A stretch of 43,855 nucleotides of DNA from Leeuwenhoekiella parthenopeia (GTDB taxonomy: Bacteria; Bacteroidota; Bacteroidia; Flavobacteriales; Flavobacteriaceae): the NCBI RefSeq assembly GCF_020782115.1, contig NZ_JAJGMW010000033.1:1-43855 (forward strand). Direction: 5' to 3'. This document shows positions 1-43,855 of this stretch, in pieces; position 1 is the first letter of the stretch, and each line of letters starts with the position of its first letter. The notes under the pieces are model-generated. The model had not been told where the DNA came from. It saw only the letters and a program-made list of their open reading frames with translations, and searched no databases. The translations under genes and the position numbers were made by a program.

Positions 1-63
1 CTCTTTGAGAGCTTCTAAAACCACTTTGGTCTTGAACTTGGGTGTGAATTTTCTTCGTGTCAT
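1..63 (-). CDS. IS3-family transposase OrfA, N-terminal 21 residues (partial)
   Basis: The ATG at 63 opens a frame starting MTRRKFTPKFKTKVVLEALK, which is the typical start of the helix-turn-helix OrfA protein of IS3 elements (basic, R-[KR]-[FY]-[ST]-x-E/K-F-K-x-K-V-x-x-E-A). OrfA binds the IS ends and is normally joined to the OrfB DDE transposase by a -1 frameshift. Only the first 21 codons are in the window, so intactness is unknown. Confidence 0.8.
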   Translation of the reverse strand, partial: MTRRKFTPKFKTKVVLEALKE

Positions 64-127
64 AAAACAGTAAATTTAAAGTTATTTTGGAACTTAAATT
101 ACTGTCCTAATTTTTGGGGGATGCTCA
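1..127 (-). mobile_element. IS3-family element, 5' end (partial, runs off the window)
   Basis: The outer 27 bases (101-127), read on the minus strand, start TGAGCATCCCCC and form the terminal inverted repeat at the orfA side. They match the repeat at 43678-43704 at 21 of 27 positions. Inside lie about 37 bases of leader and then the start of orfA at 63. The rest of the element lies left of the window. The adjoining bases outside the repeat are ATT (128-130); a target duplication cannot be tested because the other end is missing. Confidence 0.85.
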
Positions 128-295
128 ATTTCCTCCAATTTTTTATTTCTATGTTGCACAACGGTCTCGTATAACCGTCAGTTACGGATTTAAAGTTAAT
201 AATTTTCGGTTTAGCACAGACGTTAGCAATTCCGAGTGGATTCGGACGTAGTCGAATCCGCCGTAATTGCGGTTATGCATTGTTGTAAAACGTTA
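128..295. repeat. Intergenic cassette-like border with hairpins
   Basis: No gene was found here. The stretch holds an imperfect hairpin around 238-262 (GGATTC and GAATCC arms around a short GAC/GTC stem). It also holds CAAC...ATAACCG near 158-177, which faces CGGTTATGCATTGTTG at 270-285 as an imperfect inverted repeat. GTTGTAAAACGTTA at 282-295 has an inverted copy (13 of 14 bases) at 773-786, on the other side of the small gene at 296-760. This resembles a mobile single-gene cassette border, but it matches no named site that I can identify. Confidence 0.4.
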
Positions 296-760
296 TTATT
301 CAATTTCTATATTCAAAACAGGTTTTTTTAGTCTAAAATTGTCAGCTTTTATTAATTCAATTCCGACAATGCTTTCAGATGAGATATTCTGATTTTTATT
401 TTCAATTAAATATCCGTTAACATAAATATTATTTTCCTCATTAAGTCCAAAAAATAGATTCAATTCTTTTTGAGATTTGAGTTTAAATTCGTGATTGATA
501 TTCGCAATTATAATTCCTGCACTTTTTTCATTTTCAATAAATAAGCAATTAGAACTTAATTTTCTTTCTTTAAAAACATTCATTTCCTCAATTTTGTCAG
601 AGGATATTTTGTTCAACAAATCAATACTTCCAATTATACTGTCGTTTATTATCAAAATTGGTTTTTCAGCTTTCATTATGCTCATTCTCGAATTCTGATT
701 TTGAGCGAAAGTTGAAGTTCCTAAAAGTATTATTAAGAAGATTGTCAATATTGATTTCAT
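296..760 (-). CDS. Small secreted protein with TonB-plug-like motif, unknown function
   Basis: The likely product is about 154 residues from the Met at 760, which begins a clear Sec signal peptide (MKSILTIFLIILLGTSTFAQ). A longer open frame to 832 only adds residues coded by the palindrome upstream. The mature part has ILIINDSIIG, then a region ending SAGIIIANI, echoing the plug-domain pattern of SusC-like receptors (pllvIDG...GVIIITTK), but there is no barrel. The gene is very AT-rich compared with its neighbours and is flanked by inverted repeats 282-295 and 773-786. Both point to recent transfer, perhaps as a cassette next to the IS. Function is unknown. Confidence 0.6.
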   Translation of the reverse strand: MKSILTIFLIILLGTSTFAQNQNSRMSIMKAEKPILIINDSIIGSIDLLNKISSDKIEEMNVFKERKLSSNCLFIENEKSAGIIIANINHEFKLKSQKELNLFFGLNEENNIYVNGYLIENKNQNISSESIVGIELIKADNFRLKKPVLNIEIE

Positions 761-772
761 ACAGTTTTTCTT

Positions 773-786
773 TAATGTTTTACAAC
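773..786. repeat. Inverted partner of the 282-295 repeat
   Basis: TAATGTTTTACAAC is the reverse complement of GTTGTAAAACATTA and pairs with GTTGTAAAACGTTA at 282-295 with one mismatch. The similarity continues outward: GTTATGCAT on the left against GTTATACGTAC on the right. The two copies bracket the AT-rich gene 296-760. Confidence 0.5.
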
Positions 787-790
787 GTAC

Positions 791-816
791 GTATAACACA
801 ACTGGTTGTGTTATAC
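791..816. repeat. Perfect 12-bp inverted repeat with 2-base loop
   Basis: GTATAACACAAC (791-802), TG, then GTTGTGTTATAC (805-816). It lies 31-56 bases upstream of the start of the 296-760 gene. It could be an operator, a recombination site or the end of a cassette. Confidence 0.6.
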
Positions 817-936
817 CTGTTTTATAATTCATTTACAAACGTTTGTAAGCGTATACTATACGATTACGTTCTCGTAAATATACCCTTTCGATTTATAGGT
901 TTTATACGGAATTCCAGATTTTCAAAATATTTTGCC

Positions 937-971
937 GCAAACCGCAAACCGCAAACCGCAAACCGCAAACC
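937..971. repeat. Five tandem copies of a 7-bp unit GCAAACC
   Basis: Exact GCAAACC units start at 937, 944, 951, 958 and 965. The array lies 6 bases beyond the stop codon of the M14 peptidase gene, in its 3' untranslated side. This microsatellite is likely to vary in copy number. No function is implied. Confidence 0.85.
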
Positions 972-977
972 GTTACC

Positions 978-3497
978 CTACATCGCTCCGGCAAAGAAAA
1001 TGGCGTTCATAAATAACTTGCTGGTACCGTACCAGAACGCTCTAAAGTTGGTGTTGTCTGTAAACACAAGCACATCACCTCTGCCCAGGCTTTGATGTAC
1101 AAAGGGGCGAGTACTTTTTAAGGCTTCAAGGTTGATATCGCTAATGTAACCGCTGGCCAAGGGTTCTTCGGTATATAAAACGGGATTTTTATAACTGGTT
1201 TCATCGGCTTCGATAAACAGGGTAGTATCTCTAAAAAGATTTATTTCACCCCGGTCATAACCAAACGCAATAGGATGGGAGCGGTCCAGTTTGGCTTTAA
1301 AAATGGCACCACCTATAACCTGTGCGCCGTTAAAATCACTGCGTTGCTCAAAGCTGATGTTGGTCGCAGGATTTTCGGTTTCTACTTCTGTAAAATCGAC
1401 TAGTCCCTGACGTTTCATCCATTTTGCGGCATTTTTAAAACCGATAAGCGTACCTCCTTCACGAACCCAGCTTTTCAGTTTTTCGGCATCTTCGTCTGTA
1501 AGAGCGCTACCCCAGCTTGAGGGCATAATGATTGTTGTATACCGGTTAAGATCTGACCGGCTGAAATTGCGGGTGTCTAACTTGGTGATCGAAATGTCAA
1601 AACGCGTATCGAGCAAATGCCAGATCTCGCCGGCATCGTACAAACTGATGCCTTCACCCACTAAAAGCGCGATGTGTTGCTTTTCTAAGGATTCAAACTG
1701 CCGGCTTCCCAAATCAATACCCTGTGTAGATCCGGTTGAGACGGCATCCATTTTTACGTGTGCGTTTTTGGCCACTCCATCTAAGAAACTTTGCAATGCT
1801 TCGGCATTCAGCTTTTGATTCTGCACGGGGATCATTAAAGTCCCGTAATCATAGGTTTTTCCATTAAGCGTAAAGGGCTGCATGGCCATTTTAACCCGAA
1901 TATCTTTATTGAGTATGGCGTTTAAAGCTTTTGGGGCGTAATAATCTCCCCACGGGATTAAATAGGCATAATTGCTTTGCCGCAGGGTAAGCGGTTGAGG
2001 CAATGTGATGCTATCCAGTTTTTCGCCGAGAAGACCGGCATGAGCAGTGTCACTAAAATCGAGGTTAAATGCCAGAGGAAAACTCCACGCCGAAATATCG
2101 TAAAATAAACTGTCCTGAAACGTGGTACGGGTTTCAAACATGGCTTTTAGCAAGCGGCTGTGCTTTTGCGTTTTGGGTACTAAATAGCTGCTGTTTGTAC
2201 CAAATTTTTTTCCGTCAGCTTCATATTCCCGTGCCGGTTTATATACTTCGATATGGTGTCTTTTGAGCAATTTGGCCAAATGCGCGGCACGTGCAGGATC
2301 GTTTGTACTGCCAAAGATATAGGCATCCTTACCGCGCTCAGCTCTTGAATTGGCGTAAAAATCACGCTGGTAATTGAGCAGTTTGGTTCGCATAGCCTTT
2401 GCTGCCTCAAGTGTAGATAAAAAGGCGGTAAACTGATTGCGAATGGTAAATGGAAAGCTCAGCAGTCCGTTTTCAGTTTCCTGAAGGTGGCCCCGTGAAC
2501 TGGCCTGTTCAAAGAGAATACCTATGCTTCCGTTAATGTCGGGGAAGGTAGATCCTTTTCCGTAGTAAAAATCATCATAATCTTCTTCGGTATAATACAG
2601 CGAACCAATTTTGTCAAAAGCTTTTGCGTGATAGGTTCCTATTTCTGCGGTTAACTCCTGATTAAGGGCAGGAGTGAGGGGATGTGTACGACTTGGGATT
2701 CCGGGTTGGAAGAAAAAAGACGAACTGCTGCCCATCTCGTGATGATCGGTCAAAATGTTGGGATGCCACTGGTGAAAGGTTTCTATACGCGCCTGCGATT
2801 CAGGTAATTCTGCCGGTAACCAGTCGCGGTTCAGGTCAAACCAATAGTGATTGGTACGGCCGCCGGGCCAGATCTCGTCATACTCTCGGTCCTGAGGATC
2901 GGCAGTTATGGTTTGGTTTTTATTGGTATTGGCCCAGTAGGAGAAGCGCTGTAAACCATCGGGATTAAACGACGGGTCAAAAAGAATAACCACATCATTA
3001 AGCAGGGATTCAATTTCGGGACCTTCGGCTGCTGCAAGGTAATAGGCTGCCAGCAGACCGGCATTAGAACCACTGGCTTCATTGCCGTGAATACTCATGC
3101 CCTGGTATACCACAACCGGCATAGTTGAAGTGTCTAAATTGGCGCCGCCTTCTTCGGTTAATGCTGCGTGACGCTCGCGTATTTCGTCTAAATTTTGCTG
3201 ATTTTGGGGCGAAGTGATGGTAAGCAACAAGATAGGGCGACCTTCAAAAGTACTGCCACGACGCTCAATACGTATACGCGGTGAGGCTTCAGCCAGTCGC
3301 TGCATGTAGCCGATGAGCTGGTCATGGCTTACGTGCCATTCCCCGGGCATATAACCCAAAAGGTCCTGCGGTTTTGGTATTTCGGGATTGTAGGTAACCT
3401 GATCAGGCAGGTAATAATCGAGCGAAAGTTTTGATGTGGTGTTTTGTGCAGAAAGGGTAAATCCAATACAGAGAAAAATAACGAAAAGGTGTTTCAT
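978..3497 (-). CDS. M14-family zinc carboxypeptidase-like secreted protein
   Basis: The product is 839 residues with a Sec signal peptide (about 1-17, ending LSAQ). The M14 peptidase domain (about 55-370) shows the zinc ligands H137 and E140 in SIHGNEASGSN and a later His in DHHEMG (252/253). It also has the NPDG substrate-side motif (178-181) and a likely catalytic Glu in GILFEQ (330). The C-terminal half contains a class I glutamine amidotransferase-like fold (TTIIMPSSWGSAL, then WVREGGTLIGF), as in other large Bacteroidota M14 proteins. It probably trims peptides or peptidoglycan in the periplasm or outside the cell. It appears to be a single-gene unit. The family call is strong; the substrate is unknown. 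Confidence 0.9.
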   Translation of the reverse strand: MKHLFVIFLCIGFTLSAQNTTSKLSLDYYLPDQVTYNPEIPKPQDLLGYMPGEWHVSHDQLIGYMQRLAEASPRIRIERRGSTFEGRPILLLTITSPQNQQNLDEIRERHAALTEEGGANLDTSTMPVVVYQGMSIHGNEASGSNAGLLAAYYLAAAEGPEIESLLNDVVILFDPSFNPDGLQRFSYWANTNKNQTITADPQDREYDEIWPGGRTNHYWFDLNRDWLPAELPESQARIETFHQWHPNILTDHHEMGSSSSFFFQPGIPSRTHPLTPALNQELTAEIGTYHAKAFDKIGSLYYTEEDYDDFYYGKGSTFPDINGSIGILFEQASSRGHLQETENGLLSFPFTIRNQFTAFLSTLEAAKAMRTKLLNYQRDFYANSRAERGKDAYIFGSTNDPARAAHLAKLLKRHHIEVYKPAREYEADGKKFGTNSSYLVPKTQKHSRLLKAMFETRTTFQDSLFYDISAWSFPLAFNLDFSDTAHAGLLGEKLDSITLPQPLTLRQSNYAYLIPWGDYYAPKALNAILNKDIRVKMAMQPFTLNGKTYDYGTLMIPVQNQKLNAEALQSFLDGVAKNAHVKMDAVSTGSTQGIDLGSRQFESLEKQHIALLVGEGISLYDAGEIWHLLDTRFDISITKLDTRNFSRSDLNRYTTIIMPSSWGSALTDEDAEKLKSWVREGGTLIGFKNAAKWMKRQGLVDFTEVETENPATNISFEQRSDFNGAQVIGGAIFKAKLDRSHPIAFGYDRGEINLFRDTTLFIEADETSYKNPVLYTEEPLASGYISDINLEALKSTRPFVHQSLGRGDVLVFTDNTNFRAFWYGTSKLFMNAIFFAGAM

Positions 3498-3672
3498 AAT
3501 AGGGAACTTGCAGCTTGTATGCTTTTGATTAAATGCTTCGATTTTAAAGATATTGATTTATGTGCAGATACCCTACCCACAGCATTACCCGCTGATGCTC
3601 TTTTATTAAAACTGAATTTTGAGCATAAAAAAAGCCGAAGTAGTTGCGGCTTTAATAACTGGACGTAATTTT
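3498..3672. terminator. Terminator of the DUF3276 gene (hairpin 3631-3653)
   Basis: AAAGCCG (3631-3637) pairs with CGGCTTT (3647-3653). Read on the minus strand the hairpin is followed by a T-run (complement of 3624-3633). It lies 20 bases after the stop of the gene at 3673. The remainder, to 3497, should contain the promoter of neither neighbour except the M14 gene, and no clear -33/-7 pair was seen. Confidence 0.8.
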
Positions 3673-4044
3673 TTAAATATCTTCAAAGCTTACATCGGTG
3701 AAAGCTTTGGCAGGTTTTTCAGCAACCAGCTCAGCATCGTCATCTTTGGTATAATCACTCTGGTGACGCTCGCTAATGACCTCTTCTCCTTTTTCATCAA
3801 GAATATAACCGGTCATTTCGTTCAGGATTTCAGAAAACCCTTCAAAATCTTCTTTATACAGGTAGATTTTGTGTTTTTTGTAATGAAAGGATCCATCATC
3901 ATTGGTAAACTTCTTGCTTTCGGTTATAGTTAGGTAATAATCTCCTGCACGGGTAGAACGTACGTCAAAAAAATAGGTGCGGCGCCCTGCTCTTAACACT
4001 TTAGAGAATATCTCGTCATTCCCCCTCATTTCAGTATTGCTCAT
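3673..4044 (-). CDS. DUF3276 / PUR-family nucleic-acid-binding protein
   Basis: The product is 123 residues matching the small Bacteroidota PUR-repeat protein (DUF3276). The core GRRTYFFDVRSTRAGDYYLTI is followed by a second strand-rich block, KKHKIYLYKEDFEGF. PUR repeats fold as a whirly-like sheet that binds single-stranded DNA or RNA; related Borrelia proteins regulate transcription. The tail (about 90-123) is acidic and likely disordered. It is followed by its own terminator. It sits downstream of, and on the same strand as, the ABC transporter, with a 67-base gap, an order I recall from other Flavobacteriaceae. Confidence 0.9.
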   Translation of the reverse strand: MSNTEMRGNDEIFSKVLRAGRRTYFFDVRSTRAGDYYLTITESKKFTNDDGSFHYKKHKIYLYKEDFEGFSEILNEMTGYILDEKGEEVISERHQSDYTKDDDAELVAEKPAKAFTDVSFEDI

Positions 4045-4111
4045 ATTCTTGGTTTAATTAATATGCATTACGCTGTCAAAAATGGAAAAAAATTAAATGG
4101 TGTACAAAAAA

Positions 4112-5869
4112 TTATTCCATTTCTTTTTCCTCCAGCTGCTTGCGATACAGCTCCTGATAGTAACCTTCCTGATTCACCAGCTCCTCGTGTGTACCACGCT
4201 GAATGATCTCTCCATCTTCAAGGATAATTATCCTGTCTGCGTTTTTAGCCGAAGAAATACGGTGGCTTACCAGTACGGTGGTTTTAGTTGCCGCTATGCG
4301 TTTAATATTCTCCAGAATTTCTTCTTCAGTCTCCGTATCTACGGCTGAAAGACTATCGTCAAAGAGCAGGATCTGCGGATCTTTAATAATCGCCCTTGCG
4401 ATAGATACCCGTTGTTTTTGGCCACCGCTTAACGTGATGCCGCGTTCACCCAGGACCGTATCATAGCCCTTAGAAAAGTCAATGATATTGTCGTGTACCG
4501 AAGCGTTTTTGGCAGCCTGAGTCACCTCTGCATCGGTCGCGTCTTTCTTACCAAATTTGATGTTTTCCTTGATGCTGTCGCTAAAAAGAAAGGCTTCCTG
4601 AGGTACATAACCAATGCTGCTTCTCAGGTCTTTCAGGTTAAGATCGGCTATGGGGGTTTCATCAATGAGTATAGTGCCGCTTGTAGTGTCGTATAAACGG
4701 CCTATAAGTTCTAAAATGGTAGATTTTCCGGAACCGGTTTTACCTATAATCGCAAGAGTTTCTCCTTTGTTAACCTCAAATGATATGTCTTTAAGAGCTG
4801 TAATGTTTGTGTCTTCGTAGGTAAAACTCACGTTCTTAAATGTAATCTTTCCGGTTACGGGAGTGTGAGCCTGGGTATGGTTCTTAATATCGGGTACCTC
4901 ATTTAAAAACTCGTTGATCCGTTTTTGGGAAGCTTCGGCCTGCTGTACCAGAGAGGTAATCCAACCTACAGAAGCAACCGGCCAGGTGAGCATATTTACA
5001 TAGATCAAAAATTCGACAATCACGCCCAGATCGGGAATGCTGCCGTCAATGTATTTTTTTCCGCCTATATAAATCACGAGCAGGTTACTCACGCCTATCA
5101 AAGCAATCATAAGCGGAAAGAAAAAGGCCTGCACTTTTGCCAAATCGAGGTTTTTATCCCTGCTGGTAATGCTGAGTTTTTCAAATCCCTCAGCGGTTTG
5201 TTTTTCAATCCCGTATGCCTTTATAACGCCAATCCCGCTAAACGATTCCTGAGTAAAGGTGCTCAGATGCGAGAGGTACTCCTGCACGATCGTGCTGCGT
5301 TTGTGTATAAGCTTGCTTAATTGATAAATCGCGACCGAGAGTACGGGCAGGGGGATAATGACATAAAGCGTAAGTTCGGGAGCGGTGTAAAACATATAGG
5401 GAACAACCGTCGCAAAAAGTATAAAAGTGGTTACCCCATACATAATGGCCGGTCCCAGATACATTCGTACTTTGCTTACGTCTTCGCTAATGCGGTTCAT
5501 AAGGTCGCCGGTGCGGTTTTTCTTGTAAAAATTGAGCGAAAGGTTTTGATACTGCTCGTAAACCTCGTTTTTAAGATCGGCTTCCATATAACGGGAAACT
5601 ACAATAAACATCTGCCGCATTAAGAAGGTGAAGAAGGCCGAAAGCAGCGCAGCTCCCAGAAGCAGAAGCAGGGTCATAAGGAGATCATGCCGTAATTCGC
5701 TAATCTCCCCGCCATCGCTCATATAATTCTCTACCAGGTTGATCATATCACCACTAAACTTAGGCGTAAGAATGGCAAATATGCGCGCAACCAGTACGAT
5801 GAAGAACCCCAAAATGAGCTTCCATTTGTACTTTTTAAAATATTTATTGAGATGCTGTAATTCCTTCAT
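4112..5869 (-). CDS. ABC exporter half-transporter (MdlA/BmrC-like)
   Basis: The product is 585 residues: a six-helix exporter transmembrane domain (about 15-320) fused to a nucleotide-binding domain (about 341-575). The Walker A is GKTGSGKST (376-384), the Q-loop Gln 424, the signature LSGGQ (480-484), the Walker B ILLFDD (D504, D505) and the H-loop His 536. The residue after the Walker B Asp is Asp, not the usual catalytic Glu. This is the pattern of the degenerate-site partner in heterodimeric exporters such as BmrC/BmrD, MdlA/MdlB or TM287/288. No second half-transporter is nearby. The substrate is probably lipid or drug but is not deducible. Confidence 0.92.
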   Translation of the reverse strand: MKELQHLNKYFKKYKWKLILGFFIVLVARIFAILTPKFSGDMINLVENYMSDGGEISELRHDLLMTLLLLLGAALLSAFFTFLMRQMFIVVSRYMEADLKNEVYEQYQNLSLNFYKKNRTGDLMNRISEDVSKVRMYLGPAIMYGVTTFILFATVVPYMFYTAPELTLYVIIPLPVLSVAIYQLSKLIHKRSTIVQEYLSHLSTFTQESFSGIGVIKAYGIEKQTAEGFEKLSITSRDKNLDLAKVQAFFFPLMIALIGVSNLLVIYIGGKKYIDGSIPDLGVIVEFLIYVNMLTWPVASVGWITSLVQQAEASQKRINEFLNEVPDIKNHTQAHTPVTGKITFKNVSFTYEDTNITALKDISFEVNKGETLAIIGKTGSGKSTILELIGRLYDTTSGTILIDETPIADLNLKDLRSSIGYVPQEAFLFSDSIKENIKFGKKDATDAEVTQAAKNASVHDNIIDFSKGYDTVLGERGITLSGGQKQRVSIARAIIKDPQILLFDDSLSAVDTETEEEILENIKRIAATKTTVLVSHRISSAKNADRIIILEDGEIIQRGTHEELVNQEGYYQELYRKQLEEKEME

Positions 5870-6235
5870 CTGTTTAAAATTTTGTTATCCGCAGATAATC
5901 AATGCCTTAATTTTATGGTTAAGCATTTTTAGTTTTCTAATACCCATTATGGGTTGTCATAACGAGTTGTAATTGGTGGTCCTGACAGAAAATTGAAGGC
6001 TCAAGACGGCCGACAAAGATACGCGATTCAGCTTAGAAAAGCCCCGCAGGTATTTTTAAGATAAAAAAGCAGTTTTTGGGCTCAGAACTTTTAGAGATCA
6101 TGTATTTTTGCAGCGTTTTTGAGCGTTCGGCCCCGGGTCTAATTTTCGTAAAGGATAATCAGGATCATCAAGGCCGCTCGCCAAACCAAGCTCTAAAATA
6201 CCTTCGGGTATTAACACTTTAAGTTCATTAACGCT
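5870..6235. promoter_or_regulatory. Divergent intergenic region of 366 bp between the ABC gene and nusB
   Basis: Two things stand out. ACCCAT-T-ATGGGT at 5942-5954 is a perfect inverted repeat about 75 bases upstream of the ABC transporter start and could be an operator. TATTTTTG at 6103-6110 is a perfect Bacteroidota -7 element on the plus strand, with a TTTTTG 24 bases upstream (6073-6078), slightly far for a -33. Transcription from there would give nusB a leader of about 120 bases. No gene or RNA gene was recognised in the rest. Confidence 0.4.
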
Positions 6236-7183
6236 ATGCTCAACAGGAGGCACATTCGCATTAAGGTAATGCAGGCGCTTTATGCTTTAAGTCAGGCCGA
6301 ACAGCCCGATTTACAAAAAGAAGAAAAGTTTCTCAATGCCAGTACTGCCCAGATGTATGACCTGTATCTGGTTCTCGTAGATTTACTAACCGAAATTCAC
6401 GCTCACGCAAAGGATATGCTCGAGCGTTCCCAGCAAAAAATTCTCGCAACAGAAGAAGACCGCAATCCCAATTTACGTTTTGTAAATAATGAGGTTCTTG
6501 TGCGTCTCGCTGAAAATGAGACTTTGGCCAAAAGTCTCAAAAAAGCCAAGCTGAAAAACTGGCGTTTGGATAACGAGTATGTCGTGCTCATCTATGATGA
6601 AGTCGTTAAGAGTGATCTGTATGAGCAGTATATGATGCAGGCTGAAACCGGTTTCAAAGAAGACCGCCAGTTTGTGATCGATATGTTTACCGAATTTGTT
6701 GCACCAAACGATAAGCTCTACGATTACCTGGAGGATTACCGCATTACCTGGCTCGATGATTTACCGGTTGTAAATACCACACTGGTAAAGCGTTTGGGTA
6801 AATTGAAACCCAACTCACCGGAAAGCACCATCCTTCCCAAATTGTATAAAGACGATGAAGATCAGGAGTTTGCCCGTGATTTATTGAGAAGAACCGCTCA
6901 TAACGATGCCGAATTTGAATCTGAAATTTTAGGGAATACACCAAACTGGGATCAGGATCGTATTGCGGTTTTAGATAAAATACTTATCAAGATGGCTCTT
7001 TGTGAATTCTTGCGTTTTCCGTCAATACCGGTTAAAGTAACCATAAATGAATACCTCGAGCTTTCTAAAGAATATTCAACCCCCAAGAGCAGCATTTTTG
7101 TAAACGGGGTTTTAGACCGTTTGGTCAAAAAATATAAAAAGGAAGGCCGTTTAAATAAGGCCGGTCGTGGTCTTATGGAATAG
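6236..7183 (+). CDS. nusB: Transcription antitermination factor NusB
   Basis: The product is 315 residues, roughly twice the length of proteobacterial NusB, as is usual in Bacteroidota. It starts MLNRRHIRIKVMQALYAL, the N-terminal helix with the arginine patch. The conserved NusB C-terminal block is plain: RIAVLDKILIKMALCEF, then PVKVTINEYLELSKEYS and SSIFVNGVLDRL (about 235-295). NusB pairs with S10 (NusE) on boxA RNA to support processive rRNA transcription. The middle (about 60-200) is the lineage-specific helical insertion. It heads the plus-strand nusB, DUF1573, yajC set. Confidence 0.95.
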   Translation: MLNRRHIRIKVMQALYALSQAEQPDLQKEEKFLNASTAQMYDLYLVLVDLLTEIHAHAKDMLERSQQKILATEEDRNPNLRFVNNEVLVRLAENETLAKSLKKAKLKNWRLDNEYVVLIYDEVVKSDLYEQYMMQAETGFKEDRQFVIDMFTEFVAPNDKLYDYLEDYRITWLDDLPVVNTTLVKRLGKLKPNSPESTILPKLYKDDEDQEFARDLLRRTAHNDAEFESEILGNTPNWDQDRIAVLDKILIKMALCEFLRFPSIPVKVTINEYLELSKEYSTPKSSIFVNGVLDRLVKKYKKEGRLNKAGRGLME

Positions 7184-7298
7184 CTTTTGCACAGATTTGA
7201 GAGGGGATTATAGAATCTCCATTAAAACAGCTACTTGGGGTCAAACCCGGGGCGTTGTTTGAAATTTAGTTTTAAGCAAAGCTTGAAGGTGTTATACC

Positions 7299-7328
7299 TT
7301 TGGCGTTGCCAATAAAATTGTATTTTTG
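7299..7328 (+). promoter_or_regulatory. Bacteroidota promoter for the DUF1573-yajC unit
   Basis: TTTG (7299-7302), 18 bases, then TATTTTTG (7321-7328) fits the -33/-7 pattern TTTG-N19-TAnnTTTG recognised by the Bacteroidota primary sigma factor. It lies about 22 bases upstream of the ATG at 7351. Confidence 0.7.
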
Positions 7329-7350
7329 AACTTTTAAAAATTTGATGAAT

Positions 7351-7815
7351 ATGAAAAAAGTATTTTTTATTGCAGGTATAGTTGCTGCAATGGCATTTAC
7401 AGGCTGTAAAGACAATGCGTCTGATAAAGTTAAAGGTGAAAACGTAGAAATGGCTGCAACTCGCGATGAGAATGCAACGGTTTTTCCGATTTTAGAATTT
7501 GAAGAAACGGCTTATGATTTTGGTAATATCGCCAGAGGTACCGAAGTGGAACACGTATTCAAATTTAAAAACACCGGGAAAGCTCCTTTAGTTATCGTAG
7601 ATGCTACGAGCACCTGTGGTTGTACAGTACCTAGTTTTCCTGAAGAACCCGTTCAGCCTGGTGAGACCGGAGAACTTTTGGTAAAATATAACGGTAGTGG
7701 CCTTAATGCAGTTACTAAGGTTGTAACTGTTAAATCGAATACTGAAAAAGGTACTGAAACTGTAAAAATAACCGCTTTTGTGCAGCCTACTGAAGGACCT
7801 GCAGCACAAGGATAA
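7351..7815 (+). CDS. DUF1573 lipoprotein
   Basis: The product is about 154 residues from the ATG at 7351; an ATG at 7345 is also possible. The 7351 start gives a compact lipoprotein signal, MKKVFFIAGIVAAMAFTGC, with the lipobox FTGC and Cys19 as the acylated residue. The rest is a DUF1573 immunoglobulin-like domain: YDFGNIARGTEVEHVFKFKN, then the family hallmark STCGCTVP and a PGETGELLVKY strand. Such proteins sit on the periplasmic side of a membrane; their role is not known. The yajC gene follows after 9 bases, so they are co-transcribed. Confidence 0.9.
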   Translation: MKKVFFIAGIVAAMAFTGCKDNASDKVKGENVEMAATRDENATVFPILEFEETAYDFGNIARGTEVEHVFKFKNTGKAPLVIVDATSTCGCTVPSFPEEPVQPGETGELLVKYNGSGLNAVTKVVTVKSNTEKGTETVKITAFVQPTEGPAAQG

Positions 7816-7824
7816 TCCCCTACA

Positions 7825-8121
7825 ATGGAACAAATAACCAGTTTTTTACCTATTCTTTTGATGATTGCTGTGGTGTATCTGTTTATGATTCGCCCACAAA
7901 TGAAGCGTCAAAAGGAAGAAAAGAAGTTTTCTGAAGCCTTAAAACGTGGAGATCGTGTGATTACTAAAAGCGGTCTGCACGGTAAAATTTTGGAGCTTAA
8001 TGATGATAGCGTTTTGCTTGATGCAGGCGCCGGGAAGATGCGTTTTGAGCGTTCTGCCCTGTCATTAGAGCTTTCTAAAAAGCTCAATGAGCCTGAAAAG
8101 ACAGAAAAGGAGAAGAAATAA
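7825..8121 (+). CDS. yajC: Preprotein translocase subunit YajC
   Basis: The product is 98 residues with one N-terminal membrane segment (about 5-22, SFLPILLMIAVVYLFMI). The YajC signature RPQMKRQKEEKKF follows, then a small domain, LKRGDRVITKSGLHGKI. YajC joins SecDF next to the SecYEG channel. It follows DUF1573 by 9 bases and ends before a strong terminator. In many Flavobacteriaceae a YbbR-like gene and coaE come next; here the next gene is on the other strand. Confidence 0.95.
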   Translation: MEQITSFLPILLMIAVVYLFMIRPQMKRQKEEKKFSEALKRGDRVITKSGLHGKILELNDDSVLLDAGAGKMRFERSALSLELSKKLNEPEKTEKEKK

Positions 8122-8140
8122 GAATTTTCAATAAACTAAA

Positions 8141-8175
8141 AAACCCGATGTCTTAAAACATCGGGTTTTTTTATT
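8141..8175. terminator. Bidirectional terminator between yajC and the ferritin-like gene
   Basis: AAACCCGATGT (8141-8151) pairs perfectly with ACATCGGGTTT (8159-8169). There is a T-run on the plus side (8167-8173) and an A-run on the other (8138-8143), so it can serve yajC and the converging gene that ends at 8193. Confidence 0.92.
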
Positions 8176-8192
8176 ACGATCAGCGACCAGTA

Positions 8193-9035
8193 TTAACTTA
8201 CTATAAACAGGCTTGCTATTGTTGAAGCAGTTTCTCCATTCATAGGCTCGTCATAAGCCTGGGTGGAAGCATCTAAAGAGAAAGGATTACCAGATCCCAG
8301 CGTGGTTACGTCAATTCCACCTTGGGTTGTATTCTGTTCGCCTTCATATACTAAAGCTACTCCTTCATTTGCCGCCTGAACACCTAAATCGGGTATTCCT
8401 GTAATGTTACGGGTAATCCATCCTTCTAGGCCTCTAAGTCTTCTGATTTCAGAAGCATGGCGCGCTTCAACCGAGTGTATTTGTAGAGCTGCAGTAAGCA
8501 GGTTACCCTGACCAATAAGATTTGCGGCCTGACCTTTATACGCCCGAACGCCCGTGTCTTCAAAAGCCTGAGCCAAAATAAGGAGTTGTGTATAGGCGGT
8601 ATCAACAGATGTTGACGTATCTTCCATAAAAGGATCAAAATTTCCACCCGCTGTAAAATCGAAGGTAGGTTTATCTATCGCGGCACTGCCTAAGGCCTGT
8701 TTTAAAAAGGCTACGTGGGCATCTTCGTGTTGTGAGATTTGCTCGTAAATTGCACGTGCTTTGGCATTACTGCTTAGCACACCGCTTTCAAGCGCTTTCA
8801 TATAAAACTCGGCTTCCAGATATTCTAAAGTAAGTGCCAGATTAAATATTGCGGGGACATCGCCTACCTCCTGAGCCTGAGCTTTATTACCGGCGGTAGC
8901 CAGACCAAATGGAACGGCGAGCATCGCTGCTTTTTTACTAATGTTTCCCAGTTGGCCAAACATCTCGCGTCTGGATGACATAGGAGCCTGTAGTTTTTCA
9001 GTTGTGAATTCGTCTAAAAATTTTATGATATTCAT
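8193..9035 (-). CDS. Tat-exported ferritin-like protein (Ferritin_2 type)
   Basis: The product is 280 residues. A twin-arginine-like start (SRREMFGQLG at about 20-29) leads into a hydrophobic stretch ending AQAQ, so it is probably a folded periplasmic protein. The ferritin-like four-helix core shows carboxylate and His ligands in EYLEAEFY (71-78), HEDAH (103-107), AFEDTGVRAY and EARHASEIRRLRG. This pattern is a di-metal site and belongs to the Ferritin_2 family often found as pairs in Bacteroidota. The partner paralogue is 25 bases upstream. Iron oxidation or stress protection is plausible but not shown. Confidence 0.85.
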   Translation of the reverse strand: MNIIKFLDEFTTEKLQAPMSSRREMFGQLGNISKKAAMLAVPFGLATAGNKAQAQEVGDVPAIFNLALTLEYLEAEFYMKALESGVLSSNAKARAIYEQISQHEDAHVAFLKQALGSAAIDKPTFDFTAGGNFDPFMEDTSTSVDTAYTQLLILAQAFEDTGVRAYKGQAANLIGQGNLLTAALQIHSVEARHASEIRRLRGLEGWITRNITGIPDLGVQAANEGVALVYEGEQNTTQGGIDVTTLGSGNPFSLDASTQAYDEPMNGETASTIASLFIVS

Positions 9036-9060
9036 GATGATTTTCTTTAAAGGTTAGTAC

Positions 9061-9795
9061 TTACGATCCCATTGGGTCTGAGTATGTAAACGGAGTTTTG
9101 ATAAACGGTCCTGCATTTTCAAATACTTTGGCAGGTGTGTATGCCACATCCAGACCGGTATCTTCAGTAACAATATCATCTCCGGCAAACGCCTTAAAGT
9201 CTGAATCTCCATTAATAAGCGAGCGAATAGCGGCTGCGTGCCGGGCTTCGACAGAAACAATTTTGCCGGCAAGAGTAAGGTATGCGGGTGTTTTTATATA
9301 AATACCGGCCCCGTTGTAGGCACCTACACCAGTATCTTCTAATGCCTGTGCAGTTTGAAGAACTGAAATTCGGCTACTGAAGTCTACACTGCTGAAATCA
9401 AATTCAAGATTAGCAGGTAAGCGCTGAGACGAGTTGGTCACAATTGCATCAATTGCTGCCTTAAACCAGTCTCTGTGATTGACTTCGTGATTGTATAAAT
9501 CTTCAAGGATGGCTTTTTCTTCGGCATTTGCACCGGCCCAGTAAGACCCATCCAGTACATTGGTATAAAATGCAGCTTCCAATTGTTCCAGGGCGAAAGC
9601 GTAGTTGAGTACGCCGGTATCTCCTGATCCCAGATCAAAAACGCCGCCCAACTGTTTCATCCCGTCGTCATCATTGTCGCAGGAAGCAAGTAAAAGACCG
9701 GTTCCGGCGAGGGCGAGGCCGCTCACTTTTAAAAAGTTTCTGCGATTTCTAGCCACACTTTGTGCTGTGGCGTCGATTGATTTTTTCTTTCCCAT
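9061..9795 (-). CDS. Tat-exported ferritin-like lipoprotein (paralogue of the next gene)
   Basis: The product is 244 residues. The N-terminus has NRRNFLKVSGLALAG, a textbook Tat motif (RR at 18-19), followed by LLASC with Cys39 as lipidation site, so it is likely a membrane-anchored lipoprotein exported folded. The Ferritin_2 core repeats the ligand pattern of the downstream gene: FALEQLEAAFY, NHEVNHRDWF, ALEDTGVGAY and EARHAAAIRSL. It is the first gene of a two-gene unit. A Tat substrate needs metal loading in the cytoplasm, which fits a di-iron or di-manganese protein. Confidence 0.87.
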   Translation of the reverse strand: MGKKKSIDATAQSVARNRRNFLKVSGLALAGTGLLLASCDNDDDGMKQLGGVFDLGSGDTGVLNYAFALEQLEAAFYTNVLDGSYWAGANAEEKAILEDLYNHEVNHRDWFKAAIDAIVTNSSQRLPANLEFDFSSVDFSSRISVLQTAQALEDTGVGAYNGAGIYIKTPAYLTLAGKIVSVEARHAAAIRSLINGDSDFKAFAGDDIVTEDTGLDVAYTPAKVFENAGPFIKTPFTYSDPMGS

Positions 9796-9999
9796 AATGT
9801 TTAGTTTTTGGTTATCTGCTAATACATACGGGAGAAAGCGGGTTGCGGATTTTTAAATTAAGATTTTAACAGTATATTGGCTTCGTGGATAATTTTTTTA
9901 CAATGTTAAACGAGCTTTTTTGAAAATAATTTAAAGAAAAGAGGAAAAGACAGGAGCTTTAAAATCAGGGCTTAGACGCGTTAATTGTTGATTACAAGC

Positions 10000-10608
10000 C
10001 TATTCGCATTCAAAATCAAAATTGATGATTTCAAAACTATAATTCTTTTTGTAATTGAAATGCCACCATTCGGTACGTATGGTTTCAAAACCAAAACGTA
10101 TCATACCTTCCTGAAGCAATTTTCGGTTTTCGAGCACTTTTTTAGGTAAATCGGTATTATCAATATGCGCCTCACGGCCGAAGAAATCGTGATCTGTACC
10201 CATATCTACCGGAGTGCCGTCTAATTTTTCTAAGCTGATGTCAACTGCTGCACCGCGATTATGTACAGAACCGGTGGTATAGGGATTGGCAACATACTGC
10301 GCATTTGGGTATACCGCCCACATCTTTTTTTGCGCACTTACCGGCCGGTAGCAGTCAAAAAGTACAATGCGATAGCCCTTTTCGCAGAAATAGTGATTGG
10401 CTTCCTTGAGTGCCGCTGCAACTTCCGGTCTCAAATAACAGGCAGCACAATCGTAAAATGCTTCTTTCAGAAAATTGTTGGTGCTTGCATACCTGATGTC
10501 GTAGGTAAAGCCGTCTTTAAGAGTATCTAACTTTACCAGTGGAGCCTTTTCGCTTTGCGCATTAGCGAAAAAAACACCGCATATAAAAATGAGAGTAAGG
10601 TATTTCAT
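10000..10608 (-). CDS. ddpX: D-alanyl-D-alanine dipeptidase, VanX/DdpX family (M15D)
   Basis: The product is 202 residues with a Sec signal peptide (about 1-17, FFANAQ), so it is periplasmic. The zinc-binding motif SVHNRGAAVD gives H116 and D123, and TEWWHF gives the catalytic E180 and third ligand H183. The transition-state Arg lies in DCYRPV (R88). VanX enzymes split D-Ala-D-Ala. Outside vancomycin-resistance clusters they recycle cell-wall dipeptide, and no VanHA genes are present here, so a nutritional or turnover role is likelier. It is a single-gene unit. Confidence 0.92.
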   Translation of the reverse strand: MKYLTLIFICGVFFANAQSEKAPLVKLDTLKDGFTYDIRYASTNNFLKEAFYDCAACYLRPEVAAALKEANHYFCEKGYRIVLFDCYRPVSAQKKMWAVYPNAQYVANPYTTGSVHNRGAAVDISLEKLDGTPVDMGTDHDFFGREAHIDNTDLPKKVLENRKLLQEGMIRFGFETIRTEWWHFNYKKNYSFEIINFDFECE

Positions 10609-10691
10609 GTCTGGTATTATTTGAGAACTAAAGTCTTTACGCCGTATTTCAATACAGCTAATTAGGTTTGAAAATACAAAAAAGGAAGAGG

Positions 10692-10973
10692 TTATTTAGA
10701 AGGCTCAAGATATTTGCGTTCCATCCAGAACGTACCGAAAGGGATTATAGAACACGCCAAAACGATCAATAGGGTTTTAGTATTCCACTTTAATTCAGAT
10801 TTGACCAGAAAAGCCATAACCACGTAAGCAAGAAATAAAAAGCCGTGGGCCATACCTATGATTTGATTGGGCTGTCCCTCATCAAAAATATATTTAAGCG
10901 GCATGGTTACAAAAAGTATGAGGAGGAAGGATATACCCTCCAGAATTGCGATCCATTTAAAAGATTGTATCAT
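10692..10973 (-). CDS. DUF3817 small membrane protein
   Basis: The product is about 93 residues from the Met at 10973 (MIQSFKWIAILEGISFLLIL). A longer open frame overlaps the upstream gene and is not needed. Three membrane helices are visible, with the family pattern LEGISFLLILFVTMPLKY and GMAHGFLFLAYV. DUF3817 proteins are integral membrane proteins of unknown role. The start lies one base past the stop of the VTT gene (10975), so the two are translationally linked. Confidence 0.8.
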   Translation of the reverse strand: MIQSFKWIAILEGISFLLILFVTMPLKYIFDEGQPNQIIGMAHGFLFLAYVVMAFLVKSELKWNTKTLLIVLACSIIPFGTFWMERKYLEPSK

Positions 10974-10974
10974 T

Positions 10975-11592
10975 TTAGACCATATTAAAAATAGCAGCAC
11001 CGTACACTGCAAAGCGAACAAAACGCAGCAAACCAAATAGTAAGTAACTCGTAAACGGGTATTTGATCATACCGGCAGCCAGACTGCTTACTGCAAAGGG
11101 TACGGGCAGTGTTGCGCCTACAATAATTAAAAATCCTCCCCATTTACGTGCATTTTTAAGATGCTTTGCCATCTTAACCTCCAGGTAATCGTGAACAGCA
11201 GGTATGCGGGTTGCGGCTCTTCCGGTAAAATAACTTACGATACCACCGGCATAGGAAAGCACGGCTATAAGAGACAGGTAAAGAATGGGATCGGGCATTT
11301 TATCGCTCCACGCAATAAAAATTTCGGGTGGTATGAGTCCAAGAATACTTTCTGAAATAAAAAATACCGTAAGCACCCAAAAAGGAGGGAAGGTATTAGT
11401 CATTTTAATCAGCAGGTCATTGATGTCAATAACAAAATAATGAATGCCCAGAAGGATTGCGACAAAAACCAGCAACGGAGTAATAGCCTTTTTGAGACTT
11501 CCTGCGAGAAAGCTGTAAAAACCGGTATACTTATAATATTGGTGCAGCAGCTTTAAGCGTGATTTTTTTTCGGTTTTGCGCTGTTGGGACAT
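10975..11592 (-). CDS. VTT-domain (DedA/YqaA-like) membrane protein
   Basis: The product is about 205 residues from the ATG at 11592 (MSQQRKTEKK). A longer frame to 11661 would start upstream of the mapped promoter and is rejected. A basic cytoplasmic N-terminus is followed by membrane helices and the VTT-type re-entrant region: ESILGLIPPEIFIAW, GGIVSYFTGR, VGATLPVPFAVSSLAAG. DedA/VTT proteins scramble or flip lipids such as undecaprenyl phosphate. This one is of the YqaA-like branch, and its substrate is unknown. It is in an operon with the DUF3817 gene. Confidence 0.85.
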   Translation of the reverse strand: MSQQRKTEKKSRLKLLHQYYKYTGFYSFLAGSLKKAITPLLVFVAILLGIHYFVIDINDLLIKMTNTFPPFWVLTVFFISESILGLIPPEIFIAWSDKMPDPILYLSLIAVLSYAGGIVSYFTGRAATRIPAVHDYLEVKMAKHLKNARKWGGFLIIVGATLPVPFAVSSLAAGMIKYPFTSYLLFGLLRFVRFAVYGAAIFNMV

Positions 11593-11605
11593 GGTAATTT
11601 TTTTG

Positions 11606-11637
11606 CAAATATATCCTATGCTTTCGCGGCTTACAAA
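11606..11637 (-). promoter_or_regulatory. Promoter of the VTT-DUF3817 operon
   Basis: On the minus strand TTTG (11637-11634), 20 bases, then TATATTTG (11613-11606) matches the Bacteroidota -33/-7 pattern. Transcription would start about 7 bases before the ATG at 11592, which decides the start codon of that gene. Confidence 0.7.
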
Positions 11638-11732
11638 GATGTGCACTACAATCTGTATCAAAACAGAAAGAATTGGGAAAACTTTAAAAGTTCGGGTTTT
11701 AACATCCGCGGTAATACCCTTAATTTTAACAT

Positions 11733-12452
11733 ATGGATAAATTTAAAGATAAGGTTGCCCTCATAACCGGGGGAACCAAAGGAATAGGTAGAGGCATCGC
11801 AGAGGCCCTATTAGAACTGGGAATGAATGTGGCAATAACCAGTCGCAATCTCACTTCTGCTGAAAAAGCTGCTACCGAATTAAACAAAAAAGGAAAAGGT
11901 AAGGCCATTGGTGTGAAAGCTGATGTGCGTAAAATGGACAGTCAGTTTCAGGCAGTTGATACGGTTCTAAAAGAGTTCGGCCAGCTGGATGTACTGGTTG
12001 CCAACGCAGGATTGGGCCATTTTGCCGGAATTTCGGATATGACCGTAGACCAATGGCAAGAAACCATAGATACAAATCTTACCGGTGTTTTTTACAGCGT
12101 AAAAGCCGCATTAACCGAACTGAAGAAATCTAAAGGTTATATTTTCACCATTTCGAGTCTGGCAGGTACCAATTTCTTTGCTGGAGGAGCGGCGTATAAT
12201 GCCAGTAAATTTGGGGTTACCGGATTTACGCAGGCCGTTATGCTCGATCTGAGACAGGACGATATTAAGGTTTCTACAATAATGCCGGGTTCTGTAGCTA
12301 CCCATTTTAATGGTAACGAACCTTCAAAAGAGGATGCGTGGAAGATACAAAGTGAAGACATTGGTGAGCTTATTGTAGATCTGCTCAAAATGAATCCGCG
12401 TACCCTGCCAAGTAAAATCGAGGTGCGACCTTCAAAACCACCAAAGAATTAA
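11733..12452 (+). CDS. Short-chain dehydrogenase/reductase (FabG-like)
   Basis: The product is 239 residues forming a classical SDR. It has the nucleotide-binding loop GGTKGIGRG (about 13-21), a D-V at the adenine side (KADV), the NAG motif (VANAGLG), and the catalytic Ser in ISSLAG with YNASK as the Tyr/Lys pair. The sequence TSRN after the second strand has an Arg where NADPH-preferring SDRs often do. The substrate cannot be told; 3-oxoacyl-ACP or other small ketones are possible. It is a lone gene with its own terminator at 12549. Confidence 0.88.
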   Translation: MDKFKDKVALITGGTKGIGRGIAEALLELGMNVAITSRNLTSAEKAATELNKKGKGKAIGVKADVRKMDSQFQAVDTVLKEFGQLDVLVANAGLGHFAGISDMTVDQWQETIDTNLTGVFYSVKAALTELKKSKGYIFTISSLAGTNFFAGGAAYNASKFGVTGFTQAVMLDLRQDDIKVSTIMPGSVATHFNGNEPSKEDAWKIQSEDIGELIVDLLKMNPRTLPSKIEVRPSKPPKN

Positions 12453-12548
12453 ACTACTGTAATGCCTGATTTGGCCCATTACCTTCAGGGTACACTGTAC
12501 TTTTAGAAAATTATATAGCTTATCAGGTAAATTAGTATCAAACAAAAA

Positions 12549-12577
12549 GACCGTCTGTTTATCAGACGGTCCTTTTT
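12549..12577. terminator. Bidirectional terminator
   Basis: GACCGTCTG (12549-12557) pairs perfectly with CAGACGGTC (12563-12571) around a 5-base loop, with A-run before and T-run after. It separates the converging SDR (ends 12452) and the hypothetical gene (ends 12601). Confidence 0.92.
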
Positions 12578-12600
12578 ATTTCTATAAGGCTGAAGAGAAT

Positions 12601-12981
12601 TTAGTTTTCTTCAGCATATTCCTGTAGCGCTTCAACGTAAGCCCTTAAATCAAGTCTGTTTGCTTTATTTTCAGGTTCAGCAATAAGGTTGAGTAAGTAG
12701 AGCAGGCTTTCTTCAGGTGTTGATTGATTTTCCTGATCCTCAAGCAGTTCTTCATAGCCCTCAATGGGTTCCTCTTCAGGGATTGGGATATCAAAGGTTT
12801 GGTATTCTTCAATATGCTCAAAGGTTAAACGTATGGTTTTAGCTAACAGGGGACGCTTTTCTTCAACAGCGAAAGGTCTCAGATCCTTTAGGTCGGCAAC
12901 GATCGTATTGGTAATGATGCCGTTCAACTCAACTTCTTCTATGAGCTTATTTATAAGTTTTTGTGCTTTCGGGTTCTTCAA
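12601..12981 (-). CDS. Conserved hypothetical protein, acidic helical
   Basis: The product is 126 residues, strongly acidic (runs such as PEEEPIEGYEELLEDQE) and mostly predicted helical. It has no signal peptide and no membrane segment. I do not recognise a characterised family. The N-terminal half (AQKLINKLIEEVELNG...VADLKDLRPFA) looks like a small helical domain. It is cytoplasmic, a lone gene, and ends at a good terminator, so it is probably real. Confidence 0.7.
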   Translation of the reverse strand: MKNPKAQKLINKLIEEVELNGIITNTIVADLKDLRPFAVEEKRPLLAKTIRLTFEHIEEYQTFDIPIPEEEPIEGYEELLEDQENQSTPEESLLYLLNLIAEPENKANRLDLRAYVEALQEYAEEN

Positions 12982-13245
12982 AATTGATGGGTTTTATTTA
13001 GAAAACAAAGGTAACGGTTTGAAGCTTTTTTTTTCAAATTCAAACGGGCATTTTTTTTTAATATGTGCGGAAGCTTAGGATCTGGACTATAAGGTCTTTT
13101 GATTAGACTTTGAGACTTTGTAGATTTTTCAGAATAAAGAGACTTTATTGCCAAATTGGTAATTCCACGCAGAATCTTACGATAAGCCCTTTAAATCCCT
13201 TATTTTTGCAAAATTCATAATTACACAGAGCTACAAAAAAGCAGT
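12982..13245 (+). promoter_or_regulatory. Intergenic region with -7 element for the helicase gene
   Basis: TATTTTTG at 13201-13208 is a perfect -7 element about 37 bases upstream of the ATG at 13246. No clear TTTG lies 19-20 bases before it (CTTAC at 13176-13180 is the nearest). Nothing else was recognised in this 264-base stretch. Confidence 0.45.
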
Positions 13246-14766
13246 ATGGCGCAAGAGCAGGATTCAAATAGCGGAAAAGAATTATACAAATACCAGTTAA
13301 ATGATCTCGACCGGATTTTTTCCTGTATGGAAGAAGAGGCCGATGATTTTAATCTGCTTTACCAGCTACCCACGGGCGGCGGTAAAACGGTTATTTTTTC
13401 TGAAATAGTACGCAGATATATAGAGCAGAAGCAAAAGAAGGTCGTGATTCTTACCCATCGTATTGAGTTGTCCTCACAGACCTCAAAAATGCTCAAAACC
13501 TTCAATGTGCCAAATATGATCATTAACTCCAAGGTTAAAAACCTTGAGGGTCACGAAGATTATATGTGTTATGTGGCGATGGTAGAGACGCTTAACAACC
13601 GGCTTCAGGATGAGAAGATAGATATTGATGATGTAGGGCTGGTCATTATAGATGAAGCGCATTACAATTCGTTTAGAAAACTCTTCAGTTATTTTAAGGA
13701 TGCCTTTATACTTGGTGTTACGGCTACTCCGCTGAGTTCTAATGTGAAGTTGCCTATGAAAGACAACTACCGCAAGCTTATTATTGGTGAGAGTATAGGT
13801 TCATTAATTGAGAAAGGATTTTTAGCTAAAGCTCACGTGCATTCTTATGATGTGGGGCTTAAAACGCTGCAGGTAGGGATTAACGGGGATTACACCGTGA
13901 AATCTTCAGAAATACTGTATACCAATCACAGTATGCAGGAGAAGCTGCTGAGTGCTTACGAGGAGCGTGCTAAAGGCACCAAAACGCTGATCTTTAATAA
14001 TGGGATCAATACCTCCAGATATGTGTACGAAACCTTTAGAGAAGCCGGCTACGACGTGCGTCATTTAGACAATACGCATACCAATAAAGAGCGGAAGGCG
14101 ATCTTAAAATGGTTTAAAAACACACCCGATGCCATACTTACTTCGGTAAGTATTCTTACTACCGGTTTTGATGAACCTACCGTCGAAACCATAATTCTAA
14201 ACCGGGCAACACGTTCACTCACGCTGTATTTTCAAATGATAGGTCGGGGTTCACGTATTTTACCGGACAAGAAGAGTTTTCAGGTCATTGATCTGGGGAA
14301 TAACATGGCACGTTTCGGACTTTGGGATGCGCCGATGGACTGGAATGATATCTTCCTGTATCCTGATTTTTATCTGGAAAACCTGATAAGTGACGAGGAA
14401 ATCGAGCGTAATTTTGAATACGTTATGCCACCTGAGCTTCGGGCACAATTCAGCAACAGCACCAATATTGATTTTGATATCAAAAAGGAATACGAGGAAG
14501 TTTTTGCCAAAGGTCTAAAATCTAAGGAAGCTTTAGAACGATCTATAAATCAGCATGCTCAAATTGTTTTTGAGAATACCGAAGACATTTTTGATGCGCG
14601 TATTCTTGCGCGGGAACTTAAGGAAGAAATACAATACCGTATCAGACAGTATTCTTACTGTATTATGAAGAACACCAAAAACTATAAAGACTGGCTCGAG
14701 GAAGATTATATGCGAAAGCTACGTTTAAAACTGAGTCAGATGTATGCCAATGTTCCTGCGCAATAA
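13246..14766 (+). CDS. DEAD/DEAH-box (SF2) helicase
   Basis: The product is 506 residues forming an SF2 helicase with both RecA lobes. It has the Q-like N-terminus YQLNDLDRI, motif I LPTGGGKT (about 42-49), motif II DEAH (IIDEAHYN), motif III VTATP, and motif VI QMIGRGSR. It resembles the UvrB/ResIII-type DEAD/DEAH helicases common as single genes in Flavobacteriaceae. No nuclease or accessory domain is fused: the C-terminal 130 residues are helical and unassigned. A role in DNA or RNA remodelling is inferred from family. The DUF2490 gene begins 10 bases after its stop. Confidence 0.9.
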   Translation: MAQEQDSNSGKELYKYQLNDLDRIFSCMEEEADDFNLLYQLPTGGGKTVIFSEIVRRYIEQKQKKVVILTHRIELSSQTSKMLKTFNVPNMIINSKVKNLEGHEDYMCYVAMVETLNNRLQDEKIDIDDVGLVIIDEAHYNSFRKLFSYFKDAFILGVTATPLSSNVKLPMKDNYRKLIIGESIGSLIEKGFLAKAHVHSYDVGLKTLQVGINGDYTVKSSEILYTNHSMQEKLLSAYEERAKGTKTLIFNNGINTSRYVYETFREAGYDVRHLDNTHTNKERKAILKWFKNTPDAILTSVSILTTGFDEPTVETIILNRATRSLTLYFQMIGRGSRILPDKKSFQVIDLGNNMARFGLWDAPMDWNDIFLYPDFYLENLISDEEIERNFEYVMPPELRAQFSNSTNIDFDIKKEYEEVFAKGLKSKEALERSINQHAQIVFENTEDIFDARILARELKEEIQYRIRQYSYCIMKNTKNYKDWLEEDYMRKLRLKLSQMYANVPAQ

Positions 14767-14775
14767 TTTTCAATT

Positions 14776-15464
14776 TTGAATAAAGGCTTTTTTCTATTTT
14801 TTGCCATTTTAAGTTTAATAATAACAGGCAAATTACAAGCTCAGGAAGGAAACTCCACTTGGGGGCCTGGTATGGTTATTTTTTTACAACAAACTTTAAA
14901 GACTCTCAGTTTGGACTAATGGGGGATGTACAGCTTCGTAATTTTGAAGTTGCCGGCGATTTTCAGCAATCCATTTTAAGAGCAGGCTTGTTTTATAAAC
15001 CCAAGGACACACCTTTAAAGCTGCTTGCCGGTTATTCTTATTTTACTTCCGGCTTTTTTGGGGAAAATGAAGAGACATTTTACGAGCACAGACCGTATCA
15101 GGATGTGATTTGGAATCAAAAGATGGCATCCAGATTGTATTTTCTACACCGCATACGATTTGAGGAGCGTATTATCGAAAATCAGGATTTTAGAATGCGT
15201 TATCGCTATATGCTAAATGCAAAAATTGCGTTAAACGCCAAGGAAATTGCCCCAAAAACCTTTTATTTGTGGACTGTCGGTGAAGTTTTCATAAATGGAA
15301 AAAAGACGGCAGTTACACCAAATTTATTTGACAGGCTTTGGTTTTTTGGCGGTACAGGTTATAAATTTACACCTGGTATTACTACAGAATTGGGTTATAT
15401 GCGTGAAATAACAAATACCCAAACCAAAGGCCAGCTTATAGTAAGTTTGATTCAAACTTTTTAA
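14776..15464 (+). pseudogene. DUF2490 outer-membrane-like protein, apparent frameshift near a G5 run
   Basis: The frame that opens at the TTG at 14776 encodes a good signal peptide (NKGFFLFFAILSLIITGK, then LQAQ). It fails to continue into the DUF2490 barrel, which is open in another frame from 14859 (GAWYGYFFTTNF through SLIQTF). One extra base in the GGGGG run (14861-14865) would join them as NST-W-GAWYGYF, giving about 229 residues. DUF2490 proteins are predicted small outer-membrane beta-barrels. Either this is a one-base sequencing or assembly error in a homopolymer, or the gene has been inactivated or is phase variable. It sits between the helicase and the metal-related cluster. Confidence 0.75.
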
Positions 15465-15473
15465 CGATAGTTA

Positions 15474-15794
15474 ATGATTTTTAAAAGTAAAAACATACAA
15501 CTGCTGCTCAGTATCTTTTTGGTACTGGCTGTTTTTGCTTTTAAAGTTGCCGATTTACACAAATACGTTCACGATAAGGATGATTTAAACAACCATCATT
15601 GTGAATTATGTCTTTTAAGCCAGAAACAGAAAAATCAGACTGATTTTTATTTGCCACAGGCCTATGATGGGGTGCAGTCTCCGGTAGTTGTCATTACCCG
15701 AATTCAAAAGACTTTTTTCTACACAACTATTCAAACTATTCCCGTTCTTACCGGGAAATCTCTTAATAAAGCACCCCCGTCTGCATCAGTTTAA
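15474..15794 (+). CDS. Small membrane-anchored His/Cys protein upstream of the TonB receptor
   Basis: The product is 106 residues. A single hydrophobic segment at the N-terminus (about 8-24, IQLLLSIFLVLAVFAF) leads to HKYVHDKDD and NNHHCELCLL. This His/Cys cluster (H-H-C-x-x-C) is suited to binding a transition metal. Short proteins of this style commonly precede TonB receptors in Flavobacteriaceae, and I know no experimental function. It starts 9 bases after the DUF2490 stop and is followed by the receptor gene after 108 bases. Confidence 0.65.
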   Translation: MIFKSKNIQLLLSIFLVLAVFAFKVADLHKYVHDKDDLNNHHCELCLLSQKQKNQTDFYLPQAYDGVQSPVVVITRIQKTFFYTTIQTIPVLTGKSLNKAPPSASV

Positions 15795-15816
15795 TATAAG
15801 CTTTGCAACCTTTATC

Positions 15817-15888
15817 CTATTGTTTTTTTGGCAATAGAATGGGTTGATTTTATAAACTGAAAATCAGTTCTCCTTTCGGATGAACTGA
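15817..15888 (+). promoter_or_regulatory. Two inverted repeats in the leader of the TonB receptor gene
   Basis: CTATTG (15817-15822) and CAATAG (15832-15837) form one stem. TCAGTTC (15864-15870) and GAACTGA (15882-15888) form a second, 15 bases before the ATG at 15903. Either could be an operator or a leader hairpin that sets receptor expression apart from the upstream genes. No Fur- or Zur-box consensus is evident. Confidence 0.35.
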
Positions 15889-15902
15889 AATATAGATTCA
15901 CT

Positions 15903-18311
15903 ATGAAATTTTTCACTTTAGTGCTTGCAAGCCTATTTAGTATAGCTATGCAGGCGCAGGAATGCCAATACAGCATTAGCGGTGTGGTACGCGATTTTCA
16001 CGATGGCCAGGTGTTACCCAATGCTACTTTAAGTATAAATGGATATCAAAAATATGCCCTGACAGATTTTGATGGGAAATACGTACTTAACGGTCTTTGC
16101 GAAGGTACCTATGTCATTACGATCACGCATCCGGAGTGTGAGGTTGCCGATTTTACAATTGAGCTAAATGGTAATGTAAAGCGCGATTTTAAACTCGAGC
16201 ACCATACCGAAGAGCTAAACGCCGTTACCGTAAAGGGGCAAAACACAACAAAGGGCTCTTCATCCAGTGCTGCTCAGGTACTGCAGACCGAAGATCTGGA
16301 GGGCTATAGCAACGCCAGTTTGGGAGATGCACTGCGTGAAATACCCGGTGTTTCGTCACTTAATACCGGGAGTACGGTCGTAAAGCCGGTTATTCAGGGA
16401 TTGCACAGCAGCCGTGTATTGATAATCAATAACGGTACGCGTATGGAAGATCAGGAGTGGGGGGTAGAGCACGCTCCAAACCTGGATCTAAATACTGCTG
16501 CAAACGTAACTGTTGTAAAAGGAGCGAGTGCCCTGCGCTACGGTGGCGATGCGGTAGGAGGGGTGATTTTAACCGAATCCCCCAAGGCGCCGGCCAAGGA
16601 CACCCTGTATGGAAAAACAATTCTTAGTGGTGCCTCCAATGGCCGTGGCTACGGTATTACTACAACCCTGATGAAAGCTTATAAAAACGGCTTTTACCTT
16701 CAGGGTCAGGGTACCCGAAAGCGTTCGGGCGATCGTGAAGCACCAGATTATGTTTTATCGAATACCGGAGTTTCTGAAAATGATTTTTCGGTAGGTGTGG
16801 GGCTAGATAAGTTCACCTATGGTTTTGACGCTTATTACAGTATGTATGATGCTGAAATAGGTATCCTTAGGGCCAGTCATATTGGTAATGTGAGTGACCT
16901 TATACGAGCGATCAATAGCGGAGAGCCTGATGTCATAAGGGATTTTACCTACGATATCAATGCACCAAAACAGGATGTAAGGCATCATCTGGCCAAACTA
17001 AGTGTTTTTAAGCGCTTTGAGAAAGCCGGAAAGCTTACACTTGATTATTCGTTTCAGCAAAACAACCGATTAGAGTATGACATCAGAAGGGGAGAAAACC
17101 GCGATAAACCCAGTCTTGATCTAAAGCTGACCACGCATACGCTGCAAAGTAATTTTGCTTATGACGCGCGGTCTGATTTTAAGGCAGATTTTGGGGTTGA
17201 AGCTTCCTATCAGGAAAACTTCCCGAATCCGGAAACAGACATTAGACGTCTGATACCTGATTATGAGATGTATACTCTTGGAGCCTATGCAACAGCTTCG
17301 TATGACATCAATAGCAGCATTAAAATAGATGGTGGTTTCAGGTATGATTTCAATGAGATTGACGCTCAAAAATACTATCTGAACAGCAGCTGGGAAGATC
17401 GCGATTATGATGCCGATTTTTCAGATTTAATCGTTGAGCGTTTTGACAACCAATTGCTGATAAATCCGGTATTTGATTACCATAACTTTTCAGGAACGCT
17501 GGGAGGTAGGTATCAGTTTGTAAACAACTGGGATTTGAAACTCAATTTCAGCTCTGCTTCACGGGCTCCAAATCCTGCAGAATTATTTAGTGACGGCCTG
17601 CACCATTCAGCTGCGATTATCGAATTGGGAGATCTGCGTATCAAACAGGAGCAATCCTATAAAACCAGTCTTGAATTAAATGGTCAGACCGGAGGGTTCA
17701 GCTTTGGGATTAATCCCTATTACAATCAGATCAACGATTTTATAATTCTTGAGCCAACAGGGCTTCAGTACACCAATCGCGGTGCATTTCCTGTTTACGA
17801 GTATTCTCAGGTGGATGCGCGGTTATTTGGCGTAGATCTTCAGGCAGCCTATTATTTTAATGATCAGTTTGATCTAAAAACCGCATTTGCTTATGTAAAC
17901 GGGCAGGATTTGGATCGTGACAGACCCTTAATTGATATGCCGGCGCCTAATGTGAACACCACTTTTTCCTTTCGCAAAGCGGAATGGAATAATCTAAATG
18001 TTTCCTTACGGAATCAAAGTGTTTTTAAACAAACGCGATTTCCCGATACTGATTTTGAGGTAACCTATATCAACGATTCGGGATCTGAAGTGACCGAAAA
18101 TGTACGTGTAAGTGAATCTCCCGAAGCATACAGTTTATTTAACCTGGCATCTTCAGCAGAATTTAAGGTGCTTAATAAATCTACACTGACTCTAGGCCTC
18201 TTTGTAGATAATATTTTTAATACGGCCTATCGCGATTACCTGAATCGTCAGCGCTATTTCGCTGATGATTTGGGACGAAATTTTAAAATTCAAATAAAAC
18301 TTAATTATTAA
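15903..18311 (+). CDS. TonB-dependent outer-membrane receptor, probably for a metal
   Basis: The product is 802 residues: signal peptide (about 1-19), a carboxypeptidase-D-like regulatory domain (about 24-98), a plug (about 105-225, with DALREIPGVSSL and VIQGLHSSRVLIINNGTRM) and a 22-strand barrel ending in the usual aromatic-containing strand (FKIQIKLNY). The QGL-x-SSRVL...EWGVEHAP stretch resembles the zinc and heavy-metal receptors of the ZnuD branch, and the surrounding genes support a metal role. The substrate is not proved. The lipoprotein gene at 18322 follows after 10 bases. Confidence 0.85.
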   Translation: MKFFTLVLASLFSIAMQAQECQYSISGVVRDFHDGQVLPNATLSINGYQKYALTDFDGKYVLNGLCEGTYVITITHPECEVADFTIELNGNVKRDFKLEHHTEELNAVTVKGQNTTKGSSSSAAQVLQTEDLEGYSNASLGDALREIPGVSSLNTGSTVVKPVIQGLHSSRVLIINNGTRMEDQEWGVEHAPNLDLNTAANVTVVKGASALRYGGDAVGGVILTESPKAPAKDTLYGKTILSGASNGRGYGITTTLMKAYKNGFYLQGQGTRKRSGDREAPDYVLSNTGVSENDFSVGVGLDKFTYGFDAYYSMYDAEIGILRASHIGNVSDLIRAINSGEPDVIRDFTYDINAPKQDVRHHLAKLSVFKRFEKAGKLTLDYSFQQNNRLEYDIRRGENRDKPSLDLKLTTHTLQSNFAYDARSDFKADFGVEASYQENFPNPETDIRRLIPDYEMYTLGAYATASYDINSSIKIDGGFRYDFNEIDAQKYYLNSSWEDRDYDADFSDLIVERFDNQLLINPVFDYHNFSGTLGGRYQFVNNWDLKLNFSSASRAPNPAELFSDGLHHSAAIIELGDLRIKQEQSYKTSLELNGQTGGFSFGINPYYNQINDFIILEPTGLQYTNRGAFPVYEYSQVDARLFGVDLQAAYYFNDQFDLKTAFAYVNGQDLDRDRPLIDMPAPNVNTTFSFRKAEWNNLNVSLRNQSVFKQTRFPDTDFEVTYINDSGSEVTENVRVSESPEAYSLFNLASSAEFKVLNKSTLTLGLFVDNIFNTAYRDYLNRQRYFADDLGRNFKIQIKLNY

Positions 18312-18321
18312 ATATCAAATC

Positions 18322-18906
18322 ATGAAAAATTTAAAAATCTCAAGCCTTTTACTTTTAGCACTAATCAGTTTCTCAAGCTGTTCAGACGATGAGGGAACAC
18401 CTGAATTAATAAACGAAGAAGAAGTAATAACTACGGTAACGGTAACTCTTGTGCCTCAGACCGGAAGCACGGTAACATTAACTTCAAGAGATTTAGATGG
18501 GGATGGCCCCGATGCTCCTGTAAGAACGGTCTCGGGTAATCTGCAGGCTGGGATGCAGTATTCAGGAAGTATTGTTCTTCAAAATGAGACTGTTTCTCCT
18601 GCAGAAGTAATTAATGAAGAGATCGAGGAAGAAGCAGATGAGCATCAGTTTTTCTATCAGGTTACCGGAGGATTAGATGCTGCGGCTGTTTATGCTGATG
18701 AAGAAAATGATTATTTAACTAATGGTAGTACAAATCCTGTGGGGCTTTCTTTTACTATGCAAGCCGGGGCTGCATCTACCGGGCAGTTTACAGTTACATT
18801 ACGTCACGAGCCTAATAAAGATGCTGAGGGTGTAAGTGAGGGTAATTTAAGTAACGCAGGAGGGGAAACCGATGTTGCTCAAACCTTTGACCTGACTATT
18901 GAATAA
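18322..18906 (+). CDS. Acidic surface/periplasmic lipoprotein paired with the TonB receptor
   Basis: The product is 194 residues with a lipobox ISFSSC (Cys about 20), so it is a lipoprotein. The mature part is beta-rich and acidic, with VTVTLVPQTGSTVTL, LTSRDLDGDGPDAP, EEADEHQFFYQV and LRHEPNKDAEGV. It matches what is often labelled a type 1 periplasmic binding fold superfamily protein in flavobacteria. The DGDGPDAP loop and E-E-A-D-E-H could bind divalent metal. It is tightly coupled to the receptor, so a ligand-capture or delivery role for it is plausible. Function is inferred from context only. Confidence 0.75.
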   Translation: MKNLKISSLLLLALISFSSCSDDEGTPELINEEEVITTVTVTLVPQTGSTVTLTSRDLDGDGPDAPVRTVSGNLQAGMQYSGSIVLQNETVSPAEVINEEIEEEADEHQFFYQVTGGLDAAAVYADEENDYLTNGSTNPVGLSFTMQAGAASTGQFTVTLRHEPNKDAEGVSEGNLSNAGGETDVAQTFDLTIE

Positions 18907-18929
18907 TAGTCAACTTTGAAGCATAAAAA

Positions 18930-18957
18930 ATGCCCTGCGAAAGCAGGGCATTTTTTT
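18930..18957. terminator. Bidirectional terminator, GAAA tetraloop
   Basis: ATGCCCTGC (18930-18938) and GCAGGGCAT (18943-18951) form a perfect stem closed by GAAA, with A-run before and T-run after. It ends the receptor-lipoprotein unit on the plus strand and rpoD on the minus strand. Confidence 0.95.
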
Positions 18958-18975
18958 ATTTACCAGGTAATTATT

Positions 18976-19842
18976 TTAACCTAAATAGGTTTTTAGCACT
19001 TTACTTCTTGAGGTGTGGCGTAATCTGCGAATTCCTTTTTCACGGATCTGACGTACGCGTTCACGGCTTAAATCAAACATCTCACCAATTTCCTGAAGGG
19101 TGTGCGGCTGCTCACCACCCAGACCGTAGTTTAATTTAATAACGTCAGACTCACGAGGTGACAGGGTTTCTAGAGCACGCTCAATCTCGGTACCCAAAGA
19201 TTCCTGCATTAAATCTGCATCCGGATTTGGAGACTCACCAGACTTCAATACATCATACAGGTTAGAGTCATTTTCACCTTCTTTAAACGGTGCATCCATC
19301 GATAGATTACGACCTGAATTCTTCATTGCCAGTTTTACCTTGGCAACGGTCATATCAAGTTCTTTTGCAATCTCATCTGCAGATGGCGGACGCTCTAAAC
19401 TTTGCTCTAAATAAGAAAAAGCTTTGTTGATCTTACTTATTGTACCAATCTTGTTAAGTGGTAAACGCACGGTTCTGGAATGCTCTGAAATCGCCTGTAA
19501 AATAGATTGGCGAATCCACCATACAGCATAGGAAATGAATTTAAAACCACGGGTTTCATCAAAACGCTTAGCGGCTTTTACAAGACCTACGTTACCTTCG
19601 TTAATCAAATCGGGCAATTTTAAGCCTTGATTTTGATACTGTTTTGCAACAGAAACCACAAAACGCAAATTAGCCTTCGTCAATCGTTCTAAAGCAACCT
19701 GATCGCCTTCACGAATACGTTGTGCCAACTCGACCTCCTCATCAGCGGTAATCATATCGAGTTTGCTTACATCCTGTAAATACGTGTTTAAAGATTTTGA
19801 TTCCCGATTGGTTACCTGCTTGGTGATTTTGAGTTGTCTCAT
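18976..19842 (-). CDS. rpoD: Primary RNA polymerase sigma factor (RpoD/SigA, short Bacteroidota form)
   Basis: The product is 288 residues: a sigma-70 lacking region 1.1, as in Bacteroidota. Region 1.2 ([19 protein letters not shown]) and regions 2.1-2.4 follow, the latter with [12 protein letters not shown] and [15 protein letters not shown]. Region 3 holds RTVRLPLNK and region 4 the [20 protein letters not shown]. It directs the enzyme to the TTTG/TAnnTTTG promoters seen in this window. The gene is essential in studied relatives. It is a lone unit with its own terminator. Confidence 0.97.
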
Positions 19843-19967
19843 ATATAAATTTGTTTTTTAAAGTAATTAGAATGTATTATAACATGGATATCTATCAAAT
19901 CAAATTAATTAACCATCTTTAATAGTAATTTAACATTTGATTGCCCGGAAATTGCTTAATTACGGGG

Positions 19968-22481
19968 TTATTGATCGTCTTTTTTCTTTTTCTTCCGTTT
20001 TAAGAACGAAAAGAAGCCCCCATTGTTGCCTTCCTCTTCTTCTTCCTGAACTTCAGGATCAGGCTCAACAACCTGCTCTACGGTTTTTAATATTTTCCCC
20101 CGATCATCCAGGTAAACCTCTTCTACAGACTCTTCTTCCTGACCGTTAAAAATGGACTCAAAAAATGATTGAACTCCAGAACTTGTACTGTCACGCACTA
20201 CAGGCGGGCAATTTAATGAGCTGGCAACTTCCTGAGACGGACTTCTAAATCGCTGTGAGGTCAAAGAAGCATAGGTGGTATCGGCATTAAGTCTTTGCAT
20301 CCATTTAGCATAAATAGGCAAAGCCGAATTTGCACCTGCGCCCAGACCTGTACTGCTAAAGCCAATACGATAATCATCATTACCTACCCAGGTTACGGCA
20401 ACAATTGTTGGTGTAATCCCCACAAACCAGCCATCTTTATTATCCTGAGTGGTCCCGGTCTTTCCGGCAATGTCATTTTTGAGCTTATACGTGTACCTTA
20501 GTCGGGTAGCTGTACCTTCACTTACAGTAGCTTTCATCATTTCGATCATTGTCTGTCTGGTACTGCTGCGCATCACCGGTTTTTCAGCGATTTGAGGTTC
20601 AAATTTTGCTATGACCCGGCCACTGCGATCTACAATTTTTGTGATATAATACGGTTTTGCGGGCTTACCCTGATTTACAAATGAAGTATAGGCAGAAGCC
20701 AAATCGCGCATTTTTATCTGTGCTGTACCTAATGCCAATGAAGGAACATAGGGTAATTTTGATTCTATCCCCATACGTCTGGCCTGCGAAATCACCTTAC
20801 CAATACCTACATCGAGTAACACTTTAACGGCAACCGTATTTATAGAGTTGCTCAAAGCCCCTTTTAAGGAATACTTGAGATCTTCCCCCTCACCACCTGA
20901 ATTTGACGGCGACCAGACTTTCTCGTTAAAATGATATACCTGTTTGGCACCATCGTAATAAGTACAGGGGTCCATTTGTTGTTCAAGGGCAGTGGTGTAC
21001 ACAAAGGGTTTAAAGGTAGACCCCACCATACGCTCACTTTGACTTACGTGATCGTATTTAAAATTTTGAAAATCGATACCTCCTACGTAAGCCAGTATAC
21101 CGCCGGTTTGAGGATCCATGGCTATAAAACCGCAATTGAGAAGGGAAAGATAATGAGAAAGGCTGTCGCGTACCGACATGAGCTGTCTGCGTTCGTCGGT
21201 GTTCCAGTCAAAAATGGTGCGTTCTTTTTTTACATTCAGAGAATCTTCCAGAGCCTGCCCGCTAATACTGTCTTTAATAAGTTTTTGGTAATACGGCAGT
21301 CGTTCTAAAGAGGGCTGAAGTATTGATTTTTGATTCCACGGGGCGTAATTTCCGTAGGCTTTTTCATATTGCGTTTGCAGCGCTGCCATATGTTCGCGCA
21401 TTGAAGCTTCTGCATATTGCTGCATTTTTTTATCGAGGGTGGTGTGAATGGTAAGCCCATCTTTGTACAGATCGTACGAGCTGCCATCTTCCTTAGAATA
21501 GTTTTTAAGGAGTTCGCGGGCTTCTTTTCGTATAAGTTCTCTAAAGTAAGGAGCGATGCCCAGATCGCTGCGTTCCTGATAACTAAGAACGATAGTATCA
21601 CGCTCCATACCAATTGTGTCCTGAGGCTTCAGGTATTTGTAACGCAACATTTGATTGATAACGACATCCCTTCTTTTTTTAGCCCGTTCCGGATGTACAC
21701 GGGGGTTGTAACTGTTATTGGCTTTAAGAGATCCTACTAGTATTGCGGCTTCGTTAAGTGTAAGGAGCTCTGTGCTTTTATTAAAAAACTTTTGGCTGGC
21801 GCTTTCAATTCCATAGGTGTTATCAGGAAAGGGTACCGTGTTAAGATATAGGTTTATAATTTCTTCTTTAGTATAGACCTGCTCTATACGCTGAGCCACT
21901 ATAAACTCTTTAAATTTGGAAATAACAAGCCCCATAGTCCCACTATCAGGACGGCCGTAAATATTCTTGACCAGCTGCTGCGTAAGGGTACTTCCTCCTC
22001 CGGAAGATTCATCACGCATAAGCAGGGTTTTGAAGAAAACACGCATCAGGCTTAGTTTATCAACTCCGTCGTGCTTATAAAACCGGGCATCTTCAGTAGC
22101 AATCAGTGCGTTTTTAAGATGTACGGGAATCTCGTCAAAGCCTATAGGTCTTCGATCAAAAATGTAATAATTGCCAATGTTTTCGCCATTGCGATCCACT
22201 AATTGAGTGGCCAGGGCTTGCTCCAGATGAGTAAGTTCGTATTTGGTTGGAAGTTTCCCCCACAATCCCAGATAAATACTTAAAAAGAAAAGGGAGAACA
22301 AAAAAAATAGAGATCCAATTGCCATTAGCGGATAGCGCACCCACTTGCGTTTAATAGCCGTATGAAATTTAAGGGCGGCAAAACGAAACCCAATTTCAAC
22401 GTACTTTAAAGTTTTGATAAAAAGCTTAAATGCCTTGTGTTTTAAAGAAGTGTTGGGCTTGTTTTTCAAGGGATTTCTCAT
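19968..22481 (-). CDS. mrcA: Penicillin-binding protein 1A (bifunctional glycosyltransferase/transpeptidase)
   Basis: The product is 837 residues with an N-terminal cytoplasmic stretch and one membrane anchor (about 51-70). The GT51 glycosyltransferase domain has the catalytic Glu in ATEDARFYKHDG (E130) and STLTQQL (164-170). The transpeptidase domain has the active-site Ser488 in GSTFK, SNS (544-546) and KTGTT (674-678). It polymerises and cross-links peptidoglycan in the periplasm. The tail (about 790-837) is acidic, then very lysine-rich, and likely disordered. It is transcribed toward rpoD. Confidence 0.95.
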   Translation of the reverse strand: MRNPLKNKPNTSLKHKAFKLFIKTLKYVEIGFRFAALKFHTAIKRKWVRYPLMAIGSLFFLFSLFFLSIYLGLWGKLPTKYELTHLEQALATQLVDRNGENIGNYYIFDRRPIGFDEIPVHLKNALIATEDARFYKHDGVDKLSLMRVFFKTLLMRDESSGGGSTLTQQLVKNIYGRPDSGTMGLVISKFKEFIVAQRIEQVYTKEEIINLYLNTVPFPDNTYGIESASQKFFNKSTELLTLNEAAILVGSLKANNSYNPRVHPERAKKRRDVVINQMLRYKYLKPQDTIGMERDTIVLSYQERSDLGIAPYFRELIRKEARELLKNYSKEDGSSYDLYKDGLTIHTTLDKKMQQYAEASMREHMAALQTQYEKAYGNYAPWNQKSILQPSLERLPYYQKLIKDSISGQALEDSLNVKKERTIFDWNTDERRQLMSVRDSLSHYLSLLNCGFIAMDPQTGGILAYVGGIDFQNFKYDHVSQSERMVGSTFKPFVYTTALEQQMDPCTYYDGAKQVYHFNEKVWSPSNSGGEGEDLKYSLKGALSNSINTVAVKVLLDVGIGKVISQARRMGIESKLPYVPSLALGTAQIKMRDLASAYTSFVNQGKPAKPYYITKIVDRSGRVIAKFEPQIAEKPVMRSSTRQTMIEMMKATVSEGTATRLRYTYKLKNDIAGKTGTTQDNKDGWFVGITPTIVAVTWVGNDDYRIGFSSTGLGAGANSALPIYAKWMQRLNADTTYASLTSQRFRSPSQEVASSLNCPPVVRDSTSSGVQSFFESIFNGQEEESVEEVYLDDRGKILKTVEQVVEPDPEVQEEEEEGNNGGFFSFLKRKKKKKDDQ

Positions 22482-22892
22482 AAAAATACAAAGGTAACAG
22501 TTCTACAGAAAGATAGCTATGGGGGTTTACATTAGTTTAACACGAAAAATATTTTATAAGCACTGTAACAAAAAAACTTCTGTCCCGTCTTATTTATATA
22601 ACATCAATCAAAAACGTTCTTTTCTATTCAGGTTTAAAATTAGACTAACGGCTGCCGAGGCAGCGGAAAGTATACAAGACAGTGGGCTTGTTCCTTTTAA
22701 ATGGGGAATGTACCGATGGTGAAAAAACCGAATTTAAAAGCCACATTCATCAATCACAAACGAGCGGTTATCTGATTCTTTTAGATAGCTGCTTTTTTTT
22801 TGGCACCGCCAAAGGATATAAAACTCCGAAGAGCGCCTAGAATTCTGGCTTTGTTTCCTTTGATGCCGCATAAGTTTGTGTTGAAAGTCTAC
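22482..22892. other. Gene-poor 411-bp intergenic region
   Basis: No convincing coding region was found. It contains GCTGCC-GA-GGCAGC, a perfect small hairpin near 22651-22664, and a strong plus-strand terminator-like hairpin at 22763-22801. The short open frame 22519-22722 has no recognisable domain, a skewed composition and no good ribosome site, so I do not call it. Confidence 0.5.
22763..22801 (+). terminator. Orphan plus-strand terminator hairpin
   Basis: AGCGGTTATCT (22763-22773) and AGATAGCTGCT (22783-22793) form an 11-pair stem with two G-U pairs. Nine T's (22793-22801) follow. No plus-strand gene ends upstream; the genes on both sides run on the minus strand. It could end a small RNA or an antisense transcript. 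Confidence 0.6.
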
Positions 22893-24692
22893 TTAAAGTA
22901 AGCCCGAAAGCAGGAATGTTGCCACTACACACAGTATTAGCGAAAGCAAGCCGCCTACTATAAGAAAATGTTTAAACTTATAAATACCCAGATTATATAT
23001 CAGCGTATTGGTCTGGTAGCCCACGGGTGTAAAGAAACTAAAGCTGGCCGCAAATAAGACCGCAAGAATAAATGGTTTCGCAGAAAGATCAAGACCAGAT
23101 GCAACAGTGATGGCAATTGGGGTCATAATCACCGCGGTAGCATTATTGGATATTGAACCGCTCAAAATCATCGTTATGCTAAATAATGCACCCAAAATAA
23201 AGAGGTGATTTTTGCCTTCAAAAAACAGCAGTAATTTTTCAGATAACCAGACATCGGCGCCGCTGTTTGTCATGGCAACTCCCAATGGAATCATACCGGC
23301 AAGCAGGAAGAAAATTTGCCAGTCTACTTTATGATAAATTTTATCCATTTGCAGGCTGTTTGTCAGCAATAGCAAAGCAATTCCCGTGAGCGAACTCGCC
23401 AAAATGCTCAACAAGCCCGAAGCCGCAAGGCCAATAACGGTAATGAGGATTGCTGCGGTAATGTATTTCCGTTTTACATCTGTATTTTGAAGCGATTCGT
23501 GCGTTTTAAGAACAGCTATACCTTCCACGCGCTCGAGATTTTGAATTTCCGCCTGAGTGATTTCCAGCAAAATACGATCACCTGATTTGATGCGGATTTG
23601 ATCCAGATCCTTTCGAATGAGTCTTTCGGTAGTGTTGCGGATGTTTTTTCGTTTTTTAATAGCCACCGGCAAAGCCCCTTCAAGCTTGTAGCGTTTTATA
23701 CTGGAAAGAGAATTTCCTATAAGTGAAGATCCGGGCAGTACAAGTACTTCGACCAGTTGAATGCCTGTATCATCAGATTCTTTAGTTTCTGAGTCGGTTA
23801 GTCCGGTTTTACGTTCCGAAATTCCTTCTTCATTTGATATGCGCCCTATAGTTTCCAGATCGGCCATCAAAACCAGTTTATCCCCTTCCGCAAGAGTGAT
23901 GTACTTGCCCGGTGCATTGGTCACTATTCCATTTCGAACCAATTTTAATAAGGTAACATTAGGATTGTTGAGCAGGGAGGACTTATCGATAGATTTGCCT
24001 ATGAGTTTTGAATCTTTTGTAATGCTCAGTGTAGTGATGAGTTCGTCGAGCTTATAAGCTGTTTCCAGGTTTTCTGAAGCATTACCTTTCGGGAGAAAGC
24101 GTGATGCAATACTGACGACGATAATTCCGATAAGCAGAAAAATACCTCCGAGCCAGGCAAACTCAAAAAAAGCAAGTTTTTCAACGCCTCTGTTTTGTGC
24201 AATAGAATTTACAATGAGGTTTGTAGAAGTACCCATTAATGTGCAGCTTCCGCCCAGAATACCGGCAAAAGATACCGGGAGTAGTAATTTCCCGGAAGGG
24301 ATTCCGAAGCGTTCAGACAATTGAAATATAATTTTGATAAACACAATAACCACTGCGGTAGTACTTATAAATGCCGAAATACCTGCGGTTATAAACATAA
24401 ATACCGGAATCAGCAGGATCATAGGGAGAATGCTGAGTTTCTGCAGGCCCTGGGCAAGCCAGGCAATTACGCCGTTATCCTCAAGGGCTATGGCCAGAAT
24501 CATAAGTGCCAGCACGGTAATGGTTGCGGTATTGGAGAAGCCGCTTATACCTTCTTCGGGAGAGACCAAACCCAGTAAAACCAGAGCAACGATAATAAAA
24601 ATGGCGATTTTATCAACCGGGAAGAGTTCGGTGACAAAAAATACAATAGTTAATCCCAGTATGATAAATACTTCAATAATCGCCAGATCCAT
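22893..24692 (-). CDS. SLC13-family permease with two TrkA-C (RCK_C) domains
   Basis: The product is 599 residues. Two sets of membrane helices flank a cytoplasmic region (about 205-405) with two TrkA_C/RCK_C modules (SKLIGKSIDKSSLL...KLVLMADL and SLIGNSLSSIKRYKLEG...RILLEI). Typical SLC13 features are ILGGSCTLMGTSTNLIVN (first half) and GSISNNATAVIMTPIAI plus FFTPVGYQTNTLIY (second half), the mirrored Asn/Thr motifs of sodium-coupled dicarboxylate/sulfate carriers. It probably imports sulfate, dicarboxylate or a related anion. The RCK domains suggest ligand control. It is a lone gene. Confidence 0.88.
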   Translation of the reverse strand: MDLAIIEVFIILGLTIVFFVTELFPVDKIAIFIIVALVLLGLVSPEEGISGFSNTATITVLALMILAIALEDNGVIAWLAQGLQKLSILPMILLIPVFMFITAGISAFISTTAVVIVFIKIIFQLSERFGIPSGKLLLPVSFAGILGGSCTLMGTSTNLIVNSIAQNRGVEKLAFFEFAWLGGIFLLIGIIVVSIASRFLPKGNASENLETAYKLDELITTLSITKDSKLIGKSIDKSSLLNNPNVTLLKLVRNGIVTNAPGKYITLAEGDKLVLMADLETIGRISNEEGISERKTGLTDSETKESDDTGIQLVEVLVLPGSSLIGNSLSSIKRYKLEGALPVAIKKRKNIRNTTERLIRKDLDQIRIKSGDRILLEITQAEIQNLERVEGIAVLKTHESLQNTDVKRKYITAAILITVIGLAASGLLSILASSLTGIALLLLTNSLQMDKIYHKVDWQIFFLLAGMIPLGVAMTNSGADVWLSEKLLLFFEGKNHLFILGALFSITMILSGSISNNATAVIMTPIAITVASGLDLSAKPFILAVLFAASFSFFTPVGYQTNTLIYNLGIYKFKHFLIVGGLLSLILCVVATFLLSGLL

Positions 24693-24770
24693 AGATTCAA
24701 TCTTTTTTATAAAAGTATGTTGAAACTTAAAGCGCTATTCCTAAATTAAACTTAAACCTGTAATCTAAAA

Positions 24771-24800
24771 TTGAAGTGAGCTGCAATAAGTTTATCTTTA
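24771..24800 (+). promoter_or_regulatory. Promoter of the Crp/Fnr-family gene
   Basis: TTG (24771-24773), exactly 19 bases, then TATCTTTA (24793-24800) is close to the TTG-N19-TAnnTTTG consensus. It is placed 21 bases before the ATG at 24822. Confidence 0.55.
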
Positions 24801-24821
24801 ATTTTCTATAAGTTTAGTTTA

Positions 24822-25418
24822 ATGTATTCTGCACTCCGTAGTCATATAGAAGCAATTGTTTCCCTTACCGATAGCGAATTTGAAGAGTTTGTAAGTATCC
24901 TCTCGCTTGAGAAATTTAAAAAGGACGAGTTTATAATCAGACAGGGGGATGCCGTTACAAAAGAGTATTACGTTCTTGAAGGTTGTGCACAGGCCTACTA
25001 TGCCTCAGAAACCGGGGATCGCTCTGTGCTTCAATTTGCTATAGAAGATTGGTGGATCAGTGATTTTTCTGCGTTTTATAACAATACTCCGGCGGTTTTA
25101 AACGTGCGGTGTATAGAGGATACCGTGGTATTGGGGCTGCACAGGCAGCATCTGGAGGAGTTTTATGAACGGGTACCCAAATTTGAACGTTTTTTCCGTA
25201 TCAAGGTCACTAAAGCTTTTCTTAGTTTAAAAAACCGCATTCAGAGCGGTCTTGATAAAAACAGTAAAGAGCGCTATCTGGATTTTTGTCAAACCTATTC
25301 CAATATTGAAAGACGGGTACCCAACTATCAAATCGCCAGTTACCTGGGTATTCAGCCTCAATCACTAAGTCGCATTCGCAAAGAGATCCAGACTTCGGGT
25401 CCCGATATTTCAACTTAA
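24822..25418 (+). CDS. Crp/Fnr-family transcriptional regulator
   Basis: The product is 198 residues. A cyclic-nucleotide-binding-type beta-roll (about 20-120, FIIRQGDAVTKEYYVLEG) precedes a C-terminal helix-turn-helix (VPNYQIASYLGIQPQSLSRIRKEI, about 168-192). The cAMP-contacting residues of Crp are not obviously kept, so the ligand is unknown; many flavobacterial members respond to redox or small molecules. An SDR gene follows on the same strand. Repeats in the gap (25423-25455) may be its operator. Confidence 0.88.
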   Translation: MYSALRSHIEAIVSLTDSEFEEFVSILSLEKFKKDEFIIRQGDAVTKEYYVLEGCAQAYYASETGDRSVLQFAIEDWWISDFSAFYNNTPAVLNVRCIEDTVVLGLHRQHLEEFYERVPKFERFFRIKVTKAFLSLKNRIQSGLDKNSKERYLDFCQTYSNIERRVPNYQIASYLGIQPQSLSRIRKEIQTSGPDIST

Positions 25419-25422
25419 CACT

Positions 25423-25485
25423 GCTTAACAGGTTTTAATGCAGGCTTAACAGGTTACGCTCACATAGGTGAATAAATTGCCTATG
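25423..25485 (+). promoter_or_regulatory. Possible operator: 21-bp-spaced direct repeats plus an inverted repeat
   Basis: GCTTAACAGGTT occurs at 25423-25434 and again at 25444-25455, exactly 21 bases apart (two helical turns), with a partial CTTAACA copy just before. CATAGG (25463-25468) and CCTATG (25480-25485) form an inverted repeat downstream. The block lies between the regulator gene (ends 25418) and the SDR (starts 25525), so it is a good candidate for regulator binding. The repeated unit is not palindromic as Crp sites usually are. Confidence 0.5.
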
Positions 25486-25524
25486 GCTGTTAGTTAATTT
25501 TACCTGAACCAAAAAATTAATAAT

Positions 25525-26268
25525 ATGAGTTTATCAAATAAAACCATTATAGTAACCGGTGCTTCAAGTGGAATAGGCGAAGCAACAGCTAAAACCCTTG
25601 CCGCTGCAGGCGCTAATGTTGTGATTACAGCACGACGTACAGAACGTCTTCAAGAACTTAAAGATTTAATTGAAAAGGAGGGTGGTAAGGCACTTGTTGT
25701 AACTGCTGACGTTACCAGTAAGGAAGACTGGAAAAAAGTAATGACCGAAACACATAAGACATTCGGAAAAGTGAATGTACTGGTCAATAATGCCGGATTA
25801 ATGCCACTATCATTTGTTGAAAACCTAAAAACGGATGAATGGGACAAGATGGTAGATGTGAATATTAAAGGTGTTTTGAATGGGGTTGCCAGCGTAGTGC
25901 CCGATATGAAAGAAACCAAAAATGGACACATCATTAATATATCATCTGTTGCAGGGCGAAAAGTAATGCCCGCAGGAGCCGTCTATTGCGCTACAAAATA
26001 TGCGGTGCGTGCCCTAAGTGAAGGTATTCGTCAGGAAATGGGACCCAAATACAATACAAAGGTAACAGCAATCGAACCCGGTTTTGTTGCTACAGAGCTG
26101 ACCAATACGATTACTGATGAAGATGTACAGGATATGATGTCTCAGTTTGAAGACCTTACTCCACTTCAGGCTCAGGATATCGCCAACTCTATTTACTATG
26201 CCTTATCACAACCGGAACATAGCAGCGTGAATGAGATTTTAATAAGACCTACAACTCAGGAATTATAA
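25525..26268 (+). CDS. Short-chain dehydrogenase/reductase next to the Crp/Fnr regulator
   Basis: The product is 247 residues forming a classical SDR: TGASSGIG (about 11-18), TARR after the second strand (NADPH-type), NNAG (90s), catalytic Ser in ISSVAG and the pair YCATK. It resembles the clade of YdfG/serine-3-dehydrogenase-like oxidoreductases (EPGFVATEL). The gene lies 106 bases after a Crp/Fnr-type regulator. Regulation of this SDR by that protein is a natural hypothesis. The substrate is unknown. Confidence 0.88.
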   Translation: MSLSNKTIIVTGASSGIGEATAKTLAAAGANVVITARRTERLQELKDLIEKEGGKALVVTADVTSKEDWKKVMTETHKTFGKVNVLVNNAGLMPLSFVENLKTDEWDKMVDVNIKGVLNGVASVVPDMKETKNGHIINISSVAGRKVMPAGAVYCATKYAVRALSEGIRQEMGPKYNTKVTAIEPGFVATELTNTITDEDVQDMMSQFEDLTPLQAQDIANSIYYALSQPEHSSVNEILIRPTTQEL

Positions 26269-26291
26269 GATCTTTTCTAATTATAATAATC

Positions 26292-26325
26292 AAAGCTTCA
26301 TCGATTTTCGGTGAAGCTTTTTTGT
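26292..26325 (+). terminator. Terminator after the SDR
   Basis: AAAGCTTCA (26292-26300) pairs with TGAAGCTTT (26312-26320), with extra TCG/CGG pairing inside, and TTTTTTG follows. It lies 24 bases after the SDR stop and just before the converging gene at 26327. Confidence 0.85.
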
Positions 26326-26326
26326 T

Positions 26327-26701
26327 TTAGCAAATAAAACTAAAATTTAAAAGGCTCAATATTCCCAGAATGAGTGCTGTAAGACCAATGATCGCCCTAT
26401 AAGGATTGAGCACTGAAGCGGTTTTATTAAAGAAGTTATGCAGGCCGGGTTGGTTCTCAAGCTTTCCGCCGAGCAGGGTAAGGCCAGCTAAAATGCTTAC
26501 CAGATCCCTGAAAAAACAAAAGGGTTTTAGCAAATACCAGATTCCCAAAATCAGACAAATTCCACCTATAACTGCAGCAAAGGGGCGTAAAGCGTTTGCG
26601 ATTTTTGTGAAAACCTGAGCATCACCATCCCATTTATCCAGTGTGGCGATTGCCAGAAGGATTCCGGCACAAATAAGGGCCAGTTCATAAAGTATATGCA
26701 T
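26327..26701 (-). CDS. Small membrane protein with an internal repeat
   Basis: The product is 124 residues with about four hydrophobic helices. The sequence is an internal duplication: FTKIANALRPFAAVIGGICL (about 31-50) and FNKTASVLNPYRAIIGLTAL (about 90-109) align nearly residue for residue, and each is followed by ILGI. Gene duplication followed by fusion is the simplest origin. I do not recognise the family. Its start is 12 bases beyond the stop of the upstream hypothetical (26714), so they form one operon. Confidence 0.7.
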   Translation of the reverse strand: MHILYELALICAGILLAIATLDKWDGDAQVFTKIANALRPFAAVIGGICLILGIWYLLKPFCFFRDLVSILAGLTLLGGKLENQPGLHNFFNKTASVLNPYRAIIGLTALILGILSLLNFSFIC

Positions 26702-26713
26702 AACGGCTGAAGT

Positions 26714-27151
26714 TTACAATTCATCAAAATTCTGAAGCGGCACGAGTTCTTCCTGCTCGCGTATAAAATTAACCGCTTCCAGCAGGCTATCAAAGGATAG
26801 AATAGCATCTTTATAAAAAAAACGTTCAATGACCAGATTAAGCATAGACTTTTCTCTGTAGGTAACAGCTGCAAATAATTTAAAAGTCTTGCCCATTTTT
26901 AAAAACTTGAGCCAATCCTGAGGTTTGATCGAATAGTCGTTGATTCTGTTAGATATGTAGTTGAGGTGATTGGTTTCAGTTCCGTAGAATTGTATACCTA
27001 AATTGATTACTGTAAAGGCTTTTTCCCAATCAAACAAAACACCTTCTGCAATTTCTGATATGATAAAACTATCAAAGAAATAGAATACCCCAAACGGCAG
27101 CTTATGCTCTTCCAGAACATGGTGTATAAGTGGTGTATCCCGTACTCTCAT
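26714..27151 (-). CDS. Conserved flavobacterial hypothetical protein
   Basis: The product is 145 residues, soluble, with no signal peptide. It has a mixed alpha/beta pattern: VFYFFDSFIISEIAEG, FTVINLGIQFYG, and ISNRINDYSIKPQDWLKFL, reminiscent of SpoIIAA/STAS-like folds of flavobacterial hypotheticals. I cannot name its function. It is the first gene of a two-gene unit with the repeat membrane protein. Confidence 0.7.
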   Translation of the reverse strand: MRVRDTPLIHHVLEEHKLPFGVFYFFDSFIISEIAEGVLFDWEKAFTVINLGIQFYGTETNHLNYISNRINDYSIKPQDWLKFLKMGKTFKLFAAVTYREKSMLNLVIERFFYKDAILSFDSLLEAVNFIREQEELVPLQNFDEL

Positions 27152-27252
27152 ACCCCTAAAGTTAGCTAAAGAAAGATTTATTTTAAAAAACTCAAAAAAA
27201 AAAATGTGGTCTATAGGTCAGTTTATCAGACTTTTAAATCACCTGAAATAAA

Positions 27253-27277
27253 AAAAGCTGCCGGTAGGCAGCTTTTT
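27253..27277. terminator. Terminator beyond the OmpA-family gene
   Basis: AAAAGCTGCC (27253-27262) and GGCAGCTTTT (27267-27276) form a perfect stem closed by GGTA. The minus-strand T-run serves the gene ending at 27300. Confidence 0.92.
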
Positions 27278-27299
27278 AGAAGTAATTAGGGGTTAAAAG

Positions 27300-28139
27300 T
27301 TAGTCTGTACTGCTAACCAGTGATAAGAATTTATCCAGATTAGGCAGAATTACTATTCGGGTTCTTCGGTTTTTTGCGCGGTCTTCTTTGGTAGCATTGT
27401 CAACAAGCGGTAAGTAACTACTACGCCCCGCAGCTATTAATTTTGCCGGATCAACATCATATTTATCCTGCAGCTCACGAATGATTGCTGTAGAACGTTG
27501 TACACTTAATTCCCAGTTATCCTTGATGTAAGCCCCCGGTTTTACAGTTTGGTCATCGGTATGCCCTTCAACCATTACTTCAATGGCAGGTTCAGAATTG
27601 ATAACATCGGCAAGGCGCTTTAAAAGATCATCTGCTTTTTTGCTTACGCGATAGCTTCCGCTGTTAAAAAGCAATTTATCAGACACGTTAATCATAACCA
27701 CAGTCTCATCAATGTCAACCTGAATATCATCATCTGCAGTGACGTTTTCGTCCAGATTCTTTTTCAGATTATAAGAGATTGCGAGGTTCATAGAGTCTTC
27801 TAAAGAACGCGCTTGGGCTAACTCCTGCTGGTCTGCATTCTTAAGCGTTTCACGCATTTTGGCTTTTGAAGCTTCAGACATTACAGCCAGATTTTCAACC
27901 AGGTCTAATTTTTGATAATTCTCATCTCTAAGCGAGTTGATTTTGGTGTTGTAATCTGCTACACGATTTTCGATAGCGTTGTACCTGGCTTCCAGCTCTT
28001 CCTTTTCAACCTGAGTTTTGGTAAGTGTTACCCGGGTATTGTCATACTGGCTTTGTAATTCGGTGTATTTCTTTTTAGATACACAAGAAACGGTAAGTAT
28101 GGTTACGCCCAGGGCCGCAACGGTGTTTAAAGTTTTCAT
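27300..28139 (-). CDS. OmpA-family lipoprotein with coiled coil
   Basis: The product is 279 residues with a lipobox TVSC (Cys about 19), so it is a lipoprotein. A long heptad-rich coiled coil (about 22-80, YTELQSQYDN, VEKEELEARYNAIE) precedes an OmpA_C domain (about 150-275). The latter has the peptidoglycan-contact motifs FNSGSYRVS, VEGHTDDQ and NRRTRIVI. It probably spans from an outer-membrane anchor to peptidoglycan. It is a lone gene. Confidence 0.9.
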   Translation of the reverse strand: MKTLNTVAALGVTILTVSCVSKKKYTELQSQYDNTRVTLTKTQVEKEELEARYNAIENRVADYNTKINSLRDENYQKLDLVENLAVMSEASKAKMRETLKNADQQELAQARSLEDSMNLAISYNLKKNLDENVTADDDIQVDIDETVVMINVSDKLLFNSGSYRVSKKADDLLKRLADVINSEPAIEVMVEGHTDDQTVKPGAYIKDNWELSVQRSTAIIRELQDKYDVDPAKLIAAGRSSYLPLVDNATKEDRAKNRRTRIVILPNLDKFLSLVSSTD

Positions 28140-28225
28140 TTTTCAAAAAATTATAGTTAAGTTTCTATAACCTTGAAAAATGGCCAATAGTGCCCTGAAG
28201 TTCTTATTTTTCTGTTAAAAAAAGA

Positions 28226-28254
28226 AATCCTGCCATTCGATAAATGTCAGGATT
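28226..28254 (-). terminator. Terminator of the FKBP gene
   Basis: AATCCTGCCAT (28226-28236) and ATGTCAGGATT (28244-28254) form a stem with one mismatch. The minus-strand side has a T-rich run (28217-28223 on the plus strand is A-rich). It lies 38 bases after the stop at 28293. Confidence 0.75.
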
Positions 28255-28292
28255 CCTGATTTAAAGCTGGTTAACAGCTTATGTTGAACTAA

Positions 28293-28745
28293 TTATTTTA
28301 TTTCTACAAGCTCCAGATCAAATACCAGATCCTGACCTGCCAGCGGGTGATTGGCATCAATCACGATACTTTCGCTACGCACTTCGGCTACACGAAGTTG
28401 ACGTTCTGTACCGTCGGGATTTTTAGCCATTAAGCCCATTCCTACCTGAGGATCAATTTCTGAAGGCAGGTCACTTTTGGGTACTTCCTGAAAAAGTTCT
28501 TTTCGTACTTCGCCATAGGCTTCAGCTTCAGGGATAGTAACCGTTTTTTTCTCTTTTTCGGTCATGTCGATCAATCCCTGCTCAAAGCCCGGGATAATCA
28601 TACCCTGTCCTAATTGAAATTCAAGGGGTTGCTTGTCTACTGAACTGTCAAATATTTGACCATTAGTAAGCTTTCCGGTGTAGTGTACCTTTACGGTATC
28701 GTTATTTTTTACTTTACGTTTTGTGTTTTTTTCCTGTGTTTCCAT
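28293..28745 (-). CDS. FKBP-type peptidyl-prolyl isomerase (SlyD-like)
   Basis: The product is 150 residues. The FKBP start VKVHYTGKLTNGQIFDSS and the flap-insert layout (IPEAEAYGEVRKELFQEVPKSDL) match SlyD-type isomerases, which carry a chaperone insert. It ends VFDLELVEI, the usual last strand. The metal-binding His-rich tail of E. coli SlyD is missing. There is no signal peptide, so it is cytoplasmic. It helps fold proline-containing proteins. It is a lone gene with a terminator. Confidence 0.93.
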   Translation of the reverse strand: METQEKNTKRKVKNNDTVKVHYTGKLTNGQIFDSSVDKQPLEFQLGQGMIIPGFEQGLIDMTEKEKKTVTIPEAEAYGEVRKELFQEVPKSDLPSEIDPQVGMGLMAKNPDGTERQLRVAEVRSESIVIDANHPLAGQDLVFDLELVEIK

Positions 28746-28822
28746 AGGAACAAGCTAAAAAACAGGCTGTGTAATACCTAAGCAAAAGTGTTAAAATCTG
28801 AATTTTTAGGGGTCTAAAAACA

Positions 28823-28855
28823 AAAAGCATCAAAACCTGAGGAATTGATGCTTTT
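28823..28855 (-). terminator. Terminator of lepB
   Basis: AAAAGCATCAA (28823-28833) and TTGATGCTTTT (28845-28855) form a perfect 11-bp stem. On the minus strand TTTTTGTTTTTAGA follows, 20 bases after the lepB stop (28876). Confidence 0.9.
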
Positions 28856-28875
28856 AGATGCGATTTCTTGAACTA

Positions 28876-30450
28876 TTAGGACTTCGCTGCGCGCTTGTTT
28901 TTAACAATTTTGGAAATAACCAGGTAAGCAATTAGCGCAATTACAAAGTAGAGGAAATAAGATACCGGTTTGCCATCGCCGCCTACTGTAGTAAACAGAC
29001 GTTCCCAGCGAATTTTCTCCGTAATTCCCTTGCCATTACTATCCCAGCTAAACCAGATAAATACCGGCTTACCTACGATATGGTTTTCAGGAACAAAGCC
29101 CCAAAAACGACTGTCCTCACTATTGTGGCGATTATCGCCCATCATCCAGTAGTAATCCTGTTTAAACGTGTAGGAGGTAATAGGCTGGCCATCAAGCATT
29201 ACCTGATTGCCGCTTACGGTAATTTTCCGAGGCTCTCCCATTTCTTCACCCTCATAAACCTCAATAAGACGCTTATAAAGTGGAATATTTTCGGGGGTAA
29301 TTGCAGTAGACGTACCTTTTTTAGGAATATAAACGGGTGCGATCTGATCTACGTTACCCAGACTTGCAGATCCCTTGGGAAAGATAGAGGCTTCTTTTTC
29401 ACCCTGAGGTGTTACATAACGCTCCAGCGATTCAACATTAGGATGATTTTTAAAGCGTTCTGCGTTTTCTTCAGAAAGTTCTGAGATAAAAAACTGCTTG
29501 CCCTGAACAAACTGTAAACTTTTTATTTTGTATTCATTATACAGGTTTGATGCATTAAAACCTCCGCTTTTTGAAACACCGGTGTATGCGTATTGCAATT
29601 GAGCACGGTCTGGTAACCCGAGCGGTTTATTATTTACAAACACCTTACCGTCTACAACCTTAAGGCTGTCACCCGGCAAGCCTACTGCACGCTTGACGTA
29701 ATTTGACTTTTTATCTATGGGCTTATGATAGTATTTGCCATCATCAAGGCCGTAAAATGCGTTTACAGTATCTACCGGCCAGCTGAAAACAACAATATCA
29801 CTGCGCTCCACATCCTGAAATCCAGGTAATCTGAAATAGGGGAGTTGGGGTTTGTCTAAATAGGATTTGATGCCCAATCCCGGTATGGTATCGTGCACCA
29901 TTGGGAAACTTACCGTAGTCATTGGAGTACGGGCACCGTAGTGGAATTTACTCACAAACAAAAAATCTCCAATAAGCAGGGTACGTTCTAAAGATCCCGT
30001 AGGAATGGTAAAGGGCTGCATAACATAGGTATGCACAATAGTTGCTGCTACGACCGCAAAAAGAATGGAGCTTATCCATTCTCCCGATGCACTTTTAGGG
30101 ACTAAAGAGCGAGCTTCTTTATAACTTACGTCTGCGGCGTAGTTGATGTAGAATAAATAAAAACCAAGTGTAACTATGGCCAGAAGGGTATCGGTAGTCG
30201 TGTTTTTACCAAAACTGCGTGCCGTTTCAACCCATATAACCGGAAACATAATAAGGTTTACGATAGGAATAAAAAGAAGAATCGTCCACCACCAGGGGCG
30301 ACCTATAATTTTCATTAAAATGACCGCATTATAAACGGGTATGAGAGCTTCCCAGGCCTGTCTGCCGGCTTTTTTATATAATTTCCAAGTTCCCAAAAAG
30401 TGAATAACCTGTACCAGCAGGAAAAAAATAAACCATTGCATTAGTGTCAT
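28876..30450 (-). CDS. lepB: Signal peptidase I, long Bacteroidota form
   Basis: The product is 524 residues. Unlike short enzymes it has an extra N-terminal region with several membrane helices (about 5-105). The catalytic Ser153 is in IPTGSLERTL (Leu replaces the usual Met after Ser), the base Lys253 is in YVKRAVGLPGD, and the late box GDNRHNSEDSRFWG lies near residue 440. A membrane helix ends the chain (about 495-515). It cleaves Sec and Tat signal peptides on the periplasmic face. It is downstream of dapB (111 bases) in the par-dapB-lepB block, and a terminator follows. Confidence 0.95.
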   Translation of the reverse strand: MTLMQWFIFFLLVQVIHFLGTWKLYKKAGRQAWEALIPVYNAVILMKIIGRPWWWTILLFIPIVNLIMFPVIWVETARSFGKNTTTDTLLAIVTLGFYLFYINYAADVSYKEARSLVPKSASGEWISSILFAVVAATIVHTYVMQPFTIPTGSLERTLLIGDFLFVSKFHYGARTPMTTVSFPMVHDTIPGLGIKSYLDKPQLPYFRLPGFQDVERSDIVVFSWPVDTVNAFYGLDDGKYYHKPIDKKSNYVKRAVGLPGDSLKVVDGKVFVNNKPLGLPDRAQLQYAYTGVSKSGGFNASNLYNEYKIKSLQFVQGKQFFISELSEENAERFKNHPNVESLERYVTPQGEKEASIFPKGSASLGNVDQIAPVYIPKKGTSTAITPENIPLYKRLIEVYEGEEMGEPRKITVSGNQVMLDGQPITSYTFKQDYYWMMGDNRHNSEDSRFWGFVPENHIVGKPVFIWFSWDSNGKGITEKIRWERLFTTVGGDGKPVSYFLYFVIALIAYLVISKIVKNKRAAKS

Positions 30451-30561
30451 AGGTCTTTATTTTTAAAAGTCGACTATAAAAAATGGCAGCGGCCATTTTT
30501 GAGTAAGTCAATTAAACAGTTGTTCTGTTACATTGTATTAAAGTGAAAAAAGCTCTGCGTT

Positions 30562-31257
30562 TTATAAACCCAAAACATCTTTCATACTGTAAACTCCGGT
30601 TTTATCCTTTAGCCATTCGGCGGCGATTATGGCTCCCAAAGCAAAACCATTGCGGCTGTGTGCCTTATGCTCTATTGTGATCTCATCTACTTCGCTTCGG
30701 TAATTGATGATGTGGGTGCCGGGCACTTCACCCTCGCGTTTAGCCGTAATCGTCAATTTACCGGTCTCTTTTTCGTCTAAAACCCAATCTTTTTTATCCG
30801 AATGATCGAGAATTCCTTCGGCCAGAGTGATAGCGGTACCGCTGGGCGCATCCAGTTTGTGTATGTGATGAACCTCGGTCATTGAAACGTCATATTCCTG
30901 AAGGTTTTTCATCATTTGCGCCAATTGTTTATTTAGCTCAAAAAAGATGTTGACTCCCACGCTAAAATTAGATGCATAAATAAATGCGCCTTTTTTGTTT
31001 TCGCAAAGCGAAACCATTTCATCATAATGATCGAGCCAGCCCGTAGTGCCCGAAACAACCGGAATCCCGGCTTCCAGGCAGGCCGAAATGTTATTTACGG
31101 CAGCATCAGGAATACTAAAATCTATGGCAACATCTGCGCCGTTAAAGTCATAATCATCGTCCTGATCTATGGTTTTCACGATCTGATGACCGCGGTCTGT
31201 CGCAAGTTTTTCTATGGTTTTTCCCATTCGGCCATAGCCTAAGAGTGCAATTTTCAT
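30562..31257 (-). CDS. dapB: 4-hydroxy-tetrahydrodipicolinate reductase
   Basis: The product is 231 residues, of usual length. The N-terminal nucleotide site is GYGRMGKT (about 7-14), and the family signature EVHHIHKLDAPSGTA gives the catalytic His and Lys. GTTGWL sits in the hinge. It catalyses the second step of the diaminopimelate/lysine branch, needed for peptidoglycan cross-links. It starts 2 bases after the DUF5683 stop, so the genes are in one transcript with parA and parB. Confidence 0.96.
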   Translation of the reverse strand: MKIALLGYGRMGKTIEKLATDRGHQIVKTIDQDDDYDFNGADVAIDFSIPDAAVNNISACLEAGIPVVSGTTGWLDHYDEMVSLCENKKGAFIYASNFSVGVNIFFELNKQLAQMMKNLQEYDVSMTEVHHIHKLDAPSGTAITLAEGILDHSDKKDWVLDEKETGKLTITAKREGEVPGTHIINYRSEVDEITIEHKAHSRNGFALGAIIAAEWLKDKTGVYSMKDVLGL

Positions 31258-31259
31258 AA

Positions 31260-31856
31260 CTAAAAGGTGTATATAATACGCATCCCAAACGTATTGGAAA
31301 AATCAATATCGTCGCGTTGTATATAGGGTGAAAAGCTCAAGCGATCTTCGATATCGTATTGAGACAGGTGAGCATCAACGTTTGCTTCCAGAATTTGAAG
31401 AACATAAATCCCTGCTGTAATGAGGATGGAAAGCTCTTTGTTTCTACGGTAAAAATCCTGAGCCCGTATTAATTGATCTTCGGTAAAAATCTGATTGATA
31501 TTGCCTTCTTCATCAATTTCGGTAAATTCATCAATACGACCGGCTATGCGGTCTTTATAGGCCGTTCGATACGTTTGAAATAAATCGTGATTATAAATGG
31601 CGATACCAACACCGGTACCAATAGCCCCGTAAACCAGAGGTATTTTCCAGTAATCACCATTGTAGGCCTGGCCCAGTCCCGGAAGTACAGCTGCGTAAAA
31701 AGCAGCCCGGGAGGGTTTTAAGGCATCATATTCCTGAAAGGTTTCGTCTATTTCTTCCGCCTTGACTGTAGGTGCTTCTTCCTGCCCGTCAGAAACCTGA
31801 GCATAAAAAGTACCGGTCAGAAAAAGACCTATGATAAGCGGAAACAGTTTAGGCAC
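31260..31856 (-). CDS. DUF5683 membrane/secreted protein
   Basis: The product is 198 residues with a signal peptide (about 1-19, ending FYAQ). The block AAFYAAVLPGLGQAYNGDYWKIPLVYGAIG is the DUF5683 hallmark. Family members sit between parB and dapB in most Flavobacteriaceae and probably are envelope proteins of unknown role. It overlaps the end of parB by 8 bases. Confidence 0.85.
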   Translation of the reverse strand: MPKLFPLIIGLFLTGTFYAQVSDGQEEAPTVKAEEIDETFQEYDALKPSRAAFYAAVLPGLGQAYNGDYWKIPLVYGAIGTGVGIAIYNHDLFQTYRTAYKDRIAGRIDEFTEIDEEGNINQIFTEDQLIRAQDFYRRNKELSILITAGIYVLQILEANVDAHLSQYDIEDRLSFSPYIQRDDIDFSNTFGMRIIYTF

Positions 31857-32754
31857 CGGAGATTAATTTTTTAAGACGTTTAAAGTCTTCTTCAGAAGAG
31901 AACGGTATAATGAGTTTTCCATTGCCTTTAGCAGCAACTTTTACATCAACTTTAGCCCCAAAATAGGAAGCAAACTCTTTTTTACCATCCTCGATAAAGT
32001 CCGGTACTTTAGGTGCTTTAGATTTTGGTGCAGTTTTAATGCCCTTACCTTCTTTATAATTTTTTACCAAAGCCTCTGTGGCCCGCACAGATAAGGCATT
32101 CTCAATGATCTTTTCGTAGATATCAAGCTGGTCTGATGTACTGTCAATATTTATAAGCGCCCGGCCGTGTCCCATAGATAAAAATCCGTCGCGCATCCCG
32201 GTTTGAATGATGGGATCAAGCTTTAAAAGACGCAGGTAATTGGCAATTGTTGAGCGGTTTTTACCTACGCGCTCGCTCATTTGCTCCTGAGTAAGGTTTA
32301 TTTCTTCAATAAGCCGCTCGTAGGATAATGCGATTTCAATAGGATCGAGATCTTCCCGCTGAATGTTTTCAACCAGAGCCATCTCAAGTGATTCCTGGTC
32401 GTTGGCAATGCGTATGTAAGCAGGGATGGTCTCAAGGCCTACCAGTTTTGAAGCTCTAAAACGACGCTCTCCCGATACCAGCTGGTATTTACCGAATTCA
32501 ATTTTACGCACAGTAATAGGCTGAATAACTCCCAATTCACGAATTGAGGAAGCCAGCTCCTTAAGAGCATCTTCGTTAAAACTGCTACGGGGTTGAAACG
32601 GGTTAACTTCAATCTGATCAAGCTCTAACTCGACAATATTGCCTACTACCTTATCTGCTCCTTTATCTCCAGCCGACTTGATGTCGTTGTCAGGATCTTT
32701 CAACAAGGCTGAAAGACCACGACCCAGAGCTTGTTTTTTCATTGCTTTAGCCAT
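31849..32754 (-). CDS. parB: Chromosome-partitioning protein ParB
   Basis: The product is 301 residues. The ParB/Spo0J core has ELELDQIEVNPFQPR, the CTPase box GERRFRASK (about 120), and an HTH with MSERVGKNRSTIANYLRLLKL. A C-terminal dimerisation region follows. It loads on parS and spreads as a CTP-dependent clamp. It starts 2 bases after parA. Overlap with DUF5683 shows coupled translation. Confidence 0.96.
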   Translation of the reverse strand: MAKAMKKQALGRGLSALLKDPDNDIKSAGDKGADKVVGNIVELELDQIEVNPFQPRSSFNEDALKELASSIRELGVIQPITVRKIEFGKYQLVSGERRFRASKLVGLETIPAYIRIANDQESLEMALVENIQREDLDPIEIALSYERLIEEINLTQEQMSERVGKNRSTIANYLRLLKLDPIIQTGMRDGFLSMGHGRALINIDSTSDQLDIYEKIIENALSVRATEALVKNYKEGKGIKTAPKSKAPKVPDFIEDGKKEFASYFGAKVDVKVAAKGNGKLIIPFSSEEDFKRLKKLISGA

Positions 32755-32756
32755 GC

Positions 32757-33524
32757 TTACGCGTCATTTTTTGTAATTATCTCCTGGGCTAAACTTAAGT
32801 AATTTGCAGCACCTTTGCTGCCCGCATCGTAGTTTATTATGCTTTCTCCATAACTGGGCGCCTCACTTAAACGCACGTTACGCTGTATTATGGTTTCAAA
32901 AACCATTTCGTCAAAATGCTTTTGAACCTCTTCAACTACCTGATTAGACAATCTCAGTCGGGAATCAAACATGGTAAGTAATAGTCCCTCTATATCAAGG
33001 CTGTTGTTGTGAATTTTCTGAACGCTTTTAATGGTGTTGAGCAATTTACCCAGACCCTCCAGCGCAAAATACTCACATTGTATAGGAATGATAACAGAAT
33101 CTGAGGCTGTTAGCGCATTAAGCGTTAAAAGACCCAGAGAAGGGGCACAGTCGATCAAGATATAATCGTATTGATCTTTTAAGTGGCGAATGGCTTTACG
33201 CAACATATACTCTCGCTGCTCCATTTCTACCAATTCGATTTCAATAGCAACCAGATCAATATGAGCCGGAATGAGATCCAGGTTAGGAGATTCGGTTTTT
33301 ATAATCGTTTCTTCAGCTGAGCTTGAGTGTTCGAGCAACTGGTATGTGCCCAACTCCACAGATTCTACGTCAATACCTAGGCCGGAAGTGGCATTCGCCT
33401 GCGGATCAGCATCAATTAGGAGCACTTTCTTTTCAAGAACACCCAGTGAGGCTGCCAGGTTTACGGAAGTGGTTGTTTTACCAACGCCCCCTTTTTGGTT
33501 TGCAATTGCAATTATTTTACCCAT
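32757..33524 (-). CDS. parA: Chromosome-partitioning ATPase ParA
   Basis: The product is about 255 residues from the ATG at 33524 (MGKIIAIANQKGGVGKTTT); a longer frame to 33557 adds 11 unlikely residues. The deviant Walker A KGGVGKTTT has the signature Lys (K11, K16). Walker A-prime DADPQANATSG and Walker B YILIDCAPSLG follow. ParA forms dimers on DNA and drives ParB-bound origins apart. This is chromosomal type: parB follows, and no plasmid genes are present. Confidence 0.96.
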   Translation of the reverse strand: MGKIIAIANQKGGVGKTTTSVNLAASLGVLEKKVLLIDADPQANATSGLGIDVESVELGTYQLLEHSSSAEETIIKTESPNLDLIPAHIDLVAIEIELVEMEQREYMLRKAIRHLKDQYDYILIDCAPSLGLLTLNALTASDSVIIPIQCEYFALEGLGKLLNTIKSVQKIHNNSLDIEGLLLTMFDSRLRLSNQVVEEVQKHFDEMVFETIIQRNVRLSEAPSYGESIINYDAGSKGAANYLSLAQEIITKNDA

Positions 33525-33804
33525 AGGTTTTGTGAGAATTATTAGGCGAAAATACAATATATAACCCGCATATAAAATGCTTTTTGTTAACAGTAGAGGT
33601 TGACAAACGACTTCTCGTTTTAAAGAATCGAAAGGATTTAATATTCACTGGTTTACAAACGCAAAGCATTGTTTTGAATAATAAGAGACGGCTTTTTAGC
33701 TTGTCACTCACGTCTGATATATAGGGGTTTAATCGATTTTATTTTTTTGATGTTTTTATAACCTGTACTTTCATTAGTGTTAATCATATCAAAAACTAAT
33801 TATT
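33525..33804. promoter_or_regulatory. Divergent 280-bp intergenic region between parA and the peptide gene
   Basis: It must hold promoters for parA (leftward) and for the peptide cluster (rightward). Upstream of the peptide a TTTTTTTG (about 33745-33752) precedes TGTACTTTCA by about 16 bases, a weak match only. Upstream of parA TATTTTCG (minus strand, near 33548-33555) is a weak -7. No parS (GTTCCACGTGGAAC-like) palindrome was found. Confidence 0.3.
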
Positions 33805-33978
33805 ATGAGCCAAACCAAACTAAAGCTGGAAGATTTCTCTTTTGAGAAGTTGGAGGAGCGTAAAGAGTTTACGTTCTACTACACACACGACTATGGATGT
33901 GCCAAAACACACAGTTCTTGTGATCCTTGCGCACCACCACCACCACCTCCTCCACCATGTGGCGGTACACCAACCTAG
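33805..33978 (+). CDS. Candidate RiPP precursor peptide, 57 residues, Cys- and Pro-rich core
   Basis: The frame is complete from ATG to TAG and codes for 57 residues. The first 22 (MSQTKLKLEDFSFEKLEERK and two more) look like a Bacteroidota RiPP leader: K-L-x-L-x-x-F-x-F-x-x-L. The last 35 form a distinct core. It has aromatic FYYTHDY (24-30), then Cys at 32, 39, 42 and 52, His at 28 and 36, and a run of eight prolines (44-51) before C52-G-G. No Trp occurs. There is no signal peptide and no membrane segment, so it needs a dedicated exporter or protease. The next two genes are a likely modifying enzyme and a PqqD-like/M50 protease. A hairpin between them would let it be made in excess. It matches no named family that I know; the precursor role is inferred from layout and context. 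Confidence 0.7.
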   Translation: MSQTKLKLEDFSFEKLEERKEFTFYYTHDYGCAKTHSSCDPCAPPPPPPPPCGGTPT

Positions 33979-33997
33979 AATATATACTGGTTGGGTG

Positions 33998-34055
33998 GCA
34001 CCGTAAGGTGCATTTAAAACTAAAAGTTCAAATTAAATTTTTAATTTGAACTTTT
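33998..34055 (+). terminator. Two hairpins after the peptide gene, the second a strong attenuator
   Basis: GCACC-GTAA-GGTGC (33998-34011) is a small stem. Then AAAAGTTCAAATTAAA (34022-34037) and TTTAATTTGAACTTTT (34040-34055) form a perfect 16-bp stem with a 2-base loop and a T-rich end, 14 bases before the next ATG (34069). Read-through could supply the enzymes while most transcripts stop after the peptide, a common arrangement for RiPP precursors. Confidence 0.75.
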
Positions 34056-34068
34056 TACATTTTTATAT

Positions 34069-34881
34069 ATGTCTCAAAAAACAATCTCTACCTATTTTTT
34101 TACTCGCCTTCTTGATTTCATAAGCCCTTTATGTGATATCAGGAACACTGAAACCTTCAGCGATTTTAAGAATGCTGTTGATTATTATACCTATTATACA
34201 TTTACCATAGATGCCCTAATAGATGGCGAGCTTGACTTTGAGACTTCTTCAAATCCTGCTGATTATAAACTGGTTAAAGCAAATCTTAGGAACACCCGCT
34301 CACTACAAATTCTAACGGGTCTTTTTGGATCGAGTTCTGAGTTTTGGTCTTTGATGGAAAAATACATGAGCACCTATTATTCCGGTTTGGTTGTTGAAAA
34401 ACAGCGTAGTGCAAATGCGTTTGTTCACGACCTAAACAGCTTTAAATCTTATGCTTTGGCCAAACACGCACCCGCATTTGTACCTTCCGGAGGCTTGATT
34501 TTGCTTTTTGATTCTCAGGTAACTCAGGAGCGGCTCGAGCAGTTGCTTACTCCTTTGTTTTACGGTATGCAGATGCTTGACGATATGGAAGATTTTAATC
34601 GCGATACCATTTCAGGACAATTGACCTATTGCATCAGCCGTACTCGAATTTACATTGAGGAAAACCAAATTGAAAACCCAAACAACCTGGAACGCTTTGA
34701 AGAGCGTGTATTTTATATGTCGGGTATTGCCCGGGAGTGCAACGACTTTGCAGAAGCTCAATTTAGACAGGCTCAGGAACTCGCCCGAGAACTTCAGCTA
34801 GACGAGTTAGTTTTATGGATTGATTCGATGTTTCAAATGCTGAAACACAACCAAAATATTATTGACGAGGTAAGTAACTAA
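34069..34881 (+). CDS. Class I isoprenoid-synthase-fold protein, ComQ-like candidate peptide prenyltransferase
   Basis: The product is 270 residues, all helical by sequence. A degenerate first Asp-rich region, DALIDGELD (48-56), and a good second one, YGMQMLDDMEDFNRD (D171, D172, D175), occur about 120 residues apart, as in trans-isoprenyl diphosphate synthases. A third acidic block, CNDFAEAQ (N215, D216, E219), is also seen. Fold-level similarity covers polyprenyl synthases, terpene synthases and ComQ, the Bacillus enzyme that prenylates the ComX pheromone peptide. The gene sits between a precursor-like peptide and a RiPP-type protease, which favours peptide prenylation over lipid synthesis. 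It could instead be a diverged terpene or polyprenyl synthase. Function is inferred. Confidence 0.6.
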   Translation: MSQKTISTYFFTRLLDFISPLCDIRNTETFSDFKNAVDYYTYYTFTIDALIDGELDFETSSNPADYKLVKANLRNTRSLQILTGLFGSSSEFWSLMEKYMSTYYSGLVVEKQRSANAFVHDLNSFKSYALAKHAPAFVPSGGLILLFDSQVTQERLEQLLTPLFYGMQMLDDMEDFNRDTISGQLTYCISRTRIYIEENQIENPNNLERFEERVFYMSGIARECNDFAEAQFRQAQELARELQLDELVLWIDSMFQMLKHNQNIIDEVSN

Positions 34882-34882
34882 T

Positions 34883-36055
34883 ATGTCGGTCTTAAAAGAA
34901 AGCTATTCCCTGTCGCATTACGAAAAGAACTCCTGGGTTTTAGAAAGCCGGGGAATGCATTACATTATTTCGGCTCCTGCAAAAGAACTTTTAGAACTAC
35001 TAAAGGAATCGGAAAGTCTTTCACAAGCTTGCGATGCTTTTAACAACAGATATGGTTACCAGTTTTCTGAAAGTCAATTTTGGGAATTTATCATTAACCG
35101 GCTCGGTTTTACGGGTCTTATAGCGGGTTTTGAACCTGAGGTAGAAAAAGAGCATAAGTTTATTAACCTGCAATTTGTCATATTTAAACCTGCTCTTGCA
35201 GCGCGGCTCGGGAGACCTTTACAGCCTTTATTTAACCAAAGCTTTTTTTATATCACCTTCAGTCTGCTGCTAATACTCGCGATATACAGTTTGTTTACAG
35301 TTTCGTTTCAAAGCCTGGGTTTTTCAGTATTTGCTTTAATGGCTTTGTATCTGGTAACCATAATCCTTCACGAACTGGGTCATATTGCTTCCTGTAGAAA
35401 ATTTACCGGGAAAAACGGTGAGATAGGGGGAGGCCTGTATTTGATTTTTCCGGTACTGTTTTCAAATATCACCGCCTTATGGCAGGCCGGTAAATCTGAG
35501 CGGGTAATTGGTAATCTGGCCGGAGTCTATATGCAGTTGTGGTGTTTGCTGTTTTTCTTTTTACTGCATCAATTTTATCCTGATGTTGTTTTATTTAATC
35601 AAATCGTTTTTATGCTGTCTTTGTACAGTTTGATACAGCTCATTCCATTTATTAGATCTGACGGGTACTGGCTTTTGTCTGATTTAAGCAATACGCCCAA
35701 TCTGCTGTCAAAAGCAAATGAATCCTTGAGAGACTTTTTAAAATCACCATTGGCATATTTTACAAAGGATAAGCGACCTAAGGCAACCTTTTTATTGCTG
35801 TATTCGGTGTTTAACAATGCGCTTATTCTTTATTTTATCACGCTCCAGCTTTTGCGTAACCGGCATGCCCTGCTTCATTTTCCGGAGTATTTGCTCGATG
35901 TGTTAAAGCATTTAATTCAGTTAGAACCGGTGGCTTTTGACTTTAGTTATTTCCCCGTAATTTTATTTTACATCGTAAGCTTTCAAATGCTCAAGCGCAT
36001 TTTTGATTCTGTTTTTAAAACGAAAAAGCAACAGCAGTCTGCTATTATCAAGTAA
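34883..36055 (+). CDS. PqqD-like domain fused to an M50 membrane metalloprotease
   Basis: The product is 390 residues. The first 80 fit a PqqD-like winged helix (RiPP recognition element type): VLESRGMHYIISAPAKELLELL, then FIINRLGFTGLI. The rest is a multi-helix M50 protease, with HELGH (163-167) and a second metal region RSDGYWLLSD (D260). GGLYLIFPVLFSNI and the DGYWLLSDL-x-N-x-PNLL layout match the peptide zinc metalloprotease group (YydH-like) found in RiPP clusters. It starts one base after the isoprenoid-fold gene stop and is followed by a terminator. It would bind the leader, cut it and perhaps release the product through the membrane. Confidence 0.78.
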   Translation: MSVLKESYSLSHYEKNSWVLESRGMHYIISAPAKELLELLKESESLSQACDAFNNRYGYQFSESQFWEFIINRLGFTGLIAGFEPEVEKEHKFINLQFVIFKPALAARLGRPLQPLFNQSFFYITFSLLLILAIYSLFTVSFQSLGFSVFALMALYLVTIILHELGHIASCRKFTGKNGEIGGGLYLIFPVLFSNITALWQAGKSERVIGNLAGVYMQLWCLLFFFLLHQFYPDVVLFNQIVFMLSLYSLIQLIPFIRSDGYWLLSDLSNTPNLLSKANESLRDFLKSPLAYFTKDKRPKATFLLLYSVFNNALILYFITLQLLRNRHALLHFPEYLLDVLKHLIQLEPVAFDFSYFPVILFYIVSFQMLKRIFDSVFKTKKQQQSAIIK

Positions 36056-36067
36056 AATTTTGGCATA

Positions 36068-36109
36068 AAAAGACTCCCTTAAATACCTTAGTATAAAAGG
36101 GAGTCTTTT
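36068..36109. terminator. Bidirectional terminator closing the peptide cluster
   Basis: AAAAGACTCCCTT (36068-36080) pairs perfectly with AAGGGAGTCTTTT (36097-36109). It lies 12 bases after the M50 stop and 17 bases before the end of the converging M16 gene (36127), so it separates the two units. Confidence 0.9.
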
Positions 36110-36126
36110 AAATGATAGCAACCGGT

Positions 36127-38967
36127 TTACTCGGTTTCTTCAGGCATTAATACACCCATAAAATAGTTATCATCCAGATATTTGTTTGCAACTTCCTGAA
36201 GTTCTTCTGCAGTAAGCGCCTGTACACGTTCTTCAAAACTCATCATCATGGCGATGTCTTTATCTTCCTCATCGCTATCCTGTAAGGCCGCAAGCCAGAA
36301 GCTGTTTTTCTGCATCTCGTCTTTACGTTCCTGAAGATAAGTTTCTTTAACTTTTGCAAGATCTTCTGCAGTAGGACCGTTTTCTTTAAGTTTTTCTACT
36401 TCAGCAAGTGCAGCTTCTGTAAGTTTTTCAACATTATCAGGTCCGCAGGGGAAACTGATGCTGAATGTTGCATTTCCGTAAGGGTATTTACGTATACCGC
36501 CGTTTGCACCTACACCATAAACACCGCCTATTTCTTCACGCAACTGCTCGATAAGCTTAATAGTTAGCACTTCGCCTAAAGCATCCAGTTCAAGAGCTTC
36601 GTCTGCATCGTAAGTAGTTTCTTCAACCCAAACAATCTGCACCTGGCTCTTAGGGTCTGTACCTTTGTTAACTACCACTTTTTGCTGCTCATCTTTCGGT
36701 CTGAAATCAGATACCTCAAAAGTTTCATTACTGTTTTTACCCGGTAGGCTACCGATGTACATTTTTGCAAACTCTTTAAGTTGAGCCTCATCAATATTGC
36801 CTACAAAATAGAAATTGAAATCCCCTGCGTCTGCAAAACGCTCCTGATATTTGGCATACGCCAAATCGTAATCTGCTTCATCGAGTTTTTCAGGAGTTGG
36901 GAAGCCATTGTATCTGGGATTGCCCTCGTTACGAATTTTTCCAATTTCGTTTTGATAGTAGAAATTAGGATTAGCCATCAGGTTACCTAAGAAGCTTTTT
37001 TGCTTGGTGATAAACGAGTTGTAGGCTTCCTCATCTTTATTTAGATCGGTAAAATACAGATAGACTTCCTGAAAAAGGGTTTCCAAATCCTTTGGCGCAG
37101 CCTGACCTCTGAAACCTTCGGTAGTAGAGGAGATAAAAGGAGATACCTGTACAATTTTCCCACTCATCAGTTTATTCATATCATTGAGTGAAAGACCGCC
37201 AATTCCGGCCTGGGTCAAACCACTATTAGCAAAAGCTGTTGCCAGATAATCCTCATCGGAATACAGACTGGTTCCGCCATAGCTATATGCGCTGAAAAGG
37301 ATTTCATCATTTTTAAAATCGGTGATTTTGTAAGTGATTTTAGCCCCATTGCTCAGGGTAAAGCTTTTAAAATCCAGATCAGCATTTACGTCTTCAGAAA
37401 CAATTTCTCCGGCTTCAGGCTTGGCTTCAAGGAGTTCGCTACGCACGGCCTCGTCTACGTAAGCAATTAATTCTGAATTTTCAACTTCTTCCAATAAAGC
37501 CAGAACTTCAGCTTCCTGTACAGGTTCTAAGCCCTCTTTTTCGGGTCCTGTAAGTATGATTACGCGGTTGTCAGGATGAATAAAATTCTGAATAAGACCA
37601 TTTACATCTTTAAGATCAATCGTTGGCAACACTTTTTGGTAGAAATCATATTCCCATTCGATACCGGGAATAGGCTCTTCCTCCAGAAAATTGTTTACAT
37701 ATTCGCCTACAATACGGCCGCTTTCAATCTTATCGCGGTCTTTATAGGTTTTTTCCATACGTGCCAAAAGTTCTTTTTTAGCACGCTCCAGTTCACCTTC
37801 CTGAAAGCCAAAACGCTTTACACGCTCATTTTCTACGAGAAGGGCCTTTAATCCGTCAAGCTGACCGGTTTCACTGGTGTTTGCCATAGATTGATAGGCG
37901 TTTTTGTCACGGGCATAAGTACCACCGTAGTAGCTGTATCCAAAGATAAAGGGCGGATTGGCTTCATTACGCAATTCATTAAGTCTGTTGTTTAACATGG
38001 TTGAAAACAGACTGCGAACTATTAAATCTTTATAATCCTGAGTTGTTTTTGTGGCCGGACTTTTAAAGGTGTCTTTGTACATCACCTGAACGCGGCTGAA
38101 AGGGGCTTCCGGGTCGGTAGCTACGGTAACAAACGTCTCTTCGTGGTTGGGAAGGTCAAATTCCTCACGTTTAGGAGCATTTTTCTTAGGTTCAATTTTA
38201 CCGAAATGATCCTTAATTTTTTGCTCCAGAGTGGCTACATCGAGATCTCCCACAGCGACTACCGCCATTAAATCGGGGCGGTACCAGTCATTGTAAAACT
38301 TCCGAATGGTTTCATAATCAAAGTTTTCTAAAACCTCTTTTTTACCAATGGGTAAACGCTCGGCATATTTTGAACCGTAAAGCATTTTAGGTAAATACTC
38401 CTGAAGCATACGCTTGTCAGGTCCTAAGCCCAGACGGTATTCTTCAAGTACCACGCCGCGTTCGCCGTCAATGGCTTCTTCAGTAAGGGTCGTGTTGTGC
38501 GCCCAATCTTCCAGAATTTGAAATCCTTTTTCCAACTTTTCAGGATCATCACTGGGGATGGGTAAGATGTATACCGTTTCGTCAAAACTGGTGTAGGCGT
38601 TAAGGTCAGCACCAAATTTAACACCGATGCTTTGCAGGTAATCTACCAGTTCATTTTTCTGAAAATTGGTTGTACCGTTAAAGTTCATATGCTCCATAAA
38701 ATGCGCCAGACCCTGCTGATTATCATTTTCGAGAATGGAACCTGCATTGACAACCAGACGTAGTTCTACTTTGTCTTCGGGCTTGCCGTTGTTGCGAATG
38801 TAATAGGTGAGGCCGTTATCGAGCTTTCCTATTTTTACATTGGGATCTGTTGGGATCTGACCTTGCGGAATGTTTGCCGAATTGGCTTTGCTCTCCACAT
38901 TTTGAGCTTGTACCGTTCCCAGAAGAAACAGACAGAGGCCAAAAATCCAAAAATTGTGCTTTTTCAT
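36127..38967 (-). CDS. M16-family zinc metalloprotease, two-domain (pitrilysin-like)
   Basis: The product is 946 residues with a Sec signal peptide (about 1-21, GTVQAQ). The inverted zinc motif HFMEH (89-93) and the third ligand region ERGVVLEEYR lie in the first active M16 domain. The second half is the paired inactive M16C-like half (FYFVGNIDEAQLKEFA). It probably degrades or trims peptides in the periplasm. Convergent with the peptide cluster but separated by a bidirectional terminator, so I do not count it as part of that system. Confidence 0.93.
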   Translation of the reverse strand: MKKHNFWIFGLCLFLLGTVQAQNVESKANSANIPQGQIPTDPNVKIGKLDNGLTYYIRNNGKPEDKVELRLVVNAGSILENDNQQGLAHFMEHMNFNGTTNFQKNELVDYLQSIGVKFGADLNAYTSFDETVYILPIPSDDPEKLEKGFQILEDWAHNTTLTEEAIDGERGVVLEEYRLGLGPDKRMLQEYLPKMLYGSKYAERLPIGKKEVLENFDYETIRKFYNDWYRPDLMAVVAVGDLDVATLEQKIKDHFGKIEPKKNAPKREEFDLPNHEETFVTVATDPEAPFSRVQVMYKDTFKSPATKTTQDYKDLIVRSLFSTMLNNRLNELRNEANPPFIFGYSYYGGTYARDKNAYQSMANTSETGQLDGLKALLVENERVKRFGFQEGELERAKKELLARMEKTYKDRDKIESGRIVGEYVNNFLEEEPIPGIEWEYDFYQKVLPTIDLKDVNGLIQNFIHPDNRVIILTGPEKEGLEPVQEAEVLALLEEVENSELIAYVDEAVRSELLEAKPEAGEIVSEDVNADLDFKSFTLSNGAKITYKITDFKNDEILFSAYSYGGTSLYSDEDYLATAFANSGLTQAGIGGLSLNDMNKLMSGKIVQVSPFISSTTEGFRGQAAPKDLETLFQEVYLYFTDLNKDEEAYNSFITKQKSFLGNLMANPNFYYQNEIGKIRNEGNPRYNGFPTPEKLDEADYDLAYAKYQERFADAGDFNFYFVGNIDEAQLKEFAKMYIGSLPGKNSNETFEVSDFRPKDEQQKVVVNKGTDPKSQVQIVWVEETTYDADEALELDALGEVLTIKLIEQLREEIGGVYGVGANGGIRKYPYGNATFSISFPCGPDNVEKLTEAALAEVEKLKENGPTAEDLAKVKETYLQERKDEMQKNSFWLAALQDSDEEDKDIAMMMSFEERVQALTAEELQEVANKYLDDNYFMGVLMPEETE

Positions 38968-38997
38968 TAATACGTATTTAATGTTAGTGTAAGTAGT

Positions 38998-39011
38998 TGC
39001 CTGAACAGGCA
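38998..39011. repeat. Small inverted repeat upstream of the M16 gene
   Basis: TGCCTG-AA-CAGGCA is a perfect 6-bp-arm repeat 31-44 bases before the start at 38967. It could be an operator or a leader hairpin; no regulator is known. Confidence 0.35.
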
Positions 39012-39101
39012 GTATATAGGGATATTTAAAACTAATAATTTAGTTTTTTAAAAGCCATAAAAAGGGACTTTAATTTCAAAGAAATTTTTCTTCGAAAAGA
39101 T

Positions 39102-39983
39102 TTAGCCCTTGCGCTTAGCCTTAACCATAGCTTCCAGCTGATCCCATAATTCTTCAGGGATGTCTTTGAGGAGGTTGAATTGTCCCGCACCTTCAAGCCA
39201 CTCGCCACCGTCTATGGTCACAACTTCGCCATTGAGATAAGCTGAAAAGTCAGAAACGAGATAAGCTGCCAGATTGGCCAGTTCCTGATGATCGCCTACG
39301 CGACGCAGCGGTACTTTTTTAGACAGATCAAATTTTTCCGCCAGATCTCCCGGAAGCAGTCGTTCCCAGGCGCCTTTGGTAGGGAAGGGGCCGGGTGCAA
39401 TCGCATTAGAGCGTATGCCGTACTTCGCCCATTCTACTGCAAGGGAGCGCGTCATCGCCAGTACACCGGCTTTTGCGGTCGCGCTGGGTACTACATAGGC
39501 TGAACCCGTCCACGCGTAGGTAGTCACGATGTTGAGAATGGTTTTGTTTTTTTCGCCCTTGTCAATCCAGTGTTTACCAAATGCCAGCGTACAGTTTTTA
39601 CTTCCCTTTAATACAATATCAATTATTACATCAAAAGCATTGGCTGAGAGTCGCTCGGTAGGCGAAATGAAATTACCTGCGGCATTATTTAGAAGCACGT
39701 CAACACTACCAAAACGTTCTACAACCGCATCCCGCATCGCTTCAACCTGATCGTAGTGGCGTACATCGCATTGCACGGCAAAGCAGGTGCCTCCGGTCTC
39801 ATCCTCAAGTTCCTGAGCGGTTTTTTTAAGTTTATCGAGATCTCTGGAGGTAATTGCCACGTTGGCTCCGAGTTCCAGAAAGTATTTGGTCATTGATTTT
39901 CCCAGACCACTGCCACCACCGGTGACTACAATAGTTTTTCCTTTAAGCGCATCGTCGCGCAGCATTTTATCGGTGTAATTCAT
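39102..39983 (-). CDS. DECR1-like 2,4-dienoyl-CoA reductase (SDR)
   Basis: The product is 293 residues. The SDR nucleotide loop is GGGSGLG (about 22-28). The sequence matches mitochondrial 2,4-dienoyl-CoA reductase (DECR1) closely: NAAGNFISPTERLS, TTYAWTGSAYVVPSATAKAG, APGPFPTKGAWERL and VTIDGGEWL. In DECR1 the catalytic Tyr comes from the TTYA motif rather than from YxxxK, and here too a Ser replaces the usual Tyr position while TTYA is kept. It would reduce dienoyl-CoA during beta-oxidation of unsaturated fatty acids. It is a lone gene. Confidence 0.85.
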   Translation of the reverse strand: MNYTDKMLRDDALKGKTIVVTGGGSGLGKSMTKYFLELGANVAITSRDLDKLKKTAQELEDETGGTCFAVQCDVRHYDQVEAMRDAVVERFGSVDVLLNNAAGNFISPTERLSANAFDVIIDIVLKGSKNCTLAFGKHWIDKGEKNKTILNIVTTYAWTGSAYVVPSATAKAGVLAMTRSLAVEWAKYGIRSNAIAPGPFPTKGAWERLLPGDLAEKFDLSKKVPLRRVGDHQELANLAAYLVSDFSAYLNGEVVTIDGGEWLEGAGQFNLLKDIPEELWDQLEAMVKAKRKG

Positions 39984-40068
39984 AAGAGTTTCGTGTAATT
40001 CGTATTGCTTTTTTTAAATGTACATTTTTCAGCAAACGATTCAATCACCAAATCCTATTTTTTCTAAA

Positions 40069-42324
40069 CTACTGGTACTTCTTTAGGATTTTTGGTAACT
40101 CAAAATCAAACGCATACATTTTAAAATCAGCATCAACCACATTGCCAACTTTGTCTAAAACAATGTATTGAGGAATTCCATTAAAACTGAATATATCCCT
40201 GAAACGGTGATAGGTGCTCTGATCTACCCGATACACATGTTCCAGCTCCTGTTCAGCGATAAATTTATCATAGGTTTTCTGGGGGGACTGGGATTCATCG
40301 GTGATAAAGACAAATTCAAAAACAGGATTGTCTTTATACTTTTTACGGGTTTCTTTCATATGTTTAATGGTTGCCACGCAGGGGCCGCAAGAAGTAGCCC
40401 AAAAATCAACAAACAGGATTTTCCCTTTAAATTTGTCTGTAATCTTACGAAAGGCCGTGGTACCCTTACCTTCGGGAAGTACTAGGGTATTTTCTTTAAA
40501 GACTTCGGATGCAGGTAGATCTCCATCAACCAGCTCTTCGTTATCGGACACTTGAGGATAGATCTGGTCATACATACGCTGTCCTTCAGCTTTTAAAAAT
40601 GGGTTATCTATGTCTTTTTTAAGGTTCGTCCAGACCAGCTCTGAAGTTTCTTTTCCCCAGAAATCAAACTGAAATTTTAAACTTCGTACTTTAATAATAT
40701 CACTTGCCAGACCCTTTTCAACACCAAAAAAATTCACAAGCAGGCTGTCTTTTTGCTTCCATTTTTCCAGTTCAATTGGTGCTTTATCTTTTGGGAGGGG
40801 CTCTGTGTATTTTTTACTAAAATTCTGTAACTCCACAAAGTATTTTTCATTAAACTCATCAGATAGCTGTCTGCGTTCTAAAGAGTCTAGTTTTGAAGCT
40901 TCATCTTCAGACAGTGGTTTTAAAAGTTCCTTAAATTTATTTTCCAAAAGAATTCCTTCTTCGTCAAAGTACTCCTGCAAGGTTTTTTCAGATTGACGAT
41001 ATTTGGCCCTTGAAGAATTACGGTCTACTTCCTGAAGCGGATCTGCATATTCCAGGCGGTTTATTAAAATTTTAAATTGATTCGTTGCTAAAGCGGCGGG
41101 ATCATTAACCAGCAATAAATCTTGCATATCTTCATAAAACGAGTCTGGAATTTCGGTATTTGAAACTAAAAGAGTTGAGTCTTTTCTTTTTTCAGAAGCC
41201 CTATCGCTTACAAAATCTAGCAAATTTGTACTTGTAATCATTTTAACATCAGCCTGAAGGAGTTCCTGTGCCTTGGGCGAAATATTTTTTTCCAGTATAT
41301 ACTGGTTCAATCTATCCCTATTATTTTCGTAAGTTGCTATTAATGAATCCTTGAATACCAACGGCTCAATGGTAGTTGTCATTTTTAAATATTCTTCATA
41401 TTCCTTTCTATTGTTGTACTTCGCCTTGTTTATATCAAATTGACTTAACTCTTCATTTATCTGAGCTAGTGGACCATAGTATTCCACGTTTTCCAATTCG
41501 TAACGACGGTCACGATAACGATCTGCGAGTAAAAACTCTTCCCAATCTATTATAAGCCCCAGGGTAGTGCCGGGTTCCAGATAAATGGTAAAATTTTTCT
41601 TATAAATTACAAAAAAGGTCTCTGTGGGATGTACCAAAGGTATTTCGGCTTCAAATCGTCCATCAGGAGCGATTTCTATTACAGTGGGATATTCTTCCCG
41701 GGTAAGCTCGTTACCGATGTAAATCATACCGGTTTCAAAACCCAGTCTGGGATCATAACCTTTGATATAACCTACAACACGCCCCATTTTTCGACTGAAA
41801 AAGCTATCAGAATCAAAACTTTCTAATGCCGGGTCAGATTTTGCTACCTCTTGCTTCAGCCAGGTCATCACCTCTGATGGTACTTCTTTACGAGTTTGGG
41901 AATCTGTTTGTATAAGAGAAATTCCAAAAATAGTCTTGGAAGCATCCACATAATCGATTTTTTGAGTGGAAAGTGGAAGCGGTTCAAAAATGAGTTCTGT
42001 GAATTGTTCGCCAGACTCTGGTGTCCAGAGTTTTTCATCAAATTGAGCACCTATCACTTCTTTGATCCTGTACTTTTTATCGGTAGCTACATCCCTCAGA
42101 TACGTGTCTTTGGTAAAGTTGACCCACCAACCGGGAATAAATTTAGAATGAATGGTGACTCGGGTTTCTTCAGGAGTCCTTTCTATTCGGCTTACATGCG
42201 TGATTCCGCTCGTTGTAACTTCATAAGAAGGATTATCAATTACTTGTGTGGTCTTCTGTGCATTGCAAAAACTTGCAAGGCTAAAAACCAGTAAGAATGC
42301 TAAGTTGTAATTGTTGATTTTCAT
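40069..42324 (-). CDS. TlpA-family thioredoxin-like protein with long N-terminal region
   Basis: The product is 751 residues with a signal peptide (about 1-22, FCNAQ). Residues about 610-745 form a TlpA-like thioredoxin domain with WATSCGPC as active site and GIPQYIVLD as cis-Pro loop. The first 600 residues hold beta-rich modules (GYIKGYDPRL..., FEAEIPLVHPTETFFVIYKK) and helical linkers. Such proteins act as thiol-disulfide reductases in the periplasm or on lipids. A second cysteine partner was not identified. It is a lone gene. Confidence 0.85.
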   Translation of the reverse strand: MKINNYNLAFLLVFSLASFCNAQKTTQVIDNPSYEVTTSGITHVSRIERTPEETRVTIHSKFIPGWWVNFTKDTYLRDVATDKKYRIKEVIGAQFDEKLWTPESGEQFTELIFEPLPLSTQKIDYVDASKTIFGISLIQTDSQTRKEVPSEVMTWLKQEVAKSDPALESFDSDSFFSRKMGRVVGYIKGYDPRLGFETGMIYIGNELTREEYPTVIEIAPDGRFEAEIPLVHPTETFFVIYKKNFTIYLEPGTTLGLIIDWEEFLLADRYRDRRYELENVEYYGPLAQINEELSQFDINKAKYNNRKEYEEYLKMTTTIEPLVFKDSLIATYENNRDRLNQYILEKNISPKAQELLQADVKMITSTNLLDFVSDRASEKRKDSTLLVSNTEIPDSFYEDMQDLLLVNDPAALATNQFKILINRLEYADPLQEVDRNSSRAKYRQSEKTLQEYFDEEGILLENKFKELLKPLSEDEASKLDSLERRQLSDEFNEKYFVELQNFSKKYTEPLPKDKAPIELEKWKQKDSLLVNFFGVEKGLASDIIKVRSLKFQFDFWGKETSELVWTNLKKDIDNPFLKAEGQRMYDQIYPQVSDNEELVDGDLPASEVFKENTLVLPEGKGTTAFRKITDKFKGKILFVDFWATSCGPCVATIKHMKETRKKYKDNPVFEFVFITDESQSPQKTYDKFIAEQELEHVYRVDQSTYHRFRDIFSFNGIPQYIVLDKVGNVVDADFKMYAFDFELPKILKKYQ

Positions 42325-42444
42325 GATTGATGAATTTACAGAACAATAAACTTAGTTAAAAAATGAGGCTTACCAGACTATGGTACAGGTATATAGGTTT
42401 AAATGTAACGTTTAAAGAAACATTTGTTACAGCTGAAATTGATG
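42325..42444. other. Short intergenic region
   Basis: It holds the leader of the TlpA-like gene. No clear element is visible. Confidence 0.5.
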
Positions 42445-42702
42445 TTACTCTTCAAAAGTCTTCAATAAAATCTCCATAATCGAAATGGTCGCCTCACTGA
42501 TTTTCGATCCCGGACCAAAAACCGACACGGCACCTGCGTCAAACAGAAACTGATAATCCTTACGCGGAATCACGCCACCCACGATTACCATAATATCTTC
42601 GCGATCCAGTTTTTTAAGTTCTTCAATCACCTGCGGGACTAAGGTTTTATGACCTGCCGCGAGGGAGGAAACGCCCAGGATGTAATGTTTTCTGCGAAGC
42701 GT
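42445..42702 (-). pseudogene. Methylmalonyl-CoA mutase C-terminal relic (B12-binding domain tail)
   Basis: About 85 codons remain, with no start codon and an in-frame TAA at 42703-42705. The readable sequence HYILGVSSLAAGHKTL, VIEELKKLDREDIMVIVGG, IPRKDYQFLFDAGAVSVFGP and an ending LKTFEE is the last part of the cobalamin-binding domain of the large mutase chain (normally about 700 residues). The catalytic barrel and the B12-ligand motif DxHxxG are absent. It is a leftover of deletion or rearrangement. Confidence 0.85.
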
Positions 42703-42710
42703 TTAGCGGG

Positions 42711-43677
42711 CTAGAGCTTTTTTAAAAGCATTTTTTCGTTAGTAAATTGATTAGCAGCATCTAAAAATTCTACCATTAAAGGCCAATTAGAATTGGGCTC
42801 GTAATTGTGTTTGTAGTTTTTGTTAACGGAAAGTTCTATTTCGTCGCCTTTCAGTACTGCCTCACTTACAAATGTGCCGGTTGTATTATCTACATTTATA
42901 TTGAATTTTTCAAGACCTGCAACTTCATAACCGGCTGGAATTTTAAAAGTTATTTTGTAGAAATAACTTCTGGGATAGGTCATATAAATATTTTCTGTGC
43001 GTTCACGGTCTTTTTCCGTGAGATCTATCTGATCGGTTATCAGCTTTCCGAGTTCTACAATATGGTTAGGACCTGCTTTTTTAACAAAAGCATCTTTTAC
43101 CTTAAAAGACTCTTCATACGAGAAGTAGGAGTCAAAACCATACCGGCCAGTTTCCTGTATTTCAAAGACGTAGTCTTCTATTTTATCTATACCAAACTCG
43201 CTCTCGGTTAACTTTTGTAATCCTTCTAAGCGTTTTTCTTCAAGCTGAGTTTTGAGTGCTTCGATTTTTGGCTCATACTCTGCCCTTGTTTTTTTGCTTA
43301 AAAGCTCTATAAACGATTCTGTTTGGTACTTTTCGTAGTCTTCATAAACATAATCGGTATAGATTAATTTCCCGTAAAACTGATCATTTTTCTGATGACC
43401 TTTATGTCTGGATTTTATGTTTACTGTAGCTTCCGAAAGGTTGTTCTCTAACGAAAATGTAATCTCTTTACGTGATTCATTATCAAGATAGCTGCTCGTA
43501 GGTAATTTACTTTTTTCAATACGGTCTAAGTTATTTTTAGATGCAGATAGGGTGTAGATATCAGTTCCCTCTAAAAAAGGAGAAATTTCGTTAACCGATG
43601 TATAGGGGCCAAAATATTCCAGAAAAAGGGGATTTGGCAGATTGATTTTCAAAACTACATTCACATTTTGTTCAATA
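42711..43677 (-). pseudogene. DUF3857-type protein, C-terminal fragment cut by an IS3 insertion
   Basis: About 322 codons remain. The reading frame stays open upstream of the first candidate start (GTG at 43664) and runs straight into the IS end at 43678, so the true N-terminus was removed by insertion. The fragment is beta-rich, with a coiled-coil part (TRAEYEPKIEALKTQLEEKR) and IPAGYEVAGLEKFNINVD near the end. This matches the C-terminal DUF3858-like part of DUF3857/transglutaminase proteins common in Bacteroidota. It ends 8 bases before the mutase relic. Confidence 0.7.
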
Positions 43678-43855
43678 TGAGCATCCCCCCATTTGTAGGG
43701 CAGTTTTCAGCTTAAATTAAGTTCCGGCTATATTGACTAAGCTGCTTTTTGTTGTTTGTTTAAATACTTTACCAGCGGTATTTCGTTTTCTATTCCCTGA
43801 TGCCTTCTTTTTGTATTGTAATAACTAAAATACGTTTTTAATTGTTGGTATAGAT
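43678..43855 (-). mobile_element. IS3-family element, 3' end (partial, runs off the window)
   Basis: TGAGCATCCCCC at 43678 starts the right terminal repeat; 21 of 27 bases match the repeat at 101-127. The transposase C-terminus (OrfB) lies inside at 43737-43853. The element is in the same orientation as the left copy; its 5' part lies right of the window. It interrupts the DUF3857-type gene. Confidence 0.85.
43737..43853 (-). CDS. IS3-family transposase OrfB, C-terminal 38 residues (partial)
   Basis: The frame reads TYFSYYNTKRRHQGIENEIP and ends LNKQQKAA, stop TAG at 43737. The YYN-x-K/R-R-H-Q-G-I motif is the conserved C-terminal signature of IS3-type DDE transposases (rve domain end). The catalytic residues lie outside the window. 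Confidence 0.85.
   Translation of the reverse strand, partial: LYQQLKTYFSYYNTKRRHQGIENEIPLVKYLNKQQKAA

Follow-up and report, generated by a model that had tools for sequence, protein, structure and literature searches.

Organisation of the locus

The window, that is the whole stretch of DNA analysed (43,855 nucleotides, from a marine bacterium, Leeuwenhoekiella parthenopeia), carries three genes on the + strand and two hairpins, arranged as follows.

33805..33978, + strand: precursor peptide gene, 57 aa, with an LxxRxE leader and a Cys/Pro-rich core
33877..33879, + strand: codon of Tyr25, putative prenyl acceptor, at +4 from LxxRxE
33979..34068, + strand: intergenic hairpin followed by a T-run, attenuator-like, between the peptide and enzyme genes
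34069..34881, + strand: gene for a trans-IDS-like enzyme, a single domain of predicted isoprenoid-synthase fold, 270 aa
34883..36055, + strand: gene for a protein with an RRE-like (PqqD-like) domain and an M50 intramembrane metalloprotease, 390 aa
36056..36126, + strand: terminator-like hairpin 3' of the operon, -21.5 kcal/mol, z -4.2

A single base separates the enzyme and M50 genes. The co-directional series of peptide, hairpin, isoprenoid-fold enzyme and M50 gene closed by a terminator, as originally observed, agrees with both the coordinates and the folding z-scores, and the same three-part layout recurs in 7 Flavobacteriales loci, the window included. A conserved leader, a variable core, a leader-binding domain and a modifying enzyme can all be recognised in sequence and predicted structure, which supports reading the three genes as one RiPP operon.

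The gap at 33979-34068 has a folding energy of -24.9 kcal/mol (z -5.3), which none of 200 shuffles matched. All 7 Flavobacteriales loci carry a hairpin in the peptide-enzyme gap (z -2.9 to -5.3), its position kept while the stem sequence varies between genera; the weakest, in L019, was equalled by 1 of 200 shuffles and has a short T-run. This hairpin may act as a transcription attenuator. A rule-based terminator scan found 4 sites against 1.9 expected and listed neither operon hairpin, which we think reflects its G-C and loop-size rules. The sigma-70-like promoter scan was uninformative (9 sites, 7.4 expected), and Rfam gave no family for 33500-36300, its sole match, to a snoRNA (E 0.55, 23.3 of 80 bits), being taken as chance.

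The precursor peptide

The 57-residue peptide has LEERKE at residues 16-21 and F-T-F-Y(25)-Y directly behind it; the rest of the core is rich in Cys and Pro, with cysteines at C32, C39, C42 and C52, and the peptide contains no Trp. The motif keeps its L, R and E in all 17 aligned precursors. Synteny in congeners through the M16 peptidase retrieved only paralogues (37-38%), so parA was used in its place. Comparison with two congeners gave dN/dS values of 0.077 and 0.050. The peptide frame is thus under purifying selection and is more than a chance ORF; a frame broken in close relatives had been named as an argument against the operon, and we found it intact and conserved.

Across 35 loci, 280 small ORFs lie on the same strand as the enzyme gene and no more than 4 kb from it, and 31 of them contain L[DEQ]xRxE, compared with 0 of 626 other small ORFs. 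These counts include one chance match among the 31 and 6 loci outside the enzyme family or truncated; LQYRIE in L015 (3212-3307) was put aside as such a match. We retained 34 precursors, all of which carry LxxRxE by construction of the scan, from 27 of the 29 enzyme loci described below (L022 and L030 gave none).

The enzyme: predicted fold and active site

The 270-residue enzyme is a single domain, helical throughout (AlphaFold pLDDT 92), and is predicted to have the all-helical class I isoprenoid-synthase fold. Among the best 50 of 400 Foldseek matches, 49 carry titles that name prenyl diphosphate synthases, prenyltransferases or prenyltransferase domains, with probability 1.00, TM up to 0.76 and a best E of 1.5e-3, so that none reaches E 0.001; the remaining one, 9wyx (PbSS), bears a title that does not explain itself. 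Ord1, the tryptophan farnesyltransferase to which trans-IDS-like peptide prenyltransferases are likened in the accessible part of a review (PMC13290415), ranks 41 among these 50.

Both aspartate motifs are present, D48xxxD52 and D171-D172-x-x-D175 (DDMED), with a K132-H133 pair ahead of Q168. D48, D52, D171, D172, D175, D179 and K132 are invariant in 19 of 19 aligned enzymes and Q168 is conserved in at least 90% of them. Over the 29 loci, the K132 position is Lys in 27 (Arg in L066 and L067), and the Gln before the second aspartate motif is kept in 28, L029 having Cys. Fold prediction, structural matches and motifs thus bear out the isoprenoid-synthase assignment.

The sequence-profile search suggested for this protein came out divided. 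Pfam and NCBIfam placed the window enzyme in no family, and phmmer against PDB sequences found no sensible match. A PF00348-like signal was nevertheless present in the relative L026 (E 5.9e-5, 22.8 bits, below the cut-off of 27), and profile matches to polyprenyl synthases, at best with E 5e-4, lay around the second aspartate motif. The family profile matched the host's own polyprenyl synthases weakly (E 0.0016, probability 16%), and hhalign with the window clade only failed to do so (E 0.29).

The M50 protein

The 390-residue protein (AlphaFold pLDDT 82) has HELGH at 163-167 and RSDGYW at 258-263. Its N-terminal domain resembles RREs in Foldseek, including TbiB1-leader complexes, TigE, a heterocyclase, ThcOx and PqqD (probability up to 0.99, E 0.1-2), and its M50 core resembles SpoIVFB with a weak E-value; no match for this protein reaches E 0.001. 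The predicted structure thus supports an RRE-like leader-binding domain joined to an M50 core. The PqqD-M50 assignment made at the outset stands as regards structure and the HELGH motif, but PqqD is hardly visible to Pfam, appearing in 1 of 18 family members (E 0.17) and not in the window protein.

The sole NCBIfam matches were NF041824, for the daptide peptidase MpaP (E 1.7e-25, 90 of 300 bits), and NF058609, for YydH/LiaK epipeptide proteases (E 3.1e-16, 59.8 of 225 bits). The RRE and M50 layout is shared both with YydH/LiaK-type proteases and with MpaP, an RRE-dependent intramembrane peptidase according to the accessible text of PMC10036551, but the window protein scores far under both cut-offs, and by eye no daptide or epipeptide modifying enzyme lies beside the trio.

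Relatives and linkage of the three genes

Enzyme relatives were counted in 29 Bacteroidota loci, after removal of L031, L032, L049, L050 and L068, which lack the M50 gene or an LxxRxE peptide, and of L065, truncated at 142 aa. An M50 gene lies nearby in 28 of the 29 and a precursor in 27, a linkage that is partly one of selection given that the loci were found from the trio itself. The one locus lacking the M50 gene, L044, stands where its contig ends. In that genome an M50 gene also lies close to one end of a different contig (L120), and the two were treated as separate. The three genes remain linked in several families, among them Flavobacteriaceae, Weeksellaceae and Hymenobacteraceae. Carotenoid or quinone operons, the setting that would have spoken against a peptide substrate, were not seen among the neighbouring ORFs of the 29 loci inspected by eye. 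Enzyme and M50 distance matrices correlate (r 0.92, n=28, 0 of 2000 permutations), which would also be expected from shared descent.

Searching from the M50 side of the family, we found the enzyme beside 9 of 11 strong matches. Across the phylum, the M50 profile matched in 18 of 296 genomes, with the enzyme in 8 of these 18; of the other 10, the three that were inspected, G323 (L121), G682 (L122) and G433 (L123), show no enzyme, and 7 belong to family f84. The M50 matches L094-L097, with E from 4e-5 to 5e-4, were regarded as ordinary M50 proteases outside the family. Among ORFs that start with ATG and do not overlap long ORFs, none in L122 or L123 has LxxRxE, which means that the leader is not tied to every M50 relative. 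The LxxRxE leader and RRE-M50 chassis also occur in clusters whose enzymes are of the radical SAM or arginase families.

The window enzyme belongs to a well-supported clade of 7 loci, whose stem branch is long, at 2.26 changes per column. Its Hymenobacter sisters, whose precursors are of the Trp type, are 19-22% identical to it but keep its aspartate, Lys and Gln residues. In 12 of the 29 loci (L025, L027-L030, L043-L046, L048, L063 and L064) the enzyme carries a fused C-terminal part, and PF13243 was above cut-off in both fused relatives tested by Pfam.

The acceptor residue and alternative readings

According to the accessible part of PMC13290415, trans-IDS-like enzymes prenylate peptides and all characterised ones use Trp, PalQ being inactive when other nucleophilic residues replace it; the same text gives the Gln ahead of the second aspartate motif a presumed role in holding the acceptor Trp. 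Trp, the residue used by the known enzymes ComQ, PalQ and ChrPC, stands at +3 to +7 from LxxRxE in 25 of the 34 precursors, Tyr at +4 in 8, and neither in 1, that of L029, whose enzyme has also lost Q168 (to C). Among the 9 precursors lacking a core Trp near the leader, 8 have Tyr at +4, and these come from two lineages only: the window clade, whose 7 loci count once, and L047, whose core is so rich in Tyr and Cys that its match alone is weak. No core Trp occurs in the 7 loci of the window clade (L018 has one, in its leader), and F-T-F-Y is invariant in 7 of 7 where relatives have Trp; the clade retains the Trp-associated Gln despite its Trp-free core. In total, 33 of the 34 precursors with an enzyme have an aromatic residue after the leader, compared with 0 of 4 (W or Y at +1 to +7) in the enzyme-less control loci L092, L093 and L121, which have the same leader and M50 gene. 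The residue after K132 is Ser/Thr in 15 of 16 Trp-type enzymes compared and His133 in 7 of 7 of the window clade; the Trp-type set excludes L022, L030, L066, L067, L029 and L047. The first four of these also show Ser after position 132.

Fold, aspartate motifs, linkage and post-leader aromatic make prenylation of the peptide, the activity originally proposed, the likely chemistry. We therefore consider that the operon probably encodes a peptide prenyltransferase, with Tyr25 (or a core Cys) as its probable acceptor, followed by intramembrane cleavage. Taken singly, Tyr25 has about an even chance of being the acceptor and a core Cys is a minority candidate, another acceptor or none accounting for what is left.

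Eukaryotic farnesyltransferases prenylate Cys, and the enzyme could likewise be an S-prenyltransferase acting on C32, C39, C42 or C52, with Tyr25 serving only as a recognition sequence. No core in the window clade has fewer than 3 Cys (L017-L019 have 3 and Leeuwenhoekiella 4-5), odd counts would leave one free if the others pair, and L047, the other Trp-less lineage, is Cys-rich as well. Against this, the distance of the Cys from the leader varies while F-T-F-Y stays invariant at the Trp site, and the Trp-type cores of L026, L043 and L045 contain Cys too; we regard this reading as rather unlikely. The long stem branch and the loss of the Trp acceptor could point to an enzyme that has lost catalysis in this clade and serves only as a scaffold or chaperone, with the peptide only cleaved by the M50 protein or modified by an unlinked enzyme, but the metal-binding Asp residues, K132 and Q168 are all kept in 7 of 7 loci, and we hold this to be quite unlikely. 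Complete aspartate motifs are equally a property of prenyl diphosphate and terpene synthases, so that the enzyme might make a free isoprenoid beside an independent peptide and protease. Linkage of the three genes across several families and the dependence of the post-leader aromatic on the enzyme argue against this, as do the two PF00348 synthases that the host genome already holds besides the operon enzyme, and we judge it improbable. A ComQ-type system proper, with a ComX-like quorum-sensing pheromone bearing a prenylated Trp, is scarcely credible: the isoprenoid-synthase superfamily and an enzyme gene adjoining that of its own peptide are shared with Bacillus, but the peptide lacks Trp, ComQ is described as having the first aspartate motif without the second, and no receptor kinase/regulator pair was seen by eye beside the trio. 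Membership of the ComQ/ComX family is ruled out by the Trp-free peptide and the second aspartate motif, and the specifically ComQ-like label of the original prediction is not supported, on the same grounds.

Proposed mechanism

Under the preferred reading of a peptide prenyltransferase, most transcripts would stop at the hairpin that follows the peptide gene, so that substrate would outnumber enzyme. The RRE domain of the protease would bind the leader, and the enzyme might bind it as well. The enzyme would ionise an allylic prenyl diphosphate (C10-C20), supplied by the host's own synthases, and pass the prenyl group to the aromatic residue that immediately follows the leader, with Tyr25 as the likeliest acceptor. 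On the more far-reaching reading of an acceptor switch, taken up below, His133 could be the base for the Tyr hydroxyl; its position presumably corresponds to the K-T site that borders the carbocation in farnesyl diphosphate synthase, an equivalence drawn through the weak host-synthase alignment. Once prenylated, the peptide would enter the membrane and be cut there by the M50 protein near the border between LxxRxE and core, and the same protein may release the product outward.

Comparison with known systems

Hubrich et al. (2024) are said to have described ChrPC as a prenyltransferase-cyclase fusion. Compared by description only, the window enzyme is like its trans-IDS-like P domain and has a ribosomal peptide as presumed substrate, but it is a single domain of 270 aa without the fused cyclase part, its peptide is Trp-free, and His133 replaces the Ser/Thr of 15 of 16 Trp-type relatives. 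From the description of ChrPC, and not its sequence, we infer that the 12 fused relatives, with a P-like and a squalene-cyclase-like C domain, are ChrPC-like. The claim that no comparable system is known has to be withdrawn, as trans-IDS-like peptide prenyltransferases are in print, including ChrPC, a fusion that acts on a ribosomal peptide according to the accessible part of PMC13290415. PalQ of Paenibacillus alvei likewise shares the isoprenoid-synthase superfamily and the Gln before the second aspartate motif (PMC13290415, accessible part), but prenylates a terminal Trp, which the window peptide lacks; the accessible text of the PalQ paper does not mention M50 (PMC10853753).

No description of the trio was found by title or abstract beginning in our literature search. 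A Leeuwenhoekiella survey with antiSMASH and BAGEL4 reports, in its accessible part, terpene, T3PKS, NRPS, aryl polyene and one NRPS/PKS-hybrid cluster, and in one species BAGEL4 matches to zoocin A and sactipeptides (PMC9859067). Standard mining may miss the operon, since that part of the survey mentions no cluster of this kind.

Implications

Prenyltransferase-cyclase fusions are known among RiPP enzymes, and the operon presents a single-domain variant with a Trp-free peptide. With slightly less than even prospects, the window clade could be the first natural trans-IDS-like family to have moved from Trp to Tyr (or Cys), with His133 as base and a modular chassis. If so, LxxRxE and RRE-M50 would form a modular RiPP chassis into which prenylation has been plugged, and, if the acceptor has truly changed, setting the window clade beside the Trp-type enzymes of its Hymenobacter sisters would reveal what determines the amino acid that a prenyltransferase modifies. 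The operon would offer a compact way, open to testing, of obtaining lipidated ribosomal peptides in Bacteroidota, a phylum little explored for these compounds.

Operon layout and precursor peptide

The window comes from a host genome of 4.42 Mb in 58 contigs, and on rechecking, the three genes lie where the original prediction had placed them:

33805-33978, + strand, precursor peptide (P0001, 57 aa)
34069-34881, + strand, enzyme (P0002, 270 aa)
34883-36055, + strand, M50 protease with an RRE-like, leader-binding domain (P0003, 390 aa)

Between the peptide and enzyme genes the predicted hairpin is stable (z -5.3) and carries a T-run. Another hairpin, terminator-like, lies 3' of the M50 gene (z -4.2), as had been proposed for the operon end.

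Window and L014 or L015 peptides, all from Leeuwenhoekiella, are 91 and 93% identical, and the enzymes 70 and 69%; for L016, of the same genus, the values are 74% (peptide) and 63% (enzyme). Peptide dN/dS was 0.077 against L014, whose sequence entered the comparison one codon short, and 0.050 against L015, the comparison with L016 being saturated at synonymous sites. A leader motif, L-x-x-R-x-E, was common to 17 precursors picked from ORFs beside the enzymes, and it belongs to these loci, because it was present in 31 of 280 ORFs near an enzyme and in none of 626 others. The peptide is a real gene. When the frames of all 29 family loci were scanned for the motif, 35 rows resulted, or 34 after removal of one chance match, from 27 loci; no such precursor was found in L022 or in L030, a short contig. 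At L043 (5319-6364), six tandem LxxRxE-Trp precursors lie 5' of one fused prenyltransferase-cyclase-like enzyme.

Distribution and linkage of the trio

Searching genome contigs with a four-sequence profile identified 11 loci (three in Leeuwenhoekiella, two in Chryseobacterium, one in Algibacter and five in Hymenobacter), all 11 with the M50 gene directly 3' of the enzyme gene. Whole-genome searches gave enzyme matches in 7/249, 5/395, 10/296 and 13/397 genomes, in draws that overlap and contain the window's own genome, part of the matches being removed later; the trio was also found on a Hymenobacter plasmid. The family set comprises 29 loci including the window, after six non-family or truncated matches were taken out. 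The neighbourhood search proposed as a check on the trio found the M50 gene adjoining or near the enzyme gene in 28 of the 29 (in L045 a single gene separates the two, in L047 a gap of 0.86 kb), the exception, L044, lying at a contig end. From the protease side, 249 family genomes yielded 15 matches, 11 of them strong (E < 1e-40), nine of these with the enzyme; 296 phylum genomes yielded 18 at E 1e-10 or better, eight of them with the enzyme, whereas three others that were opened had none.

Within Leeuwenhoekiella the trio is an optional cassette. One congener has an empty site, with parA directly beside an SDR gene (L101, 5731-7683); between these two genes L016 carries the trio, and the window, L014 and L015 carry an M16 peptidase gene as well as the trio. 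The G+C content of the cassette (0.39) is close to that of its flanks (0.41-0.42).

The RiPP operon of the original prediction was judged real, and its product is most likely a prenylated peptide.

The enzyme and its known relatives

By sequence alone P0002 is nearly invisible; Pfam and NCBIfam searches returned no match. Its AlphaFold model is confident and all-helical (pLDDT 92), and the titles of the best 50 of 400 Foldseek matches name prenyl diphosphate synthases or prenyltransferases, bar PbSS, whose title does not explain it (prob 1.00, E weak, 1.5e-3 at best, query TM no higher than 0.76). Rank 41 is Ord1, described in a 2026 review as farnesylating free tryptophan (PMC13290415). A 19-sequence enzyme profile matched polyprenyl synthases in the PDB (E 5e-4), and D48, D52, W93, K132, D171, D172, D175 and D179 are among the residues invariant in these sequences; over all 29 loci, K132 is replaced by Arg in L066 and L067.

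The same review places ComQ, PalQ and the ChrPC P domain together as trans-IDS-like peptide prenyltransferases; so far every member is specific for Trp, and a Gln precedes the second aspartate motif. It describes the ChrPC C domain as cyclising the attached prenyl chain (PMC13290415). In 12 of the 29 loci the enzyme bears a long C-terminal part, with a squalene-hopene cyclase domain above the Pfam cut-off in both fused enzymes tested (L028 and L029). A D-x-D resembling the motif of class II terpene cyclases is invariant in all 12, and we infer that the 12 are ChrPC-like. Given that grouping and these relatives, the enzyme class is already published. The window departs from it in having a single-domain enzyme and a Trp-less core; the tie to the LxxRxE leader and RRE-M50 protease may be a further difference from ChrPC.

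A secreted-looking protein (278-395 aa, by eye) is repeatedly encoded beside fused enzymes; a Pfam search of that from L028 gave no match:

L025, 778-1956, secreted-looking protein
L028, 7533-8645, secreted-looking protein
L045, 8855-9691, secreted-looking protein
L046, 9372-10544, secreted-looking protein
L064, 10423-11610, secreted-looking protein

In L065 (6077-8884), probably a decayed cluster, the enzyme domain is truncated to 142 aa and adjoins two similar secreted-looking genes. At L031 (4707-7956) and L068 (5093-7416), another DDxxD protein is followed by membrane-protein-like genes (by eye), near a C39-type ABC transporter in L068 (by eye); M50 and LxxRxE peptide are absent at both.

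A candidate switch of acceptor residue

Trp occupies +3 or +4 after LxxRxE in 23 of 34 precursors and +6 or +7 in two more. Eight have Tyr at +4 and a core without Trp: those of the window clade (seven Flavobacteriales loci including the window) and of L047, on another branch. The remaining precursor, from L029, has neither residue near the leader, and only in the L029 enzyme is Gln168, the Gln before the second aspartate motif, replaced by Cys; by Pfam, this fused-type cluster (1108-4929) also holds genes for a cytochrome P450 and a radical SAM protein.

In a quick-search tree of 29 enzyme domains, with long branches elsewhere, the seven single-domain enzymes with Trp-less precursor cores group as a single clade (SH-aLRT 100, stem 2.26), nearest to Trp-type Hymenobacter enzymes (support 91). 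Position 133, next to K132, is His in all seven, against Ser (14), Thr (1) or Ala (1) in 16 Trp-type enzymes; at position 11 the clade has Phe, where all 16 have Tyr. L047 has Ala133, therefore the second Trp-less lineage does not share His133. In farnesyl diphosphate synthase a K-T pair borders the carbocation. A weak profile alignment sets K132-H133 on this pair in host polyprenyl synthases (E 0.0016); profiles of the window clade alone and these synthases do not align there (E 0.29). We hypothesise that the window system differs from the published class by a testable acceptor switch, with His133 as the named residue. The odds of the readings are unchanged by the phylum-wide M50 search, the failed alignment of the window clade alone, Arg132 in two relatives or Ala133 in L047.

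A shared leader and protease

M50 core motifs (HELGH and RSDGYW) are clear in the protease alignment. Pfam gave no M50 match for P0003, PF02163 being matched by 15 of 18 family members at E up to 1, and the nearest NCBIfam models, daptide and YydH/LiaK RiPP proteases, both lie far below cut-off. In weak structure matches (E of at least 0.1, prob between 0.5 and 0.99), the N-terminal strands and helices of the model resemble RRE-bearing proteins (TbiB1 with leader peptide, TigE, ThcOx, a heterocyclase and PqqD) and the membrane part matches SpoIVFB.

Three loci combine the LxxRxE leader and RRE-M50 protease without a prenyltransferase-like enzyme:

L092, 6001-6144, enzyme-less cluster; radical SAM gene (Pfam)
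L093, 8282-8641, enzyme-less cluster; arginase-family gene (PF00491, E 2.3e-42)
L121, 4637-4822, enzyme-less cluster; radical SAM gene (by eye)

Positions +1 to +7 hold neither W nor Y in any of their four precursors; precursor counts with and without the enzyme are not independent, since the sequences are related. Such clusters suggest that the LxxRxE leader and RRE-M50 protease form a common chassis for different chemistries.
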